64,000 nucleotides of DNA from assembly GCF_000620145.1 (NCBI RefSeq), contig NZ_KK211081.1, positions 186,001-250,000 of the forward strand. The letters are read 5' to 3'. Every line of letters starts with the position of its first letter. Within the stretch, counting starts at the first letter, position 1. The notes below the pieces were generated by a model. The model had not been told where the DNA came from and did not search any database. It worked only from the letters and a program-made list of their open reading frames with translations. Source of the stretch: Deefgea rivuli DSM 18356 (lineage in GTDB: Bacteria; Pseudomonadota; Gammaproteobacteria; Burkholderiales; Chitinibacteraceae). The translations under genes were made by a program, and so were the position numbers. Positions 1-64,000 of the stretch are shown in pieces.

Positions 1-860
1 CTGACCAACACATCTTCATCAGTAGAGCCTTTGTTAATTACAAATAACTGCGCTTGCAAACCGGCAATTTCGGCTTTAACCCGTTTGTATTCAGGATTGT
101 CTTCAGTAACAACGGTACTCATCGAACTGAGCTGGACTTGTCTTGCCGCCATTTGCGCTCGGAGGGCTACCAAAGCCTCCATGGTTGCTTTACCTGACGC
201 CTCTAATGTAAAGAATCCAGTTTTTTCCTGCTCTTTTTTTAAAGCAACTTCAGCATCAGCCAGATTTTTTTTGACTTTAGCAAGTTGAATTTCAAACAAC
301 TGACGACGTTGTGCTGCTTCGCCTACTGCTAAATGTCCAGATAACGAGCGCAATTCCACAACATAAGCATTGGCTAAATCAGCCGCCCGCTTTGGGTCTT
401 TATCGTTCACTTTAATGCTAATCAAGCCATCTTTACCGGATGTAATAGCTGTACGTGCCTCTAGTGTTTTTAATGCTCCACTAAGCGTTTCCGAAGCGTA
501 ATATTTTTTTAAATCAAACTGTTTTACTAGAGGCTCTTGTACGGCACGACTCCCCATCATGCCGATATAGATATCATTTGGATTTTTAATCCCACCAGCA
601 CCGCCAGCCAAAGCACCTAGGCCACCGAGTGAAGCTAACATCGCCGATGCGCCCGATTGCTGCTGTGGTGGCAAAATTGTCGTTTCAGCCTCAAAAATTG
701 GCGTTGCTAATAAAGCATAAGTTACCGCTGCCACGCCGAAAATCGCAGTAGTCTTAATAATCAAGGCTTTGTTTTTAACCAACACAATCAATAAATCAAT
801 CAAGCTAATTTCATCATCAGGTATTGGAGCCGACTCGGTTGTTAGGTTAGCAGTCGTCAT
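1..860 (-). CDS. Wzz-type polysaccharide chain-length determinant, 3' part outside the window
   Basis: Inner-membrane protein of the Wzz (chain-length determinant) family, which sets the length of exported or surface polysaccharide. Reading the minus strand from the ATG at 860 gives an N-terminus MTTANLTTES, then the acidic stretch PDDEISLIDLL and a first membrane segment near residues 30-52, as in Wzz proteins. A Gly/Ala-rich loop (LASLGGLGALAGGAGG) and a long coiled-coil periplasmic part follow. The second membrane helix and the stop lie beyond the left edge. The start is two bases downstream of the stop of the export-protein gene at 863, so the two genes are almost certainly co-transcribed and coupled. 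The family call is confident; the polymer is unknown. Confidence 0.85.
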   Translation of the reverse strand, partial: MTTANLTTESAPIPDDEISLIDLLIVLVKNKALIIKTTAIFGVAAVTYALLATPIFEAETTILPPQQQSGASAMLASLGGLGALAGGAGGIKNPNDIYIGMMGSRAVQEPLVKQFDLKKYYASETLSGALKTLEARTAITSGKDGLISIKVNDKDPKRAADLANAYVVELRSLSGHLAVGEAAQRRQLFEIQLAKVKKNLADAEVALKKEQEKTGFFTLEASGKATMEALVALRAQMAARQVQLSSMSTVVTEDNPEYKRVKAEIAGLQAQLFVINKGSTDEDVLV

Positions 861-862
861 GC

Positions 863-3142
863 TTAGTATCCCAATACATTGATCGCAGCAACACCTGTCG
901 CGAAATTGCTTAGGATTTGAGTCCAATCCATTGCATCTTTCACCCAAGTAGTTTTATCTATCTTTTGTGGCACAATTAGCAAGTCGCCAGGTAAAGCATT
1001 TTGACTTAATGCCGTCTTACTTAACCATCCGCGATTATTCGAACCGATAATGCTGCCATCTGCACGCATTACATACACTTGATCTTCATTGGCATCTTCT
1101 TTATAACCACCTGCCATATTCAAATAATCCGCCAAGGTTTTTTTACTGCTATATAAAAAAGCAGCGTTTCGGTTATAAACCTGCCCGCTAACCGCTACAG
1201 TCGTTGCCTTACGTGGCACATAGAAGCGGTCACCATCTTCTAGAGTGGCATCAGGCAGATCCTCCTCTAAAGCATCAGGCAGCAAGCCAAGCACAATTCG
1301 ACCTGAAGGCTGTGTTTTACGAATCCGATCTACCAAGCCCTTACCCAGCTCGGTCTGACCTTTTGCCTCAAGTGCGGCAGTTTGTCCCGTCGCATTTTGT
1401 AGTTTGGAAGCACTCATAGACGTCGTATTCGCCTCTAACTCATCGGCCATTTCATCCAACGATTTTCTTTGCTGCTCACGCACTGACAAACGAGTCAACT
1501 CAGCAGCAAAGAGCCAACCATCTTCGGTCAAGCCACCTGCGCGCTGTACTACATCTTGCAGTGTTTCATTTGACTTAATTTGGTATACCCCCGGAACAGC
1601 AACCTCACCTTCAACAGTGACATATTTAGGTAGAGAACCAATTGGAGAGCGCATGTCATTACGAGTAAAAATGGTAACGATATCATCAGCTTGCAATTGA
1701 ATGTCATTGGCTGGATCTTTTTTCAACGCCTTAGCCAAATTAAAACTAATTAACTTGTTTTCAAAGGTTTTTGGATCCCGCCGCTGAATTGCAGCATAGT
1801 CCCAGTTAATTTCTTGTCCGCTTTGGCTACGAATCGTATTTGCTTGCGTCTCTTGAGCTGCGGTTTTAATTGCAGTATTAAATAAACCTTTACTCCGATC
1901 TTCCCAATATTTGGGGGTCAAAAGAAAGTCAACATCAGGAATCAAATCAGAAATACGCATTCCAGGCTTCCACTCTGCACGCAAAGCCAAACCTAAACTA
2001 CTACGCAGATTTACCACACCCTCGTATTTCATCGCCAACGGCTGCCATTGTAAAATATCGCCATTAGTTAATTTAAACGTCGCCAACTCGCTTTGAGCGA
2101 GTACTTTTGCACTGCGCGCTTTGCGATGTTTAATTTGCTCTAATTGCACCTGCCCTTCTTTACTCAAGACCGATTCACCACCGACTAAGAGCAGTAAATC
2201 TTGTGCAGTTTCACCACCTTTCAATTCATAAATAGCAGGCTGTTTTACTGGTCCCAGCAAAGCGACCTGTGCACCCACTGGCGGGATAAAAATTACATCA
2301 CCAGATTGCAGGCGCAGATCTTTTGACTTATCGCCCTTAAGCAATAAATCATATAAATCAAAAGTACCCACTGTTTGCCCCATACGGCGCAATTCCAGCC
2401 TACGCAAAGAGCCTTGCGCCCCAACGCCCCCCGCCTCCATAATTGCATTGAGCAAGGTACTGTTTGAGTTAACCATCAGCCGACCAGGCGTTTTAGCCAT
2501 TCCTGTTAAATACACCGGAATTGTGCGTAATTGCCCCATCGAAATCGAAATTTTCAAATCTTTGTAGTAAACAGCAATGGCTTTACCGATAACATGGTCT
2601 AACTGGGCAAAGGGTGTCCCTGCCACTGGGATATTTCCAACGCTAGGGATAAAGACCGCACCATTTCGATCAACAACCAAACGACTCGACAAATCCACAC
2701 TGCCCCATACTTTAAGCAGTAGTTCATCGCCGGGACCAACCGGATAGTCCGCACTGGCTTGCACATCACTACCTGGAGCAAAGTTGGCGGCATCATTACT
2801 CAATAGACTTTGACCATATACCGGCACTGATAAACCAAGTGAATCACAAACTAGGCGTTGGAATGGGGAAAAAAAAGCATCTGCAGGATTACAAGGATGA
2901 ACGGTGTCTGCAGGTACATCACGCCGTTGCCGTAGTTTATTCGCTTCAGATAAGGGGTTGTACACCGGTGCAGTGACCGCATTTTTCCCTTGCATAGAAT
3001 TGCTAGAGTCACTAAAGTCGCTCGAAGGAACTGTATTATAACCCTTACTTGCTCCTGCCGGATAGCGCAATTCTCCCGCAAAACAAGATAGAACCAGTAG
3101 CTGAAAAACAGCAAAGGTGCAGCTCAACTTTTTTAAATTCAT
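863..3142 (-). CDS. Outer-membrane polysaccharide export protein (Wza-like, multiple SLBB domains)
   Basis: Predicted polysaccharide export porin of the Wza/SLBB class, which carries polymer across the outer membrane together with a Wzz-type partner. It is 759 residues, about twice the length of classical Wza, because it has several SLBB modules. A signal peptide covers about residues 1-22 (the stretch VLSC could be a weak lipobox). The Poly_export domain begins near residue 132 (YPVGPGDELLLKVWG). SLBB-like repeats follow near residues 208-260, 290-330, about 515-560 and 655-705 (for example VTVEGEVAVPGVY and VAVSGQVYNRNA). Its stop is two bases before the Wzz-like gene. It lies 245 bases downstream of yjbH on the same strand, and I see no clear terminator in that gap. 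Confidence 0.88.
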   Translation of the reverse strand: MNLKKLSCTFAVFQLLVLSCFAGELRYPAGASKGYNTVPSSDFSDSSNSMQGKNAVTAPVYNPLSEANKLRQRRDVPADTVHPCNPADAFFSPFQRLVCDSLGLSVPVYGQSLLSNDAANFAPGSDVQASADYPVGPGDELLLKVWGSVDLSSRLVVDRNGAVFIPSVGNIPVAGTPFAQLDHVIGKAIAVYYKDLKISISMGQLRTIPVYLTGMAKTPGRLMVNSNSTLLNAIMEAGGVGAQGSLRRLELRRMGQTVGTFDLYDLLLKGDKSKDLRLQSGDVIFIPPVGAQVALLGPVKQPAIYELKGGETAQDLLLLVGGESVLSKEGQVQLEQIKHRKARSAKVLAQSELATFKLTNGDILQWQPLAMKYEGVVNLRSSLGLALRAEWKPGMRISDLIPDVDFLLTPKYWEDRSKGLFNTAIKTAAQETQANTIRSQSGQEINWDYAAIQRRDPKTFENKLISFNLAKALKKDPANDIQLQADDIVTIFTRNDMRSPIGSLPKYVTVEGEVAVPGVYQIKSNETLQDVVQRAGGLTEDGWLFAAELTRLSVREQQRKSLDEMADELEANTTSMSASKLQNATGQTAALEAKGQTELGKGLVDRIRKTQPSGRIVLGLLPDALEEDLPDATLEDGDRFYVPRKATTVAVSGQVYNRNAAFLYSSKKTLADYLNMAGGYKEDANEDQVYVMRADGSIIGSNNRGWLSKTALSQNALPGDLLIVPQKIDKTTWVKDAMDWTQILSNFATGVAAINVLGY

Positions 3143-3387
3143 AATTATATAAACTACTTTTAGGTATTTAAGAGAAGACTGATTTTTTCTCAGGTCGCTA
3201 TTCCTGCGCTACGCTTTGCACACTAATCCACAGGATTACCAATAGAAAAATTAGAAGGTGGAAAATAAATCAGCGTAACCTTAAAAATGTATGAATTGAT
3301 GCGAAATGAATCATCCAGCGCATCAAAATAAAATTTGCCAGATGATAGCAAAATTACAGCATTATTGCCAACAAGCCCACCGTCCAC

Positions 3388-5535
3388 TTACTTGAAGATA
3401 CTATCAACCTCACCACGTGACTCCGTTAAGCTGTGAAGATTGAATTTCCGCCCCAGTGGCTGACCACCGTCTCGTGTAAGTGCGACCCAAGAAATACTCG
3501 CTTTTTGACGCGAGGAACGGACCGAAAACAAATCAAATGGAATCGATAAATAAAACCCCTTAGTAAAGCCACCTTCGCCATATTGTTCCGCACTAACATT
3601 GGTTTTAGTGGCAAAAAAACCCGCCCGTATCCCACTATCAAACTCTTTAGAAACATCAATTGTTCCACCAATGTCTTTAGCAAGGTAGCGCCCCACGCTC
3701 AGCTTGGCCCAGACATTATCCACATAAGGTAATTTGGTGTATGCAGACAGATTTCCAGTCGTAACACTGTAATCCAGCAAGCCAAATTGGTTTTCCCAAT
3801 CTCGCTGCCGCACCCAATTAAGATCAAAACCAAGCGCCCAATTAGTATTTAGTGGACGGTACATCACTTCACCACCAACACCAGCAAACATCATTTCCAG
3901 ATAACCACCATACAATTGCGAGTACCACCCATCAGCAAGCTGGTCAAACCGAGTCAATTGCAAATTGTTTATGCGTACAGGTCTTTCATTCACATATTTT
4001 CGAATCAAGGTACGAACAGGTGGCAAGTAATTGCCATCTGGCGGCTGCTCGGTATAATTAAATTGATCATAATTATCAGCTAAATTCAGATAAAGCATGC
4101 CTGATAATAAATAATGCTGAGCAAACTTAGCTTCTACCACACCGTTTAAACCAACTTGATACATATAGAATGCTTCTGGCCCACCAATTGACTGAACCAA
4201 TAAGGGATTGACGTAATAGTTAATCCAATTATCTTTTGCTGGCCGAACAATGTTTTCCAGCGGCATAACGGGCTCTATTGTAATAGGCTCAGCCACAACA
4301 TTAGCCACACCCAATACAGGCTCTTGATGTTGTAAAGCCAATTGATTTCGATCAATTACGGTTTTTTCAAGCGGCATACCTTGCTTAGTTTCTATTAAAT
4401 TAAATTGCTGGATACTCGCAGGCGCCGAATTAGCAAGAATGATAGCCGCTCGATCAATAGCCTCATTTGGATTGCGATATTTAGTTTGCTCTGCAACAAC
4501 AGTTAAACTTTGTTCATCGGCATGAATTTCTGCATTTTCCCAGCCTGCACTGTGATTAAGCTGCTCAGCCATTTTTTCCCATGGCGCATCAACCAGATTT
4601 GTCGCAGGCGAAGGTTGATAAATCTCACTAGCAGGGTTTGACATAGGCCGTAGTGAATTCAAATTGTTTCGGAAAATAAGGCCAAACATCAGCGTATTGC
4701 CACGCTGATAACTCAATTGGGCATCGATAAAATCAGCGACTCTATATACAGCCCCTACATTAATCGGGCTACGCTGAGCAATTGTGCCCGCAAATTCATT
4801 TCGATAATCATTACCATCATATTCAAATTTCAACCGAAGTGAGGGCCAAGGAGTTTGATATTCCAGACCGCCAAAAATAGAGCTTTCCCCATGAAAAAAG
4901 CGCTTAAAATTAGTCTGCCCACCCGTACTACCGCCGTATCCCCCGACACGAGAGCAAAATGAATCCTTCACTCTACAGAAAGGATTTGTAATATTGCTGC
5001 CTTTCGCTAAATAGCCCCAACCCAAGCCCAATGAAAAATCAAGCGGACCAAACTGCTTATTGGCAACTACAAACTCACCATCAAACAACCCTGTCCCCGC
5101 CACATCGCGAAACCCCAAACTAAGCTCTGGCTGATAATAGTTTTCTTTGAGTAGGCGGAATTTAACATCAACACCTTTATCTTTATGCGTTTGATCTCCG
5201 CTAAAATCAGCCGCACCATACAAACGAGTTGTAGTATCGGTATAACGCACAGTGGTTTCCAACCAAGGCAACACTTGTAGCGAAATAGAGTAACGACGGT
5301 ATGGATCGTTATCCATCAAATTTAGACTGAGCTCTCCTTCTTTTGCCATTCTGGCCGTAGGCATTTGCATCAATCCTACACCGCCAAAATCAGATTGAGA
5401 TGGACCAATAGGGTCAGCCGTATTACCCGCGCAAGCACCGAATGAAATTAGCAATCCCATTAAAGGACTTAACTGCGGTACAGTATTACGTATATTATTT
5501 AATACAAAATTTGTATGCCGATTTGCTTTAATCAT
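3388..5535 (-). CDS. yjbH: YjbH-like outer-membrane beta-barrel exopolysaccharide protein
   Basis: 715-residue YjbH family protein, known in E. coli as the last product of the yjbEFGH extracellular polysaccharide operon and homologous to GfcD of group 4 capsule loci. The mature N-terminus shows the family signature GPSQSDFGGVGLMQMPTARM, followed by alternating beta-barrel strands with aromatic girdles. The C-terminal half repeats a barrel-like pattern, so a double-barrel protein is likely. The signal sequence is weak and long (LMGLLISFGACAG, possible lipobox GAC near residue 35). The start ATG has a GAGGG site five bases upstream and overlaps the end of yjbG by eight bases, which implies translational coupling. 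Known in the family: secretion or modification of an extracellular polysaccharide. The precise step here is not visible. Confidence 0.88.
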   Translation of the reverse strand: MIKANRHTNFVLNNIRNTVPQLSPLMGLLISFGACAGNTADPIGPSQSDFGGVGLMQMPTARMAKEGELSLNLMDNDPYRRYSISLQVLPWLETTVRYTDTTTRLYGAADFSGDQTHKDKGVDVKFRLLKENYYQPELSLGFRDVAGTGLFDGEFVVANKQFGPLDFSLGLGWGYLAKGSNITNPFCRVKDSFCSRVGGYGGSTGGQTNFKRFFHGESSIFGGLEYQTPWPSLRLKFEYDGNDYRNEFAGTIAQRSPINVGAVYRVADFIDAQLSYQRGNTLMFGLIFRNNLNSLRPMSNPASEIYQPSPATNLVDAPWEKMAEQLNHSAGWENAEIHADEQSLTVVAEQTKYRNPNEAIDRAAIILANSAPASIQQFNLIETKQGMPLEKTVIDRNQLALQHQEPVLGVANVVAEPITIEPVMPLENIVRPAKDNWINYYVNPLLVQSIGGPEAFYMYQVGLNGVVEAKFAQHYLLSGMLYLNLADNYDQFNYTEQPPDGNYLPPVRTLIRKYVNERPVRINNLQLTRFDQLADGWYSQLYGGYLEMMFAGVGGEVMYRPLNTNWALGFDLNWVRQRDWENQFGLLDYSVTTGNLSAYTKLPYVDNVWAKLSVGRYLAKDIGGTIDVSKEFDSGIRAGFFATKTNVSAEQYGEGGFTKGFYLSIPFDLFSVRSSRQKASISWVALTRDGGQPLGRKFNLHSLTESRGEVDSIFK

Positions 5536-6283
5536 CTTTACCCTCTTCGCCTGCAGCTAGCAATTGGGCAATGTCATCATTAATATTTTCCATAGAATCA
5601 GGCAGTTGATTTGAACTGATCGGTATATAAATAAAACTACCCGGTAAAATATCCACTTCGCGATAATTCCAGTATGCATTGTCAATTCTTGAAATCTGAC
5701 CATCAGGAGAAATAACATAGATAAAATTAAGCTCAGCCCAATCCTGATAACGATCTCGATCAACAAGCCCACTATGCAATACTTTTGCATTAAATCTTAA
5801 AGTTTGGCTTTGTGCAGTCAAACCAATTATTTCAATAGTCTTTGGACGGGATCGAAGTTGAATCTGATAGTCCCCAATCAACCGAGGATTGGCAGTAGGG
5901 CGCAGACGAATCCAGTCTGGATCTAAATTAATATTTATCCGACCAAACGGTTTAAATCTTTCTATATCACGCCGTAACTTAAGGACACCCTTATTTTTTT
6001 GATCTAATTGGCTCAACTGTTCTAAAATTTTATTTTTTAGCAGCAAAGCATCGTTCTGGCTATTTGCATTTCGAATATAAGTCGCAGGCCAATATGACAA
6101 GGGAGGGATTAATAGCTGATCTACAACAACTTCAAGCTTGGCGCCATCAGCATAAGAGATTGATTTTTCATTAACTTGCAATATGCCCGCATGCGCGCCT
6201 AATATGAGCAAGCTAGAAAAAATGACAAATATATATTTTGATTTGTAAACACTCAAACTTAGAAATTTTAAATTCACAATCAC
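5528..6283 (-). CDS. yjbG: YjbG/GfcC-like capsule biosynthesis protein
   Basis: 251-residue periplasmic protein resembling the GfcC/YjbG family (capsule biosynthesis GfcC). A hydrophobic signal segment covers about residues 12-33 (IFVIFSSLLILGAHA). The mature part has the family-like ISYADGAKLEVVVDQLL region, then two beta-rich domains, a helical insertion (LLKNKILEQLSQLDQ) and a C-terminal PGSFIYIPIS segment like that of SLBB/GfcC proteins. The gene begins with GTG; a second in-frame GTG two codons later has a better-spaced GAG and may be the real start. It overlaps yjbH by eight bases and follows yjbF by about 75 bases. GfcC relatives are periplasmic accessory factors for polysaccharide export. 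Confidence 0.82.
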   Translation of the reverse strand: MIVNLKFLSLSVYKSKYIFVIFSSLLILGAHAGILQVNEKSISYADGAKLEVVVDQLLIPPLSYWPATYIRNANSQNDALLLKNKILEQLSQLDQKNKGVLKLRRDIERFKPFGRININLDPDWIRLRPTANPRLIGDYQIQLRSRPKTIEIIGLTAQSQTLRFNAKVLHSGLVDRDRYQDWAELNFIYVISPDGQISRIDNAYWNYREVDILPGSFIYIPISSNQLPDSMENINDDIAQLLAAGEEGKDD

Positions 6284-6358
6284 CGACTCGTATATAGATT
6301 TTTTTATTTAATCAGATAGCCATCATCACGCACAAAAATTTAAATCCACACCAAGCAC

Positions 6359-7003
6359 TCAATTTAATACCGTTATTTCTACAGGGTACTCAGCAGGATT
6401 AGCATATTGCTTGCTATGTAGGATTTTTTCTGTTTTTGGATCAAACCAAAATTCATTATCAAACACCACACCTAAAGCAGAAATTTTATTACTTTCAATC
6501 AAACGATTTAATATACGTTCGGTATTAGCTATTTTTATTTTTTGACCGACTTCAAGCCTATAGCTGGATTTGACTTGATAATTACTAAGCACCTGCTTAC
6601 CTAACTGCCAATCCATTTGGCGATTCCAACTAGTTTTACTGTTGATATTACCCAACCCCTTCGTCAACGGATCATTATCTAAATTACTAATATAACGGGG
6701 TCCAAATGGTACGCCTTCGATACTAACCAAACGTCCCTGTTGAGTCGTGACCATATTCCGATCAGCCGTTACCCACTTATACTGACCATTCTCAATCAAA
6801 GCTAGCACTGCGACTACCTGCGGATTACCACCCAAACGTAAATACACACTAGTAAAAGGTTGCTGCCGAATTTGTTGCTCACTCAAAATGACGTCGCTAG
6901 GACGGTCCAACAAGTGTCCCATCGTGTCAATATACCCCTTGCCAACGTTACTACAGCCCTGAAAAACAAGAACAAAAGGCAAAATTTTCAGATAAGGGGG
7001 CAT
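6359..7003 (-). CDS. yjbF: YjbF/GfcB-like polysaccharide lipoprotein
   Basis: Outer-membrane lipoprotein of the YjbF/GfcB family (group 4 capsule lipoprotein). From the ATG at 7003 it is 214 residues; an in-frame GTG at 7009 is an alternative start. The signal peptide ends in a lipobox VFQGC with the lipidated Cys near residue 17. The body is beta-rich and contains VVAVLALIENGQYKWVTADRN, split here only by the reading limit, and a terminal region resembling other YjbF proteins. It sits between yjbE and yjbG in the same order as the E. coli operon. A hairpin terminator lies between it and yjbE, so it is probably expressed below yjbE. Confidence 0.82.
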   Translation of the reverse strand: MPPYLKILPFVLVFQGCSNVGKGYIDTMGHLLDRPSDVILSEQQIRQQPFTSVYLRLGGNPQVVAVLALIENGQYKWVTADRNMVTTQQGRLVSIEGVPFGPRYISNLDNDPLTKGLGNINSKTSWNRQMDWQLGKQVLSNYQVKSSYRLEVGQKIKIANTERILNRLIESNKISALGVVFDNEFWFDPKTEKILHSKQYANPAEYPVEITVLN

Positions 7004-7023
7004 AATCACAATGTCAAAACAAT

Positions 7024-7049
7024 AAAAAAAAGGCCACCATACGGTGGCT
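7024..7049 (-). terminator. Intrinsic terminator between yjbE and yjbF
   Basis: On the minus strand the six-base stem GCCACC/GGTGGC (7043-7048 with 7033-7038) has a four-base loop and is followed by a run of eight Ts (7031-7024). It lies after the yjbE stop and before yjbF, so it probably stops most transcripts after yjbE and lets a fraction through. Confidence 0.8.
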
Positions 7050-7071
7050 CATGTACGACTTCTAACTGTAA

Positions 7072-7338
7072 TTAACCGCCAGTTGAAGTAGTCGTACTTG
7101 TACTCGTCGTTGCATTATCATCATTGTTAGTAACCGAAACAATGCCGGCAACAGCAGCGATACCCACAACAGCCAGAATGCCCGTTGCGGCAGCTGTACT
7201 TACACCCAATGCAGATGACACACCACCAACAACGCCACCAGATGTCGTTGGCGCAGCTACAGCAGCTTCTTCACCAGCAGCAAATACATTGCCTGACAAT
7301 AAAGCGGCACCTAGTAATACAGCAGTCAAATTTTTCAT
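7072..7338 (-). CDS. yjbE: YjbE-like small secreted exopolysaccharide operon protein
   Basis: 88-residue small exported protein with the make-up of E. coli YjbE: a signal peptide (MKNLTAVLLGAALLSGNVFA), an Ala/Gly/Val-rich middle with a hydrophobic stretch (ATGILAVVGIAAVAGIV) and a Thr/Ser-rich tail. It is the first gene of the yjbEFGH set. An AAGGA site lies nine bases before the ATG, and a sigma70-like promoter lies about 120 bases upstream. The terminator just after it suggests high expression relative to the rest of the operon. Its molecular role is not established even in E. coli. Confidence 0.78.
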   Translation of the reverse strand: MKNLTAVLLGAALLSGNVFAAGEEAAVAAPTTSGGVVGGVSSALGVSTAAATGILAVVGIAAVAGIVSVTNNDDNATTSTSTTTSTGG

Positions 7339-7462
7339 TTTTCAAGTCCTTTTTGATATTAAAACTTCAAATAGATACACCAGAACACTGGTTTTCATCA
7401 CCTGTCCACCACAAAAACATGATGTTTTGTAAGTAATACGCAGGTTCTAATTCAAGAAACTG

Positions 7463-7490
7463 ATTATAAGGAAAAGCAGATGAAAATCAA
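7463..7490 (-). promoter_or_regulatory. Sigma70-type promoter for the yjbE operon; the rest of gap 7339-7683 is empty
   Basis: On the minus strand -35 TTGATT (7485-7490) and -10 TATAAT (7463-7468) are separated by 16 bases and point toward yjbE, giving a leader of about 118 nt. A weak palindrome around CATGATG (7415-7432) lies in that leader. The remaining 190 bases up to the Wzz-like gene at 7684 hold nothing I can name. Confidence 0.65.
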
Positions 7491-7683
7491 TCACAATATT
7501 TTGAAACACTTACGATGAAACAACTCACTAATATAGTTGAGACTTTATTTTATACACTATTGAAGTCAAGAAACAAAAATTCACTTTCAGACATACGCTC
7601 TCATCTGCTTTGCCAACCTAGTGAACGCTATACCTAACGCTTGTAGTGACTACGCTTTTAATGGGAATCAAGTTATTTACAAC

Positions 7684-8754
7684 TTAACTCCCACGCCAAG
7701 CTGCCGAAATTTTATTGAACAAAACCAAAGATTGACTATTTTCACGAGACTTAACAATCGCTTCAGCAATAAACGCCCACAGCACAGCAAAAAATAAGGC
7801 TGCAAATGCCGACAACAACACGATTAGTGCTCGTTTAGGGCCTGACTTTTCATCAGGTACTTCTGCAGCCGTCATTTTCAGCTCATCACGTTCTTGTTTT
7901 CTCAAGAGCTCAATCCGCCGATCAAGCCGCTCTACTAAAGCATCCCAATAGGCTTGCTGTTGCAAGGCGTCAACCGATGCAATCCATAGGCCCGTATTAT
8001 TGACAGAGGCTTGTTTTTTCATACTGTCAACGACTAGGCGCTGCAAACTAGCCAATTGATCTTGCATTCGTACTAATTCGTTTTGCATCAAATCGGAAAG
8101 CCCACCTTGCAAAGTGGACTCCGCCTGAATCGCCGCTAGGCTAATGATGCCGTAACGATCAGCAGCCGATAGTGTTGCAATCGTAGCCGCCAGATCTGGC
8201 TGCTTAATTTCTGCATCAAACTTCGCTTTATTCTTCAATGCTAATTCACGCCGTGTTTCTAAATCATAACGCTGCTTAGAAATTTCCAACAAGCGCAAAC
8301 CATACAGATTTTCTTGCAGCGCCAAGCCCATTCGATTAGCAAGCTGTGCCGCAAACTCAGGATTATTATCGGTTGCGCTCACATCCAAAAATCCATCTTT
8401 TGTATTTAGTGTGACTTTGACTGCTTTGGCCATTTCTTTGCGAGTCGCTTGGCGGCCTTGAGTACCAAAGTGCTCAGCCAGCTTCATTTCTTTCGCCACT
8501 TGCTCGATCACCTGATCGTTCGTTAATACCCAGTTGTACACTGGCGCATTTTTTGACGGCGCAATTTTGAGCGTAGCGGTATAGTCGTTAGGCAGGTTCA
8601 CTGCAACAGCGGCTGCAATTAAAGCAGCAAGAATAGGCAAACCAATAATAATTTTTTTATGCTTGGCGAACACCAAGAGCAAATCCAGCAGCGATATTTC
8701 ATCCTCTTCAACTGATTGATTACTTGGCAAGACAGATTGGTTTTCAGCAGTCAT
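7684..8754 (-). CDS. Second Wzz-type chain-length determinant protein
   Basis: 356-residue inner-membrane Wzz-family protein. The N-terminal acidic motif EDEISLLDLLL is almost the same as in the Wzz-like protein at 1-860. A first membrane helix follows at about residues 34-54 (IIIGLPILAALIAAAVAV). A periplasmic helical region covers about residues 60-305, and a second helix lies near 310-332 (ALIVLLSAFAALFFAVLW). Wzz proteins control polymer length, and in Wza-type systems partner with the export porin. It precedes yjbE by 345 bases and has no obvious terminator, so it may head the transcript. The tyrosine-kinase domain found in Wzc is absent. Confidence 0.85.
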   Translation of the reverse strand: MTAENQSVLPSNQSVEEDEISLLDLLLVFAKHKKIIIGLPILAALIAAAVAVNLPNDYTATLKIAPSKNAPVYNWVLTNDQVIEQVAKEMKLAEHFGTQGRQATRKEMAKAVKVTLNTKDGFLDVSATDNNPEFAAQLANRMGLALQENLYGLRLLEISKQRYDLETRRELALKNKAKFDAEIKQPDLAATIATLSAADRYGIISLAAIQAESTLQGGLSDLMQNELVRMQDQLASLQRLVVDSMKKQASVNNTGLWIASVDALQQQAYWDALVERLDRRIELLRKQERDELKMTAAEVPDEKSGPKRALIVLLSAFAALFFAVLWAFIAEAIVKSRENSQSLVLFNKISAAWRGS

Positions 8755-8846
8755 GGATTCAGTGTCTTTACATTAAATTTTTAAAGTATTCATCAAAACG
8801 TCGCATATTGTAGCGAAACTAGCATCGATTTAGCTAACTATGTAAG

Positions 8847-8870
8847 AAAAAAGCCAGCACTCAAGCTGGC
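8847..8870 (-). terminator. Terminator downstream of the pcm-like gene
   Basis: Minus-strand stem GCCAGC/GCTGGC (8865-8870 with 8853-8858), six-base loop, followed by six Ts (8852-8847). It lies 28 bases after the stop of the methyltransferase gene. Confidence 0.8.
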
Positions 8871-8897
8871 TCTGGCGATGTTCCCCAACAAAATGCT

Positions 8898-9542
8898 TTA
8901 AAATTCAAACACCGCAACCGATTGCTGCAAGCGTGGCAGATTGTACTCAAATACTTTGGTGCTACTAAAATTGTCTTGAGCATTACGTTTTAGCAACGTG
9001 GCGCTCATGATCGGCTCTTCACCCACAATCACAATAAAACGCCCGCCAATCGCCAATTGCGTTTGCAATTGCGCAGGTACTTCGGCGAACGACGCTGTTG
9101 CGATAATCGCATCAAATGGCCCGTTTGCGTGAGCGGCCAAAGCATCACCCACCTCAACGCGCGCGTTTTTGATGCCGGCGGCTTTCAATTGCGCATTAGT
9201 GAACTCGGCTTGTGCCGCATCGCTTTCAATCGACACCACTTGCGCACAGAGACCTGCCGCCAATGCCACCAAATACGCAGCACCTGCGCCAACGACCAAG
9301 AGTTTATCCGTCGGTTTCAAATCAACTTCTTGCAAGAACCGTGCTTCGACTTTAGGTGCGAGCATCAAGTTCCCGTTACCGAGTGGCAACTCCACATCGA
9401 CAAAGGCCAACTCTTTTTTGTCCTGTGGCACGAAGTCTTCGCGGCGGGTTTTTAGGACTCGATCAAGGATCACTGGATTTAACACATTCCACGGGCGAAT
9501 CTGTTGTTCAACTAAAAGATAGCGTGCGTTTTCCCAATCCAT
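8898..9542 (-). CDS. Protein-L-isoaspartate O-methyltransferase family protein
   Basis: 214-residue cytoplasmic SAM-dependent methyltransferase of the PCMT family, which methylates isoaspartyl residues in damaged proteins. The N-terminal YLLVEQQIRPWNV and REDFVP segments are typical of the family. The Rossmann core follows (LLVVGAGAAYLVALAA, then VVSIESD and FDAIIATASF). The usual glycine-rich SAM motif GxGSGY is replaced by GAGAAY, and the residues after it differ from well-studied Pcm, so activity on isoaspartate is not certain. It is transcribed away from the thiC riboswitch and has its own terminator downstream. It could be a paralogue with another substrate. Confidence 0.78.
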   Translation of the reverse strand: MDWENARYLLVEQQIRPWNVLNPVILDRVLKTRREDFVPQDKKELAFVDVELPLGNGNLMLAPKVEARFLQEVDLKPTDKLLVVGAGAAYLVALAAGLCAQVVSIESDAAQAEFTNAQLKAAGIKNARVEVGDALAAHANGPFDAIIATASFAEVPAQLQTQLAIGGRFIVIVGEEPIMSATLLKRNAQDNFSSTKVFEYNLPRLQQSVAVFEF

Positions 9543-9638
9543 GTTTGCTTTACCTCAAGACAAGCCGACTACGGCTATTGGTTATTCGAATTTATCTTGC
9601 AATTATCCCACAACTCTTTTAGTTTCACATTCATGAAT

Positions 9639-11816
<2,178 letters not shown>

Positions 11817-11851
11817 TACTGGCTAATGGCTAGACAGATATACCCATAGAA

Positions 11852-11890
11852 AAAACGCAGCCCCAAGTGATTGGGTGCTGCGTTTTTTTA
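11852..11890. terminator. Bidirectional terminator between thiC and the convergent outer-membrane gene
   Basis: A long stem pairs ACGCAGC and CCCAA with TTGGG and GCTGCGT around the loop GTGA. It is flanked by a run of As on the left and seven Ts on the right, so it can serve both thiC and the convergent gene ending at 11920. Confidence 0.88.
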
Positions 11891-11919
11891 TTACTCATAA
11901 GAAAACAGAAATCGAAACC

Positions 11920-12816
11920 TCACCAAACGTGTGACAGCACTAACGAAATTTCTTTTGTTTCACTCGAACCTTCAGCCGTGCTGATCGGCCACTCGCCCAC
12001 CACGCGCAGGCTATTGCGCCCTGGTAAACGGAAATTAACTGCCGCACCCGCAGTCCAATTATTCATGCCATCGTTATCCGAACGCACGCCACGCGTCACC
12101 GCGCCGCCGTATTGATATTCCAAAGTCGCCGCCAGCCATGCTTCAGGGATAAAGCTATAGCTCGCCATCGCCTTCATGCTGTAACTATTGTCTTGTTGAA
12201 ACGTCCCGGTTCGATAATCGGTATTATCCGAAAACCAATTCATACTGGCGACACCTTCAAGCACCCACTGCTGCTGCGTCCACCCGAGCTGGCACGACGG
12301 AATCACCATCCAGCGATTACTCGTCAAATTCACCGATTGATTTTTCACATACGACGCCGTAGGCACGGCGACTTGCACAGTGCAAGCACTACTCAAACCA
12401 TTCCGGTCATATTCTTTGAGCGCATCCCGACTGAGCGCCGGCACACGGTAGACGCCAATTCCCAAGCCGATCATCACATCGCCAACCCCATCATCTTGTG
12501 CCGATGGACGGCGGCTATTTTCAAACGACTGCTCCACATTCACATACGGCAGCTGCACTGCGGCGTAGGCCAAACGGCCATCCAGCGCAAAATATTGCGC
12601 ATGGCGAATGCTATAGCTTTGTTTATCGATAATTTCGACTTCGCGCGGGCCGCGCGGCGACTCGATATGCTGCTGGCGAAAGCGCAGCGACGTGCGGCTG
12701 GTATCGTCAGCAACCACACCAAACTGGCGAGGATCACTCGCACCAGCGGGCGCAATTAAAACCACCAAACTCAGCAGCAAACCCAAGCCAGTTCGCACCA
12801 TTTTTAATCCATTCAT
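11920..12816 (-). CDS. Outer-membrane beta-barrel protein, transporter-like (MetA/phenol type)
   Basis: Exported protein of 298 residues from the ATG at 12816. Other starts are possible at 12822 and 12801, and the longer frame would need a TTG. It has a signal peptide (TGLGLLLSLVVLIAPAGA) and a body of alternating amphipathic strands ending in SLVLSHVW, with a C-terminal aromatic residue as in outer-membrane barrels. Phrases such as YAAVQLPYVN, GVGDVMIGLGIGVYR and VVGEWPIS resemble the transporter family first seen in meta-pathway phenol degradation loci, but this is a weak match and no substrate can be inferred. It is a single gene convergent to thiC and shares its terminator. Confidence 0.6.
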   Translation of the reverse strand: MNGLKMVRTGLGLLLSLVVLIAPAGASDPRQFGVVADDTSRTSLRFRQQHIESPRGPREVEIIDKQSYSIRHAQYFALDGRLAYAAVQLPYVNVEQSFENSRRPSAQDDGVGDVMIGLGIGVYRVPALSRDALKEYDRNGLSSACTVQVAVPTASYVKNQSVNLTSNRWMVIPSCQLGWTQQQWVLEGVASMNWFSDNTDYRTGTFQQDNSYSMKAMASYSFIPEAWLAATLEYQYGGAVTRGVRSDNDGMNNWTAGAAVNFRLPGRNSLRVVGEWPISTAEGSSETKEISLVLSHVW

Positions 12817-13129
12817 CCGCATGCAAAATCCAATTAAACCAGCCAAAATCCATCAGGATCAGGACTTTACCTTATTTACATGACAAAACAAGCCAGAAAC
12901 ACAGATTCAAACGCTTGATTGAGCAAGGACAACAACACCGCACCGCAGCATAGAGCGTCGCGACGCAAGTCGGCCGCATCACGGCATTAAATAAAATCGC
13001 CGCATCTGCAAACCACATTACGCGGGTTTAGACCCACTTCAAGTGAAAAATAAACGCGCCATTTCCACCGCTAAGCCATTGAATACTTTATACTTCCGCC
13101 CCTTCGAACACCTGTTTTTGGATCGCCCC
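12817..13129. other. Divergent intergenic region, nothing definite
   Basis: This stretch separates the divergent outer-membrane gene and rlhA and must hold their promoters. I see no consensus promoter, repeat or RNA fold. An in-frame upstream extension of rlhA starting at 13043 is open but lacks similarity to the family and a ribosome site. Confidence 0.4.
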
Positions 13130-15121
13130 ATGCTTTTGCCGCATCAACTCGAATTACTCGCTCCCGCTAAAACCGCCGAAATCGCCCGCGAAGCGATCCT
13201 GCACGGTGCTGATGCGGTGTATATCGGCGGGCCGAGCTTTGGCGCGCGGCATAATGCCAGCAATCCAATCGAAGACATCGCGAGCTTGGTGCAGTTCGCG
13301 CATCGCTATCATTCGCGCGTCTTCGTGACGCTCAATACCATTTTGCATGACAACGAGCTTGAACCCGCGCGCCAGCAGATTATTCAGCTCTACGAAGCAG
13401 GCGTCGATGCGCTCATCGTGCAAGACATGGGCGTATTGAAACTCGATATTCCGCCGATTCAGCTGCATGCCAGCACGCAATGCGATATTCGCAACCCCGA
13501 AAAAGCCAAATTTTTATCCGACGCCGGTTTCTCGCAAATCGTGCTGGCACGTGAATTGGGCTTGAAGCAAATTCGTGAAATCAGCGCCGCAGTCGATGAC
13601 ACGGCGACGATTGAATATTTTATCCACGGCGCGCTGTGCGTGGCGTTTTCAGGCCAATGCAATATCAGCCACGCGGCAACCAATCGCAGCGCCAATCGCG
13701 GCGATTGCTCGCAAGCTTGCCGTTTGCCGTACACGCTGACCGATCATAAAGGCCAAGTCGTTGCGTTCGACAAGCATTTGCTATCGATGAAAGACAACGA
13801 TCAAACCGATAATCTGGCGCTGCTGGTCGATGCCGGCGTGCGCTCCTTCAAAATTGAAGGTCGCTATAAAGACGCGCAATACGTCAAAAATATCACCGCG
13901 CATTACCGCCGCCATCTGGATGAAATTCTCGAACAACGCCCCGACCTCGCACCCGCATCGAGTGGCCGTAGCGAGATTTTCTTTACGCCGAATGTCGATA
14001 AAACCTTCCATCGCGGCCACACCGATTATTTCGCGACGGAACGCAAAACCGACATCGGCGCGTTTGATTCGCCGAAATACGTCGGCCTGCCAGTGGGTAC
14101 GATTACCCGCGTCACAGACAAATTCTTTGAAATTCAAATCATCGATCCAGCCGAACCGCTCTCAAACGGTGATGGTCTGAACTACATGAAAAAACGCGAA
14201 GTCGTCGGCGTACAAGCCAATACGGTCGAAACCATAGATAAAGCGGCTGGCGTATTCCGCGTTTTCCCGAATGAGGCGATGAGCGAGCTGGCTGGACTTA
14301 AGGCCGGTATTGGCATGAACCGTAATCGGGATCATGCTTGGGAGCAGATACTTAATAAAAAATCAGCTGAACGCAAAATTGGCGTTTGGTTGAATCTGGC
14401 AGAAACGAGCAATGGTTTAGCTTTGACCATCACCGATGCCGACGGCTGTACGGTGACGGTGGACGCGACTATGGCGCTAGAAATCTCTCAGAATGCGGAC
14501 AAAGCATGGAGCGGCCTGATTGGTGGTTTGGGCAAACTCGGCAATACGATGTTTTACGCCGAAGACGTTTCGCTCAATCTCAGCCAGCCATGGCATGTTG
14601 CCGCCTCTACGATTAACGCACTGCGCCGCGAAGCGATTGAGCAGCTCGAAATCGCGCGCGTTGCCGCATGGCCAAAACAAGAACGCAAAACGCCGGTTGA
14701 ACCGCCAGCAATCTATCCCGATGAAACGCTGTCTTTCTTAGGTAACGTCTACAACAAAAAAGCCCGTGAATTTTATACGCAGCACGGCGTGAAATTGATT
14801 GCTGCGGCGTACGAAGCACATGAAGAAGCGGGCGAAGTGCCGCTGATGATTACCAAGCATTGCCTGCGTTTTTCGTTTGAACTCTGCCCGAAACAGGCCA
14901 AAGGTGTGATCGGCGTGAAAGGCCAAATCAAGGCCGAACCGATGACTTTATCGAACGATAAAGAAAGCTACACGCTCAAATTCGATTGCAAACCGTGCGA
15001 AATGCACGTGATGGGCAAAATGAAACCGCACATTTTAAAATCCGCCCCGCCATCGATCATTCCGCTGCAAACGATTACCTTCCACAAAGCCAAACCTGAG
15101 CCGGAAGGCTATAGCCATTAA
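13130..15121 (+). CDS. rlhA: 23S rRNA C2501 hydroxylation protein RlhA (peptidase U32 family)
   Basis: 663-residue U32-family protein matching E. coli RlhA (YdcP) along its length. RlhA is needed for 5-hydroxycytidine at position 2501 of 23S rRNA. Conserved stretches include REAILHGADAVYIGGPSFGA, FVTLNTILHD, LHASTQCDIRN, the signature FIHGALCVAFSGQC...SQACR and the C-terminal domain with MITKHCLRFSFELCPKQ and FDCKPCEMHV, whose cysteines could bind a metal or cluster. The start at 13130 was chosen because GGA lies seven bases upstream and E. coli RlhA begins at the matching point. A palindromic repeat follows the stop. Confidence 0.9.
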   Translation: MLLPHQLELLAPAKTAEIAREAILHGADAVYIGGPSFGARHNASNPIEDIASLVQFAHRYHSRVFVTLNTILHDNELEPARQQIIQLYEAGVDALIVQDMGVLKLDIPPIQLHASTQCDIRNPEKAKFLSDAGFSQIVLARELGLKQIREISAAVDDTATIEYFIHGALCVAFSGQCNISHAATNRSANRGDCSQACRLPYTLTDHKGQVVAFDKHLLSMKDNDQTDNLALLVDAGVRSFKIEGRYKDAQYVKNITAHYRRHLDEILEQRPDLAPASSGRSEIFFTPNVDKTFHRGHTDYFATERKTDIGAFDSPKYVGLPVGTITRVTDKFFEIQIIDPAEPLSNGDGLNYMKKREVVGVQANTVETIDKAAGVFRVFPNEAMSELAGLKAGIGMNRNRDHAWEQILNKKSAERKIGVWLNLAETSNGLALTITDADGCTVTVDATMALEISQNADKAWSGLIGGLGKLGNTMFYAEDVSLNLSQPWHVAASTINALRREAIEQLEIARVAAWPKQERKTPVEPPAIYPDETLSFLGNVYNKKAREFYTQHGVKLIAAAYEAHEEAGEVPLMITKHCLRFSFELCPKQAKGVIGVKGQIKAEPMTLSNDKESYTLKFDCKPCEMHVMGKMKPHILKSAPPSIIPLQTITFHKAKPEPEGYSH

Positions 15122-15137
15122 AAACTAAAAGAAAATA

Positions 15138-15227
15138 GTCCACGAAAAACACGAAAGGCACGAAAGAAAAACTAAACGACAATTCAATTTTTTGCTTTTG
15201 TTCGTGTTTTTCGTGCCTTTCGTGGAC
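15138..15227. repeat. Family 1 palindromic repeat, copy A (CACGAAA units)
   Basis: The left arm begins GTCCACGAAA and continues with CACGAAA units. The right arm ends TTTCGTGGAC. Arms of about 27 bases pair with four mismatches around a loop of about 35 bases. Related copies lie at 28087, 28518 and 29706. Confidence 0.85.
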
Positions 15228-15248
15228 GACGGTTTTGACCCGGCTTAA

Positions 15249-15572
15249 TTAATTCATCGATAGCTGCGTTTCGCGCCATGGTGGTAGCGGATATTCCTGC
15301 AGCAAGCAGCGTACGATTTCAATCGCGTCCGACTCACCAACCAAAGAAGCTGGCGAAACACCATTTAGTGCGATGTGCGGGCACGTCAACCATTGAACGA
15401 CCGTGGGCAAATCACCCAACTTTTGCTCGGCCATATCCAATACGCTCAGCCACGGCAACAACACTTGCGGCTCAAATTGCACCACCGCCATTAAATCAGC
15501 CAGCAAATCAGGTTGGCTGGCAAGTTCGCGCTCCAGCAAATCTAAAAACTGTTTTACTCGCGTCAAATCCAT
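15249..15572 (-). CDS. Small protein of unknown function
   Basis: 107-residue, Leu-rich, acidic cytoplasmic protein; I do not recognise a named family. The N-terminal half is helical (VKQFLDLLERELASQPDLLADLM). The C-terminal part NGVSPASLVGESDAIEIVRCLL has a faint likeness to the toxin-binding tail of Xre/MbcA/ParS-type antitoxins, but there is no partner toxin gene beside it. GGA lies about eight bases before the ATG. It lies 65 bases upstream of nothing on its own strand except the repeat at 15138, and is followed upstream by the rhodanese gene, also on the minus strand, 64 bases away, so the two may share a transcript. Confidence 0.55.
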   Translation of the reverse strand: MDLTRVKQFLDLLERELASQPDLLADLMAVVQFEPQVLLPWLSVLDMAEQKLGDLPTVVQWLTCPHIALNGVSPASLVGESDAIEIVRCLLQEYPLPPWRETQLSMN

Positions 15573-15636
15573 TATTTATTCCATTAGGTATAGAGATATA
15601 GCCTTTAAACTTAAAGGCGTACATTAAAATACCTGC

Positions 15637-15960
15637 CTAATATCTCGCCATACTGGGCTCAACCTGATCCGCCCACGCCGCAACGCCGCCGTCTAGGTTA
15701 ATCAGATGTTCAAAGCCTTGCCGTTCCAAAAATCCCGCCACTTGATAGCTGCGCACGCCGTGATGGCAAATCACCACGTAGGTCGCATCTGGGTCTAAAC
15801 GCGTTTGTTCGCTCGGAATATGATTCATCGGAATGTTTTGGCTACCCGCAATCTGGCACAACGCGACTTCCCACGGCTCACGCACGTCGAGTAAAAGCGG
15901 CGCGGCGCGGCTGCTGTCTTGCAGCCAAGTATTCAAATCGCTTGGACTAATGTGCTGCAT
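15637..15960 (-). CDS. Single-domain rhodanese (sulfurtransferase)
   Basis: 107-residue cytoplasmic rhodanese-like protein, similar in size to GlpE. These enzymes carry a persulfide on the active-site Cys and move sulfur to thiol or cyanide acceptors. The sequence shows LLLDVREPWEVALC, then the active-site loop CHHGVRS with the catalytic Cys near residue 65, and the closing LDGGVAAWAD. There is no signal peptide. It may be co-transcribed with the small unknown gene downstream. The physiological acceptor cannot be read from the sequence. Confidence 0.88.
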   Translation of the reverse strand: MQHISPSDLNTWLQDSSRAAPLLLDVREPWEVALCQIAGSQNIPMNHIPSEQTRLDPDATYVVICHHGVRSYQVAGFLERQGFEHLINLDGGVAAWADQVEPSMARY

Positions 15961-16162
15961 GCGCTTCCCTTTTAAAATAATTGACCTGCGAAATACATAG
16001 CCCGACTATGCCTCGCGGGCGTTCAACTTAATGCAGTTTGCATGCCAACGCAATCCCTATTCACCGCAACACACTGTTGCTCAGCAAGGCACAATCCCAA
16101 GGCCGCAAAAATGACTGAATTCAAGTAAGATTGCTCATACTTAACACCCAAGGCAATGTCTC

Positions 16163-16633
16163 ATGACTTACTTTTATAGCGCTTTAGCCTTATTTATCGG
16201 CCTGATCGTGCCACTGCAAGCGGCGATTAATAATCAACTCAAAACCGTGATCGGGCAAAGCACTTTGCTGGCGGCGCTGGTGTCATTCTCTGTCGGCACG
16301 ATTGCGCTGCTGTGCATCAGTATTGCAACGGGGCAAAAGCTCAGCGCGCTCGGCAACCTGCCCAAGGCCGAAGCGTGGATGCTGATAGGCGGCTTGCTCG
16401 GCGCGGTGTTTGTCTTCGGCACGACCTTAGTCGCCCCTAAACTCGGCGCGGCGACGATGCTGTCCTTGATTATTACAGGGCAAATTATTGCGTCGATGCT
16501 GTTTGATCGATTTGGCTGGTTTGCGATGCCACTGAAAGACATCAGCTGGCCGCGATTATTGGGTGCTGCTTTGGTGATTATCGGTGTGCTCTTAGTGAAC
16601 TTTGGCAACGACTGGACTACGGGTAAACCCTAA
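16163..16633 (+). CDS. YdcZ/DUF606-type small membrane transporter
   Basis: 156-residue inner-membrane protein with five hydrophobic segments (about residues 3-21, 34-56, 70-90, 94-112, 130-148). It matches the DMT-related YdcZ (DUF606) family through the N-terminal GLIVPLQAAINNQL and the glycine-rich helices. Members are half-size transporters of unknown substrate that probably pair or dimerise. It stands alone on the plus strand. Confidence 0.8.
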   Translation: MTYFYSALALFIGLIVPLQAAINNQLKTVIGQSTLLAALVSFSVGTIALLCISIATGQKLSALGNLPKAEAWMLIGGLLGAVFVFGTTLVAPKLGAATMLSLIITGQIIASMLFDRFGWFAMPLKDISWPRLLGAALVIIGVLLVNFGNDWTTGKP

Positions 16634-16698
16634 TAAAAACGCATCAACGTATTAGAATAAACCGATATAAACCAAGTATTTAGCAGCGAAATCAGCAA

Positions 16699-16816
16699 CT
16701 AACTTTTGCAGAACAAACACCTAACTTTTCAGCATTGAAAGAATAATGTTTTTAGTCAATTAATTATTAAAAATGTGATCTAGCTGCTAGTCAATTCTCC
16801 CCCTCACTATTAGTAT
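16699..16816 (+). promoter_or_regulatory. Direct repeats and possible promoter upstream of the chitinase
   Basis: CTAACTTTT occurs at 16699-16707 and 16721-16729. TAGTCAATT occurs at 16753-16761 and 16788-16796. A weak promoter-like pair TAGTCA (16788-16793) and TAGTAT (16811-16816) with a 17-base spacer overlaps the last repeat. The repeats could be regulator sites. Confidence 0.35.
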
Positions 16817-16913
16817 GCTCTTTGCTTACATGCGGAATTCGTCGTAGAGCAAACTCATAACAGCACCAGCCGGCCAAACCGATCTAGGTGCAATAAATAG
16901 GATGGAGACTTTG

Positions 16914-18905
16914 ATGTCACAGATGAATCGTTGGATGCTGGCGGCTATTCCTGCTGCGATCTGCTCAATACAGGTCATGGCTGCAACTGCTTGGAATAGC
17001 GTAACTGTTTACAATGGCGGCGAAATCGTCACCTATGCTGGCAAAAATTACAAAGCCAAATGGTGGACGCAAAACAATATTCCGGGTGCAGAGCAATGGG
17101 GCCCGTGGGAGCTACAAAGCAGCGGCGTTGCAACGCCAGCCCCAACAGTAATACCAACAGTTGCACCGACAGCGGCGCCGACTACAGCGCCAACGGCTAA
17201 ACCTGTCGTAACAGCGACACCAATGGCAACGCCAGCGACCACAACACCACCCGCCGCAGGTAGTTGCGTAAGCACATGGAATAGCGCTACCGCATATCAA
17301 GGCGGCCAACGTGTGGTTTACAACAACAATACTTATGAAGCCAAATGGTGGGTGCAAGGCACTGCACCTTCAGCCAGTGATCTTTGGGGTCCGTGGAAAG
17401 ATGTTGGCGTTTGCAGCAGCGGCGGTGCTCAGCCCACCGCAGTACCAAGCACCGCGCCAACTGCAACACCAAAACCAACAGCCAGTCCAGTCGTTACCGT
17501 CGCACCAACAGCAACGGCAAAACCGACAGCAACACCAACAGTTGCACCGACTACAGCGCCAACAGCCACCCCAAGCGCAATCCCAACGGCCACACCAGCT
17601 GCTACGGCAACGCCAATCACAGCGGCCTACAAACCGCAAATCACTTATGTCGCCGCGCCTGCTGGTTACCCAAGCGATGCGCAATTCACGGCTGCCGAGC
17701 AAGCGCTGTATAGCCAAGCCGGATCTGACGCCAAAACCATCGACCGAATTCGTGATGCTTTGCAAGTGCGTGCCGATTCAATCGTTAATGCCGTTGCGCC
17801 AGGCGCAGCAGGCAATCCAGACAACGTGAAACGCGTTGAACGTGTACTCAGCCAAACGAAGTTTGATTACTTCTTCCCTGTGCGCAATGTGAAATACACC
17901 TACGACAATTTACTCAAAGGCGTGGCGAAATTCCCAGCGTATTGCGCGACCTACACTGATGGCCGTGATTCAGATTTGATTTGTAAAAAATTGCTCGCCA
18001 CCTCGTTTGCGCACTTTGCACAAGAAACTGGCGCGAACTGGCCGTCACTGACACCCGCCGTAGCGCGTGGCTATGCCGAGCAAAACAATGCCGTGTTGGC
18101 CACACTCGATCAATCCACAGCGATCCCAACTTTCCGTCAAGGTCTGTGGTTCTTGCGTGAGCAAGGCATGCAAGAAGGTAATGGTGTCGGTGGCTACCAA
18201 GATTGCTTTAGCGGTGCTGGCAGCTCGATTTTCTCGATCTTCTATCCTTGCGGCAAAAATGCCCAAGGCCAGTACCTCAGCTATTTTGGTCGCGGCTCAA
18301 AACAATTGTCGTGGAACTACAATTACGGCCCATTTAGCAAATCGCTGTATGGTGACGTGAATGTCTTGCTCGACAAGCCTGAATTGGTGGCGGATACATC
18401 GCTTAATTTTGCTTCAGCGATTTGGTTTGCCGTGTATCCACAATCGCCAAAACCACCGATGACTTGGGTAGTAGATGGCACTTGGATTCCGAATCAAGTG
18501 GATACTGCTAATGGCATGAAACCAGGCTTTGGCGCGACAACTTACATCATTAACGGCGGTATCGAATGCGGTAAAGGTTCAGAAGCTTCGCAATCGCTGA
18601 ACCGTATCGCGGCCTACAAAGAGTTCACCAAAGAGCTCGGCATCGATATCACGGGCGAGCAACTCACGTGCGGCAGCTCAAAAGGCTTTACCGATGGCTC
18701 GGCAGCGGCAACGAAAACCTACTTGGATAAAGGCTGGACTTACAACGCCAACAATCCAGGCGGCGTATCGTGGTCTTGCCAATTGGCGACGTATCAAACG
18801 CCATTTAGCCTTGCCAACCCGGGCGATTACAAAGCCTGCGTGGATTATTTCTTCCGTGGCCAAGTGAAATTCAATGGTCAGGTCGTAATCGACAACGCCA
18901 AGTAA
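16914..18905 (+). CDS. Secreted GH19 chitinase with two chitin-binding modules
   Basis: 663-residue secreted endochitinase. The ATG at 16914 has GGAG six bases upstream; an ATG four codons earlier lacks a site. A signal peptide ends near residue 23 (SIQVMA). Two CBM5/12-type modules lie at about residues 26-70 and 121-165, each with WNS.T.Y.GG and AKWW...WGPW. Two Thr/Pro/Ala linkers separate the modules and the catalytic domain. The GH19 domain fills about residues 255-663, with FAHFAQETG (candidate catalytic Glu near 371), YFGRGSKQLSWNYNYGPF and TYIINGGIECG. It hydrolyses chitin outside the cell. It is a monocistronic gene with a strong terminator. Confidence 0.95.
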   Translation: MSQMNRWMLAAIPAAICSIQVMAATAWNSVTVYNGGEIVTYAGKNYKAKWWTQNNIPGAEQWGPWELQSSGVATPAPTVIPTVAPTAAPTTAPTAKPVVTATPMATPATTTPPAAGSCVSTWNSATAYQGGQRVVYNNNTYEAKWWVQGTAPSASDLWGPWKDVGVCSSGGAQPTAVPSTAPTATPKPTASPVVTVAPTATAKPTATPTVAPTTAPTATPSAIPTATPAATATPITAAYKPQITYVAAPAGYPSDAQFTAAEQALYSQAGSDAKTIDRIRDALQVRADSIVNAVAPGAAGNPDNVKRVERVLSQTKFDYFFPVRNVKYTYDNLLKGVAKFPAYCATYTDGRDSDLICKKLLATSFAHFAQETGANWPSLTPAVARGYAEQNNAVLATLDQSTAIPTFRQGLWFLREQGMQEGNGVGGYQDCFSGAGSSIFSIFYPCGKNAQGQYLSYFGRGSKQLSWNYNYGPFSKSLYGDVNVLLDKPELVADTSLNFASAIWFAVYPQSPKPPMTWVVDGTWIPNQVDTANGMKPGFGATTYIINGGIECGKGSEASQSLNRIAAYKEFTKELGIDITGEQLTCGSSKGFTDGSAAATKTYLDKGWTYNANNPGGVSWSCQLATYQTPFSLANPGDYKACVDYFFRGQVKFNGQVVIDNAK

Positions 18906-18914
18906 TCCCAAGCT

Positions 18915-18957
18915 ATAAAAAAACGCCGTCCCTTCTAAAAAAGGAACGGCGTTTTTT
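18915..18957. terminator. Bidirectional terminator after the chitinase
   Basis: Stem AACGCCGTcCCTT pairs with AAGGaACGGCGTT around a short A-rich loop. Seven As precede it and six Ts follow it, so it can also end the convergent kinase gene. Confidence 0.88.
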
Positions 18958-19020
18958 GTAGCTAAAAAATTAAATGTAAATAGGTATAGCCATCTAGTCC
19001 TTATTTATAAATGGCTATAT

Positions 19021-21615
19021 TCACATACCCACTAGATCAACAGTCTGCTCTGGCAAATACTGCGCGACTATGCTTTTCAGTTTGATTAAATCCAAAGGCT
19101 TGGCCAAAAAGCCATCCATGCCAGCAGCCAAGCATTCATTCTCACTGTGCTCAAACGCGTTCGCAGTCAGCGCAATAATCGGTAAAGCCCGTGTATGCTC
19201 TTGGCTACGCAAAATCCGCGTTGCGGCCAAACCATCCATTTGCGGCATTTGCCAATCCATCAGCACCAAATCAAAACGTTGCGCGTTGGCCGCCGCAATC
19301 GCCTCATGACCATTCGCAGTGAGCACTACTTCGCAGCCCAATTTGGCAAGAAAAGCCGATACCACGCGCTGATTAATCAGATTATCTTCGGCGACCAAAA
19401 CCTTGCCTGCGTAGCGTGTTCCCGCTTCTTGTTGCACAAATGCAGATCGCACTTCGGCGCAGCCCAATAGCTCAGCCAAAGTGTGCAGCAAAACCCGCTC
19501 GGCCAGTGCTACTTTACACACAAAGGTATGCTCTGAATCTAATTGCAGCTCGTCCGGCATTTGCCAGCCCAGCAATAAAATCGGAATACGGCTATCCTCC
19601 GCCTCGCTAGAGCATCGATCTTCGCAAATCAATGCATCGATACTGGCGCGATCTTCTGGCCATTCAGCCAATACGGTCACGCCAGCGGCAATCAAACACG
19701 GTAAGACCATTCTGGCCACCCCGTCGCTTTGCCCCAACCACAAAACTTTTTTGCCACTTAATCCATACAAGGGCAAAACGCGCGGTTTAGTAAAATGCTG
19801 ACGCGGTAAAGTCACAACAAATTTCGAGCCCTTCCCTAGCTCAGAGCGGACTTGGATATCGCCTTGCATCAATTCAAGCAAGGATTTGGAAATCGCCAAG
19901 CCAAGACCCGTACCGCTATAACGCCGCGTTGAGCCCGATTCAGCTTGGTAAAAGCGCTGGAATAATTGCGCCGAGCTGCCCTGATCAATCCCAATCCCGG
20001 TATCTTCGACTGAAATCCGAATCTGTTGGGCATCGCAAAGCGCAATCACCCGCACCCCGCCCACTTCGGTAAATTTAATCGCATTGGAAATTAAATTAAT
20101 CAGCACTTGCTTCAAACGCAGTGCATCTCCGATATACCAAGCGGGCAAGTCAGCAGCAATGTCCAAGACCAAATCTAAACGCGCTTCCACAGCACGCGAT
20201 GCCAATGCCGATGCGGCCTCTTCGATCACATGCGTTAATTCAAACGGCGCCTTCGTTAGCTCCAACTTACCCGCTTCAATTTTCGAAAAGTCGAGTAAAT
20301 CATTCACCAGCAGCACCAGCGAATCACCTGATTTACGTACGTTGCTGACGTATTCGCTTTGTTCAAGATTGAGCGGCGTATTGCCGAGCAATTGCACAAA
20401 CCCCAAAATACCATTCAATGGCGTACGGATTTCGTGGCTCATCGTCGCCAAAAAACTCGACTTGGCGTAGCTCGCAGCTTCAGCGGCATCGCGCGCAATC
20501 GACAGAGAATCGCTTTGCAATAAAAGTCTTTCATTCGCTTGGCGCAACTCTTCTTGCACTTGCTTAGCACGAATCAGCTGCGACACAATTGCGGCAAATA
20601 ACTTCATTACTTCGCGTTGATACGGCATTAAGCTGCGACGGTGCAAGAAATTATCCGCCGCCATCCAACCTAGCAAAGTGTTATCCGCGTACAGCGCGAC
20701 CAAAGAATTCCAACCGCGTCCGACGACGACTTTATTGTAATAAATCGCGGCGTCTTCTTTGACCATCACCTCGCCGGGCTTGGCCAGCGCATCGCGAAAA
20801 ATCTGATGCGGTGGCGTGACAGTGCGGTACCACGATTCATTGGTTAAATCGCCGTTATTGTCGGTACCGTAAGTACCGCACATTTCATTGCTGCTTAAAT
20901 CGGCAGTAAATAAACCCATCCGATCAATGCCTAAATCAGTAATCGCGGCCTGTACCGCATCGTGATACAGCGCATCTAAAGAAGTCGTCTGGGTTAAGCG
21001 CAGCGTGACTTGATGTAATTTTTGTAGCAGCTCGCGGTATTCTTCAGCGCGTTGCAGGCTTTGCTGCAAACGCCGCGTCATTTCATCGCGCTCTAAATCA
21101 TGCCCATACAATAAAGCCGCAATCCGCTCTTGCAGCATGCCGGCTAGGGCTTCGCACTCAATCCGAAATGAAGCCGTATCGAGATACGCTTGTAAGCGCG
21201 CCACATCGCTTAGCTCCACATACAGCAAAGCTTGCGTACAGTCCTGATCGAGCAAGGGCAGAATTAATCGAAATAGAGGGACGACCTCTTCATCAGGTAC
21301 GTCCCAGATTTCTTGCATTTGATAGCTAACTGGCCGCACTGAAACCGCAGGTTCGCGCATTTGCCAAGCCAGCTCTTCCACTGGCACGCCAAAGAAACCC
21401 GAGGGATGCTGCGCTTCAGCAAATGCCAGTGCGCGTTGTCCAACCACGGCTTCGGCATAAATCGCCACCGATGCCGCACTCTCGCTAGGCAGCACCAAAT
21501 AGGCACGTTTTGCGCCCAGCGCATCGCGTACCGCAGCCACCAATGTCGCGGCAAATTCATCCCAAGTATCGGCCTCAAGCAAGGCGGGTAAACACAATAC
21601 GGACTCTAATTGCAT
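19021..21615 (-). CDS. Cytoplasmic GAF-domain hybrid sensor histidine kinase
   Basis: 864-residue hybrid kinase with no membrane segment. The N-terminal 170 residues look like a diverged GAF-type sensor, a coiled coil follows at about 175-205, and a second GAF-like domain covers 205-350. The HisKA box SHEIRTPLNG has its phospho-acceptor at His394. The ATPase motifs are NAIKF (near 511), DTGIGID (near 538) and GTGLGL (near 568). Residues 620-715 form a receiver-like region that lacks the acceptor Asp (LLLGWQMP where LLLDxxMP is expected). A complete receiver covers 737-855 with Asp787 in LMDWQMP. There is no output protein beside it, so the target is elsewhere. It is divergent from rlmD. Confidence 0.92.
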   Translation of the reverse strand: MQLESVLCLPALLEADTWDEFAATLVAAVRDALGAKRAYLVLPSESAASVAIYAEAVVGQRALAFAEAQHPSGFFGVPVEELAWQMREPAVSVRPVSYQMQEIWDVPDEEVVPLFRLILPLLDQDCTQALLYVELSDVARLQAYLDTASFRIECEALAGMLQERIAALLYGHDLERDEMTRRLQQSLQRAEEYRELLQKLHQVTLRLTQTTSLDALYHDAVQAAITDLGIDRMGLFTADLSSNEMCGTYGTDNNGDLTNESWYRTVTPPHQIFRDALAKPGEVMVKEDAAIYYNKVVVGRGWNSLVALYADNTLLGWMAADNFLHRRSLMPYQREVMKLFAAIVSQLIRAKQVQEELRQANERLLLQSDSLSIARDAAEAASYAKSSFLATMSHEIRTPLNGILGFVQLLGNTPLNLEQSEYVSNVRKSGDSLVLLVNDLLDFSKIEAGKLELTKAPFELTHVIEEAASALASRAVEARLDLVLDIAADLPAWYIGDALRLKQVLINLISNAIKFTEVGGVRVIALCDAQQIRISVEDTGIGIDQGSSAQLFQRFYQAESGSTRRYSGTGLGLAISKSLLELMQGDIQVRSELGKGSKFVVTLPRQHFTKPRVLPLYGLSGKKVLWLGQSDGVARMVLPCLIAAGVTVLAEWPEDRASIDALICEDRCSSEAEDSRIPILLLGWQMPDELQLDSEHTFVCKVALAERVLLHTLAELLGCAEVRSAFVQQEAGTRYAGKVLVAEDNLINQRVVSAFLAKLGCEVVLTANGHEAIAAANAQRFDLVLMDWQMPQMDGLAATRILRSQEHTRALPIIALTANAFEHSENECLAAGMDGFLAKPLDLIKLKSIVAQYLPEQTVDLVGM

Positions 21616-21672
21616 AGCAAACCTTTTTCATCATCACGCGGAGTATTCACTCAGCCATAAACACAAGCATCG

Positions 21673-21690
21673 GCTGCGTTATAATGCAGC
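21673..21690 (+). promoter_or_regulatory. Candidate -10 element inside an inverted repeat before rlmD
   Basis: TATAAT at 21680-21685 lies between GCTGC (21673-21677) and GCAGC (21686-21690), 30 bases before the rlmD start. No good -35 is visible at the usual distance. Confidence 0.4.
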
Positions 21691-21715
21691 ACTATTTTTC
21701 TGACGTAAGTGCGCC

Positions 21716-23041
21716 ATGACTCTACCTGCACCCCGAAGCAATCCGATTGCCACCGTTGAATCACTTGACCACGAAGGTCACGGCGTAGCGCGCCATGAAG
21801 GCAAAACCATTTTTATCGACGGTGCTTTGCCTTATGAAACGATTTCATTTAGCAGCTACCGCAAAAAGCCGACCTTTGAAAACGCGCAAGCTATCATAAT
21901 CCATAATGAAAGCTTTATGCGGGTTAAACCTAAATGTCCGCACTTTGGCGTCTGTGGTGGGTGCTCGATGCAACACATGGAATTTGGTGCTCAGGTCGCG
22001 TCTAAACAACGCATTTTAGAAGACAATCTCAAGCGTATCGGCAAGGTTACGCCCGACACGATGATGCCAGCGATTTATGGCCAAGCCTGGGGCTATCGCT
22101 CACGCGGTCGTTTGTCAGCGCGCTATGTCGCTAAAAAAGAGCAAGTATTAGTCGGCTTTCACGAACGCCGCTCTGGCTTTATTGCCGATATGAGCGAATG
22201 CCATGTACTACCCAAATCAATGTCGGATCAATTGCTGCCGCTGCGTGAGCTGATTAGCGCGCTGTCGATTGTGAATGACATGCCACAAATCGAATTGGCT
22301 GTCGGCGAGAATGTCACCGTACTGGTGTTCCGCATTATGGTGGCAATTAACGACGCCGATTTCGCACTATTTAAAGCCTATGCCGACCAGTGGAAAGTAC
22401 AAATTTGGCTACAACCGCAAGGCCCCGATAGCGCCTATCCGCTCTACCCGCTGGATGCACCTGCACTCACGTATTCAATGCCTGAATTCGGCATTGAAAT
22501 GCCATTCAAACCGACCGAATTCACCCAGGTCAATTACGCCATTAATCGCGTGATGGTAGAGCGGGCGATGAAATTGCTTGATCCACAAGAAGGTGAACTC
22601 ATCGCCGATATGTTCTGTGGTCTGGGTAATTTCACGCTGCCGATTGCGCGCAGCGGCGCGAAGGTGCTGGGTATGGAAGGCAGCCAACAACTGGTTGAGC
22701 GCGCGCTCGAAGGTGCAAAGCACAATCATCTGGACCATCTCACCAGCTATGAAATCGCTAATCTATTTGAAATGACCGAAGCATGGCTGGATAAACTCGG
22801 GCGATTCGACAAAATGCTGATCGATCCACCCCGCGATGGCGCGATGGCGCTGTGCAATTCAATCAGTATTGAACACGGCCCAAAACGCATCGTTTACGTG
22901 TCCTGTAGCCCCGCCACCTTGGCACGCGATGCGGACATCTTAGTTAATACCAAGGGGTATACGCTCAAAAGTGCCGGCGTGATTAATATGTTTCCACATA
23001 CCGCCCATGTGGAAAGTATTGCGTGGTTTGAGAAGGCTTAA
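21716..23041 (+). CDS. rlmD: 23S rRNA (uracil-1939-C5)-methyltransferase RlmD
   Basis: 441-residue SAM-dependent RNA methyltransferase. An N-terminal TRAM domain covers about residues 8-65. Four cysteines of the iron-sulfur cluster are visible: Cys74, Cys80, Cys83 ([10 protein letters not shown]) and Cys162 (SECH). The catalytic domain has [15 protein letters not shown], the substrate motif DPPRDGA and the catalytic YVSCSP. This combination separates RlmD from RlmC and TrmA. It stands alone, head to head with the GAF kinase. Confidence 0.95.
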
Positions 23042-23122
23042 GTAATCTAATCGAAAGCAAAGACAAGTTAAGTTGAACTGTATTATGATGTGCGCCTATC
23101 TTATTTCTGGCTTAAATCTATC

Positions 23123-24964
23123 ATGCATGCAGCACGCCCTCTACTTGTTCTTGCTACTTCGATTGTATTAAGTGCCTGCGGAGGGGGTGGCGGAGGCGGT
23201 GGAGATTCCGCACCAACAGGTACGGGTACCACAGCAGCAGCTACACCTACGCCAGCCCCGTATATTCCACCAGCGGCAGATGCCGTTTCTGCCGATGCGC
23301 CACTCTTAACTGCCGTCGCCATCCCGATGGTCGCTGGCTCCCTCATCATTAGCGAAATCTCAAGTGGCACCTATGCGGGTGACCACTGGATAGAAATCTA
23401 TAATCCAAACTCCGTTGCAGTAGATATAAGTGGCGTTAAATTGCGCTCATCTAGCAATTCTGGCACAAGCGAATTCACCCTACCCAGTACCGTCATCGCC
23501 GCCAATGGCTATGTCGTAGTTGCCGCCAAATCAGCGACTAACTTAATTTCTACCCAACAAATCGCCTTTGTGGAAAATGGCACTCAACTACCTTACTGGG
23601 GCACCAGTGGTTTTGTTGAGCTATTTAACCCAGTCGGCAATGTCACCGTCGACTTCGTACGTTTTGGTAGTGATAGCACCCAACCCAAAACCCTAGCCGC
23701 ATGGTCAGGCAGCAACGCTCCTGCACTACCAGCGACTTATGGCAGCAGCTTGGTCCGCCCTGTAGCCAACATCAGCAATGACAGCAACTCGGCGATTGAT
23801 TTTCAAGTGGTCAGCTTTATCACGCCCGCAGGCCCTAACGACATCGCCGCAAACGCAGTTGATGCAGACAATGATGGCATTCCAGACTCTGCAGAAGTTC
23901 TCGGCGGCCGATTTGCTGGGCTGGATTTATACGCGATGGGTGCTAGAGCAGGGATAAAAGATATTTTTATCGAGCTTGATTACATGAGTAGCGTCGATGA
24001 AGGGGTTAAACCCCGCCCCGAGGCATTGAAAAAAGTGGTGGATGCATTTGCCCGCAAAAACATTGCCGTCCATTTTGACACTGGTAGCAATATCGCTGGT
24101 TACAATCTAGGCAATACCCAATCCGTTCTACCTTTCAATGCTTGCCTTGATTTAGGGACTCCTAAGGCCGGTTGTGCTGACGTTTATGTGCTCAAAGCGA
24201 AATACTTTGATCTACGCCGTCAGCCTATTTTTCATTATGCTGTTGCCGGTTATGAAGCAGGTTCGGGCGGTGCAGGGATTGCAGGGCGTGGTGAAATTGC
24301 CGGTAATGACTTTAATATCACCTTAGGTAATTCGAAACTCACTGCGGCCAACACAGCCGACAAAAATTTCCTAATTAACCAGCAAGCCTCCACTCTCATG
24401 CATGAGCTAGGCCACAACCTTGGTCTGCACCATGGCGGATTTGAAGCGAATAACTACAAACCAAATTACATTAGCATTATGAATTATCTCTATAACACGG
24501 GAATTCCACCGAATGTGACTGGGATGAATGCCGGACAGCGCTGGTATATAAACAATGGAATGAAAAATTTATACACCTGCTCAGCGGCCGTAGAAGCCAA
24601 TATGTGTAGCGATAGCTTCATCATTGATTTCTCTGATGGCAGCTCGAGTGACTTGGATGAAACGAGCCTATTAGAAAGCAACTTGCTCGGCCGAGGCAGT
24701 AGTACGGGCGCATATATCGACTGGAATGGCGATAGGCTTTTAACTGGCATGTCAGTTTCAGTCAATATTGATGCACCGGATAATTTTAGCAAAACCGTGC
24801 TCAAAGATTACAATGACTGGCAAAATATAAACTTGGCCTTCTCACGCCAAGTCAACGGTGCACGTAGTCTGCGCGTTAATCACAGCACAGTGCAGTCGGA
24901 TATTCATTTGCTCAATGATCGCCAAACTGTAGCTCAAGAATTCCCAACCAGGAAAACACAATGA
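23123..24964 (+). CDS. Lipoprotein zinc metalloprotease with lamin-tail-like domain
   Basis: Predicted exported lipoprotein of about 613 residues. The signal peptide ends in SIVLSAC followed by an eight-glycine tether. Residues about 65-190 resemble a lamin-tail (LTD) domain (LIISEISSGT...WIEIYNPN...FVELFNP). The protease part carries the extended zinc motif HELGHNLGLHHGG near residue 437 and a downstream Met-turn-like ISIMNYLYN. An Asp-rich DADNDGIPDSAE motif near 250 is a calcium-binding thrombospondin type-3-like repeat. The family lies within the metzincin-like proteases. An in-frame GTG at 23090 is an alternative start. It overlaps the next gene by four bases. The substrate is unknown. 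Confidence 0.8.
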   Translation: MHAARPLLVLATSIVLSACGGGGGGGGDSAPTGTGTTAAATPTPAPYIPPAADAVSADAPLLTAVAIPMVAGSLIISEISSGTYAGDHWIEIYNPNSVAVDISGVKLRSSSNSGTSEFTLPSTVIAANGYVVVAAKSATNLISTQQIAFVENGTQLPYWGTSGFVELFNPVGNVTVDFVRFGSDSTQPKTLAAWSGSNAPALPATYGSSLVRPVANISNDSNSAIDFQVVSFITPAGPNDIAANAVDADNDGIPDSAEVLGGRFAGLDLYAMGARAGIKDIFIELDYMSSVDEGVKPRPEALKKVVDAFARKNIAVHFDTGSNIAGYNLGNTQSVLPFNACLDLGTPKAGCADVYVLKAKYFDLRRQPIFHYAVAGYEAGSGGAGIAGRGEIAGNDFNITLGNSKLTAANTADKNFLINQQASTLMHELGHNLGLHHGGFEANNYKPNYISIMNYLYNTGIPPNVTGMNAGQRWYINNGMKNLYTCSAAVEANMCSDSFIIDFSDGSSSDLDETSLLESNLLGRGSSTGAYIDWNGDRLLTGMSVSVNIDAPDNFSKTVLKDYNDWQNINLAFSRQVNGARSLRVNHSTVQSDIHLLNDRQTVAQEFPTRKTQ

Positions 24965-25503
24965 AATACACATTGATCGCCGCAATCGGCCTCTCTATCG
25001 GCAGCGCATTTGCTGCAACGCCAGTAAAAATCAGTGGTACATGGCAACAGCAGCAAGTGATTGAGGCGATCAATACCGACGTTTCCGGCGACTGGAGCAT
25101 CCGTCATGGCGAAGAAATACTCAGCGTGACGGCTGCACCAGCACCGTTTCGTACCGTTAAAACAGGGGATTGGCTTAATCTGGAAATACGCCATCATCCT
25201 GCTGGGATGATGCGTAAATTAACTTGGTCTACCGGTGCAGAAAGTACCCCGTATTTAATACTGGGGCAGAATATGGCGATAGTGGGCGAAGTGATTCCCG
25301 GCTGGCGCTGGGATCAAGATTTGTCTTTAGTCCATCAGCAAAAACGGATCAAACTCAAACCAGGTCAAGCTCGTACGATTCAAGGCTGGTGTGTTTTAGT
25401 TCGTGATCTGCGCCCCGCGCAAGCCGATCAGGAAGGCATCGCCAATGAAAGCGAAACCCGCGCCGATTGGTGGGCACAGCCCAAACCGTGCACAAAAAAA
25501 TAA
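24961..25503 (+). CDS. Exported protein of unknown function coupled to the protease
   Basis: 180-residue protein with a clear signal peptide (YTLIAAIGLSIGSAFA). I do not recognise the family. The mature part is rich in beta-forming segments with conserved-looking Trp residues (SGTWQQQQV, GDWSIRHG, VIPGWRWDQDL) and one pair of Cys near the C-terminus (GWCVLVRDL, PKPC) that could form a disulfide. Its ATG overlaps the stop of the protease gene in ATGA, so translation is coupled and a shared role is likely: an inhibitor, chaperone or partner of the protease would all fit, but none is shown. An intrinsic terminator follows. Confidence 0.7.
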   Translation: MKYTLIAAIGLSIGSAFAATPVKISGTWQQQQVIEAINTDVSGDWSIRHGEEILSVTAAPAPFRTVKTGDWLNLEIRHHPAGMMRKLTWSTGAESTPYLILGQNMAIVGEVIPGWRWDQDLSLVHQQKRIKLKPGQARTIQGWCVLVRDLRPAQADQEGIANESETRADWWAQPKPCTKK

Positions 25504-25510
25504 GCCCAAT

Positions 25511-25543
25511 AAAAAAGGACGGATTTTAATCCGTCCTTTTTTT
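25511..25543. terminator. Bidirectional terminator after the protease pair
   Basis: A nine-base perfect stem GGACGGATT/AATCCGTCC (25517-25525 with 25528-25536) is flanked by As on the left and seven Ts on the right. It serves the protease pair and probably rnk on the other strand. Confidence 0.88.
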
Positions 25544-25575
25544 AAATCTGAATCCCCACCTGAACCCATTCAAGC

Positions 25576-25986
25576 CTAGCGATGGTATTTACCCATTGCT
25601 TCAGGCTGCTTGAGCACATCCAGAATCCGTAGCGAAATCTCACGCCCGCCTGGCACTTGCCAGTCTATCGTCTGGCCTACCGATAGGCCCAGCAAAGCAC
25701 TGCCAACCGGCACCAAAATTGAAATCGCACCCGCAGCACCGCCATCTTCTGGATACACCAGAGTCAGCTCATATTCACTTAGCGTGGAGTCCTCCACAAA
25801 GCGCACTGTCGAATTCATCGTCACCAAACCCGGTGGAATTTGCGTTGGCTCCAGCACGGTGGCACGATCCAGTTCACGTTTCAAATCAGCCAAGCCGGGT
25901 AATTTCTGATGTTTTGGTTCGGCGATCATTTGCTCTAATCGTACTAAATCCAGACTAGATACAGTAATAGACGGTAAATGTGCCAC
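25576..25986 (-). CDS. rnk: Nucleoside diphosphate kinase regulator Rnk
   Basis: 136-residue protein of the GreA/GreB-fold Rnk family, which binds RNA polymerase and was named for its effect on nucleoside diphosphate kinase. A short N-terminal helical region (LDLVRLEQMI...LKRELDRATVL) replaces the long coiled coil of GreA. The C-terminal FKBP-like domain has the family run SEYELTLVYPEDG and ISILVPVGSALLGL. It stands alone with the shared terminator downstream. Confidence 0.88.
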   Translation of the reverse strand: MAHLPSITVSSLDLVRLEQMIAEPKHQKLPGLADLKRELDRATVLEPTQIPPGLVTMNSTVRFVEDSTLSEYELTLVYPEDGGAAGAISILVPVGSALLGLSVGQTIDWQVPGGREISLRILDVLKQPEAMGKYHR

Positions 25987-26283
25987 GGCTGACCTCCCTT
26001 ATTAAGTAAATGACAAAAACTCGGCACATCGTACCCAGTTCACTGATTCTCGCAAATCCAGCAGTGAATTCCTCGTAACTAATTCACTTGCCAAATGCAT
26101 GAATGTGAGCAAGCCAATATTTACATCCAATCTCGCAATCGTATTTGCCAAGCCAAAGATTGATCGACTACCCTTTGTATAAAGGTACAAAAATAACAAG
26201 CAGTACAACCCACAAAACATCAAAATTAAGCACTAGGTATATCAGCCTAGAAACCGACAAACAAAGCATAGAGAGATATACCC

Positions 26284-26535
26284 ATGAAAATCGCGCTTAC
26301 CCTTCTCTGCGGCCTAACGCTATTCGCTCAGATTGCCAACGCCAGCGTGGCCGACCCCCATGATGCCACGACCGTATCGGCTAAAGATGCTTACGGCTGC
26401 GTGGGCGAGCAGGGCTATTCTTGGTGCGTTAAACTCAAACAATGTGTGCGACCAAGCAAAATCTTAATTGAAAATAATTTAGAGTTAACAGCTGAAAATT
26501 TTCACGAATTTTGTCAAACTCAACACAAAGAATAA
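26284..26535 (+). CDS. Small exported cysteine-rich protein, unknown function
   Basis: 83 residues with a signal peptide ending near ANA (residue 20). The mature peptide holds four Cys in GCVGEQGYSWCVKLKQCVRP and FCQTQ, enough for two disulfides. The pattern GCxxxxGYxWC...CxRP occurs in small periplasmic proteins of unclear role; I cannot name a function. It is followed 40 bases later by another small exported protein gene on the same strand. Confidence 0.65.
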   Translation: MKIALTLLCGLTLFAQIANASVADPHDATTVSAKDAYGCVGEQGYSWCVKLKQCVRPSKILIENNLELTAENFHEFCQTQHKE

Positions 26536-26572
26536 TTAGCATCACTTAACCCCTCACTTTGAGTTTTTGCAT

Positions 26573-26965
26573 ATGAAAAAAATCATCGGCATCGCCGCGC
26601 TCCTGCTGTCTTCTCTATGGCTCACTTCGCTCGCTCACGCGCACAGTGATGTACCGCTCAAAGCTGAATACGGCGGCACGATCAAAGAAGCTGCCGCTGG
26701 CCATCAGCTTGAAGTCACTTACAGCGCCACGGCGTTATCGCTATATATCAAAGATCACGACGGCAAAAAACTTAGTAGTGAAGGCGCCAGCGCCGAAATC
26801 ATCGTACAGCAAAATAATACCAACACACCCGTCCAACTCAAGCCGAGCAAAGGCAATGCGCTGACTGCCAAGGGCGATTTTTCGCAACTCTCTGGCGCGA
26901 TCGTGATTGTGAAATACACGATGAAAGGCGAAAAACTTGAACAAGCGCGCCTCACGCTGAAATAA
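26573..26965 (+). CDS. Small periplasmic protein, unknown function
   Basis: 130-residue protein from the ATG at 26573 (the frame opens two codons earlier with TTG). A signal peptide covers about residues 1-23 (ALLLSSLWLTSLAHA). The mature N-terminus begins with His residues (HAHSDVPLKAEYGG), and the rest is beta-rich, like small one-domain periplasmic proteins. I do not recognise it firmly. The His-rich start and the neighbouring Cys-rich gene could hint at metal handling, but this is only a guess. Confidence 0.65.
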   Translation: MKKIIGIAALLLSSLWLTSLAHAHSDVPLKAEYGGTIKEAAAGHQLEVTYSATALSLYIKDHDGKKLSSEGASAEIIVQQNNTNTPVQLKPSKGNALTAKGDFSQLSGAIVIVKYTMKGEKLEQARLTLK

Positions 26966-27127
26966 ACGCGTCATCTGCTCCGCCACCTGAACGCAGCGCC
27001 GCCTGCCCCTGCATGGATGACTGTCGTTGCCGTGTGCAAACACTGCACGCGGCAGCGCTGAAAGTGCACGTTTTCGGTTACAATCACCGTCTTTATTGAA
27101 CCCCAGAATTCAGGCAGGAGAACATCG

Positions 27128-28048
27128 ATGTCAATGGCAGATCGCGACGGCGTTATTTGGTATGACGGCAAAATGGTACCTTGGCGCGAAGCCACGACCC
27201 ACGTGCTCACCCACACCTTGCATTACGGTATGGGCGTTTTTGAAGGCGTTCGCGCTTATGAAACCAGCACCGGTCCAGCTATTTTCCGCCTGCAAGACCA
27301 CACCAACCGCCTGTTTAATTCAGCGAAAATTCTGAATATGACGCTGCCGTTTACGCGCGAAGAAATTAACGCTGCGCACATCGCAGTGATCAAAGAAAAC
27401 GGTCTTAAATCAGGTTATATGCGCCCAATGGCGTTTTACGGCTCAGAAAAACTCGGCATCGCGCCACCGAAAAAAGACGTGCACATCATCGTCGCAGCTT
27501 GGCCTTGGGGCGCGTACTTGGGTGAAGACGGTTTGGCCAAAGGCATTCGCGTTAAAACTTCGAGCTTCTCGCGTCATCACGTCAATGTGACGATGTGCAA
27601 AGCCAAAGCCAACGGCAATTACATGAATTCGATCATGGCGCACGACGAAGCGGCGGCCGATGGTTACGACGAAGCGCTGCTCTTGGATGTGGATGGTTTT
27701 GTCGCTGAAGGTTCGGGCGAAAACATTTTCGTCATTCGCGCTGGCAAACTCTACACACCGGATTTGACGTCGTGCTTGGACGGGATTACCCGCAACACGA
27801 TTTTCCAAATCGCCACTGAAATGGGCATCCAAGTCATCGAAAAACGCATCACGCGCGACGAAGTGTATATCTGTGATGAAGCCTTCTTTACCGGCACCGC
27901 CGCTGAAGTGACACCGATCCGCGAACTCGACAACCGCACCATCGGTTGCGGTAGCCGTGGCCCGATTACCACTGAAATCCAAAAACGTTATTTCGATATC
28001 GTTCAAGGCCGCGACGCTAACCACGCAGCTTGGTTAACCGCCTGCTAA
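27128..28048 (+). CDS. ilvE: Branched-chain amino-acid aminotransferase IlvE
   Basis: 306-residue PLP enzyme of fold type IV that transfers the amino group in the last step of valine, leucine and isoleucine synthesis. It has THTLHYGMGVFEGVRAY, YMRPMAFYG, the lysine region CKAKANGNYMNS (PLP Lys near residue 157-159), EALLLDVDGFVAEGSGENIF and FFTGTAAEVTPI. The ATG follows a good GCAGGAG site. It is the first gene of an ilvE - zinc finger - waaF - aroA string on the plus strand in which each junction carries a family 1 palindrome. Confidence 0.95.
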   Translation: MSMADRDGVIWYDGKMVPWREATTHVLTHTLHYGMGVFEGVRAYETSTGPAIFRLQDHTNRLFNSAKILNMTLPFTREEINAAHIAVIKENGLKSGYMRPMAFYGSEKLGIAPPKKDVHIIVAAWPWGAYLGEDGLAKGIRVKTSSFSRHHVNVTMCKAKANGNYMNSIMAHDEAAADGYDEALLLDVDGFVAEGSGENIFVIRAGKLYTPDLTSCLDGITRNTIFQIATEMGIQVIEKRITRDEVYICDEAFFTGTAAEVTPIRELDNRTIGCGSRGPITTEIQKRYFDIVQGRDANHAAWLTAC

Positions 28049-28086
28049 GTCACGGCTGCTGCGCAATTATTTAAAAGTCAAAAACG

Positions 28087-28197
28087 GAGTCCACGAAAGA
28101 CACGAAAAAACACGAACAAGCTTGTTTATCGTTAACTCGATGCGAAATAAGTTGAAGTGTTAGTATTTTTCGTGGCTTTCGTGTGTTTCGTGGACTC
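28087..28197. repeat. Family 1 palindromic repeat, copy B
   Basis: The left arm starts GAGTCCACGAAAGACACGAA and the right arm ends CGTGTTTCGTGGACTC in the same unit style, giving arms of about 30 bases around a loop of about 50. It lies between ilvE and the zinc-finger gene. Confidence 0.85.
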
Positions 28198-28252
28198 AAA
28201 TTCGAACTTTCTGCGTAGCATCAGCGCCAACATCATTATTCGGAGTTGAATC

Positions 28253-28450
28253 ATGAGCACCAAAGAAGCACAAAAAGCCATTGAAGTAGTCGCTAAAGAC
28301 CTACCACTGCACTGTCCAATGCCAGATATGACAAGCTGGAATTCACATCCGCGCGTTTTCTTGGATGTGGCAAAAACCGGTTCAGTGCTCTGTCCATACT
28401 GTGGTACGACGTATACGCTCAAAGCCGGCGAAGTCGTTAAGGGTCATTGA
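28253..28450 (+). CDS. CHCC zinc-finger protein
   Basis: 65-residue protein of the zf-CHCC type, related to the zinc-binding NDUFS6 subunit of complex I. Ligands are visible as Cys21, His32, Cys47 and Cys50 (LPLHCPMPD, SHPRVFLD, CPYCG). Proteobacterial versions are often found next to waaF, as here. Their role is not settled. Confidence 0.85.
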   Translation: MSTKEAQKAIEVVAKDLPLHCPMPDMTSWNSHPRVFLDVAKTGSVLCPYCGTTYTLKAGEVVKGH

Positions 28451-28465
28451 TATATACCCCTGTAG

Positions 28466-28493
28466 TATAAAGCGGCACTGAGTGCCGCTTTTG
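28466..28493 (+). terminator. Hairpin terminator after the zinc-finger gene
   Basis: AAGCGGCAC/GTGCCGCTT (28470-28478 with 28482-28490) with a three-base loop is followed by a short T-run. The T-run is only four bases, so read-through into waaF is possible. Confidence 0.7.
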
Positions 28494-28517
28494 TCGTTTA
28501 AAGCGAAAGACGATTTA

Positions 28518-28646
28518 TCCACGAAAAACATGCCCCGCAGGAAATACCCTTGGGGTGCGAAAAACACGAAAGTAAATTCAAACTGTCTTTTACATCACCG
28601 CAATTAAAAGCAGCGCAAATTTCGTGCCTTTCGTGTATTTCGTGGA
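28518..28646. repeat. Family 1 palindromic repeat, copy C, with internal insert
   Basis: Ends are TCCACGAAAAACA and TATTTCGTGGA. Inside the left arm a 36-base segment containing GCCCC...GGGGTGC is bounded by the nine-base direct repeat CGAAAAACA (28522-28530 and 28558-28566). It lies between the zinc-finger gene and waaF. Confidence 0.8.
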
Positions 28647-28677
28647 CTCAAAGCTTTTTAAGTAAAAGGTTGATCCA

Positions 28678-29682
28678 GTGAAACGAATTCTGATCGTCGC
28701 GCCCGCTTGGGTGGGTGATGCCATCATGGCGCAGCCTTTGTACGCGCGCATCAAAGCCAGACGCCCCGATGCGATGATTGATGTGCTCGCGCCTGCGTGG
28801 ACGCGTCCGCTGCATGCGCGCATGGCCGAAATCAACGAGCTGATCGACGCGCCGTTTACGCACGGTGAATTGAAACTACGCGAACGCTGGAAGCTGGCGC
28901 GCGAGATCAAAGCACGCGGCTACGATCAAGTGATCGTACTACCCAATTCGCTCAAATCCGCGTTGGTGCCGCTGTTTGCCGGCATTCCCAAACGCACCGG
29001 TTGGCTCGGCGAAATGCGCTACGGTCTGCTGAACGACGCGCGCATTCTCGACCCAATTGCACTGCCGCAAATGGCGCAACGCTTTTATGCGCTGGGCGCG
29101 GATGCTGGCGTACCGCTAACAGAAGCGATGCCGTTTCCAGTTTTGACGATCAATCCAAACGAGCGCGCTACGACGGTTCATAAACTCGGTTTATCAATCG
29201 ACACGCCGATTGTCGCCATTTGCCCCGGCGCAGAATACGGCCCCGCCAAGCGCTGGCCGGCCAAACACGTTGCTGCGCTGGCGAATGAATTGATCGACGA
29301 AGGCAAGCAAGTTTGGCTATTTGGCTCGATCAAAGACGTTGAAATTTGTGCTGAAATCCAAGTCCTCGCGCCGCAGGTGCTCAATTTGGCGAGCAAAACC
29401 AGCCTCGCCGAAGCGATTGATTTAATGTCGCTCGCCAGCAGCGTGGTCTGTAATGATTCGGGCTTGATGCACGTCGCAGCGGCGCTGCAACGTCCGCTGG
29501 TGGCCGTATTTGGCTCTAGCTCGCCAACGTTTACACCGCCGCTGGCGATCAAGGCCAAAATTGTTACGCTGGATTTAGAATGCAGCCCCTGTTTTGAGCG
29601 CGTGTGCCCGCTGGGGCATATGGACTGCCTGAATAAACTCGACCCAGAGCGCGTGTATACCGCACTGAATAAATTGAAATAG
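28678..29682 (+). CDS. waaF: ADP-heptose:LPS heptosyltransferase II
   Basis: 334-residue cytoplasmic glycosyltransferase of family GT9 that adds the second heptose to the LPS inner core. It has the N-terminal ILIVAPAWVGDAIMAQPL, ICPGAEYGPAKRWP and the nucleotide-sugar site CNDSGLMHVAAALQRP, and the C-terminal CSPCFERVCPLGH typical of the family. It begins with GTG; AAGG lies about nine bases upstream. It sits between two family 1 palindromes. Confidence 0.93.
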   Translation: MKRILIVAPAWVGDAIMAQPLYARIKARRPDAMIDVLAPAWTRPLHARMAEINELIDAPFTHGELKLRERWKLAREIKARGYDQVIVLPNSLKSALVPLFAGIPKRTGWLGEMRYGLLNDARILDPIALPQMAQRFYALGADAGVPLTEAMPFPVLTINPNERATTVHKLGLSIDTPIVAICPGAEYGPAKRWPAKHVAALANELIDEGKQVWLFGSIKDVEICAEIQVLAPQVLNLASKTSLAEAIDLMSLASSVVCNDSGLMHVAAALQRPLVAVFGSSSPTFTPPLAIKAKIVTLDLECSPCFERVCPLGHMDCLNKLDPERVYTALNKLK

Positions 29683-29705
29683 TGATCCACTCAATTCAAA
29701 ACCGA

Positions 29706-29810
29706 GTCCACGAAAAGCACGAAAGCCACGAAAAAAACCAATAAGTGGCTTTCACTAATAACTCGAAAATATAAACTGTTATGTTCGTGTTTTTCGTGAC
29801 TTTCGTGGAC
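29706..29810. repeat. Family 1 palindromic repeat, copy D
   Basis: The left arm GTCCACGAAAAGCACGAAAG and the right arm ending GACTTTCGTGGAC pair over about 27 bases. The loop contains a further partial unit (TGGCTTTCAC). It lies between waaF and aroA. Confidence 0.85.
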
Positions 29811-29862
29811 CGATGACTTTGAACTTTGAGGCGTCTGCCAAATACTAAATAAGGAAAGCACC

Positions 29863-31152
29863 ATGGAATTTCTTGATCTTGCCCCGATTGCTGGCGTTAA
29901 TGGCCGCGTTGCGTTGCCCGGCTCAAAAAGCATTTCAAATCGCACGCTATTGCTCGCGGCCTTGTGCAGCGGCAGCACCAAAGTCCTTGGTCTACTCGCA
30001 TCGGACGACACACAGCGCATGCTCGAAGCCCTCGCTTCACTCGGCGTTAAAGTTGAACAAATCGGCGACAGTCGCGATTTTATCGTGCACGGTTGTGGCG
30101 GCGAATTTCCAGTGAAACAAGCTGAACTCTTTTTGGGCAATGCAGGCACAGCCTTCCGCCCATTGACCGCCGCACTGGCCTTCGCAGGCGGCGATTACAC
30201 GTTGACAGGCGTTGCGCGCATGCACGAGCGCCCGATTGGCGACTTGGTGACCGGCTTGCAACAAGCGGGTTGCGAAATTGAATATTTGGGCAATGATGGC
30301 TTTCCGCCGCTACGCATTCGCCCGGGCAGCATCAAGAGCGACCGCATTTCTGTAAAGGGTAATGTCTCCAGCCAGTTTCTCACTGGGCTATTGATGGCAA
30401 TACCCCTGACTAAACGCGATATGACGATTGATGTCGTTGGCGAATTAATTTCGAAACCCTACATCGAAATCACGCTGAATTTAATGGCGAAATTTGGCCT
30501 GAAAGTGGAGCGTAAAAGCTGGAACGAATTTTTCATTCCCGGCGGCCAAAGCTACACCAGCCCAGCCGAAATCCACGTTGAAGGCGACGCATCGAGCGCA
30601 TCGTACTTCCTCGCTGCGGGCGCAATCGGTGGTGGCGTAGTGCGCGTAGAAGGCGTCGGCTCAGCCAGTATTCAGGGCGACAAACGCTTTGCCGATACAC
30701 TGGCAGAAATGGGCGCGCAAATCACGTGGGGCGACAACTGGATTGAAGCAGCACCACCCGCCAGCGGCCAACTCACCGCGATTGACGTCGATCTGAACCA
30801 CATCCCTGATGCCGCGATGACGATTGCGATTGCCGCGCTGTATGCCAAAGGCACTACGACGATTCGCAATATCGAAAGCTGGCGCGTCAAAGAAACCGAC
30901 CGCCTCAGCGCGATGGCGACCGAGCTACGCAAAGTCGGCGCAACGGTTGAAGAAGGGCAAGATTGGATTTCAGTCACGCCGCCAGCAACACTCACCGCCA
31001 ACGCCGAAATCGACACCTACGACGATCACCGCATGGCGATGTGCTTCTCACTCGTCGCGATCAAAGGCGTGCCAGTACGCATCAACGATCCAAAATGCAC
31101 CGCCAAAACTTTTCCAACTTACTTTGAAGAATTGTCACGGATTGCGGTTTAA
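29863..31152 (+). CDS. aroA: 3-phosphoshikimate 1-carboxyvinyltransferase (EPSP synthase)
   Basis: 429-residue shikimate-pathway enzyme that joins phosphoenolpyruvate to shikimate-3-phosphate. Key sites are visible: [81 protein letters not shown] and [12 protein letters not shown]. It has the class I type of active-site sequence. The gene has a GGAAAG site before the ATG and a strong terminator after. Confidence 0.96.
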
Positions 31153-31169
31153 ACGCCTAAATCAGAAAT

Positions 31170-31203
31170 GCAAAAGCCGCACTATTGGTGCGGCTTTTTT
31201 TGA
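31170..31203 (+). terminator. Terminator of aroA
   Basis: Stem AAGCCGCAC/GTGCGGCTT around a short loop, followed by seven Ts, 20 bases after the aroA stop. Confidence 0.9.
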
Positions 31204-31323
31204 TGAGTACATTAAGGTATTGCCCTACAAGCATTGATCTTAAAAGCCCGTGACCAAATACATCAATCCGTAGAGCGGATTAGCCAAAAAGCAAAGAAAA
31301 TAATTTTTGGGATTAACAGATTT

Positions 31324-31752
31324 ATGGCATTCAAACTATTACCCATCAGTGATGACTATCTACCGATGGTAAAAGAAATCTCAAGCTTACATATTTCTTC
31401 GTATAGACAAACCTGGGCAATTGATCCCGAGTCATCCGATTGCTTAATTTTCATCGGTCGTGATTATCTCGATCCGAGTGTTCCCAGTTACTTTGCGCTA
31501 CTAACCAGAAATCAGAAAGAGCACTGGAGCTTTGAAATGCTGAGCATCCGATATTGTGGACAAAGGCATATAGAAGATTTTCTACTCCAAGATGAACCGA
31601 AGCCTGATTATGTAGTTGTTCTTAAGCCGAATGAAAGCTACCAATCGAATCCAGATATTATTAAAACCAAGATTCGCGACGCTGTGCGAGCGTTAGAGAA
31701 AAGACCAGGTTTAGAATTCTTATTTATCCCACGCTGGAACGGTTTTCGATGA
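31324..31752 (+). CDS. Orphan protein of unknown function
   Basis: 142-residue cytoplasmic protein from the ATG at 31324 (the frame is open from a TTG at 31234 but that part looks non-coding). I do not recognise a family. It has no signal peptide or membrane segment and is mixed alpha/beta with a charged C-terminal helix (PDIIKTKIRDAVRALEKRPG). The gene is more AT-rich than the flanking aroA and msrB, which suggests recent gain. It is bounded by the aroA terminator and by a nine-base perfect hairpin at 31839, so it is a one-gene unit. Confidence 0.55.
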   Translation: MAFKLLPISDDYLPMVKEISSLHISSYRQTWAIDPESSDCLIFIGRDYLDPSVPSYFALLTRNQKEHWSFEMLSIRYCGQRHIEDFLLQDEPKPDYVVVLKPNESYQSNPDIIKTKIRDAVRALEKRPGLEFLFIPRWNGFR

Positions 31753-31838
31753 GTCCTGTAGGGTATGCAAAACTTGATTTTCGTATGAGAACTGTACGTT
31801 AATTCATCAGGCAGGTGATCTGAACCGCATTCTGGTGC

Positions 31839-31859
31839 GTAAATCCCAGCGGGATTTAC
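31839..31859. other. Perfect nine-base hairpin between convergent genes
   Basis: GTAAATCCC (31839-31847) and GGGATTTAC (31851-31859) pair around AGC. There is no T-run on either side. It may end the orphan gene and msrB, which converge here. Confidence 0.5.
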
Positions 31860-31868
31860 ACACACACC

Positions 31869-32261
31869 CTACTTCGCCTCAAAATCCAACGCCACCGAAT
31901 TAATGCAATAGCGCTCGCCGGTTGGTTCTGGGCCGTCAGGGAAGACGTGGCCTAAGTGCGCGTCGCATTGCGTGCAGCGCACTTCGATGCGCTCCATGCC
32001 GTGGCTACGGTCGACGATGCGGGTGATTCCTGATTCATCCGCTGCGAGGAAAAAGCTCGGCCAGCCGCAGCCAGCGTCAAATTGCGTGGCTGTTTCAAAT
32101 AACAAAGCGCCACAGCAGATGCAGTGATACTGCCCTGCGGCGTGGTTTCGATAATATTGGCCACTAAACGGCCGCTCAGTGCCGTGCTGCCGCGCGACAT
32201 AGTAAGACTCTGGCGTGAGCATCGCGCGCCACTCTTCATCGGTTTTAATCACTTTATCCAT
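31869..32261 (-). CDS. msrB: Peptide-methionine (R)-S-oxide reductase MsrB
   Basis: 130-residue enzyme that reduces the R form of methionine sulfoxide in proteins. The start at 32261 has AGGAG six bases upstream, while the ATG two codons earlier has no room for a ribosome site. Two zinc CxxC pairs are visible (CICC, CTQC), as are the catalytic RYCINSVAL and the family runs [10 protein letters not shown] and [12 protein letters not shown]. It has no signal peptide, so it is cytoplasmic. Confidence 0.95.
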
Positions 32262-32338
32262 TTGCATCTCCTAGATTCGTCTACAGCCTACGCCGAAACT
32301 GCTAACATCAAATCTCATCGTCTATTTGAGCCAAAATT

Positions 32339-32662
32339 ATGTTCTTCGTTCGTCGCAATGCCAGTGGTGAAATTATGGCGCTGTCTAAAGAAATGACCAG
32401 CGGATATTCCGAGCAACTCGATGCCAATCACCCCGAAGTGCTAAAATTTTTATCGCAATCGGATGAAGTATTTAATGATTTAGATACGAGTTTGATTCGC
32501 GTGATCGAAGATTTGGTCGATGTACTCATCGATAAAAATGTTTTGCGTCTGACCGATTTACCGCTGCCAGCACAAGAAAAACTACTTTCGCGCAAGAAAG
32601 TACGTAGCTCGCTGAAAAACTCACTCAATATCTTGGTGGATAACGATCAGGGCCTGATTTAG
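32339..32662 (+). CDS. Conserved small protein of unknown function (misnamed tryptophan synthase beta-like in databases)
   Basis: 107-residue acidic protein resembling a family common in betaproteobacteria. Members start with MxxVRR...G.I.ALS, have a central helical SDLALVRVLEDLIDLL-like segment (here SLIRVIEDLVDVLIDK) and an LPLPAQEKLLSRK stretch, and end in DDxGLI. The database name tryptophan synthase beta-like protein has no functional basis that I can see. The last codons and the stop lie in a 13-base perfect hairpin. Confidence 0.7.
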   Translation: MFFVRRNASGEIMALSKEMTSGYSEQLDANHPEVLKFLSQSDEVFNDLDTSLIRVIEDLVDVLIDKNVLRLTDLPLPAQEKLLSRKKVRSSLKNSLNILVDNDQGLI

Positions 32663-32674
32663 GCCCTGATCGTT
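32642..32674 (+). terminator. Thirteen-base perfect hairpin over the stop codon
   Basis: AACGATCAGGGCC (32642-32654) and GGCCCTGATCGTT (32662-32674) pair exactly around seven bases that include the TAG stop. It lacks a long T-run, so it may be a weak terminator or a stability element. Confidence 0.55.
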
Positions 32675-32719
32675 ATATCTAGTTCAGGCTAGCACGGTGG
32701 CTTTCTGTAATACGCTAGC

Positions 32720-33058
32720 TTATTTATTAGCGCTGGTACTAAATTGATAGCGGTCGTGCACCAATGGCTCATCCAGATTGGCATCGGTGAGCGTGAGGCC
32801 TTGCTTGCTGGCGCGCGCTTTAACTTCATCGCGGCACTTGGCATCGCTTGGCGCCGCTACCCCGTATAGAACCTTGCCACAGTCAGCCAGCAGCTCAGCA
32901 AACTGCGCGGGCGGAATATTCAAAAGTGGATTTTGATATTTTGGATCGCTTGATGCAGATTCAATCTGTGGCGAATTCGCTTGAGATGGGGTTTTCTCGC
33001 CACAGGCCACTAAAACCAAACTCAAAGCCAAGACCAAACCTCGGAATGCCATATTCAT
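32720..33058 (-). CDS. Small lipoprotein of unknown function
   Basis: 112-residue lipoprotein; the lipobox is LVAC with the Cys near residue 19, followed by a Ser/Pro/Gln-rich linker. The globular part has two Cys (ADCGKVLYG, DAKCRDEVKAR) that may form a disulfide, in a pattern seen in small periplasmic helical proteins. I cannot name a function. AAGGA lies seven bases before the ATG. Confidence 0.65.
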   Translation of the reverse strand: MNMAFRGLVLALSLVLVACGEKTPSQANSPQIESASSDPKYQNPLLNIPPAQFAELLADCGKVLYGVAAPSDAKCRDEVKARASKQGLTLTDANLDEPLVHDRYQFSTSANK

Positions 33059-33202
33059 CGCCTCATCCTTTTTTTATATTTAATTTGAAGCGTTAATGTA
33101 CCTGAATTTGGACTTGATTTGAATCAATTCAAAAGCTGGCAACGACTAGCATCAAAGACTGAATGAAGTAGATAGCGTAGGAGATGGATTTATTGCAGAC
33201 AA

Positions 33203-33234
33203 TAAAAAACGACTTAGCTCGCGCTTAAGTCGTT
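33203..33234 (-). terminator. Terminator of the tRNA operon
   Basis: On the minus strand AACGACTTA (33234-33226) pairs with TAAGTCGTT (33216-33208) and is followed by a run of Ts. It lies 14 bases after the last tRNA. Confidence 0.85.
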
Positions 33235-33247
33235 ATTTATTCGAATT

Positions 33248-33322
33248 TGGCGTTCCCACGGGGAATCGAACCCCGGCCGCCGCCGTGAAAGGGCAGTGTT
33301 CTAACCGCTAAACTATGGGAAC
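33248..33322 (-). tRNA. tRNA-Glu (TTC), first-listed copy
   Basis: A full cloverleaf is readable: acceptor GTTCCCA/TGGGAAC, anticodon loop CCTTTCACG with TTC, T-loop TTCGATT, encoded CCA. It differs from the other tRNA-Glu at 33504 in the acceptor stem and D-arm. Confidence 0.95.
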
Positions 33323-33387
33323 TTTGGTCTACTGAAGATGACTGATAAAATCAAAAATCTAAAGAGATGTACTACTTAAGTAAGAAG

Positions 33388-33464
33388 TGGTGCGCCCGGA
33401 GCGATTCGAACGCCCGACCCTCTGGTTCGTAGCCAGATACTCTATCCAACTGAGCTACGGGCGC
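33388..33464 (-). tRNA. tRNA-Arg (ACG), copy 1
   Basis: Acceptor GCGCCCG/CGGGCGC, anticodon loop CTACGAA with ACG (the first base is expected to be edited to inosine), T-loop TTCGAAT, encoded CCA. It is identical to the copy at 33602. Confidence 0.95.
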
Positions 33465-33503
33465 ACTGTACTTGCAAACTTTAAAACTTACCAACTCGAC
33501 AGT

Positions 33504-33579
33504 TGGCGTCTCCACGGGGATTCGAACCCCGGTCGCCGCCGTGAAAGGGCAGTGTCCTAGGCCTCTAGACGATGGAGAC
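33504..33579 (-). tRNA. tRNA-Glu (TTC), second copy
   Basis: Acceptor GTCTCCA/TGGAGAC, D-arm TCTAGAGGCCTAGGA, anticodon TTC in the same loop as the other copy, encoded CCA. Confidence 0.95.
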
Positions 33580-33601
33580 TCTGTAAAACGCTTTATTTGT
33601 A

Positions 33602-33678
33602 TGGTGCGCCCGGAGCGATTCGAACGCCCGACCCTCTGGTTCGTAGCCAGATACTCTATCCAACTGAGCTACGGGCGC
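33602..33678 (-). tRNA. tRNA-Arg (ACG), copy 2
   Basis: Identical in sequence to the tRNA-Arg at 33388, including the encoded CCA. The Glu-Arg pair is tandemly duplicated. Confidence 0.95.
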
Positions 33679-33696
33679 ATCTTACAAAAAAGTTCC

Positions 33697-33788
33697 TGGC
33701 GGAGACGGAGGGATTCGAACCCTCGATACAGATTACTCCGTATGTCGCCTTAGCAGGGCGGTGATTTCAGCCACTCATCCACATCTCC
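33697..33788 (-). tRNA. tRNA-Ser (GCT)
   Basis: 92-base class II tRNA with a long variable arm. Acceptor GGAGATG pairs with CGTCTCC (one wobble), the anticodon loop CTGCTAA carries GCT, and CCA is encoded. It is first in the operon, just downstream of a consensus promoter. Confidence 0.95.
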
Positions 33789-33803
33789 GTTCAGGGAGAC
33801 CGA

Positions 33804-33832
33804 ATAATATACACACTATTCAGCTCCGTCAA
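33804..33832 (-). promoter_or_regulatory. Consensus promoter of the tRNA operon
   Basis: Minus strand -35 TTGACG (33827-33832) and -10 TATTAT (33804-33809) with an ideal 17-base spacer, 15 bases before the tRNA-Ser 5' end. The -35 overlaps the end of the 36-base palindrome at 33830-33865. Confidence 0.82.
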
Positions 33833-33865
33833 CACTTTGACTGAAATATTTCAGACAAAGTGTTG
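33830..33865. terminator. 36-base palindrome between lysC and the tRNA operon
   Basis: CAACACTTTG, one mismatched A, then CTGAAATATTTCAG, A and CAAAGTGTTG form a nearly perfect palindrome seven bases after the lysC stop. It has no T-run. It probably ends lysC and touches the -35 of the tRNA promoter. Confidence 0.6.
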
Positions 33866-33871
33866 ATTTAC

Positions 33872-35098
33872 TTAGGCTACGCGGTCAAGGCCAAATGCTT
33901 TATGCAACACACGAACAGCAAGCTCTAGATACTTCTCATCCAATACCACCGAAATCTTGATTTCAGAAGTTGAGATCATTTGGATATTGATACCTTCTTC
34001 GGCCAAAGTGCGGAACATCGTCGATGCCACGCCCACGTGCGAGCGCATGCCCACGCCAACGATAGACACTTTACAGATCTTGTCGTCGCCAGAGACCGAT
34101 TTACCGCCGATTTGCGCTTGAACGCCTTCTAGCACCTTCACAGTGCGAGCCAACTCGCCTTTTGGTACGGTGAACGAGAAATCAGTGGTACCGTCTTGAC
34201 CGACGTTTTGGATAATCATATCCACGTCGATATTAGCGTCTGCAATTGGGCCGAGGATTTGGTAAGCAATACCTGGCTTATCAGGTACACCAATCACATT
34301 AACACGGGCTTCGTCGCGATTAAATGCGATGCCGGAGATGACAGGTTTTTCCACGGTAGAGTCTTCCTCAAAAGTAATCAACGTGCCCTCGCCTTCTTCT
34401 TGGAAGGAAGACAGCACGCGTAATTTCACATTGTATTTACCTGCAAACTCGACGGAGCGAATTTGCAAAATTTTCGAGCCCAAGCTGGCCATTTCTAGCA
34501 TTTCTTCAAACGTAATCGTTTTCAGCTTGCGCGCTTCAGGCACCACACGCGGATCGGTCGTATAAACACCATCCACGTCGGTATAAATTTGGCACTCATC
34601 CGCTTTTAAAGCGGCAGCCAATGCCACGCCAGACGTATCCGAGCCACCACGGCCCAAGGTCGTGATATTGCCGTTGGCATCCACACCTTGGAAACCCGCG
34701 ACGACAACGACTTTGCCAGCACTCAAATCGGCACGCATACTTGCGTCATCGATATGCTGAATACGTGCTTTGGTGTGCGCACTATCGGTAAGGATTTTGA
34801 CTTGGGCACCCGTATAAGAAACGGCTTCAATGCCGATTTCTTTCAGCGCCATCACCAACAAACCAATCGTAACTTGTTCGCCGGTAGAGACGATCACGTC
34901 GAGTTCACGCGGATCTGGATTAGCTTGGATTTCTTTAGCGAGGCCAATCAAACGATTGGTTTCACCCGACATAGCCGACAACACAACCACGAGGTCATGT
35001 CCTTGCGCTTTATGCTTGGCGACGCGGCGAGCTACATTTTTAATTCGGTCGGTACTACCCACCGATGTGCCACCGTATTTCTGGACGATCAATGCCAT
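33872..35098 (-). CDS. lysC: Aspartate kinase LysC
   Basis: 408-residue aspartokinase that phosphorylates aspartate, the first step to lysine, threonine, methionine and diaminopimelate. The N-terminal kinase domain shows [52 protein letters not shown] and [13 protein letters not shown]. Two ACT domains follow from about residue 265 ([17 protein letters not shown] and [19 protein letters not shown]), expected to bind lysine/threonine for feedback control. It has the short-linker beta-subunit-containing layout of the monofunctional enzyme. Confidence 0.96.
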
Positions 35099-35311
35099 GA
35101 TTCAACCTGCGGGCGGGATTAAAATAAACGGAGTAATTGTAAAGGAAGCCCCCCCGCTTGGGGAGTGCCAATTGAATTGATTTATGAAGATTTTATTTAG
35201 TAGCAGGAAGAAGGCCGCACAATGGGCGTAAAAACACATGAATTACAACAGTTTGCTAACAATTAATTCGAATCACCGCGAATTAGTGTGAAAAACCTCA
35301 CGAAGAGATAC

Positions 35312-36382
35312 TTAAACGTTATGCACCGGCACTCGGGCGGTCAGCGCGCACATGAGTTCATAGCTAATCGTACCCGCTGCAGCCGCAACTTCATCAATTG
35401 GCAAATGCTCGCCCCACAGTTCAACACGGCTACCGATGTCCAAATGAGGCCACGGCGTTAAATCAATGCACAGCATATCCATCGATACTCGCCCCAGCAA
35501 ACGCGTGCGCTGCCCTGCAATCCAAACTGGCGTTCCGGTTGGTGCGTGGCGCGGATAACCATCGGCATAGCCGCAAGCCACAATGCCGATCCGCATATCT
35601 TGATCAGCAGTAAACGTCGCACCGTAGCCGACCGTATCACCAGCGCTCAGCGTTTGAACACCAATCACTTGCGAGCGCAAGCTCATTACCGCTTGTAAAC
35701 CCAAACTCTGAGCCGTTTTAGCGGCAAAAGGCGATGAGCCGTACAAGGCAACGCCGGGGCGAACCCAATCGCCCTGCACTTCTGGGAAAGCAAAAATAGC
35801 GGCTGAATTGGCGGTACTAATAGGGAGATTCAAACCCGCTGTCGCAGCTTGAAACCGTTGCCACTGCGCGGAGATACCCAACTCAGGCTCATCCGCAGTC
35901 GCAAAATGCATCATTAATGTGATATCGGCGACATTCTGACATTGCTGCAAACGGGTGACCGATTGCGCGGCGCTTTCCGCCGGAAAGCCCAAGCGATTCA
36001 TACCGGTATTGAGTTTTAGGAAAATAGAAATCGGCCGAACCAGCTGCGCCTGCTCTAGCCATTCAATATGCAGCACAGAATGCACTGCAATCGATAAATT
36101 ATAAGTTGCGCAATCGCTTAACTCAGCAGCGCTAAATACGCCTTCGAGTAATAAAATTGGCTGAGTGATGCCATTACGGCGTAATTGAATGGCAGTTTCA
36201 ATTTCCAGAATCGCAAAGCCGTCAGCATCGGGCAAAGCCGCCACGACGCGCTCAACGCCATGGCCGTAGCCATTGGCTTTAATCACCGCCAAAGCACGCG
36301 CTCTTGGGGCGCGTTGCTGAATCAATTGATAATTATGCGCTAAGGCAGCGGCATTAAATAAGGCTTCAATCGGACGAGACAT
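35312..36382 (-). CDS. alr: Alanine racemase
   Basis: 356-residue PLP enzyme that makes D-alanine for peptidoglycan. The PLP lysine is Lys34 in ALAVIKANGYGHG. Further motifs are LKLNTGMNRLGF, VRPGVALYGSSP, the catalytic Tyr in VGYGATF and the C-terminal GRVSMDMLCIDLT and ISYELMCAL. Nothing in the sequence separates a constitutive Alr from a catabolic DadX; the lack of a dadA neighbour favours Alr. Confidence 0.94.
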   Translation of the reverse strand: MSRPIEALFNAAALAHNYQLIQQRAPRARALAVIKANGYGHGVERVVAALPDADGFAILEIETAIQLRRNGITQPILLLEGVFSAAELSDCATYNLSIAVHSVLHIEWLEQAQLVRPISIFLKLNTGMNRLGFPAESAAQSVTRLQQCQNVADITLMMHFATADEPELGISAQWQRFQAATAGLNLPISTANSAAIFAFPEVQGDWVRPGVALYGSSPFAAKTAQSLGLQAVMSLRSQVIGVQTLSAGDTVGYGATFTADQDMRIGIVACGYADGYPRHAPTGTPVWIAGQRTRLLGRVSMDMLCIDLTPWPHLDIGSRVELWGEHLPIDEVAAAAGTISYELMCALTARVPVHNV

Positions 36383-36398
36383 TGCAGCTTCTGATTAG

Positions 36399-36531
36399 TA
36401 AGTAGTAAAGCAAAAGTTTTGGCCTAAGGCCACCCAGTCTTGCATCGTTGTCTCGCCTTGTCGTACTAGCAGTAGATGTACTGCCTGCGGCTTCGACGCC
36501 TTGTCATAAAACTTTTGCGCAAGTACTTAAG
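36399..36531. repeat. Family 2 palindromic repeat, copy A
   Basis: The left end TAAGTAGTAAAGCAAAAG and the right end CTTTTGCGCAAGTACTTA are inverted relative to one another. The centre has GTAC-loop-GTAC. The 52 bases at 36409-36460 are identical to 63213-63264. It lies between alr and the DedA gene. Confidence 0.85.
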
Positions 36532-36567
36532 TTAGGCAAAAATTCTTTGCATGAGCACTGAAGGGAA

Positions 36568-37185
36568 TCAGTCTTGTTTCTTCGGTTTACGGCAATGGCG
36601 GAAATACCAAATCCCGACGCAGACAATCACGATGGCGCTGAATAGCAAAATCAGCGATTGACCGCGACCCAACCACTTGAGCATCCATTCGTGGTTCGAC
36701 GCGCCGTAATAACCCAAATAAACCCACACTGGCACACTAATCAACGCCGCTGTGCCATCCAGCAATAAGAAGCGCATATACGTTACGCGGCGGGACATGC
36801 CGGCGCTCAAATAAATCGGGGCGCGCAAACCGGGTAAAAATCGCGCGACAAAAAGCACTCGATTGCCATAACGCTCGAATTTATCCTGCACGGCAGCATA
36901 GCGTTCCGGGGTCATCATTCGGGCAAAGTAGCGATGTTCTAATAAGCGCTGGCCGTAATAGCGCCCCGCCAGAAACATACAGCTATCGCCAACCAGCACC
37001 CCAAGCATGCCGACAGCGACCATATTATGGACATTTGCATAGCCCAAACCGGAAATCACGCCACCGGCGACCAAAGAAACATCCTCAGGAATCGGGACGC
37101 CAAAACCACAGATCAATAGCACCAAGAAAACGGCAACATAACCATAATCGGTAAAAATCGGAATCAGAAACTGCAGAATATCCAT
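36568..37185 (-). CDS. DedA-family membrane protein
   Basis: 205-residue inner-membrane protein from the ATG at 37185; the open frame extends upstream but that part overlaps the divergent promoter region and does not look like the family. It has five to six membrane segments and the DedA features FGVPIPEDVSLVAGG, GDSCMFLAGRYYG and the conserved FVARFLPGLRAPIYLSAGM. DedA proteins include undecaprenyl-phosphate and phosphatidylethanolamine flippases and affect envelope charge balance. The substrate here is not known. It is divergent from lplT. Confidence 0.85.
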   Translation of the reverse strand: MDILQFLIPIFTDYGYVAVFLVLLICGFGVPIPEDVSLVAGGVISGLGYANVHNMVAVGMLGVLVGDSCMFLAGRYYGQRLLEHRYFARMMTPERYAAVQDKFERYGNRVLFVARFLPGLRAPIYLSAGMSRRVTYMRFLLLDGTAALISVPVWVYLGYYGASNHEWMLKWLGRGQSLILLFSAIVIVCVGIWYFRHCRKPKKQD

Positions 37186-37337
37186 TGCAGCACTCGGGCT
37201 TTTAAATTTTGACGCGAGAATAATACCACGCAAAACATTTTGCTTAAGCGCAGCAATCACGCTCAAGCCTGTAGTTTTGTCATATTTTGGTGATATATAT
37301 TCAAAATAACGGTAATACAGACTCGAAGGCAGGCGCA

Positions 37338-38642
37338 ATGGATCGTGGTTTCTTTAAAATCTTGGGGGCGCAGTTTTTTTCAGCGCTAGCCGACAACGCC
37401 TTATTCTTCGCCGCTTTAGCCCTACTCAAAGAGCATCAAGCCCCCGAATGGCATTTGTCGATGCTGCTGTGGTGCTTTACCGTCTCGTATGTCGTGATTG
37501 CGCCTTATGCTGGCTCGTTTGCCGACTCCATGCACAAAGGCCGCGCGATGATGCTGTGTAATGGCATCAAACTCATCGGCTGTCTGGGCATGTTATTTGG
37601 ACTACCGCCCATTTTGGCATACGCGATTGTGGGTTTTGGCGCTGCCGCTTATTCCCCTGCCAAATACGGCATTATTACCGAGTATCTACCCCACAGTAAG
37701 CTGGTTGAAGCCAATGGCTGGCTCGAAGGCGCGACTGTTTTTGCCATTATATTTGGCACAATTATTGGCGGGTATTTGTCTGGAAGCACCATTAATCAAT
37801 GGCTACAATCAAATACGTGGCTCAATCAATTAAGCCCAGCCCAGTTTGCGATTGCTGCGATTACACTGCTGTATCTGGTAGCTGCGTGGATCAATCACCA
37901 AATTCCACAATTAAATATCCGTCTGAAACCTTTACATCTAAGCCCCGCACATCAAGCCAAAGAATTTGCTTGGTGCCTCAAACGCTTGTGGCGTGATCCG
38001 CAAGGACAGACTTCGCTGGCCATCACGACTTTATTTTGGGGCGCTGGCGCAACGATGCGCTTGGTCGTGCTGAACTGGGCCATTTTATGGCTGGCGATTG
38101 ATTTAGAAACCGCCACCCGCCTCATTGCGATTGTCGCCTTAGGGATTGCGATTGGCGCAATCATGGCCGGGCGCTGGATTCCACTCAAGCGTGCCTTCAT
38201 CGTGATGCCCGCCGGAATCGGCATGGGCGTTTTAGTCATTTGTATGCTGTGGGTCAACCAAATCTCGCTCGCTGCGTTACTCATGCTAATGATTGGTGTG
38301 TTATCTGGATTTTTTGTGGTGCCACTGAATGCCATTTTGCAGCATCGCGGCCATCAGTTGATGGGCGCAGGCCATTCGATTGCAGTGCAGAACTTCAATG
38401 AAAATCTGGGTATTCTCGTCATGGTCGGGATTCATGCTTTAATGGTGAGATACCTTAGTACACCGTTACCAGCCAACAGTAGCGCCTTATTACAAGCACA
38501 ATATGCTGCGTATGGCATACCGCCGATGCACGCGATTATTATCGGATTTGGCCTCTTGGTCCTTCTGAGCATGGCTAGCATTATGTTGCGCTACCATTGC
38601 AATTTAAAATTTAAAGTGCCGCCTGACGACACTCTCAATTAG
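37338..38642 (+). CDS. lplT: Lysophospholipid transporter LplT
   Basis: 434-residue MFS-fold inner-membrane protein with about 12 membrane segments that brings lysophospholipid into the cell for re-acylation. The start at 37338 follows an AGGCAGG-like site and matches the usual family start MxxGFFxILGAQFFSALADNAL. Internal signatures are SYVVIAPYAGSFADS, FGAAAYSPAKYGIITEYLP and FVVPLNAILQHRG. The acyltransferase aas, often beside it, is not here. The RND adaptor gene follows after 20 bases, so the two may be co-transcribed. Confidence 0.9.
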   Translation: MDRGFFKILGAQFFSALADNALFFAALALLKEHQAPEWHLSMLLWCFTVSYVVIAPYAGSFADSMHKGRAMMLCNGIKLIGCLGMLFGLPPILAYAIVGFGAAAYSPAKYGIITEYLPHSKLVEANGWLEGATVFAIIFGTIIGGYLSGSTINQWLQSNTWLNQLSPAQFAIAAITLLYLVAAWINHQIPQLNIRLKPLHLSPAHQAKEFAWCLKRLWRDPQGQTSLAITTLFWGAGATMRLVVLNWAILWLAIDLETATRLIAIVALGIAIGAIMAGRWIPLKRAFIVMPAGIGMGVLVICMLWVNQISLAALLMLMIGVLSGFFVVPLNAILQHRGHQLMGAGHSIAVQNFNENLGILVMVGIHALMVRYLSTPLPANSSALLQAQYAAYGIPPMHAIIIGFGLLVLLSMASIMLRYHCNLKFKVPPDDTLN

Positions 38643-38662
38643 CACCTCTACTGAGTGAATGA

Positions 38663-39805
38663 ATGAATAAATTAGCCCTTGCCAGCCTCACGGTCGCCTG
38701 TCTAGTCGCTTTCTCAGGCTGTGAAAAAACCGCAGAGAGCAAAAAGCCCAGCGCAGAAAAACGCCCAATCAATGTGATTAGCACCCAAGTCAAAGCTGGT
38801 GCTTTGCCACATGAAATCAGTGCTGTCGGGCATGCTGAAGCCATCCAGACTGTTGAAGTGCGTCCACAAGTCAATGCACAGATTTCGCAAATTCATTTCA
38901 AGGAAGGCGATCAAGTCAAGGCAGGACAATTACTGTTTACGCTAGATGCTGATAAAGCCAAAACCCAAGCCAGCCGTAGCAAAGCACTCACCGAAAAAAG
39001 CAAAGCAGAATTAGCCGAGGCCGTTCGCAATCTGAAACGCAGCGAAGAACTCGCACAAGCTGGTTTTCTTTCCCCTTCCGCTGTCGACACGGCTCGCGCC
39101 AAAATGGGTAGCTTGCAGGCACAAGTGGCCGCAGCCCAAGCCGATGAAAGTGCCAATGCAGTGGAGTTGGCCTACACCCGCATCACCGCTCCAATTAGCG
39201 GTCGCACTGGCACAGTCAGCTTAAAACAAGGCAGTTTAGCCCAAGCCAATGCCACCACTCCGCTGGTAACCATCACCCAAACCGATCCAATTCACATTAC
39301 GTTCAATGTGAATCAAGCCGATTTACCCGCCCTGCTCGCGGCAAAAAACCAAAACAAGGTTCCAGTCAAAACACAATTGCCGAATGGCGAAACTCGCACT
39401 GGGGAATTGGTTTTTCTGGACAATGCCGTCGATAAAGCCAGCGGTACTCTGCTTGCTAAAGCCCAATTTTCGAATCAAGATCAACAACTTTGGCCAGGTC
39501 TGAGCAGCACCGTGCACATTCAATTAGCCGAACAAAAAGGCTTAGTCGTGCCGCTGCAAGCGATTCAAACGGGGCCTGAACAGCGCTTTGTGTATGTCAT
39601 CGATGAAAATAAACAAGCCAAAGTCCACCCCGTTACCGTGATTCGTAGCCAAAATGATTTGGCATTGATTGAAGGCGTTGCAATCGGCAGCAAAATCGTT
39701 AAAGAAGGCGGGCAAAATCTGCGTCCCGGCGATAAAGTGAGCGAAGCAAGCCGTAGCAATATGAAAGCCAGCGAGAACGCTAGCGCCGCGCAAGGATCAA
39801 AATAA
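38663..39805 (+). CDS. RND efflux periplasmic adaptor (membrane fusion protein)
   Basis: 380-residue lipoprotein adaptor of the MdtA/AcrA class. The lipobox is AFSGC with the Cys near residue 20. The domain order is a barrel-sandwich half (VEVRPQVNAQISQIHFKEGD), an alpha-hairpin (about residues 90-165), the second half (YTRITAPISGRTGTVSLKQG) and the beta-barrel and membrane-proximal parts. It bridges the pump and an outer-membrane channel. Its stop and the start of the pump gene overlap in TAATG. Confidence 0.93.
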   Translation: MNKLALASLTVACLVAFSGCEKTAESKKPSAEKRPINVISTQVKAGALPHEISAVGHAEAIQTVEVRPQVNAQISQIHFKEGDQVKAGQLLFTLDADKAKTQASRSKALTEKSKAELAEAVRNLKRSEELAQAGFLSPSAVDTARAKMGSLQAQVAAAQADESANAVELAYTRITAPISGRTGTVSLKQGSLAQANATTPLVTITQTDPIHITFNVNQADLPALLAAKNQNKVPVKTQLPNGETRTGELVFLDNAVDKASGTLLAKAQFSNQDQQLWPGLSSTVHIQLAEQKGLVVPLQAIQTGPEQRFVYVIDENKQAKVHPVTVIRSQNDLALIEGVAIGSKIVKEGGQNLRPGDKVSEASRSNMKASENASAAQGSK

Positions 39806-42800
39806 TGGGCCACGGAATTTCTTGGTGGGCGATTCATCGCCCCGTGGCAACCCTATTGCTATGGATCGCCGTCATGGTCGCCGGTACCGTGGCTTGGTTT
39901 AATTTACCCATTGCCGCACTGCCCACTTACGATACCCCCACGATTAGCGTTTCAGCTAATTTGAGCGGCGCGTCGCCAGAAACGATGGCCAATGCCGTCG
40001 CGACGCCACTCGAAAAGCAATTTTCGACGATCCCAGGCTTGGCGACGATGACGTCGACCAGCAAATTGGGCAGCACCAATATCACACTGGAATTTTCGCC
40101 CAGCCGCGATATTGAATCGGCCGCAGTGGATGTGCAAGCGGCGCTATACCGAGCCAATCGTAGCCTGCCATCAGACATGAAAAGCCCGCCCAGCTATCGC
40201 AAAGTGAACCCATCGGACGCACCAATTTTGATGCTCAGCATCAATTCGCCCTCGCTGTCACTGTCCGAGCTGAATGATTATTCCGACAATCTCATCGGCC
40301 CTGCGCTTTCGACAATTGATGGTGTGGCACAAGTAACCATTTACGGACAAAAACGATTTGCTGTCCGTGTTGCAGTCGATCCTAATTTACTCGCTGCACG
40401 AGATTTATCACTGCCTGAATTGGCCGCCGCGCTCAAAACAGCGAATGCCAATTCGCCGGTTGGCCAGCTCGAAGGCGAACGCCAAACATTAATGCTACAA
40501 GCCAATGAGCAGCTTAGAAACGCCGCTGAATTTAGCCAACTAATTGTCGCCACTCGCAATGGCCTGCCCGTGCGCCTGTCTGATGTGGCGACCGTAGAAG
40601 ACAGCGTTGAGAACATCAAATCAGGCAGTTGGATTGATGGCCAGCGCTCGATTATTTTGGCGATTTTGCGCCAGCCGGGTGCGAATACCGTTGCCACTGT
40701 GGATGCAGTGAATGCAATGCTGCCACGCTTGATTGCACAAATGCCCGACTCGGTTGAAGTTAAAAAACTGAACGACCGGTCAACGTCAATCCGCGAATCA
40801 ATTCACGACGTCACGCTCACACTGATCTTGACGATGGGTTTGGTCGTTCTATCAGTGCTGCTGTTCTTACGCCGCGCCGCCGCGACGCTCATCCCCTCGG
40901 TATCGCTCCCTATCTCAATGCTGGCAACGTTTGCATTGATGTACTGGCTGGGGTATAGCCTCGACAATATCTCATTGATGGGCCTAACCGTGGCGCTAGG
41001 TTTGGTCGTTGACGATGCGATTGTGGTGCTAGAAAACATCGTTCGGCATATCGAAGAAGGCATGTCGCCGATGGAAGCCGCTATTAAAGGCTCGGGCGAA
41101 GTGGCGTTTACTGTCGTTTCAATTTCAATTTCGCTGATCGCCGTGTTTATCCCGATTTTCTTTATGCCTGGCACCATCGGCTTGTTATTCCACGAATTTG
41201 CCGTCGTCGTGTCTTTGGCCGTTTTAGTATCGATGGCCGTGTCACTGACCTTAATTCCGCTGTTTGCATCGCGCTTTTTAAAGGCCGAATCGGAAAATGA
41301 ACACGAACATCAGCCAGCATGGAGTCGCTGGTTTGAACGTAGCTTTAACCGCCTGCTCAGCGCCTATCAACGCAGTTTGGCCGTGGCACTGAGGCATCAA
41401 CGCTGGATGCTAGGGCTCACTTTAGCGACTTTTATCGCAACGGCCCTGCTGTATATCAACGCGCCAAAAGGCTTTTTCCCGCAAGAGGATATTGGCCAAA
41501 TTCAGGCCACAGTGGAGGCGGCACCCGATATTAGTTATCCCGCGCTTTTACTCTTGCAGCAAAAAGTCGCTCAAGCCGTTCAAGACGACCCCAATGTGGC
41601 GACCGTGGCATCGAGCTTAGGCAGTAGCGGCAGTGCCGGACGACTATTTATTACGCTCAAACCCCGCAGAGATCGCGCCAATATGGCGAAAACGCTAGAT
41701 AGCCTGCGTAAAGCCACCGGCAAAATTACTGGCGTGAGTGTGTTTTATCGCCCAACACAAAATCTGCAAATTGGCGGGCGTAGCGGTAAAAGTAGCTACC
41801 AATACACGCTGCAAGCGGTCAATTCCAACGATTTGGAAGCGTGGGCCGACAAGCTCAAAGCCGCGCTGGCCGCGCAGCCGATTTTCCGCGATGTGACGTC
41901 CGATTCTGAGCAGAAAACGCTGCAAGCCAAAATCAATATCAATCGCGACCGCGCCAGCGAATTAGGTATTGATATGCAAAATCTGCGCGATACGCTGTAT
42001 GCCGCGTATGGCGAGCGCGAAGTGGCGACGATTTACGCGCCGCAAGACAGCTATTCGGTGCTGATGCAGCTCAATGACAGTGCGCGCAGCGATGAAAATG
42101 CGCTGACTTTACTCAAGGTGCGTAGCAAGTCCGGCATCCTCGTGCCGCTGATCAGTTTTGCCAGCATCGAGCGCACCGCTGTCACGACGGCGATCAACCA
42201 CCAAGGCCAATTGCCAGCGATTACGATCTCGTTCAACTTGGCCGAGGGTGCATCACTATCGGATGCGGCGCGTGAAATCAAAGCGGCAGAAAATTCGATC
42301 AATTTGCCAGGCTCGATTTTTGGCGCGTTTGCTGGCGATGCGGCGCTGTATCAACAAACGCAAACCAGCCAACTGTGGCTGATTTTGATCGCTGTTGCAG
42401 TAATTTATGTGGTGCTGGGCGTGTTATATGAAAGCTGGATTCATCCGATCACGATTCTGGCGGGGATTCCATCTGCGGCAATTGGCGCGCTCATCGCGCT
42501 GCAAATTACGGGGCTGGAGCTAACGTTTATTGCGATGATCGGGATTTTGCTGCTGGTCGGTATCGTAAAGAAAAACGCGATTATGATGATCGACTTCGCA
42601 CTGGAGGCGCAGCGCAATCAGCAATTATCGCCACTCGATGCGATTCGAGAATCCAGTGCCAAGCGTTTTCGGCCGATTATGATGACCACACTCGCAGCCT
42701 TAATGGGCGCACTACCGTTAGCGCTGGGTTTGGGCGCGGGTGCTGAATTGCGCCAACCACTCGGCGTGAGTATCGTTGGCGGTTTACTCTTTTCACAGCT

Positions 42801-42885
42801 AATCACTTTATACATCACGCCTGTGCTGTACCTCACGCTAGAAAAACTCAGTAGCAAGGGTATATTAACGCAAGATAACAAGTAA
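39805..42885 (+). CDS. RND multidrug efflux pump (MdtC/AcrB-like)
   Basis: 1026-residue proton-driven inner-membrane pump. It has an RND N-terminus (ISWWAIHRPVATLLLWIAVM), two large periplasmic loops and 12 membrane segments. The proton-relay pair Asp-Asp is visible in VALGLVVDDAIVVLENI. The family motifs FRPIMMTTLAALMGALPLALG and GAELRQPLG are at the C-terminus. The overall wording is nearer to MdtB/MdtC than to AcrB, but only one pump gene is present, not the MdtBC pair. No outer-membrane channel gene follows, so it probably uses a shared TolC-like channel. Substrates cannot be predicted. Confidence 0.93.
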   Translation: MGHGISWWAIHRPVATLLLWIAVMVAGTVAWFNLPIAALPTYDTPTISVSANLSGASPETMANAVATPLEKQFSTIPGLATMTSTSKLGSTNITLEFSPSRDIESAAVDVQAALYRANRSLPSDMKSPPSYRKVNPSDAPILMLSINSPSLSLSELNDYSDNLIGPALSTIDGVAQVTIYGQKRFAVRVAVDPNLLAARDLSLPELAAALKTANANSPVGQLEGERQTLMLQANEQLRNAAEFSQLIVATRNGLPVRLSDVATVEDSVENIKSGSWIDGQRSIILAILRQPGANTVATVDAVNAMLPRLIAQMPDSVEVKKLNDRSTSIRESIHDVTLTLILTMGLVVLSVLLFLRRAAATLIPSVSLPISMLATFALMYWLGYSLDNISLMGLTVALGLVVDDAIVVLENIVRHIEEGMSPMEAAIKGSGEVAFTVVSISISLIAVFIPIFFMPGTIGLLFHEFAVVVSLAVLVSMAVSLTLIPLFASRFLKAESENEHEHQPAWSRWFERSFNRLLSAYQRSLAVALRHQRWMLGLTLATFIATALLYINAPKGFFPQEDIGQIQATVEAAPDISYPALLLLQQKVAQAVQDDPNVATVASSLGSSGSAGRLFITLKPRRDRANMAKTLDSLRKATGKITGVSVFYRPTQNLQIGGRSGKSSYQYTLQAVNSNDLEAWADKLKAALAAQPIFRDVTSDSEQKTLQAKININRDRASELGIDMQNLRDTLYAAYGEREVATIYAPQDSYSVLMQLNDSARSDENALTLLKVRSKSGILVPLISFASIERTAVTTAINHQGQLPAITISFNLAEGASLSDAAREIKAAENSINLPGSIFGAFAGDAALYQQTQTSQLWLILIAVAVIYVVLGVLYESWIHPITILAGIPSAAIGALIALQITGLELTFIAMIGILLLVGIVKKNAIMMIDFALEAQRNQQLSPLDAIRESSAKRFRPIMMTTLAALMGALPLALGLGAGAELRQPLGVSIVGGLLFSQLITLYITPVLYLTLEKLSSKGILTQDNK

Positions 42886-42920
42886 AAAGCCTAGGTGGCA
42901 ATACCCATTAGCTATCGGCG

Positions 42921-42948
42921 TTTGGCTTGCAGCAGCCAAGCCAACGTC
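42921..42948. other. Hairpin between the convergent RND pump and diguanylate cyclase genes
   Basis: TTGGCTTG and CAAGCCAA arms pair around a short loop in the 70-base gap where the two genes meet. No T-run is present on the plus side. Confidence 0.45.
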
Positions 42949-42954
42949 AACTGC

Positions 42955-43848
42955 CTAGCAAACCACCCGATTACGCCCCTGGTCTTTCGCCAAATAGAGC
43001 GCTTTATCCGCAGCAATCAGTAAATTCATCTGAGCGCTGCGATGATCTGGGCTGGAAGTGGCGACCCCAATACTCACCGTTACGTACGGCACCACCATGC
43101 TGTGCAGATGCGGAATTTGTAGCGCTTCAAGACTCGCGCGAATCCGCTCGGCGATTTGCAAGGCCAGCTCCTGATCGGCATTCTCAAGCACGCAGCAAAA
43201 CTCCTCACCGCCATAACGCGCAGCCATATCGGTAACCGAGCGCAAAGACGATTGAATCACCCCCGCCACACGCTGCAAACACACATCGCCAGCAATATGC
43301 CCGTATAAATCATTGTAAGGCTTGAATGAATCGACATCGATCAGCAACACCGACAGAGGCTGATCTAAGCGCTGCGCTTTGTCTTGCACGCTCTCGAGAT
43401 GCTCGAATAAGCGCCGCCGATTAGCCAAACCCGTTAACGCATCGGTTTGCGATAAAACGCGCAACAAATCTTTGGTGCGCTTAAGCTCCAAGTGATTGTG
43501 TACGCGGGCGCGTACAATCGACGCATTAAATGGCTTGATAATATAATCCACCGCACCGGCTTCTAGGCCGCGTGTTTCCTCAACGGGTGTCGATAAGGAC
43601 GTAATAAAAATAATCGGAATATCCCGCGTTTCGGCTTTGGCTTTTAAAATCTCACACAGCTGAAAACCATCCATATCGGGCATCATAATATCGAGCAAAA
43701 TCAGCTCAGGAATATGCAGCGCGATTTGCGCCAAGGCTTGCTCGGCACTGAGCGCAAAATGCACATCATGCTCATCACCCAGCACTTCGCCCAGCGTTTC
43801 GATATTATTCATTTGGTCGTCGACGACCAAAACATAGCGATCAGCCAT
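42955..43848 (-). CDS. Response regulator diguanylate cyclase (REC-GGDEF)
   Basis: 297-residue cytoplasmic protein. The receiver domain covers about residues 5-120 with the acceptor Asp53 in LILLDIMMP. The GGDEF domain covers about 130-297 with DALTGLANRR, DVDSFKPYND and an intact active site GGEEF at 213-217. It makes c-di-GMP from GTP, presumably when the receiver is phosphorylated. The inhibitory I-site, which would read RxxD at 204-207, reads SVTD and is not canonical. AAGGAG lies seven bases before the ATG at 43848. The gene overlaps the TPR kinase gene by eight bases and is the last in its operon. Confidence 0.93.
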   Translation of the reverse strand: MADRYVLVVDDQMNNIETLGEVLGDEHDVHFALSAEQALAQIALHIPELILLDIMMPDMDGFQLCEILKAKAETRDIPIIFITSLSTPVEETRGLEAGAVDYIIKPFNASIVRARVHNHLELKRTKDLLRVLSQTDALTGLANRRRLFEHLESVQDKAQRLDQPLSVLLIDVDSFKPYNDLYGHIAGDVCLQRVAGVIQSSLRSVTDMAARYGGEEFCCVLENADQELALQIAERIRASLEALQIPHLHSMVVPYVTVSIGVATSSPDHRSAQMNLLIAADKALYLAKDQGRNRVVC

Positions 43849-46807
43849 GCTCAGCTCCTTCGGCAACAACCGGAATACGTTGGTTTAGCGCCCTCAAGGC
43901 CGTGGGATAATCCAGCGCATCCAAAGCCGCCACCACATCATTGAGCTGATTTTTATGCGTCTCTGGTAAATCCTGCAGTAGCAGTGTTAACAATTTTTTT
44001 GCACGTAAACTATTACTTTGCAATGCGGCTTGCAAATTCAAAATCGCAGGCCAGCTAGCCAAAGGTAATAGACCTTCGGCGTGTGCCAAAACGGGCACAG
44101 GGCTTTCCATCTTCACCAAGGGCAGAATAAATTTCTGGGCGCGATGCCAAGCGCCTTCTAATTCAGAAAAATCAGGTAATACTTCGGTCGCTTCTTTTTG
44201 CGCAGCGAACAGTGCTTGCTCTAAATCGCTGGCCGCCGTGTAAAAATCCATCAAGCCTAAAGTCCCAGAAACCCCGCGCATCGCATGCACTTGTGCGATG
44301 TATTCATTCAGTTTCTCCCGCCGTTTGCTTTGCGCCAATTCGTTAAAAAAGTTTTGATTTTCAGTAAAAAAATGATTGAGCCAACGCTGATAACGCTGCA
44401 AATTGCCATTCAGGCGATCCAATGCCTCGTCCACTGCAACGCCCCAATCGGCTAACTTCGCAATCCAGGTTTTTTCAGCACTGGATGGCAAGTTAGGTTT
44501 AGTTTGTCGCCCCTGCAATGCGCTCAATACCGGCATCACAGGCAAATCAATCGATCGCGCCAATTGATAACGAATCGCATGAGCCAAAGCCGTATGCAAA
44601 CCGCGTACGGAAACGGGTTTGGTTAAATAATCATTCATTCCTGCAGCAATCCCTTCCTGCCTTTCTTTTTCTGTCGCGTTCGCGGTTAAAGCAATGATAT
44701 AAACCTCAGCGTCTTGAACTCGGAACTGCTCAGTTCCACCCGCGCGAATCAATCTCGTGGCAGCCATGCCATCCATAATCGGCATACGCCAATCCATGAG
44801 TACCACATCAAACGGCTCTCGCGCTAATGCCGCGATGGCTTCCAAGCCATTTTCAACGATATGTAGCGATAAATGCATCTCTTCAAGCAGTGCGCCCACA
44901 ATTAACTGATTGGTTTGAATGTCTTCCGCATAGAGCACGCGGATTTGATGCGTTAAATTTTGCATCGGGAGCTCATTTTTACTGATGTCAACGGGTACTT
45001 CAGCGACAGGCAATGGAATTTCTACACGGAAATGGCTCCCCTCACCGGGCGCGCTGGTTACCCCCAAAGAGCCCTGCATCAATTCAATCAAACCACGACA
45101 AATTGATAAACCCAAACCCGTACCGCCGTATTTTCGCGTTGTCGAGGTATCGGCTTGCTCAAATTTTTGAAATAGCCGCCCCAGAGTTAGATCATCCATA
45201 CCAATACCGGTATCGCTAATTAAAATTTTGACTTGCTCATTATCCCGATAAGCCGTAATCGTCACACAGCCTTGCTCGGTAAACTTGATCGCATTACCAA
45301 TTAAATTAAATAGAATTTGTCGAATTCGGGTTGGATCACCCAAACAGCCCGTTGGGGAAAAATGATTTAATTTCAGCACAAAAGAAATGCCTTTTTCCTC
45401 GGCGCGTACAGCAAAAAAATCAACGACTTGATGCAGTAGTTTGAGTAAATCAAATGGAATAGACTCAATCGATAATTTACCAGCCTCAATTTTCGACGCA
45501 TCTAAAATATCATTAATAATATCGAGTAGTAATTCGGCATTTTCCAAACCCATGCGTACTTGCGAGCGAGTGGCTGGACGCAATTCTTTTTGTCCACTGG
45601 CAAGGCGCAACATGCCAATCACCCCCGATAAAGGGGTGCGAATTTCGTGGCTAATTAAAGCCAGAAAATCACTTTTAGCTTGGTTAATCGCAATGAGCGT
45701 ATTTTTTTCGGCTAAATGTTCAGCTTGCTGGCGAATACTATCATCGAGAATATTCTGCTTTTGCTGTTCGGCTTTAAGTAATTTAAGCCGCATTTCCATC
45801 CGTGAAATTTTACGCATCGTGCTGCTTTCAATTTGCGTGAAAGTGCGCTCTTTGGCGAGTTGAATCGATAGCTCGGTATGCCGCTCATACAAAGACAGCG
45901 CCAATTCAAACTGCCCTAATTGCTCATAGACTGCCGATTGAATTTTGCAGGCTTTCATTTCCTGATGCTGCGAACCACCTTGACGCGCCAAATCTAATGC
46001 ATGCTGCGACTCAATCAATGCCGATTGCATCTTGCCTTGCAATAAGGCGACTTCTGCCAAACCCAACTGCGCCATCGCAATCGACCAAGAATGATGATTT
46101 CGTTGCGATAGCGTTAAGGTTTGCACAAAACATTGTTTCGCTTCTGGATACTGGCCCAGCCCAATATAAGCAAAGCCAGAATGCATAATGGCCTCGCTCA
46201 TCACACCAGCATCATTAGTGCGCGAATATAAAGCGCGGCAAGCAGCGAGATGCTCTAAAGCCAATTCATTTTTGCCCAAAAGCTGGTAATCACTGCCCAG
46301 CCATAAATTCAACATCATTAATAACTGCGGATCATCTAATTCCTGCACGTATTCATAAGCAATCTGATGATGACGCAATGATTCATCGACCATGCCAAAA
46401 TACAAATACACTCCACCGATCCCGACATAGGCTTTGATGTAATGCACAATCGAGTGCTGATCCAGCGCTAACTCTAAACAATGCCCCCAAGTGCTTAAAG
46501 CCGCATTCAAATCGCCCAAGGTATAGCAGGCCTTACCTAAGCACTCATGAATATCCAGCAATAAGTTAACCAGATTTAATTGACTAGCCGCCGTTTGAGC
46601 CAGCTCTAAAGTGTGCCGTGCGGCAATAAAATCGCCGGTTTTCTCAAATGCTTCCCCCAGCAAAAACAAAGCCTGCGCCAAAATTACTTCATTATTTTCA
46701 TCTCGAGCTTGCGCCACCAAACGCTCAGCCAATTGCAAAGCCTGATGAAAATTATGCCGACGATAATGGGCCTGCTGAGCCAGCAAGCTCTCTAAACTTT
46801 CAGACAC
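43841..46807 (-). CDS. TPR hybrid sensor kinase with receiver and HPt domains
   Basis: 988-residue cytoplasmic protein. Residues 1-310 are at least seven TPR-like helical repeats, a coiled coil follows (315-375), then HisKA with His387 in ISHEIRTPLSG. The ATPase domain has NAIKF (about 505), DTGIGM (532) and GTGLGL (562). The receiver covers about 622-740 with Asp672 in LMDWRMP. The HPt domain near the C-terminus has His841 in QVHAMRGVSG. The domains form a complete internal phosphorelay (His-Asp-His), whose likely receiver is the adjoining REC-GGDEF protein. It overlaps the genes on both sides by eight bases. The signal is not known; the TPR array suggests a protein or peptide partner. Confidence 0.93.
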   Translation of the reverse strand: MSESLESLLAQQAHYRRHNFHQALQLAERLVAQARDENNEVILAQALFLLGEAFEKTGDFIAARHTLELAQTAASQLNLVNLLLDIHECLGKACYTLGDLNAALSTWGHCLELALDQHSIVHYIKAYVGIGGVYLYFGMVDESLRHHQIAYEYVQELDDPQLLMMLNLWLGSDYQLLGKNELALEHLAACRALYSRTNDAGVMSEAIMHSGFAYIGLGQYPEAKQCFVQTLTLSQRNHHSWSIAMAQLGLAEVALLQGKMQSALIESQHALDLARQGGSQHQEMKACKIQSAVYEQLGQFELALSLYERHTELSIQLAKERTFTQIESSTMRKISRMEMRLKLLKAEQQKQNILDDSIRQQAEHLAEKNTLIAINQAKSDFLALISHEIRTPLSGVIGMLRLASGQKELRPATRSQVRMGLENAELLLDIINDILDASKIEAGKLSIESIPFDLLKLLHQVVDFFAVRAEEKGISFVLKLNHFSPTGCLGDPTRIRQILFNLIGNAIKFTEQGCVTITAYRDNEQVKILISDTGIGMDDLTLGRLFQKFEQADTSTTRKYGGTGLGLSICRGLIELMQGSLGVTSAPGEGSHFRVEIPLPVAEVPVDISKNELPMQNLTHQIRVLYAEDIQTNQLIVGALLEEMHLSLHIVENGLEAIAALAREPFDVVLMDWRMPIMDGMAATRLIRAGGTEQFRVQDAEVYIIALTANATEKERQEGIAAGMNDYLTKPVSVRGLHTALAHAIRYQLARSIDLPVMPVLSALQGRQTKPNLPSSAEKTWIAKLADWGVAVDEALDRLNGNLQRYQRWLNHFFTENQNFFNELAQSKRREKLNEYIAQVHAMRGVSGTLGLMDFYTAASDLEQALFAAQKEATEVLPDFSELEGAWHRAQKFILPLVKMESPVPVLAHAEGLLPLASWPAILNLQAALQSNSLRAKKLLTLLLQDLPETHKNQLNDVVAALDALDYPTALRALNQRIPVVAEGAEHG

Positions 46808-48272
46808 TATCGAGTTCCTTTTTCAGCAATACATCCACTTGCTTGAGCATCGCTACGCTAGCTAATTGCAATTTCACTTTCGCCGTCACTTTTTCAATGC
46901 CATAACGCGCCCACGGTTGTCGCTCAATGGCATTGGCGAGTCGGGTAGAAAAATCCATCAAAATAGATTGCGCTTCAGCGGGATAAATCACATAGCGATT
47001 AGGCGGAATAAAAACCCATAAATCATTTAAGGTGCAATAGTCATTTAATAATGCGGCGATTCTTTGTTCAATGACCGGTTCAACATGGGTACTCATCGTC
47101 AGCTCAATCACCCGGTCGGTCACCTCTGAACATTCACAGCGTAGCCGAAACTGCCGCAAATGCTGCAAAGAAACTCCGGGCATAACCCAACCAGCCAAAC
47201 GCTCAAATTTCAAATGCGTACGAACTAGCATTGCACGTGCTTTTTCCAGTCGATTCAAATTCAGCTTATAGCCTTTCGCTCCGAGTTCACGTGCCAAATG
47301 CTGAATCGCTTGATGCTCATAAATTCGCAGTACCAATAATGCAGAGCGCTGATCGCCTCTTTCTTTGTGTGCCAAATACAATAAATAATTTAGATTTTCT
47401 TCCAGATCACCAATATTAGTAGACTTTAAAATTTCATGAGCACGCTCTAATAATAAAAATGCCTCACCGATTCTATTATTTTTTTCCAGAAATTCACCGT
47501 AGGCAACCACAGTAATACAATACGCCCAAGCTAATTTATAACTCCCTGCAATCGCCAATCCACTTTCGTAAAAAACAACGGCTAATTCTGTTTGATTTAG
47601 CTTCCAATAACATTCTGCGTACCCATTGCAAATCTGAACGAGCCAAGTCATATCACCATGTGCCAATGCATGCGGCTCAACCCGTGATAACAGGGCGATT
47701 GCGGCATCATACTTCTGGGCATTGAGTAAACTATCCATCAAAAAAATACCGCTTTTTGCAATCAATTTTTTATTATTAATTGATTCTGCTAATTTAAGCC
47801 CATTTTTCATCAATAAGTCAGCAGTGCTATACTGCCCAACTTGATAGTAAACCAAAGACACATTGAGATAGGCTTCTACGCCATATTCTAACTGAGTTAA
47901 TTCCAGCGCCAATTCAATCGTTTTTACCCACATTTCTACTGCAGGAATAAATTTAGTATTCCGCTCTAAAGCCACTCCCAACCATAACATCGAAAATGCT
48001 CGGTGCTCTAAATCCTCGGCATGCTCAACTAATTTAACACCTTTACTTAAAGCGCTGAGTGCCTTTTCATTTTCACCAAACGCCAATAAAATCCGCCCAT
48101 ACAGCACATATGAAAACCCCAGCAATGGGTGATGCTGCTGCTTGCAAACCTCCAGCAACTCTTTGCATAAAACACGGCTATCACTGCCGGCCTGCCAATA
48201 TGCAGCTTCAGCATGCTCAAACTGTTTCATAATCCAATCCGAGCTATCGTCTACTTTAGATAAATCGCTCAA
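46800..48272 (-). CDS. TPR protein B with a decayed GGDEF-like C-terminal domain
   Basis: 490-residue cytoplasmic protein with no signal peptide. Residues about 15-325 are TPR-like repeats (for example VEAYLNVSLVYYQVGQYSTA and LAVVFYESGLAIAG). A linker (NLNRLEKARAMLVRTHLKFE) leads to a C-terminal domain of about 130 residues. Its pattern (IAALLNDYC, YVIYPAE, FSTRLANAIERQPW, VTAKVKLQLASV, VDVLLKKEL) runs like the second half of a GGDEF domain but has PPNRY where GG(D/E)EF should be. That relation is my inference. It is a paralogue of the next upstream gene, overlaps that gene by 17 bases and overlaps the TPR kinase by eight. Confidence 0.75.
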   Translation of the reverse strand: MSDLSKVDDSSDWIMKQFEHAEAAYWQAGSDSRVLCKELLEVCKQQHHPLLGFSYVLYGRILLAFGENEKALSALSKGVKLVEHAEDLEHRAFSMLWLGVALERNTKFIPAVEMWVKTIELALELTQLEYGVEAYLNVSLVYYQVGQYSTADLLMKNGLKLAESINNKKLIAKSGIFLMDSLLNAQKYDAAIALLSRVEPHALAHGDMTWLVQICNGYAECYWKLNQTELAVVFYESGLAIAGSYKLAWAYCITVVAYGEFLEKNNRIGEAFLLLERAHEILKSTNIGDLEENLNYLLYLAHKERGDQRSALLVLRIYEHQAIQHLARELGAKGYKLNLNRLEKARAMLVRTHLKFERLAGWVMPGVSLQHLRQFRLRCECSEVTDRVIELTMSTHVEPVIEQRIAALLNDYCTLNDLWVFIPPNRYVIYPAEAQSILMDFSTRLANAIERQPWARYGIEKVTAKVKLQLASVAMLKQVDVLLKKELDSV

Positions 48273-49746
48273 TTTCTTCTATTCCCTCTTCGATTGGCAT
48301 GAGCAAATGCAGAGCCGCTTCGGTAGAAATCAGCTGCACCTTAAACAAAGGCTGCGTCAAACCATGCCAAGCCCATGGGAAGCCCTGAATAATTGCAATC
48401 AATTGCTCAAGCATACTTTCTTGTGCAACAGAGGTAGGCTCCGGAATAATTAAATAAGCTAAGTCAGATAATTTGGTCCATGTTGATTCACCGAGACAAA
48501 ACTCACGCAGCAAGGCACTTATTTTTTGTAAAAAAAGACCTTTAATAACCGCGACATTGAGAAATTGTAAATGAATAATCTGAGTATCAATCGGTGCATT
48601 CATACAACGATGCTGAAACTGCAGATAACGTGAACTCGATTCACCCGGAGAAATCAAATCCAGCATATGCTCAAAATCTTGCCGAGTTTTAATGATTTTT
48701 TTTCTCGAACGATCAAGGCGCGTTAAATTCAGCCCCCTTCCTTTCAAATTTCTTAAAATATTATTCGAAAGAATCGCTTCGGAAAGTGCCTTGTATTTTT
48801 TAATCTCAAGCAAAGCGAGCTTAAATTCGCCTGTGACTTTATAAGCTTTTACCAATAACAAAGCGCTTTGATGCTGCAAATAACCATAATCAAAATAATT
48901 AACGCCTTCTTCGGCGGCAAGCAGGCATTCAATAGCTTCGACATAGCGCTGCTGATTGATTAAAAAACTACCATAATTAACCAACGTCAGCGCTTTAGCC
49001 CACAAAGCATGATTAAACTCGGCAAGCGCCAGCATCGATTCGAAGTACAGTTCAGCCAAATCATTTTTTCCGAGCGCCGCGTAAGAAATAGCAATACTTT
49101 TCCCCGCCTCTACGACCCAAGTCATATCCCCATATTGCAAAGCACTCGCTTCTATCTGATGCAACAAATACAGCGCATTTTCGTATTCGCCAATGTCATT
49201 CAAATTATTAGCCAGAAAAATTCCGCTTTTAGTAATTTGCTTATGATCATTCAACAAAATAGCTAATCGATAGCCAATAATTAATATTTCTCTTGCTGCA
49301 TCATTCTGGCCTGCAAAATAATAAATCTGACTAATATTGACATACGCTTCGATGGCGATGCTAATTTGTGAAAATTCCAAAGCCAATTCAACCGAATGCG
49401 TGAAATCTTCCACCGCAACAACATGCCGTTTTAAATTAAGATTACATAAGCCACGCCATAAATAAGCTTCAGCCTTTAATTCAAGTGCTGATGACTCACG
49501 TATTTTTTTTAATGCCTGAGAAATAGAATAAAATGCCGCATGGTATTGCCCTTTGCCCCATAACATTTTGCTATGTATTAAATACATTCTAGCCATCATC
49601 GCAGTAGAGATTTTCAATTGCTTACAACGAGCCAACAGCAGACCGCTAGCCAAATGAGCTTGGTCAATATTGAGCAAAAACAGCTGCTCTAAGCGCTGAA
49701 ATAAGGCCGGTAATTGCTCGCTACTGGCAGATGAAAAATCCTGCAA
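48256..49746 (-). CDS. TPR protein A, paralogue of B, TTG start
   Basis: 496-residue cytoplasmic protein. The start is taken as TTG at 49746 because AAGGAG lies six bases upstream; the frame is open 16 codons further to another TTG with no ribosome site. TPR-like repeats fill about residues 10-320 (for example IAIEAYVNISQIYYFAGQND, TLVNYGSFLINQQRYVEA). The C-terminal 130 residues follow the same plan as protein B (KISALLREFC, LAYLIIPEP, LEQLIAIIQGFPWAWHGL) and also lack a GGDEF motif (KLSDLAY in its place). It is the first gene of the four-gene overlapping unit. The gap to the membrane kinase upstream is 181 bases. Confidence 0.72.
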   Translation of the reverse strand: MQDFSSASSEQLPALFQRLEQLFLLNIDQAHLASGLLLARCKQLKISTAMMARMYLIHSKMLWGKGQYHAAFYSISQALKKIRESSALELKAEAYLWRGLCNLNLKRHVVAVEDFTHSVELALEFSQISIAIEAYVNISQIYYFAGQNDAAREILIIGYRLAILLNDHKQITKSGIFLANNLNDIGEYENALYLLHQIEASALQYGDMTWVVEAGKSIAISYAALGKNDLAELYFESMLALAEFNHALWAKALTLVNYGSFLINQQRYVEAIECLLAAEEGVNYFDYGYLQHQSALLLVKAYKVTGEFKLALLEIKKYKALSEAILSNNILRNLKGRGLNLTRLDRSRKKIIKTRQDFEHMLDLISPGESSSRYLQFQHRCMNAPIDTQIIHLQFLNVAVIKGLFLQKISALLREFCLGESTWTKLSDLAYLIIPEPTSVAQESMLEQLIAIIQGFPWAWHGLTQPLFKVQLISTEAALHLLMPIEEGIEEIERFI

Positions 49747-49927
49747 GCCTCTCTCCTTAACGATGCTGAATATAAGTAGATTAGTTGCTGGCAAGTCAAA
49801 TTGCGAGAAATGTCACCGACGATCCGAGCCAGTCGGTGATGAGGATGCGGAGCAAAGAAGTGAGAAAACGTAGACCAATGGGTATTTAACTGTAGCGCTT
49901 TGCAATCGATGCTTAGATTGAAATACC

Positions 49928-51664
49928 CTATGAATATAGTGCAAGTGTCGCCGTCAATATTTCTGGCCGAATTGGTTTGGTCAAAAAGCAATCCATACCC
50001 GCAGCCATACACGCATCACGATCTCGATCCAGTGCATTGGCGGTGAGTGCAATAATCGGTAAGCGCGATAGACCCAGCTGCGATTCGATACTTCTGATTT
50101 TTTGGGTGGCAATCAGGCCATCCATGATGGGCATTTGCATATCCATCAAAATGACATCAAAACTATGCTGCTGATACATTGCCAAAGCAATTTCGCCATT
50201 TTCAGCAGCCAGCACTTGATGACCTAATTTCTCAAGCAAACGGAGTGCCACTAAACGATTGATTGAATTATCTTCAGCAAGCAGAATTTTTAGTGTTTTA
50301 GCCTCCAGAGGTTCTTTTATTTCTTCTGGATCAAAAATATAAGAATTATTGAGCGTAAGTTCAAAAGAAAAAATACTCCCCCCAGTCGGGTTAGCAGCAA
50401 CAGAAATAGAACTACCCAAAGCATGAGCCAAGTGCTGCGAAATCGTTAATCCTAATCCTGTACCACCATATTGCCGAGTTGACGAACCATCAACCTGAAT
50501 AAAAGCATCAAAAACATGGGGCATTTTCTCACTACGAATCCCAATACCAGAGTCAATTACGGCGAAATGAATACGCCAACCGACTCCATCTTGTTGCGTA
50601 GAAACTTTCAGCGTAACGCCGCCCTGCTGCGTAAACTTAATGGCATTACCCAATAAATTAACCAAAATTTGCCGAAAACGTAATGGATCACTTTCAACGG
50701 GACCAGGCACTTGCCCTTCCCACAGCAGATTCAGAAACAAACCTTTACTTTGCGCGCTAACTTGAAACATTCGGACAATGCCGTCTAATACCGATTTTAA
50801 ATCAAATGCTTTAATATCTAATTGTAAATAACCTGCTTCAATTTTAGAAACATCCAATACATCATTAATCAGCGACAAAAGTAAATCAGAGGATGAACGA
50901 ATGATTTCAACTTCTTCATGCTGCTGAACCGTTAACTCGCTCTGCGCCAATAAATTAGCCATCCCAACGATGCCATTCATTGGTGTACGAATTTCGTGGC
51001 TCACATTAGCAATAAATTCAGTTTTGGCCTGACTTGCTGCTTCGGCGGCATTACGTGCCGCTAATAATTGCTCGGCTAAATTAGCCTGTTTTTGCTCTAA
51101 AAGAATGCTATCGACTAAAGTCTCATTAAATAATTTGGCGCTAGTTAAAATAACAAGCAGATAAATCACACTTAATAAGCCCAAAAATAAATCAACACGC
51201 GTCTGGCTGATGCAGGCGACCAATAAAATAGGCAATAGCATTGCAATCGCGAAAATACGCATCGCCGATAACATTGAACCCAAGATTGGCACGGCACCCG
51301 CGACCATGCCAGCCAAAATAAATGCAGTGAGTAATTTTAGGGATTCAGAGGAAGACAGCATCAGCAAAAAGCCGCCCAGCCCCCAGATCAGGCCGGAGAG
51401 GCCAACGCCAAAATTGACGCGCTGACGCCAAACAGCCGCGCTTTGATTCTGAGCTTGCCGATAACTGTATGCACAAGCTAAACGATACAGCGCAACACCA
51501 CAGGCCAGCAGCCACCAACTCAGTAGCGGCCACCATTCATGCGCGCCGCTGTGTACGACCACCAAAATGCACGCCGTCAGCAGGCAAATATACTGCCCCG
51601 CCGCAGAGTTGCGGTAGATCAGCTCAGTGGTTCGGCTTAGGACGACAGGATCGGTGGCATTCAT
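49928..51664 (-). CDS. Membrane hybrid sensor histidine kinase
   Basis: 578-residue protein. The N-terminal 185 residues hold five or six membrane helices (about 23-41, 48-66, 86-104, 110-130, 134-152, 158-176) with almost no periplasmic part, so the sensor reads the membrane or something in it. I do not recognise this module by name. A short coiled coil leads to HisKA with His223 in [11 protein letters not shown], ATPase motifs NAIKF (344), DSGIGI (371) and GTGLGL (402), and a receiver at about 458-575 with Asp508 in LMDMQMP. It lies just upstream of the TPR signalling unit on the same strand and may feed it. Confidence 0.92.
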
Positions 51665-51710
51665 AGGGCGTCGCAGATTGGAGAAGTAAAATGCTTAGCC
51701 TGCTTCAGCA

Positions 51711-52490
51711 TTATTGATCGCTCGGCAGAATCGCCACTTCGTCTTTATTATCAGCAAGAATATTCAACGTCACGCGGCGGTTTTTTGCTCGACCTTGGGC
51801 GGCATCATTGGTGTCCATTGGGCGAAACTGGCCAAAGCCAATCGCCGCCATGCGCTGCGGCGCGACGCCAGCTTGCTCAAACAAGCGCACCACACTGGCC
51901 GCTCGCGCCGCAGACAACTCCCAATTACTCGGAAATTGCCCAGCGCGGATCGGTTGATTATCGGTATGGCCTTCAACCTGAATCAGGTTATCGCTATTTT
52001 TCACTAAGTTGGCGACTGCCAATAGCGCTTCTTCTGAGCTGACTTGTAAATCGGCACGACCCGTATCAAATAAAATAGAGTCGCTAATTTCAACCGCGAT
52101 CCCACGTTTCGATTGAGTGACCTTCACTTTACCTTGGTCGATCAGATTACCCAGCGATTGACGCAACTCTCCCGCCATACCGCGCATTTTCTGTGCTTGT
52201 TCTTCTAATTTCGGATTGTTCGGCAAGGCGCTTGGGACTGGAATATCAATAATTTTAGGCGGAGCGCCTTTGATCACTTGATTATCCAACTGGACTTTCG
52301 GTGCTGAAGTTTGTGGTTGCTGAAAGGCATCGACCAGTGCATTCGATAGCACTTTGTACTTACCTTCATTCACCGAAGAAATCGCGTACATCACGACAAA
52401 GAACGCAAACAACAAGGTAATAAAGTCGGCATAAGACACCAGCCAGCGCTCGTGATTTTCATGCTCTTCAGGTCGTTGTTTGCGTGCCAT
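51711..52490 (-). CDS. motD: Flagellar stator protein of the MotB/MotD family
   Basis: 259-residue protein with one N-terminal membrane helix (ADFITLLFAFFVVMYAIS). The proton-carrying Asp is in SYADFITLLFAFF. An OmpA-like peptidoglycan-binding domain covers about residues 145-245 (ILFDTGRADL, VEGHTDNQP, LSAARAASVVRLF, GFGQFRP...NRRV). The N-terminal MARKQRPEEHENHERWL and the overall length match MotD, the second stator B subunit of pseudomonads and some betaproteobacteria. MotD is normally encoded directly after its MotA-like partner MotC; none is present here. It follows the S49 peptidase gene by nine bases. Confidence 0.85.
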   Translation of the reverse strand: MARKQRPEEHENHERWLVSYADFITLLFAFFVVMYAISSVNEGKYKVLSNALVDAFQQPQTSAPKVQLDNQVIKGAPPKIIDIPVPSALPNNPKLEEQAQKMRGMAGELRQSLGNLIDQGKVKVTQSKRGIAVEISDSILFDTGRADLQVSSEEALLAVANLVKNSDNLIQVEGHTDNQPIRAGQFPSNWELSAARAASVVRLFEQAGVAPQRMAAIGFGQFRPMDTNDAAQGRAKNRRVTLNILADNKDEVAILPSDQ

Positions 52491-52499
52491 ATCTGCGCT

Positions 52500-53435
52500 T
52501 TATTTCAACTGCATATTTAGCTGTGAGCTGAGTGTCGTTGCTGCAGCAACCCCAAGCTGGCGTGCGATGCGATCAGAGAAACTCGGTTGCGGCGTGAAAT
52601 CGACAATATTGTCGACTTTAACAATATCACGTGCCACGCTATCGACTGAACCAAAAGCATCGACCAAACCCAGCTTCATTCCTGCTTCGCCCGACCACAC
52701 CAAACCAGAGAATAAATCTGGATTATCGGCTAACTTTTTACCGCGACCTGTTTTAACCACATTGATAAATTGTTGATGAATTTCGTTCAACATTCCCATC
52801 GCACGATCTTTTTGCTCTGGGCTTTGTGGTGAAAATGGATCTAAAAAGCCTTTATTCGTACCTGCGGTAAGCAAACGGCGCTCAACGCCGACTTTTTCCA
52901 TCACGCCAGTAAAACCAAAACCATCCATCAACACGCCAATCGAACCGACAATTGAAGCTTTATCCGAGAAAATCTTATTGCCCGTCACCGCCGCGTAATA
53001 GCAGCCCGAAGCGCAAATATCTTCGATAACGACATAGAACGGCGTTTGTGGATGTAGCTTTTTCAAACGTTGGATTTCATCGTGCATCATGCCCGCTTGC
53101 ACCGGACTACCACCGGGACTATTGGCACGCAAAATCACGGCTTTGGTATTTTTATCTTCAAACGCCGCCTTCAAACCATCCACGACCAAGGCGCTATTGG
53201 TTTCGCCACCTGCTGCAATCGTGCCTTGCAAATCAACGACCGCGGTATGCGCTTGATTAGCCAGTTTGTCGCCATCACGATTACCAATCCAACCCATCAC
53301 CAAGGCCAGAATAATAATGAGATAGCTAAACGTCAGTAGCTTAAAGAAAATCCCCCAGCGTCGTGCGCGGCGCTGCTCTTTCAGTGAGGCGGTCAAAACA
53401 TCTTGCAAGACACTGCGTTCAAAAGCTTCATTCAT
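52500..53435 (-). CDS. S49-family signal peptide peptidase (SppA/SohB-like)
   Basis: 311-residue membrane-anchored serine protease. One membrane helix lies near residues 29-50 (FFKLLTFSYLIIILALVMGW). The S49 domain has VVDLQGTI, RANSPGGSPVQA, the nucleophile region ICASGCYYAA (Ser in ASG) and a downstream Lys in TAGTNKGFLDPFSP that fits the Ser-Lys dyad. The length is that of the short, single-domain SppA that works as an octamer. It degrades leftover signal peptides in the membrane. It overlaps the Rieske gene by eight bases. Confidence 0.9.
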   Translation of the reverse strand: MNEAFERSVLQDVLTASLKEQRRARRWGIFFKLLTFSYLIIILALVMGWIGNRDGDKLANQAHTAVVDLQGTIAAGGETNSALVVDGLKAAFEDKNTKAVILRANSPGGSPVQAGMMHDEIQRLKKLHPQTPFYVVIEDICASGCYYAAVTGNKIFSDKASIVGSIGVLMDGFGFTGVMEKVGVERRLLTAGTNKGFLDPFSPQSPEQKDRAMGMLNEIHQQFINVVKTGRGKKLADNPDLFSGLVWSGEAGMKLGLVDAFGSVDSVARDIVKVDNIVDFTPQPSFSDRIARQLGVAAATTLSSQLNMQLK

Positions 53436-53781
53436 TCTTCATTTCCTCTATCAGCCAAATGGCTTCATCGTGCTCTGAAATAGTTAAAGCCTGCAATCGG
53501 CGTCCAGTACAGGGGCCACCTAAACATAGACCATTGCGGGGATTGTAATAAGCGCCGTGTGTGGAACAAATCAAAAACTCACGGCTTAAATCAAACACAT
53601 CGCCTAGATTGTAATCCAGCTCAATCGGTACATGCGCGCATTCATTGATATAGGCATACACGTGTCCACCATAACGAATCACAATCGCATTGCGTTCCCG
53701 CCCGTGATATTCAAGCTTAAAACGATAAGCCAAACTGCGCTCTTGCACTGCCTCGCTAGTACAAATAAGCCGTTCAACCAT
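53428..53781 (-). CDS. Rieske 2Fe-2S ferredoxin-like protein
   Basis: 117-residue soluble protein with one Rieske domain. Cluster ligands are Cys-X-His in NECAHVPIELD (near residues 48-50) and Cys-X2-His in LICSTHGAYY (near 72-75). Single-domain Rieske proteins act as electron carriers or as small subunits; the electron partner is not known. It overlaps neighbours on both sides by eight bases, in the order HAD phosphatase - Rieske - S49 peptidase that recurs in related bacteria. Confidence 0.88.
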   Translation of the reverse strand: MVERLICTSEAVQERSLAYRFKLEYHGRERNAIVIRYGGHVYAYINECAHVPIELDYNLGDVFDLSREFLICSTHGAYYNPRNGLCLGGPCTGRRLQALTISEHDEAIWLIEEMKNE

Positions 53782-54430
53782 GCACTAAAACCCATTCAGT
53801 CAATTCAGTAAAATCATCAAAATGGGCCAATGGATTAAGCGGTAATAAGTCTTTCAAGGGATGTGCACCATAACTCATTGCTAAACTAGGCGTACCCGCA
53901 TTAATCGCTAACTGTAAATCATGCGTCGTATCGCCAATCATCACGGCACGGCTTTGCGACACATCGGCCGACTCTAAAATATATTCCAGCATCGCTGGAT
54001 GCGGTTTAGAAAATGCCTCATCCGCAGTGCGAGTTACTTCAAAAAGCGCAGCTAAACCTGTTGCAGCTAACACACGGTCTAAGCCCGCACGCGATTTGCC
54101 TGTTGCGACTGCCAGACGAAAGCCCGCATTACGCAAACGCGGCAAACATTCCTCAACGCCGGCATACAATTGCAATTCGTGATCTTTAGCCAAAAAATGT
54201 CCGCGATAAGCATCGACGACTTGGCGAATGTGCTCAGCACTTAAATCAGGCGCTAAGTATTGCATTGCTTCGTTCAGGCCATAACCAATCACAAAACGTG
54301 CGGCAGTATCACTCGGTTCAGGCAAACCCACATCGGCAAACGCACGCTGAATTGAGCGCGCAATCATGCCTGTGCTATCCATCAGCGTGCCATCCCAATC
54401 AAACACCAATAAATCAAACTGACGGCTCAT
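53774..54430 (-). CDS. HAD hydrolase, phosphoglycolate phosphatase-like
   Basis: 218-residue HAD-superfamily phosphatase with a helical cap. The nucleophile motif is FDWDGTLMDS, motif II is VATGKSR, and motif III/IV are SKPHPAML and MIGDTTHDLQLA. It resembles Gph-type phosphoglycolate phosphatases and the HAD proteins next to rluC in betaproteobacteria; the substrate is not certain. It overlaps rluC by four bases and the Rieske gene by eight. Confidence 0.88.
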   Translation of the reverse strand: MSRQFDLLVFDWDGTLMDSTGMIARSIQRAFADVGLPEPSDTAARFVIGYGLNEAMQYLAPDLSAEHIRQVVDAYRGHFLAKDHELQLYAGVEECLPRLRNAGFRLAVATGKSRAGLDRVLAATGLAALFEVTRTADEAFSKPHPAMLEYILESADVSQSRAVMIGDTTHDLQLAINAGTPSLAMSYGAHPLKDLLPLNPLAHFDDFTELTEWVLVHG

Positions 54431-55392
54431 GATTGCCCCTTGGCATTCAGCTTATCAATATACGATTGCAATTCAGGCGGCAAAGGCGCTTCCAACTCCA
54501 TCCGCTCACCCGTCAAAGGATGATCCACACACAAACGCCATGCATGTAAGAACATGCGCTTCAAGCCTTCACGTGCGAAAGCTTTATTCACCGACGCTTC
54601 ACCATATTTATCATCCCCCAAAATAGGGTGACCACTTTCTGACAAATGCACGCGTATTTGATGCGTGCGACCCGTTTTCAATTCGCACTCGACCAAGCTC
54701 GCCTTACCAGGCCAGACTTGTTTTAAATTCACCGTCGTATGCGAAGTCAAACCATCGCTATGCACTTTGACGCGACGTTCGCCATCGGGCAATTCGTATT
54801 TCAACAACTTGAATTTGATGTGTGAACGTGGATTTGGCCACACACCTTGCACCAAAGCTAAGTAACGCTTATCAATTCGGTGATTATCCCGCAAGACTTC
54901 GTGCAGTTTAACCAAAGCACTGCGCTTTTTTGCAACCAAAAGTAAACCGGATGTATCGCGATCTAAGCGATGCACCAATTCTAAAAATTTAGCTTGCGGG
55001 CGTTGTGCGCGCAGCAATTCAATCACGCCAAAGCTAATTCCTGAGCCGCCGTGCACCGCCATACCCGATGGTTTATTCAATACAATCAAAGCGTCATCTT
55101 CAAATACCACTGGGATTTGAACTGCTTCAGCTGCATTGCTCACAGTGGCTGGTACTGGTGCTTTTTCGGCGACGCGCACGGGCGGAATCCGCAATACATC
55201 GCCCGCCACGATGCGGTAAGTGACATCGACGCGGCCTTTATTTACTCGAATTTCACCGGAACGAACAATGCGATAAACGTGGCTTTTTGGCACACCTTTA
55301 AGCATTTTCATTAAAAAATTATCGAGCCGCTGACCGGCATCTTCCGCTTCGACCGTTACGAAAGTGACAGACGCTTTGCTAGTCTCGGACAT
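54427..55392 (-). CDS. rluC: 23S rRNA pseudouridine synthase RluC
   Basis: 321-residue pseudouridine synthase of the RluA/RluC/RluD group. An S4 RNA-binding domain covers about residues 15-75 (GQRLDNFLMKMLKGVPKSHVYR, split only by length here). The catalytic domain has the Asp in HRLDRDTSGLLLVAK, and ALVQGVWP and LKTGRTHQIRVHL. The adjoining rne gene and the HAD gene support RluC, which modifies U955, U2504 and U2580. It is the first gene of the five-gene overlapping operon and is divergent from rne. Confidence 0.92.
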   Translation of the reverse strand: MSETSKASVTFVTVEAEDAGQRLDNFLMKMLKGVPKSHVYRIVRSGEIRVNKGRVDVTYRIVAGDVLRIPPVRVAEKAPVPATVSNAAEAVQIPVVFEDDALIVLNKPSGMAVHGGSGISFGVIELLRAQRPQAKFLELVHRLDRDTSGLLLVAKKRSALVKLHEVLRDNHRIDKRYLALVQGVWPNPRSHIKFKLLKYELPDGERRVKVHSDGLTSHTTVNLKQVWPGKASLVECELKTGRTHQIRVHLSESGHPILGDDKYGEASVNKAFAREGLKRMFLHAWRLCVDHPLTGERMELEAPLPPELQSYIDKLNAKGQS

Positions 55393-56138
55393 ATTGACTT
55401 ATACTCTGTGACGCGCTGCAATTTGCAGCAAGTTGTAGCCGCTTTAAGTCTCAAACTAAAACGACTTAAAGACTGGGGCAGCAACGCAATTTAGGTATTG
55501 ATGAAAAAATACTGCTAAATTGCCCGTGGTGAGGCTTTGTTAAAAAGCGCACCACCGATCTGAATACGCATTCCGCTCTTAGTCCGCTAGCTCAGCCTCA
55601 CAAGCTGACGAATTCTTTCCCGCCGTAGATAAAACATTTTTATCTACCGACCTCTAAATTATTGGGGCTGTTGCGCGGGGCTCGTCATGCCAGAGAGGTT
55701 ACGCCGGAACAAGAACCGGAGAACGGTTATAACGCTCACCGTCGTTCAAGTGTTTATGCAAAAAGTTTCCAACGCGGCGTAGCGAATGCAGACCGTACTT
55801 CTATGTACGGCAGCCGCTACAACGATGCTGGAGAACCTTGACCAGACAAACTTGAACAAGCAGCGATGGTAATTGATTTATCACATTAGTGCACTGACCG
55901 GATTGATTCACCCTGAGTTGTCTAACACAAAGAAACTTGGGGTATAGCTAGACAGACCTTGTATTGATTATTGTGGAGAACGATACCCAGTTCCTAAGCC
56001 GCTACACTTAGCCATTTAATTTATCTCCCACAAATTCACAGAATTTGCGCCTGATAAAATGGCGATTGTCACGCCGAACTGACGTCTTCATCACCCTGTT
56101 TTCGCCATCAATCCGAGCGGTGCGCGCCGGAGCCCTAC
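55393..56138 (+). promoter_or_regulatory. Long, structured intergenic region and rne leader
   Basis: 746 bases separate rluC and rne. Perfect or near-perfect stems include GTGGTG/CACCAC with an inner GCTTT/AAAGC (55528-55558), GTAGATAAAA/TTTTATCTAC (55625-55634 with 55638-55647) and the family 2 palindrome at 55744-55857. No protein-coding frame is convincing and I recognise no known RNA. A long structured 5' region fits autoregulation of rne by RNase E, as known in E. coli, but that is inference. Confidence 0.55.
55744..55857. repeat. Family 2-related palindromic repeat in the rne leader (diverged copy C)
   Basis: GTTCAAG (55744-55750) and CTTGAAC (55851-55857) close the element. The centre is the perfect stem CCGTAC/GTACGG (55793-55798 with 55805-55810). 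Read on the minus strand it shares GCATCGTTGT, GTAC-loop-GTAC, CTGC, a TTCG/ACGCC block and AACTTTTTGC with the copies at 36399 and 63202. Confidence 0.6.
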
Positions 56139-58958
56139 ATGAAGCGCATGCTATTTAATGCAACACAAGCTGAAGAGCTACGTGTTGCCATCGTCGACGG
56201 TCAAAAACTCATCGACCTCGACATCGAAACCGTTGGCAAAGAACAACGTAAATCCAATATTTACAAAGGCGTCATTACCCGCATCGAGCCTTCGCTTGAA
56301 GCGTGTTTCGTCGACTACGGCTGCGACCGTCACGGTTTCTTGCCATTTAAAGAAATTGCTCGCTCGTACATGGGCGACGGCGAAGGCGGCCGTGGCCGCG
56401 TTGCTGGCAATCTATCTGAAGGCCAAGAAGTTATCGTTCAAGTCGAAAAAGACGAACGTGGCAACAAAGGCGCAGCCCTCACCACTTACATCAGCCTAGC
56501 CGGTCGTTATTTGGTCTTGATGCCAAACAACCCACGTGGCGGCGGTGTTTCTCGCCGTATCGAAGGCGAAGAACGCAATGAATTGCGCGCCGCGATGGAC
56601 CAACTTGATACGCCAGTCGGCACCAGCCTGATCGCCCGTACTGCAGCCATTGGCCGCAACGCCGAAGAATTGCAATGGGATTTGTCTTACCTCTTGCAAC
56701 TATGGCGCGCTATTGAAGATGCTGCAGCTGGCGAAAAAGACGCCGACGGCAAAGCCAAAGGCAAAACTGGCGCATTCTTGATCTATCAAGAATCCAGCCT
56801 TGTGATCCGCGCAATCCGTGATTACTTCCAGCCGGACATCGGTGAATTGCTCATCGATAAGCACGATATTTACGAGCAAGCTCAGCAGTTTATGGCACAC
56901 GTGATGCCCGGCAGCGCGCATAAAGTAAAATTCTATCAAGACGACGTTCCGCTGTTTTCACGCTTCCAAATCGAACACCAAATCGAAACCGCTTACTCAC
57001 GTGAAGTGAGCTTGCCATCGGGCGGCGCAATCGTACTGGATCGCACCGAAGCTTTGTGGTCGATTGACGTGAACTCGGCCAAAGCGACACGCGGCGGCGA
57101 TATCGAAGAAACTGCAGTACGTACCAACCTTGAAGCGGCCGATGAAATCGCCCGTCAAATGCGTTTGCGCGACGTCGGTGGTTTGATCGTCATCGATTTT
57201 ATCGATATGGAAAATCCGAAAAACCAACGCGAAGTTGAAAACCGCGTTCGTGAAGCGTTGCATCACGACCGAGCTCGCGTACAAACCGGCAAAATCAGCC
57301 GTTTCGGCCTGCTTGAACTTTCACGTCAACGCTTGCAACCTTCGCTTGAAGAAACCAGCCACATGGCATGCCCACGCTGCCACGGCACCGGTTTCATTCG
57401 CGGTATCGAATCTTCTGCATTGCACATCTTGCGCATCATCCAAGAAGAGGCAATGAAAGAAAACACCGGCGCAATCCACGCGCAAGTGCCAGTCGATGTT
57501 GCGACATTCTTGCTCAATGAAAAACGCGCGGAATTATTTGCCGTTGAAGATCGCCTCAAAGTTGGCGTAATTTTGATTCCAAATACGCATTTGGAAACCC
57601 CAAACTACAGCATCACACGCTTGCGTCATGATGATGTGAATCAGCTGGAAGAAATCGTACCGTCGTATCGCATGGTGGAACAACCAACAGACGAAGGTTA
57701 CCAACCAGCAAAAGCCAAAGAAGAACAAGCCAAACGCCAAGAAGCTGCAGTGAAAGGCATTACGCCATCACAACCTGCACCAGCGACTTCAGAACGCGTC
57801 GCTCGCGCACCAGTTAGCGCAGCCGCAAGCCCATCACTATGGCAGAAAATTGTGTCTTGGTTTAGCCCTGCGCCAGCAGAAGTCAAAGTTGAAGAAACTA
57901 AACCTGCCGCACGCCCACCACAACGTGGCCGTAACGATCAGCGCCGTGGTCGCAACGAAGCACGTCCTGAAGGTGGTCGCGAACAAAGTCGTGAACGTAG
58001 TGATCGCAATGGTCGTGGCAGTAAACCACGTATCGAAGAAGATCTACAAAAACAGCAAGCACCGCGCCCAGAAAAAGCGGAACGTCCAGAACGCGCCGAG
58101 CGTCCAGAGCGTCAACCGCGCCCAGAACGCGCACCACGCACTGAACGTGCACCGCGCAATGAGCAACGCAGCGAAACACTAAAAGCGGATCTGGCTGCAG
58201 TGACTACAGCGCCGGAACTCCTGACAGCAGCGCAGCAAGCCGATGGCAATAGCGAAACTCGTAGCCGTCGTCGTCGCGGTCGTCGTGATCGTCGTGACCG
58301 CAATGATGTAGAGAGCACTGTAACGATAGAAAACAGCGTTGCAACAGAAGTCGTTGCTAGCACAGTAGTAGAAGTCAGCAGCCCAGCACCAAGTGTAGTC
58401 GTTGCTGAAGTGGCGCAAGTTGTTGCCACCGTTGCCGAGCCCGTTGTTGCGACTGTAATACCGGCAGTGGCACCTGCTGTAGTAGCCGAAGCAGTTGTTA
58501 GCGAAGCTCCGGCAGCTATCGCGGTTGAAGTTGCCGTTGTAACTCCAGCACCGGCAGTTGTAACGCCGGTGATTACTGAGGCACCTACAGCAGTGGCCGA
58601 AGCAGCACCAAGCATTGCAGTTGCAGCACCAAAGCCAGTTGCGCTTGAAATTGCATCGCCAGAAAGCGTCGGCTTGCAACAAGTGGCAACTCGCCAGTCA
58701 GCCAATGATGTCGCAGCTACGCAAGCAGACGGCAATGACTCGACTCGCCGCCGTCGCAGCACTCAAGCAAAACCAACGGCCAGCATCGAAGCCGTTGCCT
58801 TGCAAATGGTTGAAACCGTGAGTACTACAACGGTCGTAGCTGAAGTTGAAATTGCACCTGCTAAAGCGACTCGCCGACGCAAAGATCTTTCCGCAAATGC
58901 CACTGCGGAAAATACGAGCGCTGAGCCACTCGCCCAGATCGAAACGCATCAGCCTTAA
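56139..58958 (+). CDS. rne: Ribonuclease E
   Basis: 939-residue endoribonuclease, the core of RNA decay and processing. The N-terminal catalytic half is complete: S1 domain (about 37-120, [20 protein letters not shown]), 5' sensor, RNase H-like and DNase I-like parts with the metal-binding Asp310 (WSIDVNSAK) and Asp353 (VIDFIDM), and the zinc link Cys411/Cys414 (CPRCHGTG). The C-terminal half (about 570-939) is low in complexity. It has Arg/Glu/Pro-rich RNA-binding stretches ([10 protein letters not shown]-type repeats near 645-680), an Arg-rich [12 protein letters not shown] block near 710, then a long Ala/Val/Pro tract. This is the unstructured scaffold that binds partners, typical of beta-type RNase E. 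Confidence 0.96.
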
Positions 58959-58993
58959 TGTGCTGCTTTTTATGATGTAAGCAGTGCAGCATT

Positions 58994-59030
58994 TTCAAAA
59001 ACCGCATTCAGCAATGAATGCGGTTTTTTT
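58994..59030 (+). terminator. Terminator of rne
   Basis: Stem AAAACCGCATTCA/TGAATGCGGTTTT with a four-base loop and a run of Ts, 40 bases after the stop. Confidence 0.9.
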
Positions 59031-59114
59031 ATGCTTTGCAACTGGCATACTGATATAGCGTGTTCTAGTATGACTAAGGCTTGGCCGATAAAAAATAGAC
59101 TGGGAGCAACACGA

Positions 59115-59939
59115 ATGAAACTCGAAGAAGTCTTTGAACAAACACATAAACTACCCACCATCCCCAAAGTAGTTCAAGAACTCATTGATAGCTTTAGTAA
59201 CGAAGATATCGACATCGATACCATCGCAAAAAAAATCGCACAAGATCAAGTCATTACGGCCAAAGTGCTCCGCTTAGCCAACTCAGCCCACTTTGGCGCT
59301 AGCCGCCAAATTGGTTCGGTTCAAGAAGCCGTCGTTGTACTGGGTTTTAATACCGTACGTACTTTAGTCGTGGCGTCTGGGATTACCGGTGCTTTCGTTG
59401 CCACACCCGGCTTTGATCGCAAAGCATTTTGGAAGCAAAGTCTTGCCGTAGCGACAATCAATAAATGGCTGGCTAAGCAAGCCAAAGTCAATGGTGAAGT
59501 CGCCTTCACTTGCGGCATGGTGCACAATATTGGCGAAATGCTGATTCACATCGTTTCACCCGAAATTGCGATTAAAATCGATAAATTCGTAGAAAGTGGC
59601 GGTGATCGTGTCGCCCTCGAAGATAATAATATCGGCTTTGATTATGTGATGGTGGGTGAAGAATTAGCGCGGCGCTGGAACTTCCCAAGCGAAATTCAAC
59701 AAGCCATCAAATTTCAAAATAACCCGACCGCACAAACACCGAACGACAAACTAACCGCCCTGCTCTTTCTCTCAAAACTGATTGCAACACTGCAAGCGGA
59801 TAAAGCCACAATCGAAGAGATTTCTGAAAAAATGCCAGAAAACATTCTTGAAATCATCGGCATTAGTAAAGAAAGCCTCAACACAAAACTGAATGAGCTT
59901 TCAGAGCTATCAAGCGGAATGGAAGAAATAATTGGCTAA
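59115..59939 (+). CDS. HDOD-domain signalling protein
   Basis: 274-residue cytoplasmic protein consisting of one HDOD domain. The start at 59115 has GGGAG about eight bases upstream; the frame opens earlier inside the rne terminator region and that part is not credible. The family features LPTIPKVVQELID, a run of helices with VLRLANSAHFG and VLGFNTVRTLVVA, and CGMVHNIGEMLIHI in the position of the HD motif are visible. HDOD proteins lack the full catalytic HD pair and act as signalling or binding modules, often in c-di-GMP or stress circuits. The partner is not known. Confidence 0.88.
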   Translation: MKLEEVFEQTHKLPTIPKVVQELIDSFSNEDIDIDTIAKKIAQDQVITAKVLRLANSAHFGASRQIGSVQEAVVVLGFNTVRTLVVASGITGAFVATPGFDRKAFWKQSLAVATINKWLAKQAKVNGEVAFTCGMVHNIGEMLIHIVSPEIAIKIDKFVESGGDRVALEDNNIGFDYVMVGEELARRWNFPSEIQQAIKFQNNPTAQTPNDKLTALLFLSKLIATLQADKATIEEISEKMPENILEIIGISKESLNTKLNELSELSSGMEEIIG

Positions 59940-60052
59940 TTAATTTCTTCACTGAAATTCAGTCAAACGCTTGATCTGAAATAGGGAAAGACCTGATTAT
60001 CTTGTGTACAAAAGCTTACTAGGATCAAGGGCGGCATGGGTTGTATGTCGTA

Positions 60053-60058
60053 TATAAT
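60053..60058 (+). promoter_or_regulatory. Candidate -10 element for the ABC transporter genes
   Basis: A perfect TATAAT lies 51 bases before the binding-protein start. No good -35 is found 16-18 bases upstream, so an activator may be needed. Confidence 0.4.
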
Positions 60059-60109
60059 ACGCTCCCATTTCTGCCCTTTTTCGTTTCCAAGCTGGAGAGA
60101 CACAATAAA

Positions 60110-60862
60110 ATGACTACAAAAAAACTAGGTCTAATCGCGAGCGTGATTTTTGCTGGGCTCCTGTTCAATACGAATGCCAATGCGGCAAAAGTGTATCAAG
60201 TAGCCACCGATGCAGCCTACGCACCGTTTGAATCACTCAATAACAAAAAAGAAGTAGTCGGCTTTAGTGTGGATATTCTCGAAGCGATTGCCAAAAAAAG
60301 CGGCATGAAAGTCAAATTCATCAATACGCCATGGGAAGGCATTTTCCTCACACTGGCCACTGGTGATCGCGATATGGTGATCTCTTCAGTCACCATCACG
60401 CCAGAACGCAAGCAATCAATGGATTTCTCTGATCCTTACTTTGAAGCCAAGCAACTCATCGCCGTCAGTAAAAATAGCAAAGTCAGCAAATTTGCGGATC
60501 TAAAAACACTGAGAGTCGGCGTGCAAACGGGTACAACTGGCGATGAAGTCGTGCAAAAATTGCAAGGCAAAACCAGCCCAAATATCAAACGCTTTGAATC
60601 TACTCCACTCGCACTCAAAGAACTGGAAAACGGCGGTGTTGATGCCGTAGTGGCTGACAATGGTGTGGTCGTGAACTTCGCGTCCAACAACCCAAATTCC
60701 AAATTAAAAATCATCGATGATGCGACTTTTGCCAAAGAGTATTACGGCATTGCCGTCAAGAAAGGCAATAAAGCAGTCCTCGAACAAATCAATAAAGGCC
60801 TCGCTGCAATTAAAGCCGATGGCACTTACGATAAAATCTATAACAAACATTTCGGTAAATAA
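60110..60862 (+). CDS. Amino-acid ABC transporter periplasmic binding protein
   Basis: 250-residue exported protein of the polar amino-acid binding family (SBP type 3). The signal peptide is MTTKKLGLIASVIFAGLLFN...NANA. The start was moved to 60110 because GGAGAG precedes it and it gives a normal signal peptide. The mature part shows YQVATDAAYAPFE, GFSVDILEAIAKKSG, GDRDMVISSVTITPERKQ and VGVQTGTTGDE, typical of glutamine/arginine-type binding proteins. The exact ligand cannot be read. The permease gene follows after two hairpins. Confidence 0.92.
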   Translation: MTTKKLGLIASVIFAGLLFNTNANAAKVYQVATDAAYAPFESLNNKKEVVGFSVDILEAIAKKSGMKVKFINTPWEGIFLTLATGDRDMVISSVTITPERKQSMDFSDPYFEAKQLIAVSKNSKVSKFADLKTLRVGVQTGTTGDEVVQKLQGKTSPNIKRFESTPLALKELENGGVDAVVADNGVVVNFASNNPNSKLKIIDDATFAKEYYGIAVKKGNKAVLEQINKGLAAIKADGTYDKIYNKHFGK

Positions 60863-60882
60863 GCCAAGCAACTGCCAACGCA

Positions 60883-60915
60883 CTGGATTGATCAATTTTT
60901 AATTGATCAATCCAG
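60883..60915 (+). other. Perfect 15-base hairpin between binding protein and permease
   Basis: CTGGATTGATCAATT (60883-60897) and AATTGATCAATCCAG (60901-60915) pair exactly around TTT. It is a likely mRNA-stabilising barrier at the 3' end of the binding-protein message. Confidence 0.75.
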
Positions 60916-60929
60916 TATGAATGCCCGAT

Positions 60930-60962
60930 AGAAGCGCACCGCTAGCGGACGCGCTTCTTTTT
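60930..60962 (+). terminator. Internal terminator before the permease gene
   Basis: AGAAGCGC/GCGCTTCT (60930-60937 with 60951-60958) encloses CCGC/GCGG and is followed by a run of Ts. It lies 27 bases before the permease ATG and should lower permease expression. Confidence 0.78.
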
Positions 60963-60988
60963 ACTTGAGCTTTGAAATAGGTATCCGC

Positions 60989-61786
60989 ATGGATTTCATC
61001 ACATTCTGGACGCAAATCCAGCACGCAGTGCCATTGCTCGACAATTTCCAGCTGCAAATTGTCTGGGAATACCGCGAACTATTTATCGACGGCGCCAAAA
61101 TGACGCTGGGCATTACTTTAATCGCCGTCGTCCTGGGGACTTTAATTGGCTTATTTGCCGGAATCGCCCGTCTTGCCGAAGTAAAGCACGGCATCTGGAA
61201 ATACCCCGTTAAATTATTTTTACGTTGGCCAGCCACCGCCTACGTCACATTTTTCCGTGGCACCCCACTATTTGTGCAAATCTTGCTCACCCATTTTGCC
61301 GTGATGCCTTTGCTGGTGCATCCAGACAATGGACTCTTGCTCAGCGGTGAAATGGCCGCCACCTTACGCCAAGACTATGGCGCATTTTTATCTGGTCTAG
61401 TCGCGCTCACGCTCAATGCCGGTGCTTACATTACCGAGATTTTCCGTGCGGGGATTCAGTCGATTGCTAAAGGCCAGTTTGAAGCTTCACGCTCACTCGG
61501 TATGAGCTACGGCCAGACCATGCGCCACGTGATTATTCCACAAGCTTTTCGCCGGATGCTGCCACCACTCGGTAACGAAGCGATTATGCTGGTCAAAGAC
61601 AGCTCGCTGGTTTCGGCTATCGGCTTGGCCGAACTGGCCTATGCCGCACGTACGGTCGCCGGAGCGTATTCGCGCTACTGGGAGCCCTATCTGACCATTT
61701 CATTTATCTATCTGATTATGACTTTAGTGCTCGCTGCTGGTGTCAATCATCTAGAAAAACGCTACCAACAAAGCGGCGGCGTTTAA
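60989..61786 (+). CDS. Amino-acid ABC transporter permease
   Basis: 265-residue inner-membrane permease of the HisM/GlnP type. The ATG at 60989 follows a TAGG site; the TTG-initiated extension is not supported. Membrane segments begin near residue 45. The family motifs TFFRGTPLFVQILL, LTLNAGAYITEIFRAGIQSI, the coupling-helix EASRSLGMSYGQTMRHVIIPQA and NEAIMLVKDSSL are present. It should form a homodimer with a GlnQ-type ATPase, but no ATPase gene follows; the next gene is ugd on the other strand. Confidence 0.92.
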   Translation: MDFITFWTQIQHAVPLLDNFQLQIVWEYRELFIDGAKMTLGITLIAVVLGTLIGLFAGIARLAEVKHGIWKYPVKLFLRWPATAYVTFFRGTPLFVQILLTHFAVMPLLVHPDNGLLLSGEMAATLRQDYGAFLSGLVALTLNAGAYITEIFRAGIQSIAKGQFEASRSLGMSYGQTMRHVIIPQAFRRMLPPLGNEAIMLVKDSSLVSAIGLAELAYAARTVAGAYSRYWEPYLTISFIYLIMTLVLAAGVNHLEKRYQQSGGV

Positions 61787-61789
61787 CAA

Positions 61790-61820
61790 AAAAAACCACC
61801 GATAGTTCGGTGGTTTTTTT
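61790..61820. terminator. Bidirectional terminator between the permease and ugd
   Basis: CCACCGA/TCGGTGG stem with As on the left and seven Ts on the right. It serves the permease on the plus strand and ugd on the minus strand. Confidence 0.88.
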
Positions 61821-61847
61821 ACATTAATAGTCATTTCAAAAAGATGC

Positions 61848-63188
61848 TTAGATCGATTGTCTAATCTGAGCCCGACCAATCGGGTAATACTCAAATCCCT
61901 CTTTGGCAACCCGCTGCGGTTCAAATAAATTGCGCCCATCAAAGATAATTGGCGTCCGCAGCAGTGCTTTAATGGCATCGAAATCTGGGCTGCGAAACGC
62001 CTTCCATTCGGTCACAATCACCAAGGCATCCGCATTGCTGAGCACTTCTTTCGGGCTATCACCATAGGTTAGCCCTTCCCAGCCGGGCATCACACGCTGC
62101 GCCTCATGAATGGCCACCGGATCATGTGCCGCCACGGTTGCACCCTGTTGCAGCAAATATTCGATCAACACTCTGCTCGGCGCATCGCGCATATCATCCG
62201 TATTGGGCTTAAACGCCAATCCCCAGAGCGCAAAATGTTTGCCGCTTAAATTCGTGCCAAAACGCTGCACAATTTTATTCACCAGTACCGATTTTTGCGC
62301 TTGATTCGCTTGCTCAACCGCATCAATGACGCGCAAATTGATGCCTACCTCTTGAGCGCTACGCTGCAAAGCCTGCACGTCTTTTGGGAAACACGAACCA
62401 CCATAACCCACGCCAGGATATAAAAAATCATAACCAATCCGTGGGTCTGAACCGATTCCTTTACGCACCAACTCAATATCTGCGCCCATCAATTCAGACA
62501 AATTGGCCAGCTCATTCATAAATGAGATCCGCGTCGCCAGCATCGCATTCGCCGCGTATTTGGTCAGCTCTGCCGAGCGCACATCCATAAATAAAATTCG
62601 GTCATGGTTACGCACCAATGGCGCATATAGCGAATTCATTAAATCTTTTGCCGTATCGTCCTCAGTGCCGATAACGATGCGATCTGGACGCATAAAGTCT
62701 TCGATCGCCGCGCCCTCTTTTAAAAACTCAGGATTAGAAACCAAAGCAAAACTAATCGCCGCGCCGCGCTGTGCTAATTCATGCCGAATTGCGGCCTGTA
62801 CTTTATCGCCCGTTCCTACTGGAACCGTTGATTTATCAACAATCACTTTATAGCCATTCATATGGCGGCCAATATTGCGCGCCGCAGCCAATACATAAGT
62901 TAAATCAGCCGAACCATCTTCATCAGCAGGTGTTCCGACAGCAATAAATTGAATCGTGCCATGCGCCACGGCTTCGGCGACATCGGTGGTAAAGCGCAAG
63001 CGACCCGCTGCGGCATTACGCTTGAGCATTTCTTCTAGGCCTGGCTCGAAAATTGGTATGCCGCCGTCTTGCAGCAACTGAATTTTGACGGCATCCACAT
63101 CCAGACACAGCACATCATTGCCATATTCCGCCAAACAGGTTCCCGTTACCAAGCCAACATAACCCGAACCAATGACCGTCACTTTCAT
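61848..63188 (-). CDS. ugd: UDP-glucose 6-dehydrogenase
   Basis: 446-residue NAD-dependent enzyme that oxidises UDP-glucose to UDP-glucuronate. The N-terminal Rossmann motif is [21 protein letters not shown], followed by [24 protein letters not shown] and the central helix. The catalytic Cys is in [16 protein letters not shown]. The C-terminal domain has [13 protein letters not shown] and [12 protein letters not shown]-glucuronate is a common precursor for exopolysaccharide and for lipid A modification, so it may serve the polysaccharide locus at the left end of the window, but it is 50 kb away. A family 2 repeat lies just upstream. Confidence 0.96.
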
Positions 63189-63201
63189 TTAAATAATCCA
63201 A

Positions 63202-63327
63202 TTAAGTAGATAAGCAAAAGTTTTGGCCTAAGGCCACCCAGTCTTGCATCGTTGTCTCGCCTTGCCGTACTAAATGTACAGCCCGTGGCTTCGACGCCTT
63301 GCCATAAAAATTTTGCACGAGTACTTA
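63202..63327. repeat. Family 2 palindromic repeat, copy B (fills most of gap 63189-63517)
   Basis: The ends TTAAGTAGATAAGCAAAAG and TTTTGCACGAGTACTTA are inverted, the centre is GTAC-loop-GTAC, and 52 bases are identical to copy A at 36409-36460. The remaining 190 bases to 63517 hold no feature I can support. Confidence 0.85.
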
Positions 63328-63517
63328 GATAAATTCGAAATTTGATATAACTTGCAAAGCAAAACGGTAATCGGTAGATCAAACCAGAGCATAAAAACAT
63401 GTATATGGCTGTAGGCTTTATTTTAAGCTGGCTACAAGCCCATACCATAACATACAGCATCGTGATGCTACAAAAACCTTAACGCAGATTGTTTACAATG
63501 ATATGACACAGCATTAA

Positions 63518-63886
63518 TCAGGCGTGCAATACCAACGCCAGTACACGGCGATCCTCTGCAGTGAGCACATTAAAAGTGCGGCACAATGCGCCCGTGTCCA
63601 TCGCATCAAGACCAATGCGTCGAGCAGATAAAGCAGCATAAAGTTGCGGATGCGGAAATTGAATTTTGCTACCTGTGCCTAGCAATACCAGCTCAGGCTC
63701 AAACTCCAGCAAAGCGACAAAATCATCGGCTTGCAAATCAGCAAACGACGTCGGCCGCCATGAATGCACGGCATTGGGCAGCACCAACAAACTCCCCTCA
63801 AAGCGCTCGTCATTAACCTTCACACCGCTGTCGTCGTAACCAGTAAATTGATTCACGTTTTTGGCTTTGGATTGATGTAACTTCAT
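63518..63886 (-). CDS. Mth938-like domain protein (DUF498)
   Basis: 122-residue protein from the ATG at 63886; the frame is open further upstream but the added part has no likeness to the family. It matches the Mth938/DUF498 fold family (human relative NDUFAF3) through FTGYDDSGVKVNDERFEGSLLVLP, FELEPELVLLGTG-like LLEFEPELVLLGTGSKIQFP and the C-terminal GLDAMDTGALCRTFNVL. Bacterial members are of unknown function. The region 63887-64000 upstream holds nothing definite. Confidence 0.85.
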   Translation of the reverse strand: MKLHQSKAKNVNQFTGYDDSGVKVNDERFEGSLLVLPNAVHSWRPTSFADLQADDFVALLEFEPELVLLGTGSKIQFPHPQLYAALSARRIGLDAMDTGALCRTFNVLTAEDRRVLALVLHA

Positions 63887-64000
63887 TTGCGGTAAACCTT
63901 TATAAATTTTCAGAGTAAGTAACAGTACGCAAGTTTTCACGCAAAAACGCAAAGTCGTCGAGTATACAAATCGCCGAACATGCAGCAAGGCCGCATGGGT

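Follow-up and report, generated by a model that had tools for sequence, protein, structure and literature searches.

The closest described system to the locus reported here is RcbAB of Vibrio vulnificus, in which the TPR protein RcbA makes TPR-TPR contacts with the TPR-GGDEF cyclase RcbB and de-represses that cyclase (PMC12282931). The TPR domain of RcbB represses its own cyclase, and RcbA relieves this repression using both of its parts, the C-terminal region being said to have 'no identifiable domains'; RcbA moreover anchors RcbB at the flagellar pole and alters its activity in E. coli too (PMC12282931). In the same paper the gefB operon of V. parahaemolyticus is counted as a homologue of RcbAB, and Deefgea, Chitinibacter, and Chitinilyticum are among the genera given for rcbAB homologues (PMC12282931). 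In the genome of Deefgea rivuli DSM 18356 itself (G000), contig C13 (L055) holds an RcbA-like gene ahead of a TPR-GGDEF gene, a pair that could be what PMC12282931, going by the text available of it, counted for Deefgea. Contigs C3 and C4 (L056, L057) of the same genome hold genes with both TPR and GGDEF, followed by short TPR genes encoding 355 aa.

The window analysed here, a stretch of 64,000 nucleotides from D. rivuli contig NZ_KK211081.1 (positions 186,001 to 250,000), contains five open reading frames in a row on the minus strand at 42955-51664, called HKmem, TPRA, TPRB, HKtpr, and DGC, the last four of which are referred to below as the core. In RcbAB as in the core, a TPR protein whose C-terminal region is structured stands ahead of a TPR output protein, and the output of both is c-di-GMP, this being predicted for the core. 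The core differs in having two proteins of apparent RcbA type, which are fused in Chitinilyticum, and in having its RcbB-type TPR domain joined to an HPt-containing hybrid kinase, while a separate REC protein bears the live GGDEF domain. A partner with about seven TPRs and a structured C-terminal region is found in both, whereas the joining of TPR and GGDEF in one chain, characteristic of RcbB, is not, HKtpr being composed of TPR, kinase, REC, and HPt. For this last reason the core is not called an RcbAB operon here, and because HKtpr and RcbB differ in their output the precedent of RcbB is treated as an analogy. The term 'histidine kinase' has no occurrence in the main text of PMC12282931. 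The original prediction had named no described system as known to have this layout; that still applies to the exact layout, no description of a TPR pair, a TPR hybrid kinase, and a REC-GGDEF protein in this arrangement having been found in the open-licence literature, and it gives way where the related RcbAB is concerned.

Organisation of the locus

The list of open reading frames and Pfam confirm the genes and domain calls made earlier for the five genes, all on one strand (Table 1), and the coordinates agree with the predicted overlaps of 17, 8, and 8 bases for TPRA/TPRB, TPRB/HKtpr, and HKtpr/DGC, respectively. The last of these overlaps requires that DGC begin at the ATG given in the table and not at the TTG of the longest open reading frame, at 43869. 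The longest reading frame of TPRA runs from 49794, and a TTG 16 codons inside it, at 49746, is preceded by AAGGAGAG and stands in the alignment column that is the start in 10 of 13 relatives; this TTG is probably where TPRA begins. Pfam assigns HisKA, HATPase_c, and Response_reg to HKmem, with no HPt match, and a hydrophobic N-terminal region lies ahead of these kinase domains. TPRA and TPRB give nothing but TPR families above the curated cut-offs, HKtpr gives TPR, HisKA, HATPase_c, Response_reg, and Hpt, and DGC gives Response_reg and GGDEF.

Promoter-like sites (22 against 22.9 expected) and terminator-like sites (20 against 16.9 expected) were uninformative as to the limits of the unit, and none of the six matches that the whole window has to Rfam at gathering scores falls within the island. 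Elsewhere in the window, Rfam places a TPP riboswitch, barely over the gathering score, at 9633-9786 and five tRNA genes clustered on the minus strand at 33251-33788; two adjacent open reading frames of equal length (273 aa), at 60041-60862 and 60965-61786, may be tandem duplicates.

Table 1. Features of the locus, in window positions.
Feature	Position	Strand	Basis
HKmem, membrane hybrid kinase with REC, optional neighbour	49928..51664	-	ORF, Pfam
TPRA, probably RcbA-type: TPR array and C-terminal putative degenerate GGDEF	48256..49746	-	ORF, Pfam, tree, start analysis
TPRA, putative degenerate GGDEF domain	48262..48636	-	profile comparison, AlphaFold2 model, Foldseek
TPRB, TPRA paralogue, TTG start, 17-base overlap with TPRA	46800..48272	-	ORF, Pfam, alignment
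TPRB residues 51-337, seven TPR-like helix pairs	47262..48122	-	AlphaFold2 model, own count
TPRB, putative degenerate GGDEF domain, residues 369-489	46806..47168	-	profile comparison, AlphaFold2 model
HKtpr: probably RcbB-type TPR region, linker, HisKA, HATPase_c, REC, HPt; GTG start	43841..46807	-	ORF, Pfam, tree
HKtpr/TPRB overlap, 8 bases		-	ORF coordinates
DGC, REC-GGDEF response regulator, intact GGEEF, ATG at 43848	42955..43848	-	ORF, Pfam
HKtpr His387 codon (SHEIRTP)	45647..45649	-	invariant 13/13
HKtpr receiver Asp672 codon	44792..44794	-	invariant 13/13
HKtpr HPt domain His841 codon	44285..44287	-	invariant 13/13
DGC receiver Asp53 codon	43690..43692	-	invariant 13/13

Conservation and extent of the unit

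Relatives were searched with TPRB against 61 genomes and with the TPR region of HKtpr against 43 genomes of the family, the latter search giving 15 genomes at 264 bits or more and the next match at 106 bits. Comparison of the neighbourhood across these relatives found the order of the core to be constant in the 15 of 43 family genomes that carry it, which take in all seven of Deefgea, all six of Chitinibacter, and both of Chitinilyticum. It is intact in 13 of the 15, as four genes in 11 and in the two Chitinilyticum with TPRA and TPRB fused into a single frame of 965-966 aa. G002 has a frameshift in TPRB close to the C-terminus (L038 8345-9748), and in G036 (L049) the contig ends ahead of any DGC and the kinase frame is broken near 12000, beside a run of 8 G, a break that may be a sequencing slip, decay, or phase variation. 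The frameshifted row (B_L038) was accordingly dropped from the C-terminal sets and from alignments A1 and A2, L049 was left out of A3 and A4 on account of its broken kinase frame and contig end, and L065 (G061), which is in none of the alignments A1-A8, was read separately.

Beyond the family, nothing full-length was found in a sample of the class (369 genomes), where 3 of 369 match at E <= 1e-8, these being the D. rivuli genome itself and two partial TPR matches of 37-39 bits; in a sample of the order (399 genomes), 12 match at E <= 1e-12, every one within the same family. At most four candidates per genome were scored in the class sample and at most three in the order sample, and misses are possible in both. 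Between genomes G004 and G006, dN/dS is 0.040 for TPRA, 0.046 for TPRB, 0.028 for HKtpr, and 0.024 for DGC, and over the last 150 codons 0.060 for TPRA and 0.026 for TPRB, all of these values being rough because synonymous sites are near saturation. Their low level argues against decay of the core genes, and chance is excluded as an explanation of the arrangement by its conservation in 15 genomes together with low dN/dS (0.024-0.046).

The original prediction counted HKmem in a unit of five genes. HKmem adjoins the core in nine of the 15 (Deefgea 3/7, Chitinibacter 6/6, Chitinilyticum 0/2) and is missing beside it in the other six, so that it is optional and the five-gene unit is rejected: the unit is four genes, TPRA, TPRB, HKtpr, and DGC. 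These form one conserved and probably translationally coupled unit. It is very unlikely that the two TPR proteins are merely co-expressed with the kinase and cyclase and make no contact with them, given the gene overlaps, the constant order, the relocation of the block as a whole in Chitinilyticum, and the precedent of RcbAB as described in PMC12282931.

The presence of a membrane kinase next to the core in many of these genomes bears on another alternative, in which HKmem is a sensor that passes phosphate to the HPt domain of HKtpr as the hub of a two-kinase network. The domain content of HKmem, which has HisKA, HATPase_c, and REC with no HPt match, and its adjacency in nine genomes fit this alternative, but the six genomes that have no HKmem beside the core do not, and the four Deefgea gaps hold chance-level matches only, a search for HKmem remnants giving E 7.7 in L037, E 1.6 in L039, and none in L038 and L041. 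The N-terminal region of HKmem, moreover, has matches in 36 of the 43 genomes of the family, and 23 of those 36 are without the core; we regard such a network as improbable.

The core comes after motD in 13 of 15 genomes, a position which, taken with the anchoring of RcbB at the flagellar pole by RcbA (PMC12282931), would suit a role of TPRA and TPRB as spatial scaffolds, fixing kinase and cyclase in place at the pole of the cell or close to the flagellar motor, and not as switches of kinase activity. Both Chitinilyticum cores, however, sit elsewhere as one block, with no motD match in either of the two 19 kb loci, and the effect of RcbA on RcbB activity in E. coli (PMC12282931) also speaks against a purely spatial role, which we consider rather unlikely. 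The motD gene of the window, named by eye, lies at 51711-52490 beside an S49-peptidase-like gene and without an adjoining MotA/MotC-type gene; MotA_ExbB has five matches elsewhere in the genome, away from motD.

Kinship of the TPR regions

TPRA and TPRB share 32% identity across 438 aligned positions, and identity of either to the TPRs of HKtpr is only 23-24%; in the AlphaFold2 model of TPRB we counted seven TPR-like helix pairs. A tree of 51 TPR regions was built from 16 of 27 core A and B rows (fusion halves counted) and 6 of 15 kinases, with hand-picked sets of 6 RcbA-like, 13 TPR-GGDEF, and 10 short TPR proteins. It separates TPRA, TPRB, and the RcbA-like proteins from a second group made up of the TPRs of HKtpr, the TPR-GGDEF proteins, and the short TPR proteins (support 83/90), a split that gives moderate support to TPRA and TPRB carrying RcbA-type TPRs and HKtpr carrying RcbB-type TPRs. 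Three homologous TPR arrays in a row had been predicted, and of this the paralogy of TPRA and TPRB stands on their 32% identity, whereas the origin of all three arrays by one local triplication is disfavoured, borderline at p-AU 0.044.

The C-terminal domains of TPRA and TPRB

TPRA and TPRB had been taken for plain TPR arrays. This reading has to be revised, each of them also ending in a degenerate-GGDEF-like domain, within some 150 C-terminal residues that are conserved beyond the TPRs. The GG[DE]EF motif of active diguanylate cyclases is absent from all 27 core rows of the C-terminal alignment; at the GGDEF position, profile alignments place SDLAY in TPRA, PPNRY in TPRB, and SSDRL or similar in Vibrio RcbA, for which 4 of the 6 records found were used.

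Sequence comparison was made with hhalign against a GGDEF profile of 26 rows, made up of 8 of 45 domains from the D. rivuli genome, 9 of 13 DGCs, and 9 TPR-GGDEFs, the DGC rows L037, L038, L039, and L041 being absent as segments left empty by the motif. The core C-termini gave 86.0% (E 5.1e-6), with 0 of 100 column shuffles as high and a receiver control at 0.2%. This core-only match hangs on the TPR-GGDEF rows, for it falls to 4.0% without them, and the GGDEF homology is weak when judged from the core sequences alone. The RcbA-like C-termini of the family gave 94.3% (84.4% without the TPR-GGDEFs), those of Vibrio and family RcbA together 97.0% (95.8%), and those of Vibrio alone only 58.0% (40.0%). 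The core C-termini were linked to those of Vibrio RcbA at 94.4-94.7% and to the family RcbA-like rows without L062 at only 56.5%, and when core and RcbA rows were combined (36 rows, without L062) they matched the profile without TPR-GGDEFs at 91.2% (E 1e-6), with a score of 45.0 against a shuffle maximum of 15.8. L062 (2279-3829), a Chitinilyticum RcbA-like protein, matches PF00990 at 1.6e-11 over profile positions 4-94 only and is likely an intermediate towards the dead domain, a half-decayed GGDEF.

Against PDB sequences, profile A5 has four matches at E <= 1, namely PA0861 (E 3.8e-5), two entries of the cyclase SadC, and an entry titled 'GGDEF domain protein'. Profile A8, with 29 core and RcbA rows (20 of the 27 core rows among them) and without L062, picks out PA0861 (E 2.4e-5), titled PAS-GGDEF-EAL in the PDB, among nine matches at E <= 10, four of which are unrelated (a designed protein and three separase chains). 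The RcbA-only profile A6 has two matches at E <= 1, PA0861 at 0.013 and the GGDEF protein at 0.85, and the core-only profile (27 rows) has eight at E <= 10, none of them GGDEF. Taken singly, only 2 of 33 domains in A5 match Pfam GGDEF, and the TPRA C-terminal domain of the window has no match in Pfam.

AlphaFold2 predicts one order of elements, alpha-beta-alpha-beta-beta-alpha-beta-alpha, for the C-terminal domains of TPRA and TPRB alike, the TPRB model being made from core sequences alone and the alignment for the TPRA C-terminal model including six RcbA-like rows, one of which is GGDEF-like. The latter model is middling (pLDDT 76, TM about 0.5 in Foldseek). Foldseek gives this model 1103 matches, and among the best 50 of them ranks 1-28 are all taken by GGDEF or cyclase entries, 27 of which say so in their titles, the remaining one being ImcA; the best has E 1.7e-4, and only 2 of the 1103 have E <= 0.001. 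For whole TPRB, the 50 Foldseek matches listed look like TPR or other repeat proteins (LGN, Rap, and similar), with no GGDEF among them. It is through the RcbA-like bridge and the predicted fold, core-only tests being weak or negative, that the C-terminal domain of TPRA and TPRB looks like a degenerate member of the GGDEF superfamily without the catalytic motif, a homology that is supported but not proved. The same comparisons suggest that the C-terminal region of RcbA is a dead GGDEF domain, a designation not found in the available text of PMC12282931, the only paper found with RcbA, RcbB, and GGDEF.

Dead GGDEF domains might act as sensors of c-di-GMP or GTP that give feedback on HKtpr, like other degenerate-GGDEF effectors. 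The introduction of PMC12282931 names degenerate GGDEF domains as c-di-GMP effectors, and PelD with c-di-GMP stands at rank 45 of the best 50 among the 1103 Foldseek matches, but TPRA and TPRB are without the GGDEF motif, their stretch from the first strand to the next helix is shortened, and no I-site was recognised in them by eye; a sensor role is accordingly held to be quite unlikely.

Predicted phosphorelay and cyclase output

The full set of phosphorelay residues claimed for the locus is borne out. His387, Asp672, and His841 of HKtpr and Asp53 of DGC, which correspond to the conserved His, Asp, His, and Asp sites of a multistep phosphorelay, are the same in all 13 aligned orthologues, as is the GGEEF of DGC, which conforms to the GG[DE]EF of an active diguanylate cyclase; L065, read separately, has the same phosphosite and GGEEF motifs. 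Only gene order and overlap tie the HPt domain of HKtpr to this particular REC-GGDEF protein, and the specificity of DGC is a real question because there are 45 GGDEF domain matches across the 3.7 Mb genome. The I-site has the form RxxD, and the arginine ahead of GGEEF in DGC lies one residue farther from the aspartate than this in 13 of 13 rows.

With the PleD / DgcR-type REC-GGDEF response regulators, WspR among them, DGC has in common a phosphorylatable receiver and an intact GGEEF, although its NCBIfam scores are under the curated cut-offs of both PleD and DgcR. HKtpr has the HisKA-HATPase-REC-HPt order of the BarA/TorS/ArcB-type tripartite hybrid kinases by NCBIfam, scoring below the cut-off of every family among the matches listed (25 of 147), and its input is a TPR region, in contrast to the membrane sensor region of kinases of that type.

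Proposed mechanism

Our preferred reading, to which we give a probability of about 0.58, is that in the core a TPR switch of the RcbAB type has been rewired to a His-Asp-His-Asp relay that feeds a separate cyclase. The RcbB-side TPR domain would here be attached to a hybrid histidine kinase rather than directly to a cyclase, and TPRA and TPRB, as RcbA-type proteins of about seven TPRs and a catalytically dead GGDEF, would act as a pair, binding the TPR region of HKtpr via TPR-TPR contacts and setting its autophosphorylation at His387. Phosphate would pass from His387 to Asp672, on to His841 of the HPt domain, and to Asp53 of DGC, whose intact GGEEF domain would dimerise and produce c-di-GMP, the dead GGDEF domains most likely being dimerisation or docking surfaces in the complex. 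From the TPR tree and the RcbAB precedent we infer, by analogy, that TPRA and TPRB act on HKtpr as RcbA does on RcbB and that HKtpr relays to DGC. An action of the kinase-free TPR proteins on the TPRs of HKtpr was already part of the original prediction, and this idea is strengthened by the TPR-TPR binding of RcbA and RcbB described in PMC12282931 and by the fusion of TPRA and TPRB in Chitinilyticum.

A more tentative proposal, which we hold possible rather than probable, goes further in taking RcbA-type proteins as a class of TPR-linked pseudo-cyclases that control partner signalling proteins across the beta- and gammaproteobacteria. Here an obligate pair of them, with dead GGDEF domains under purifying selection, would gate the relay and would directly cap or dimerise with the live REC-GGDEF protein, thereby deciding when it may pair.

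Implications for c-di-GMP signalling

What the analysis suggests as new is the presence of hidden degenerate-GGDEF-like domains and the link of the TPR-kinase-cyclase core to RcbAB. If the C-terminal region of RcbA is a dead GGDEF domain, its part in switching the cyclase can be addressed directly by experiment, as a matter of pseudo-enzyme pairing. To judge from the Deefgea-type operon, a kinase may also be driven by the same TPR module, in which case c-di-GMP signalling may draw on TPR pairs as exchangeable units of control.
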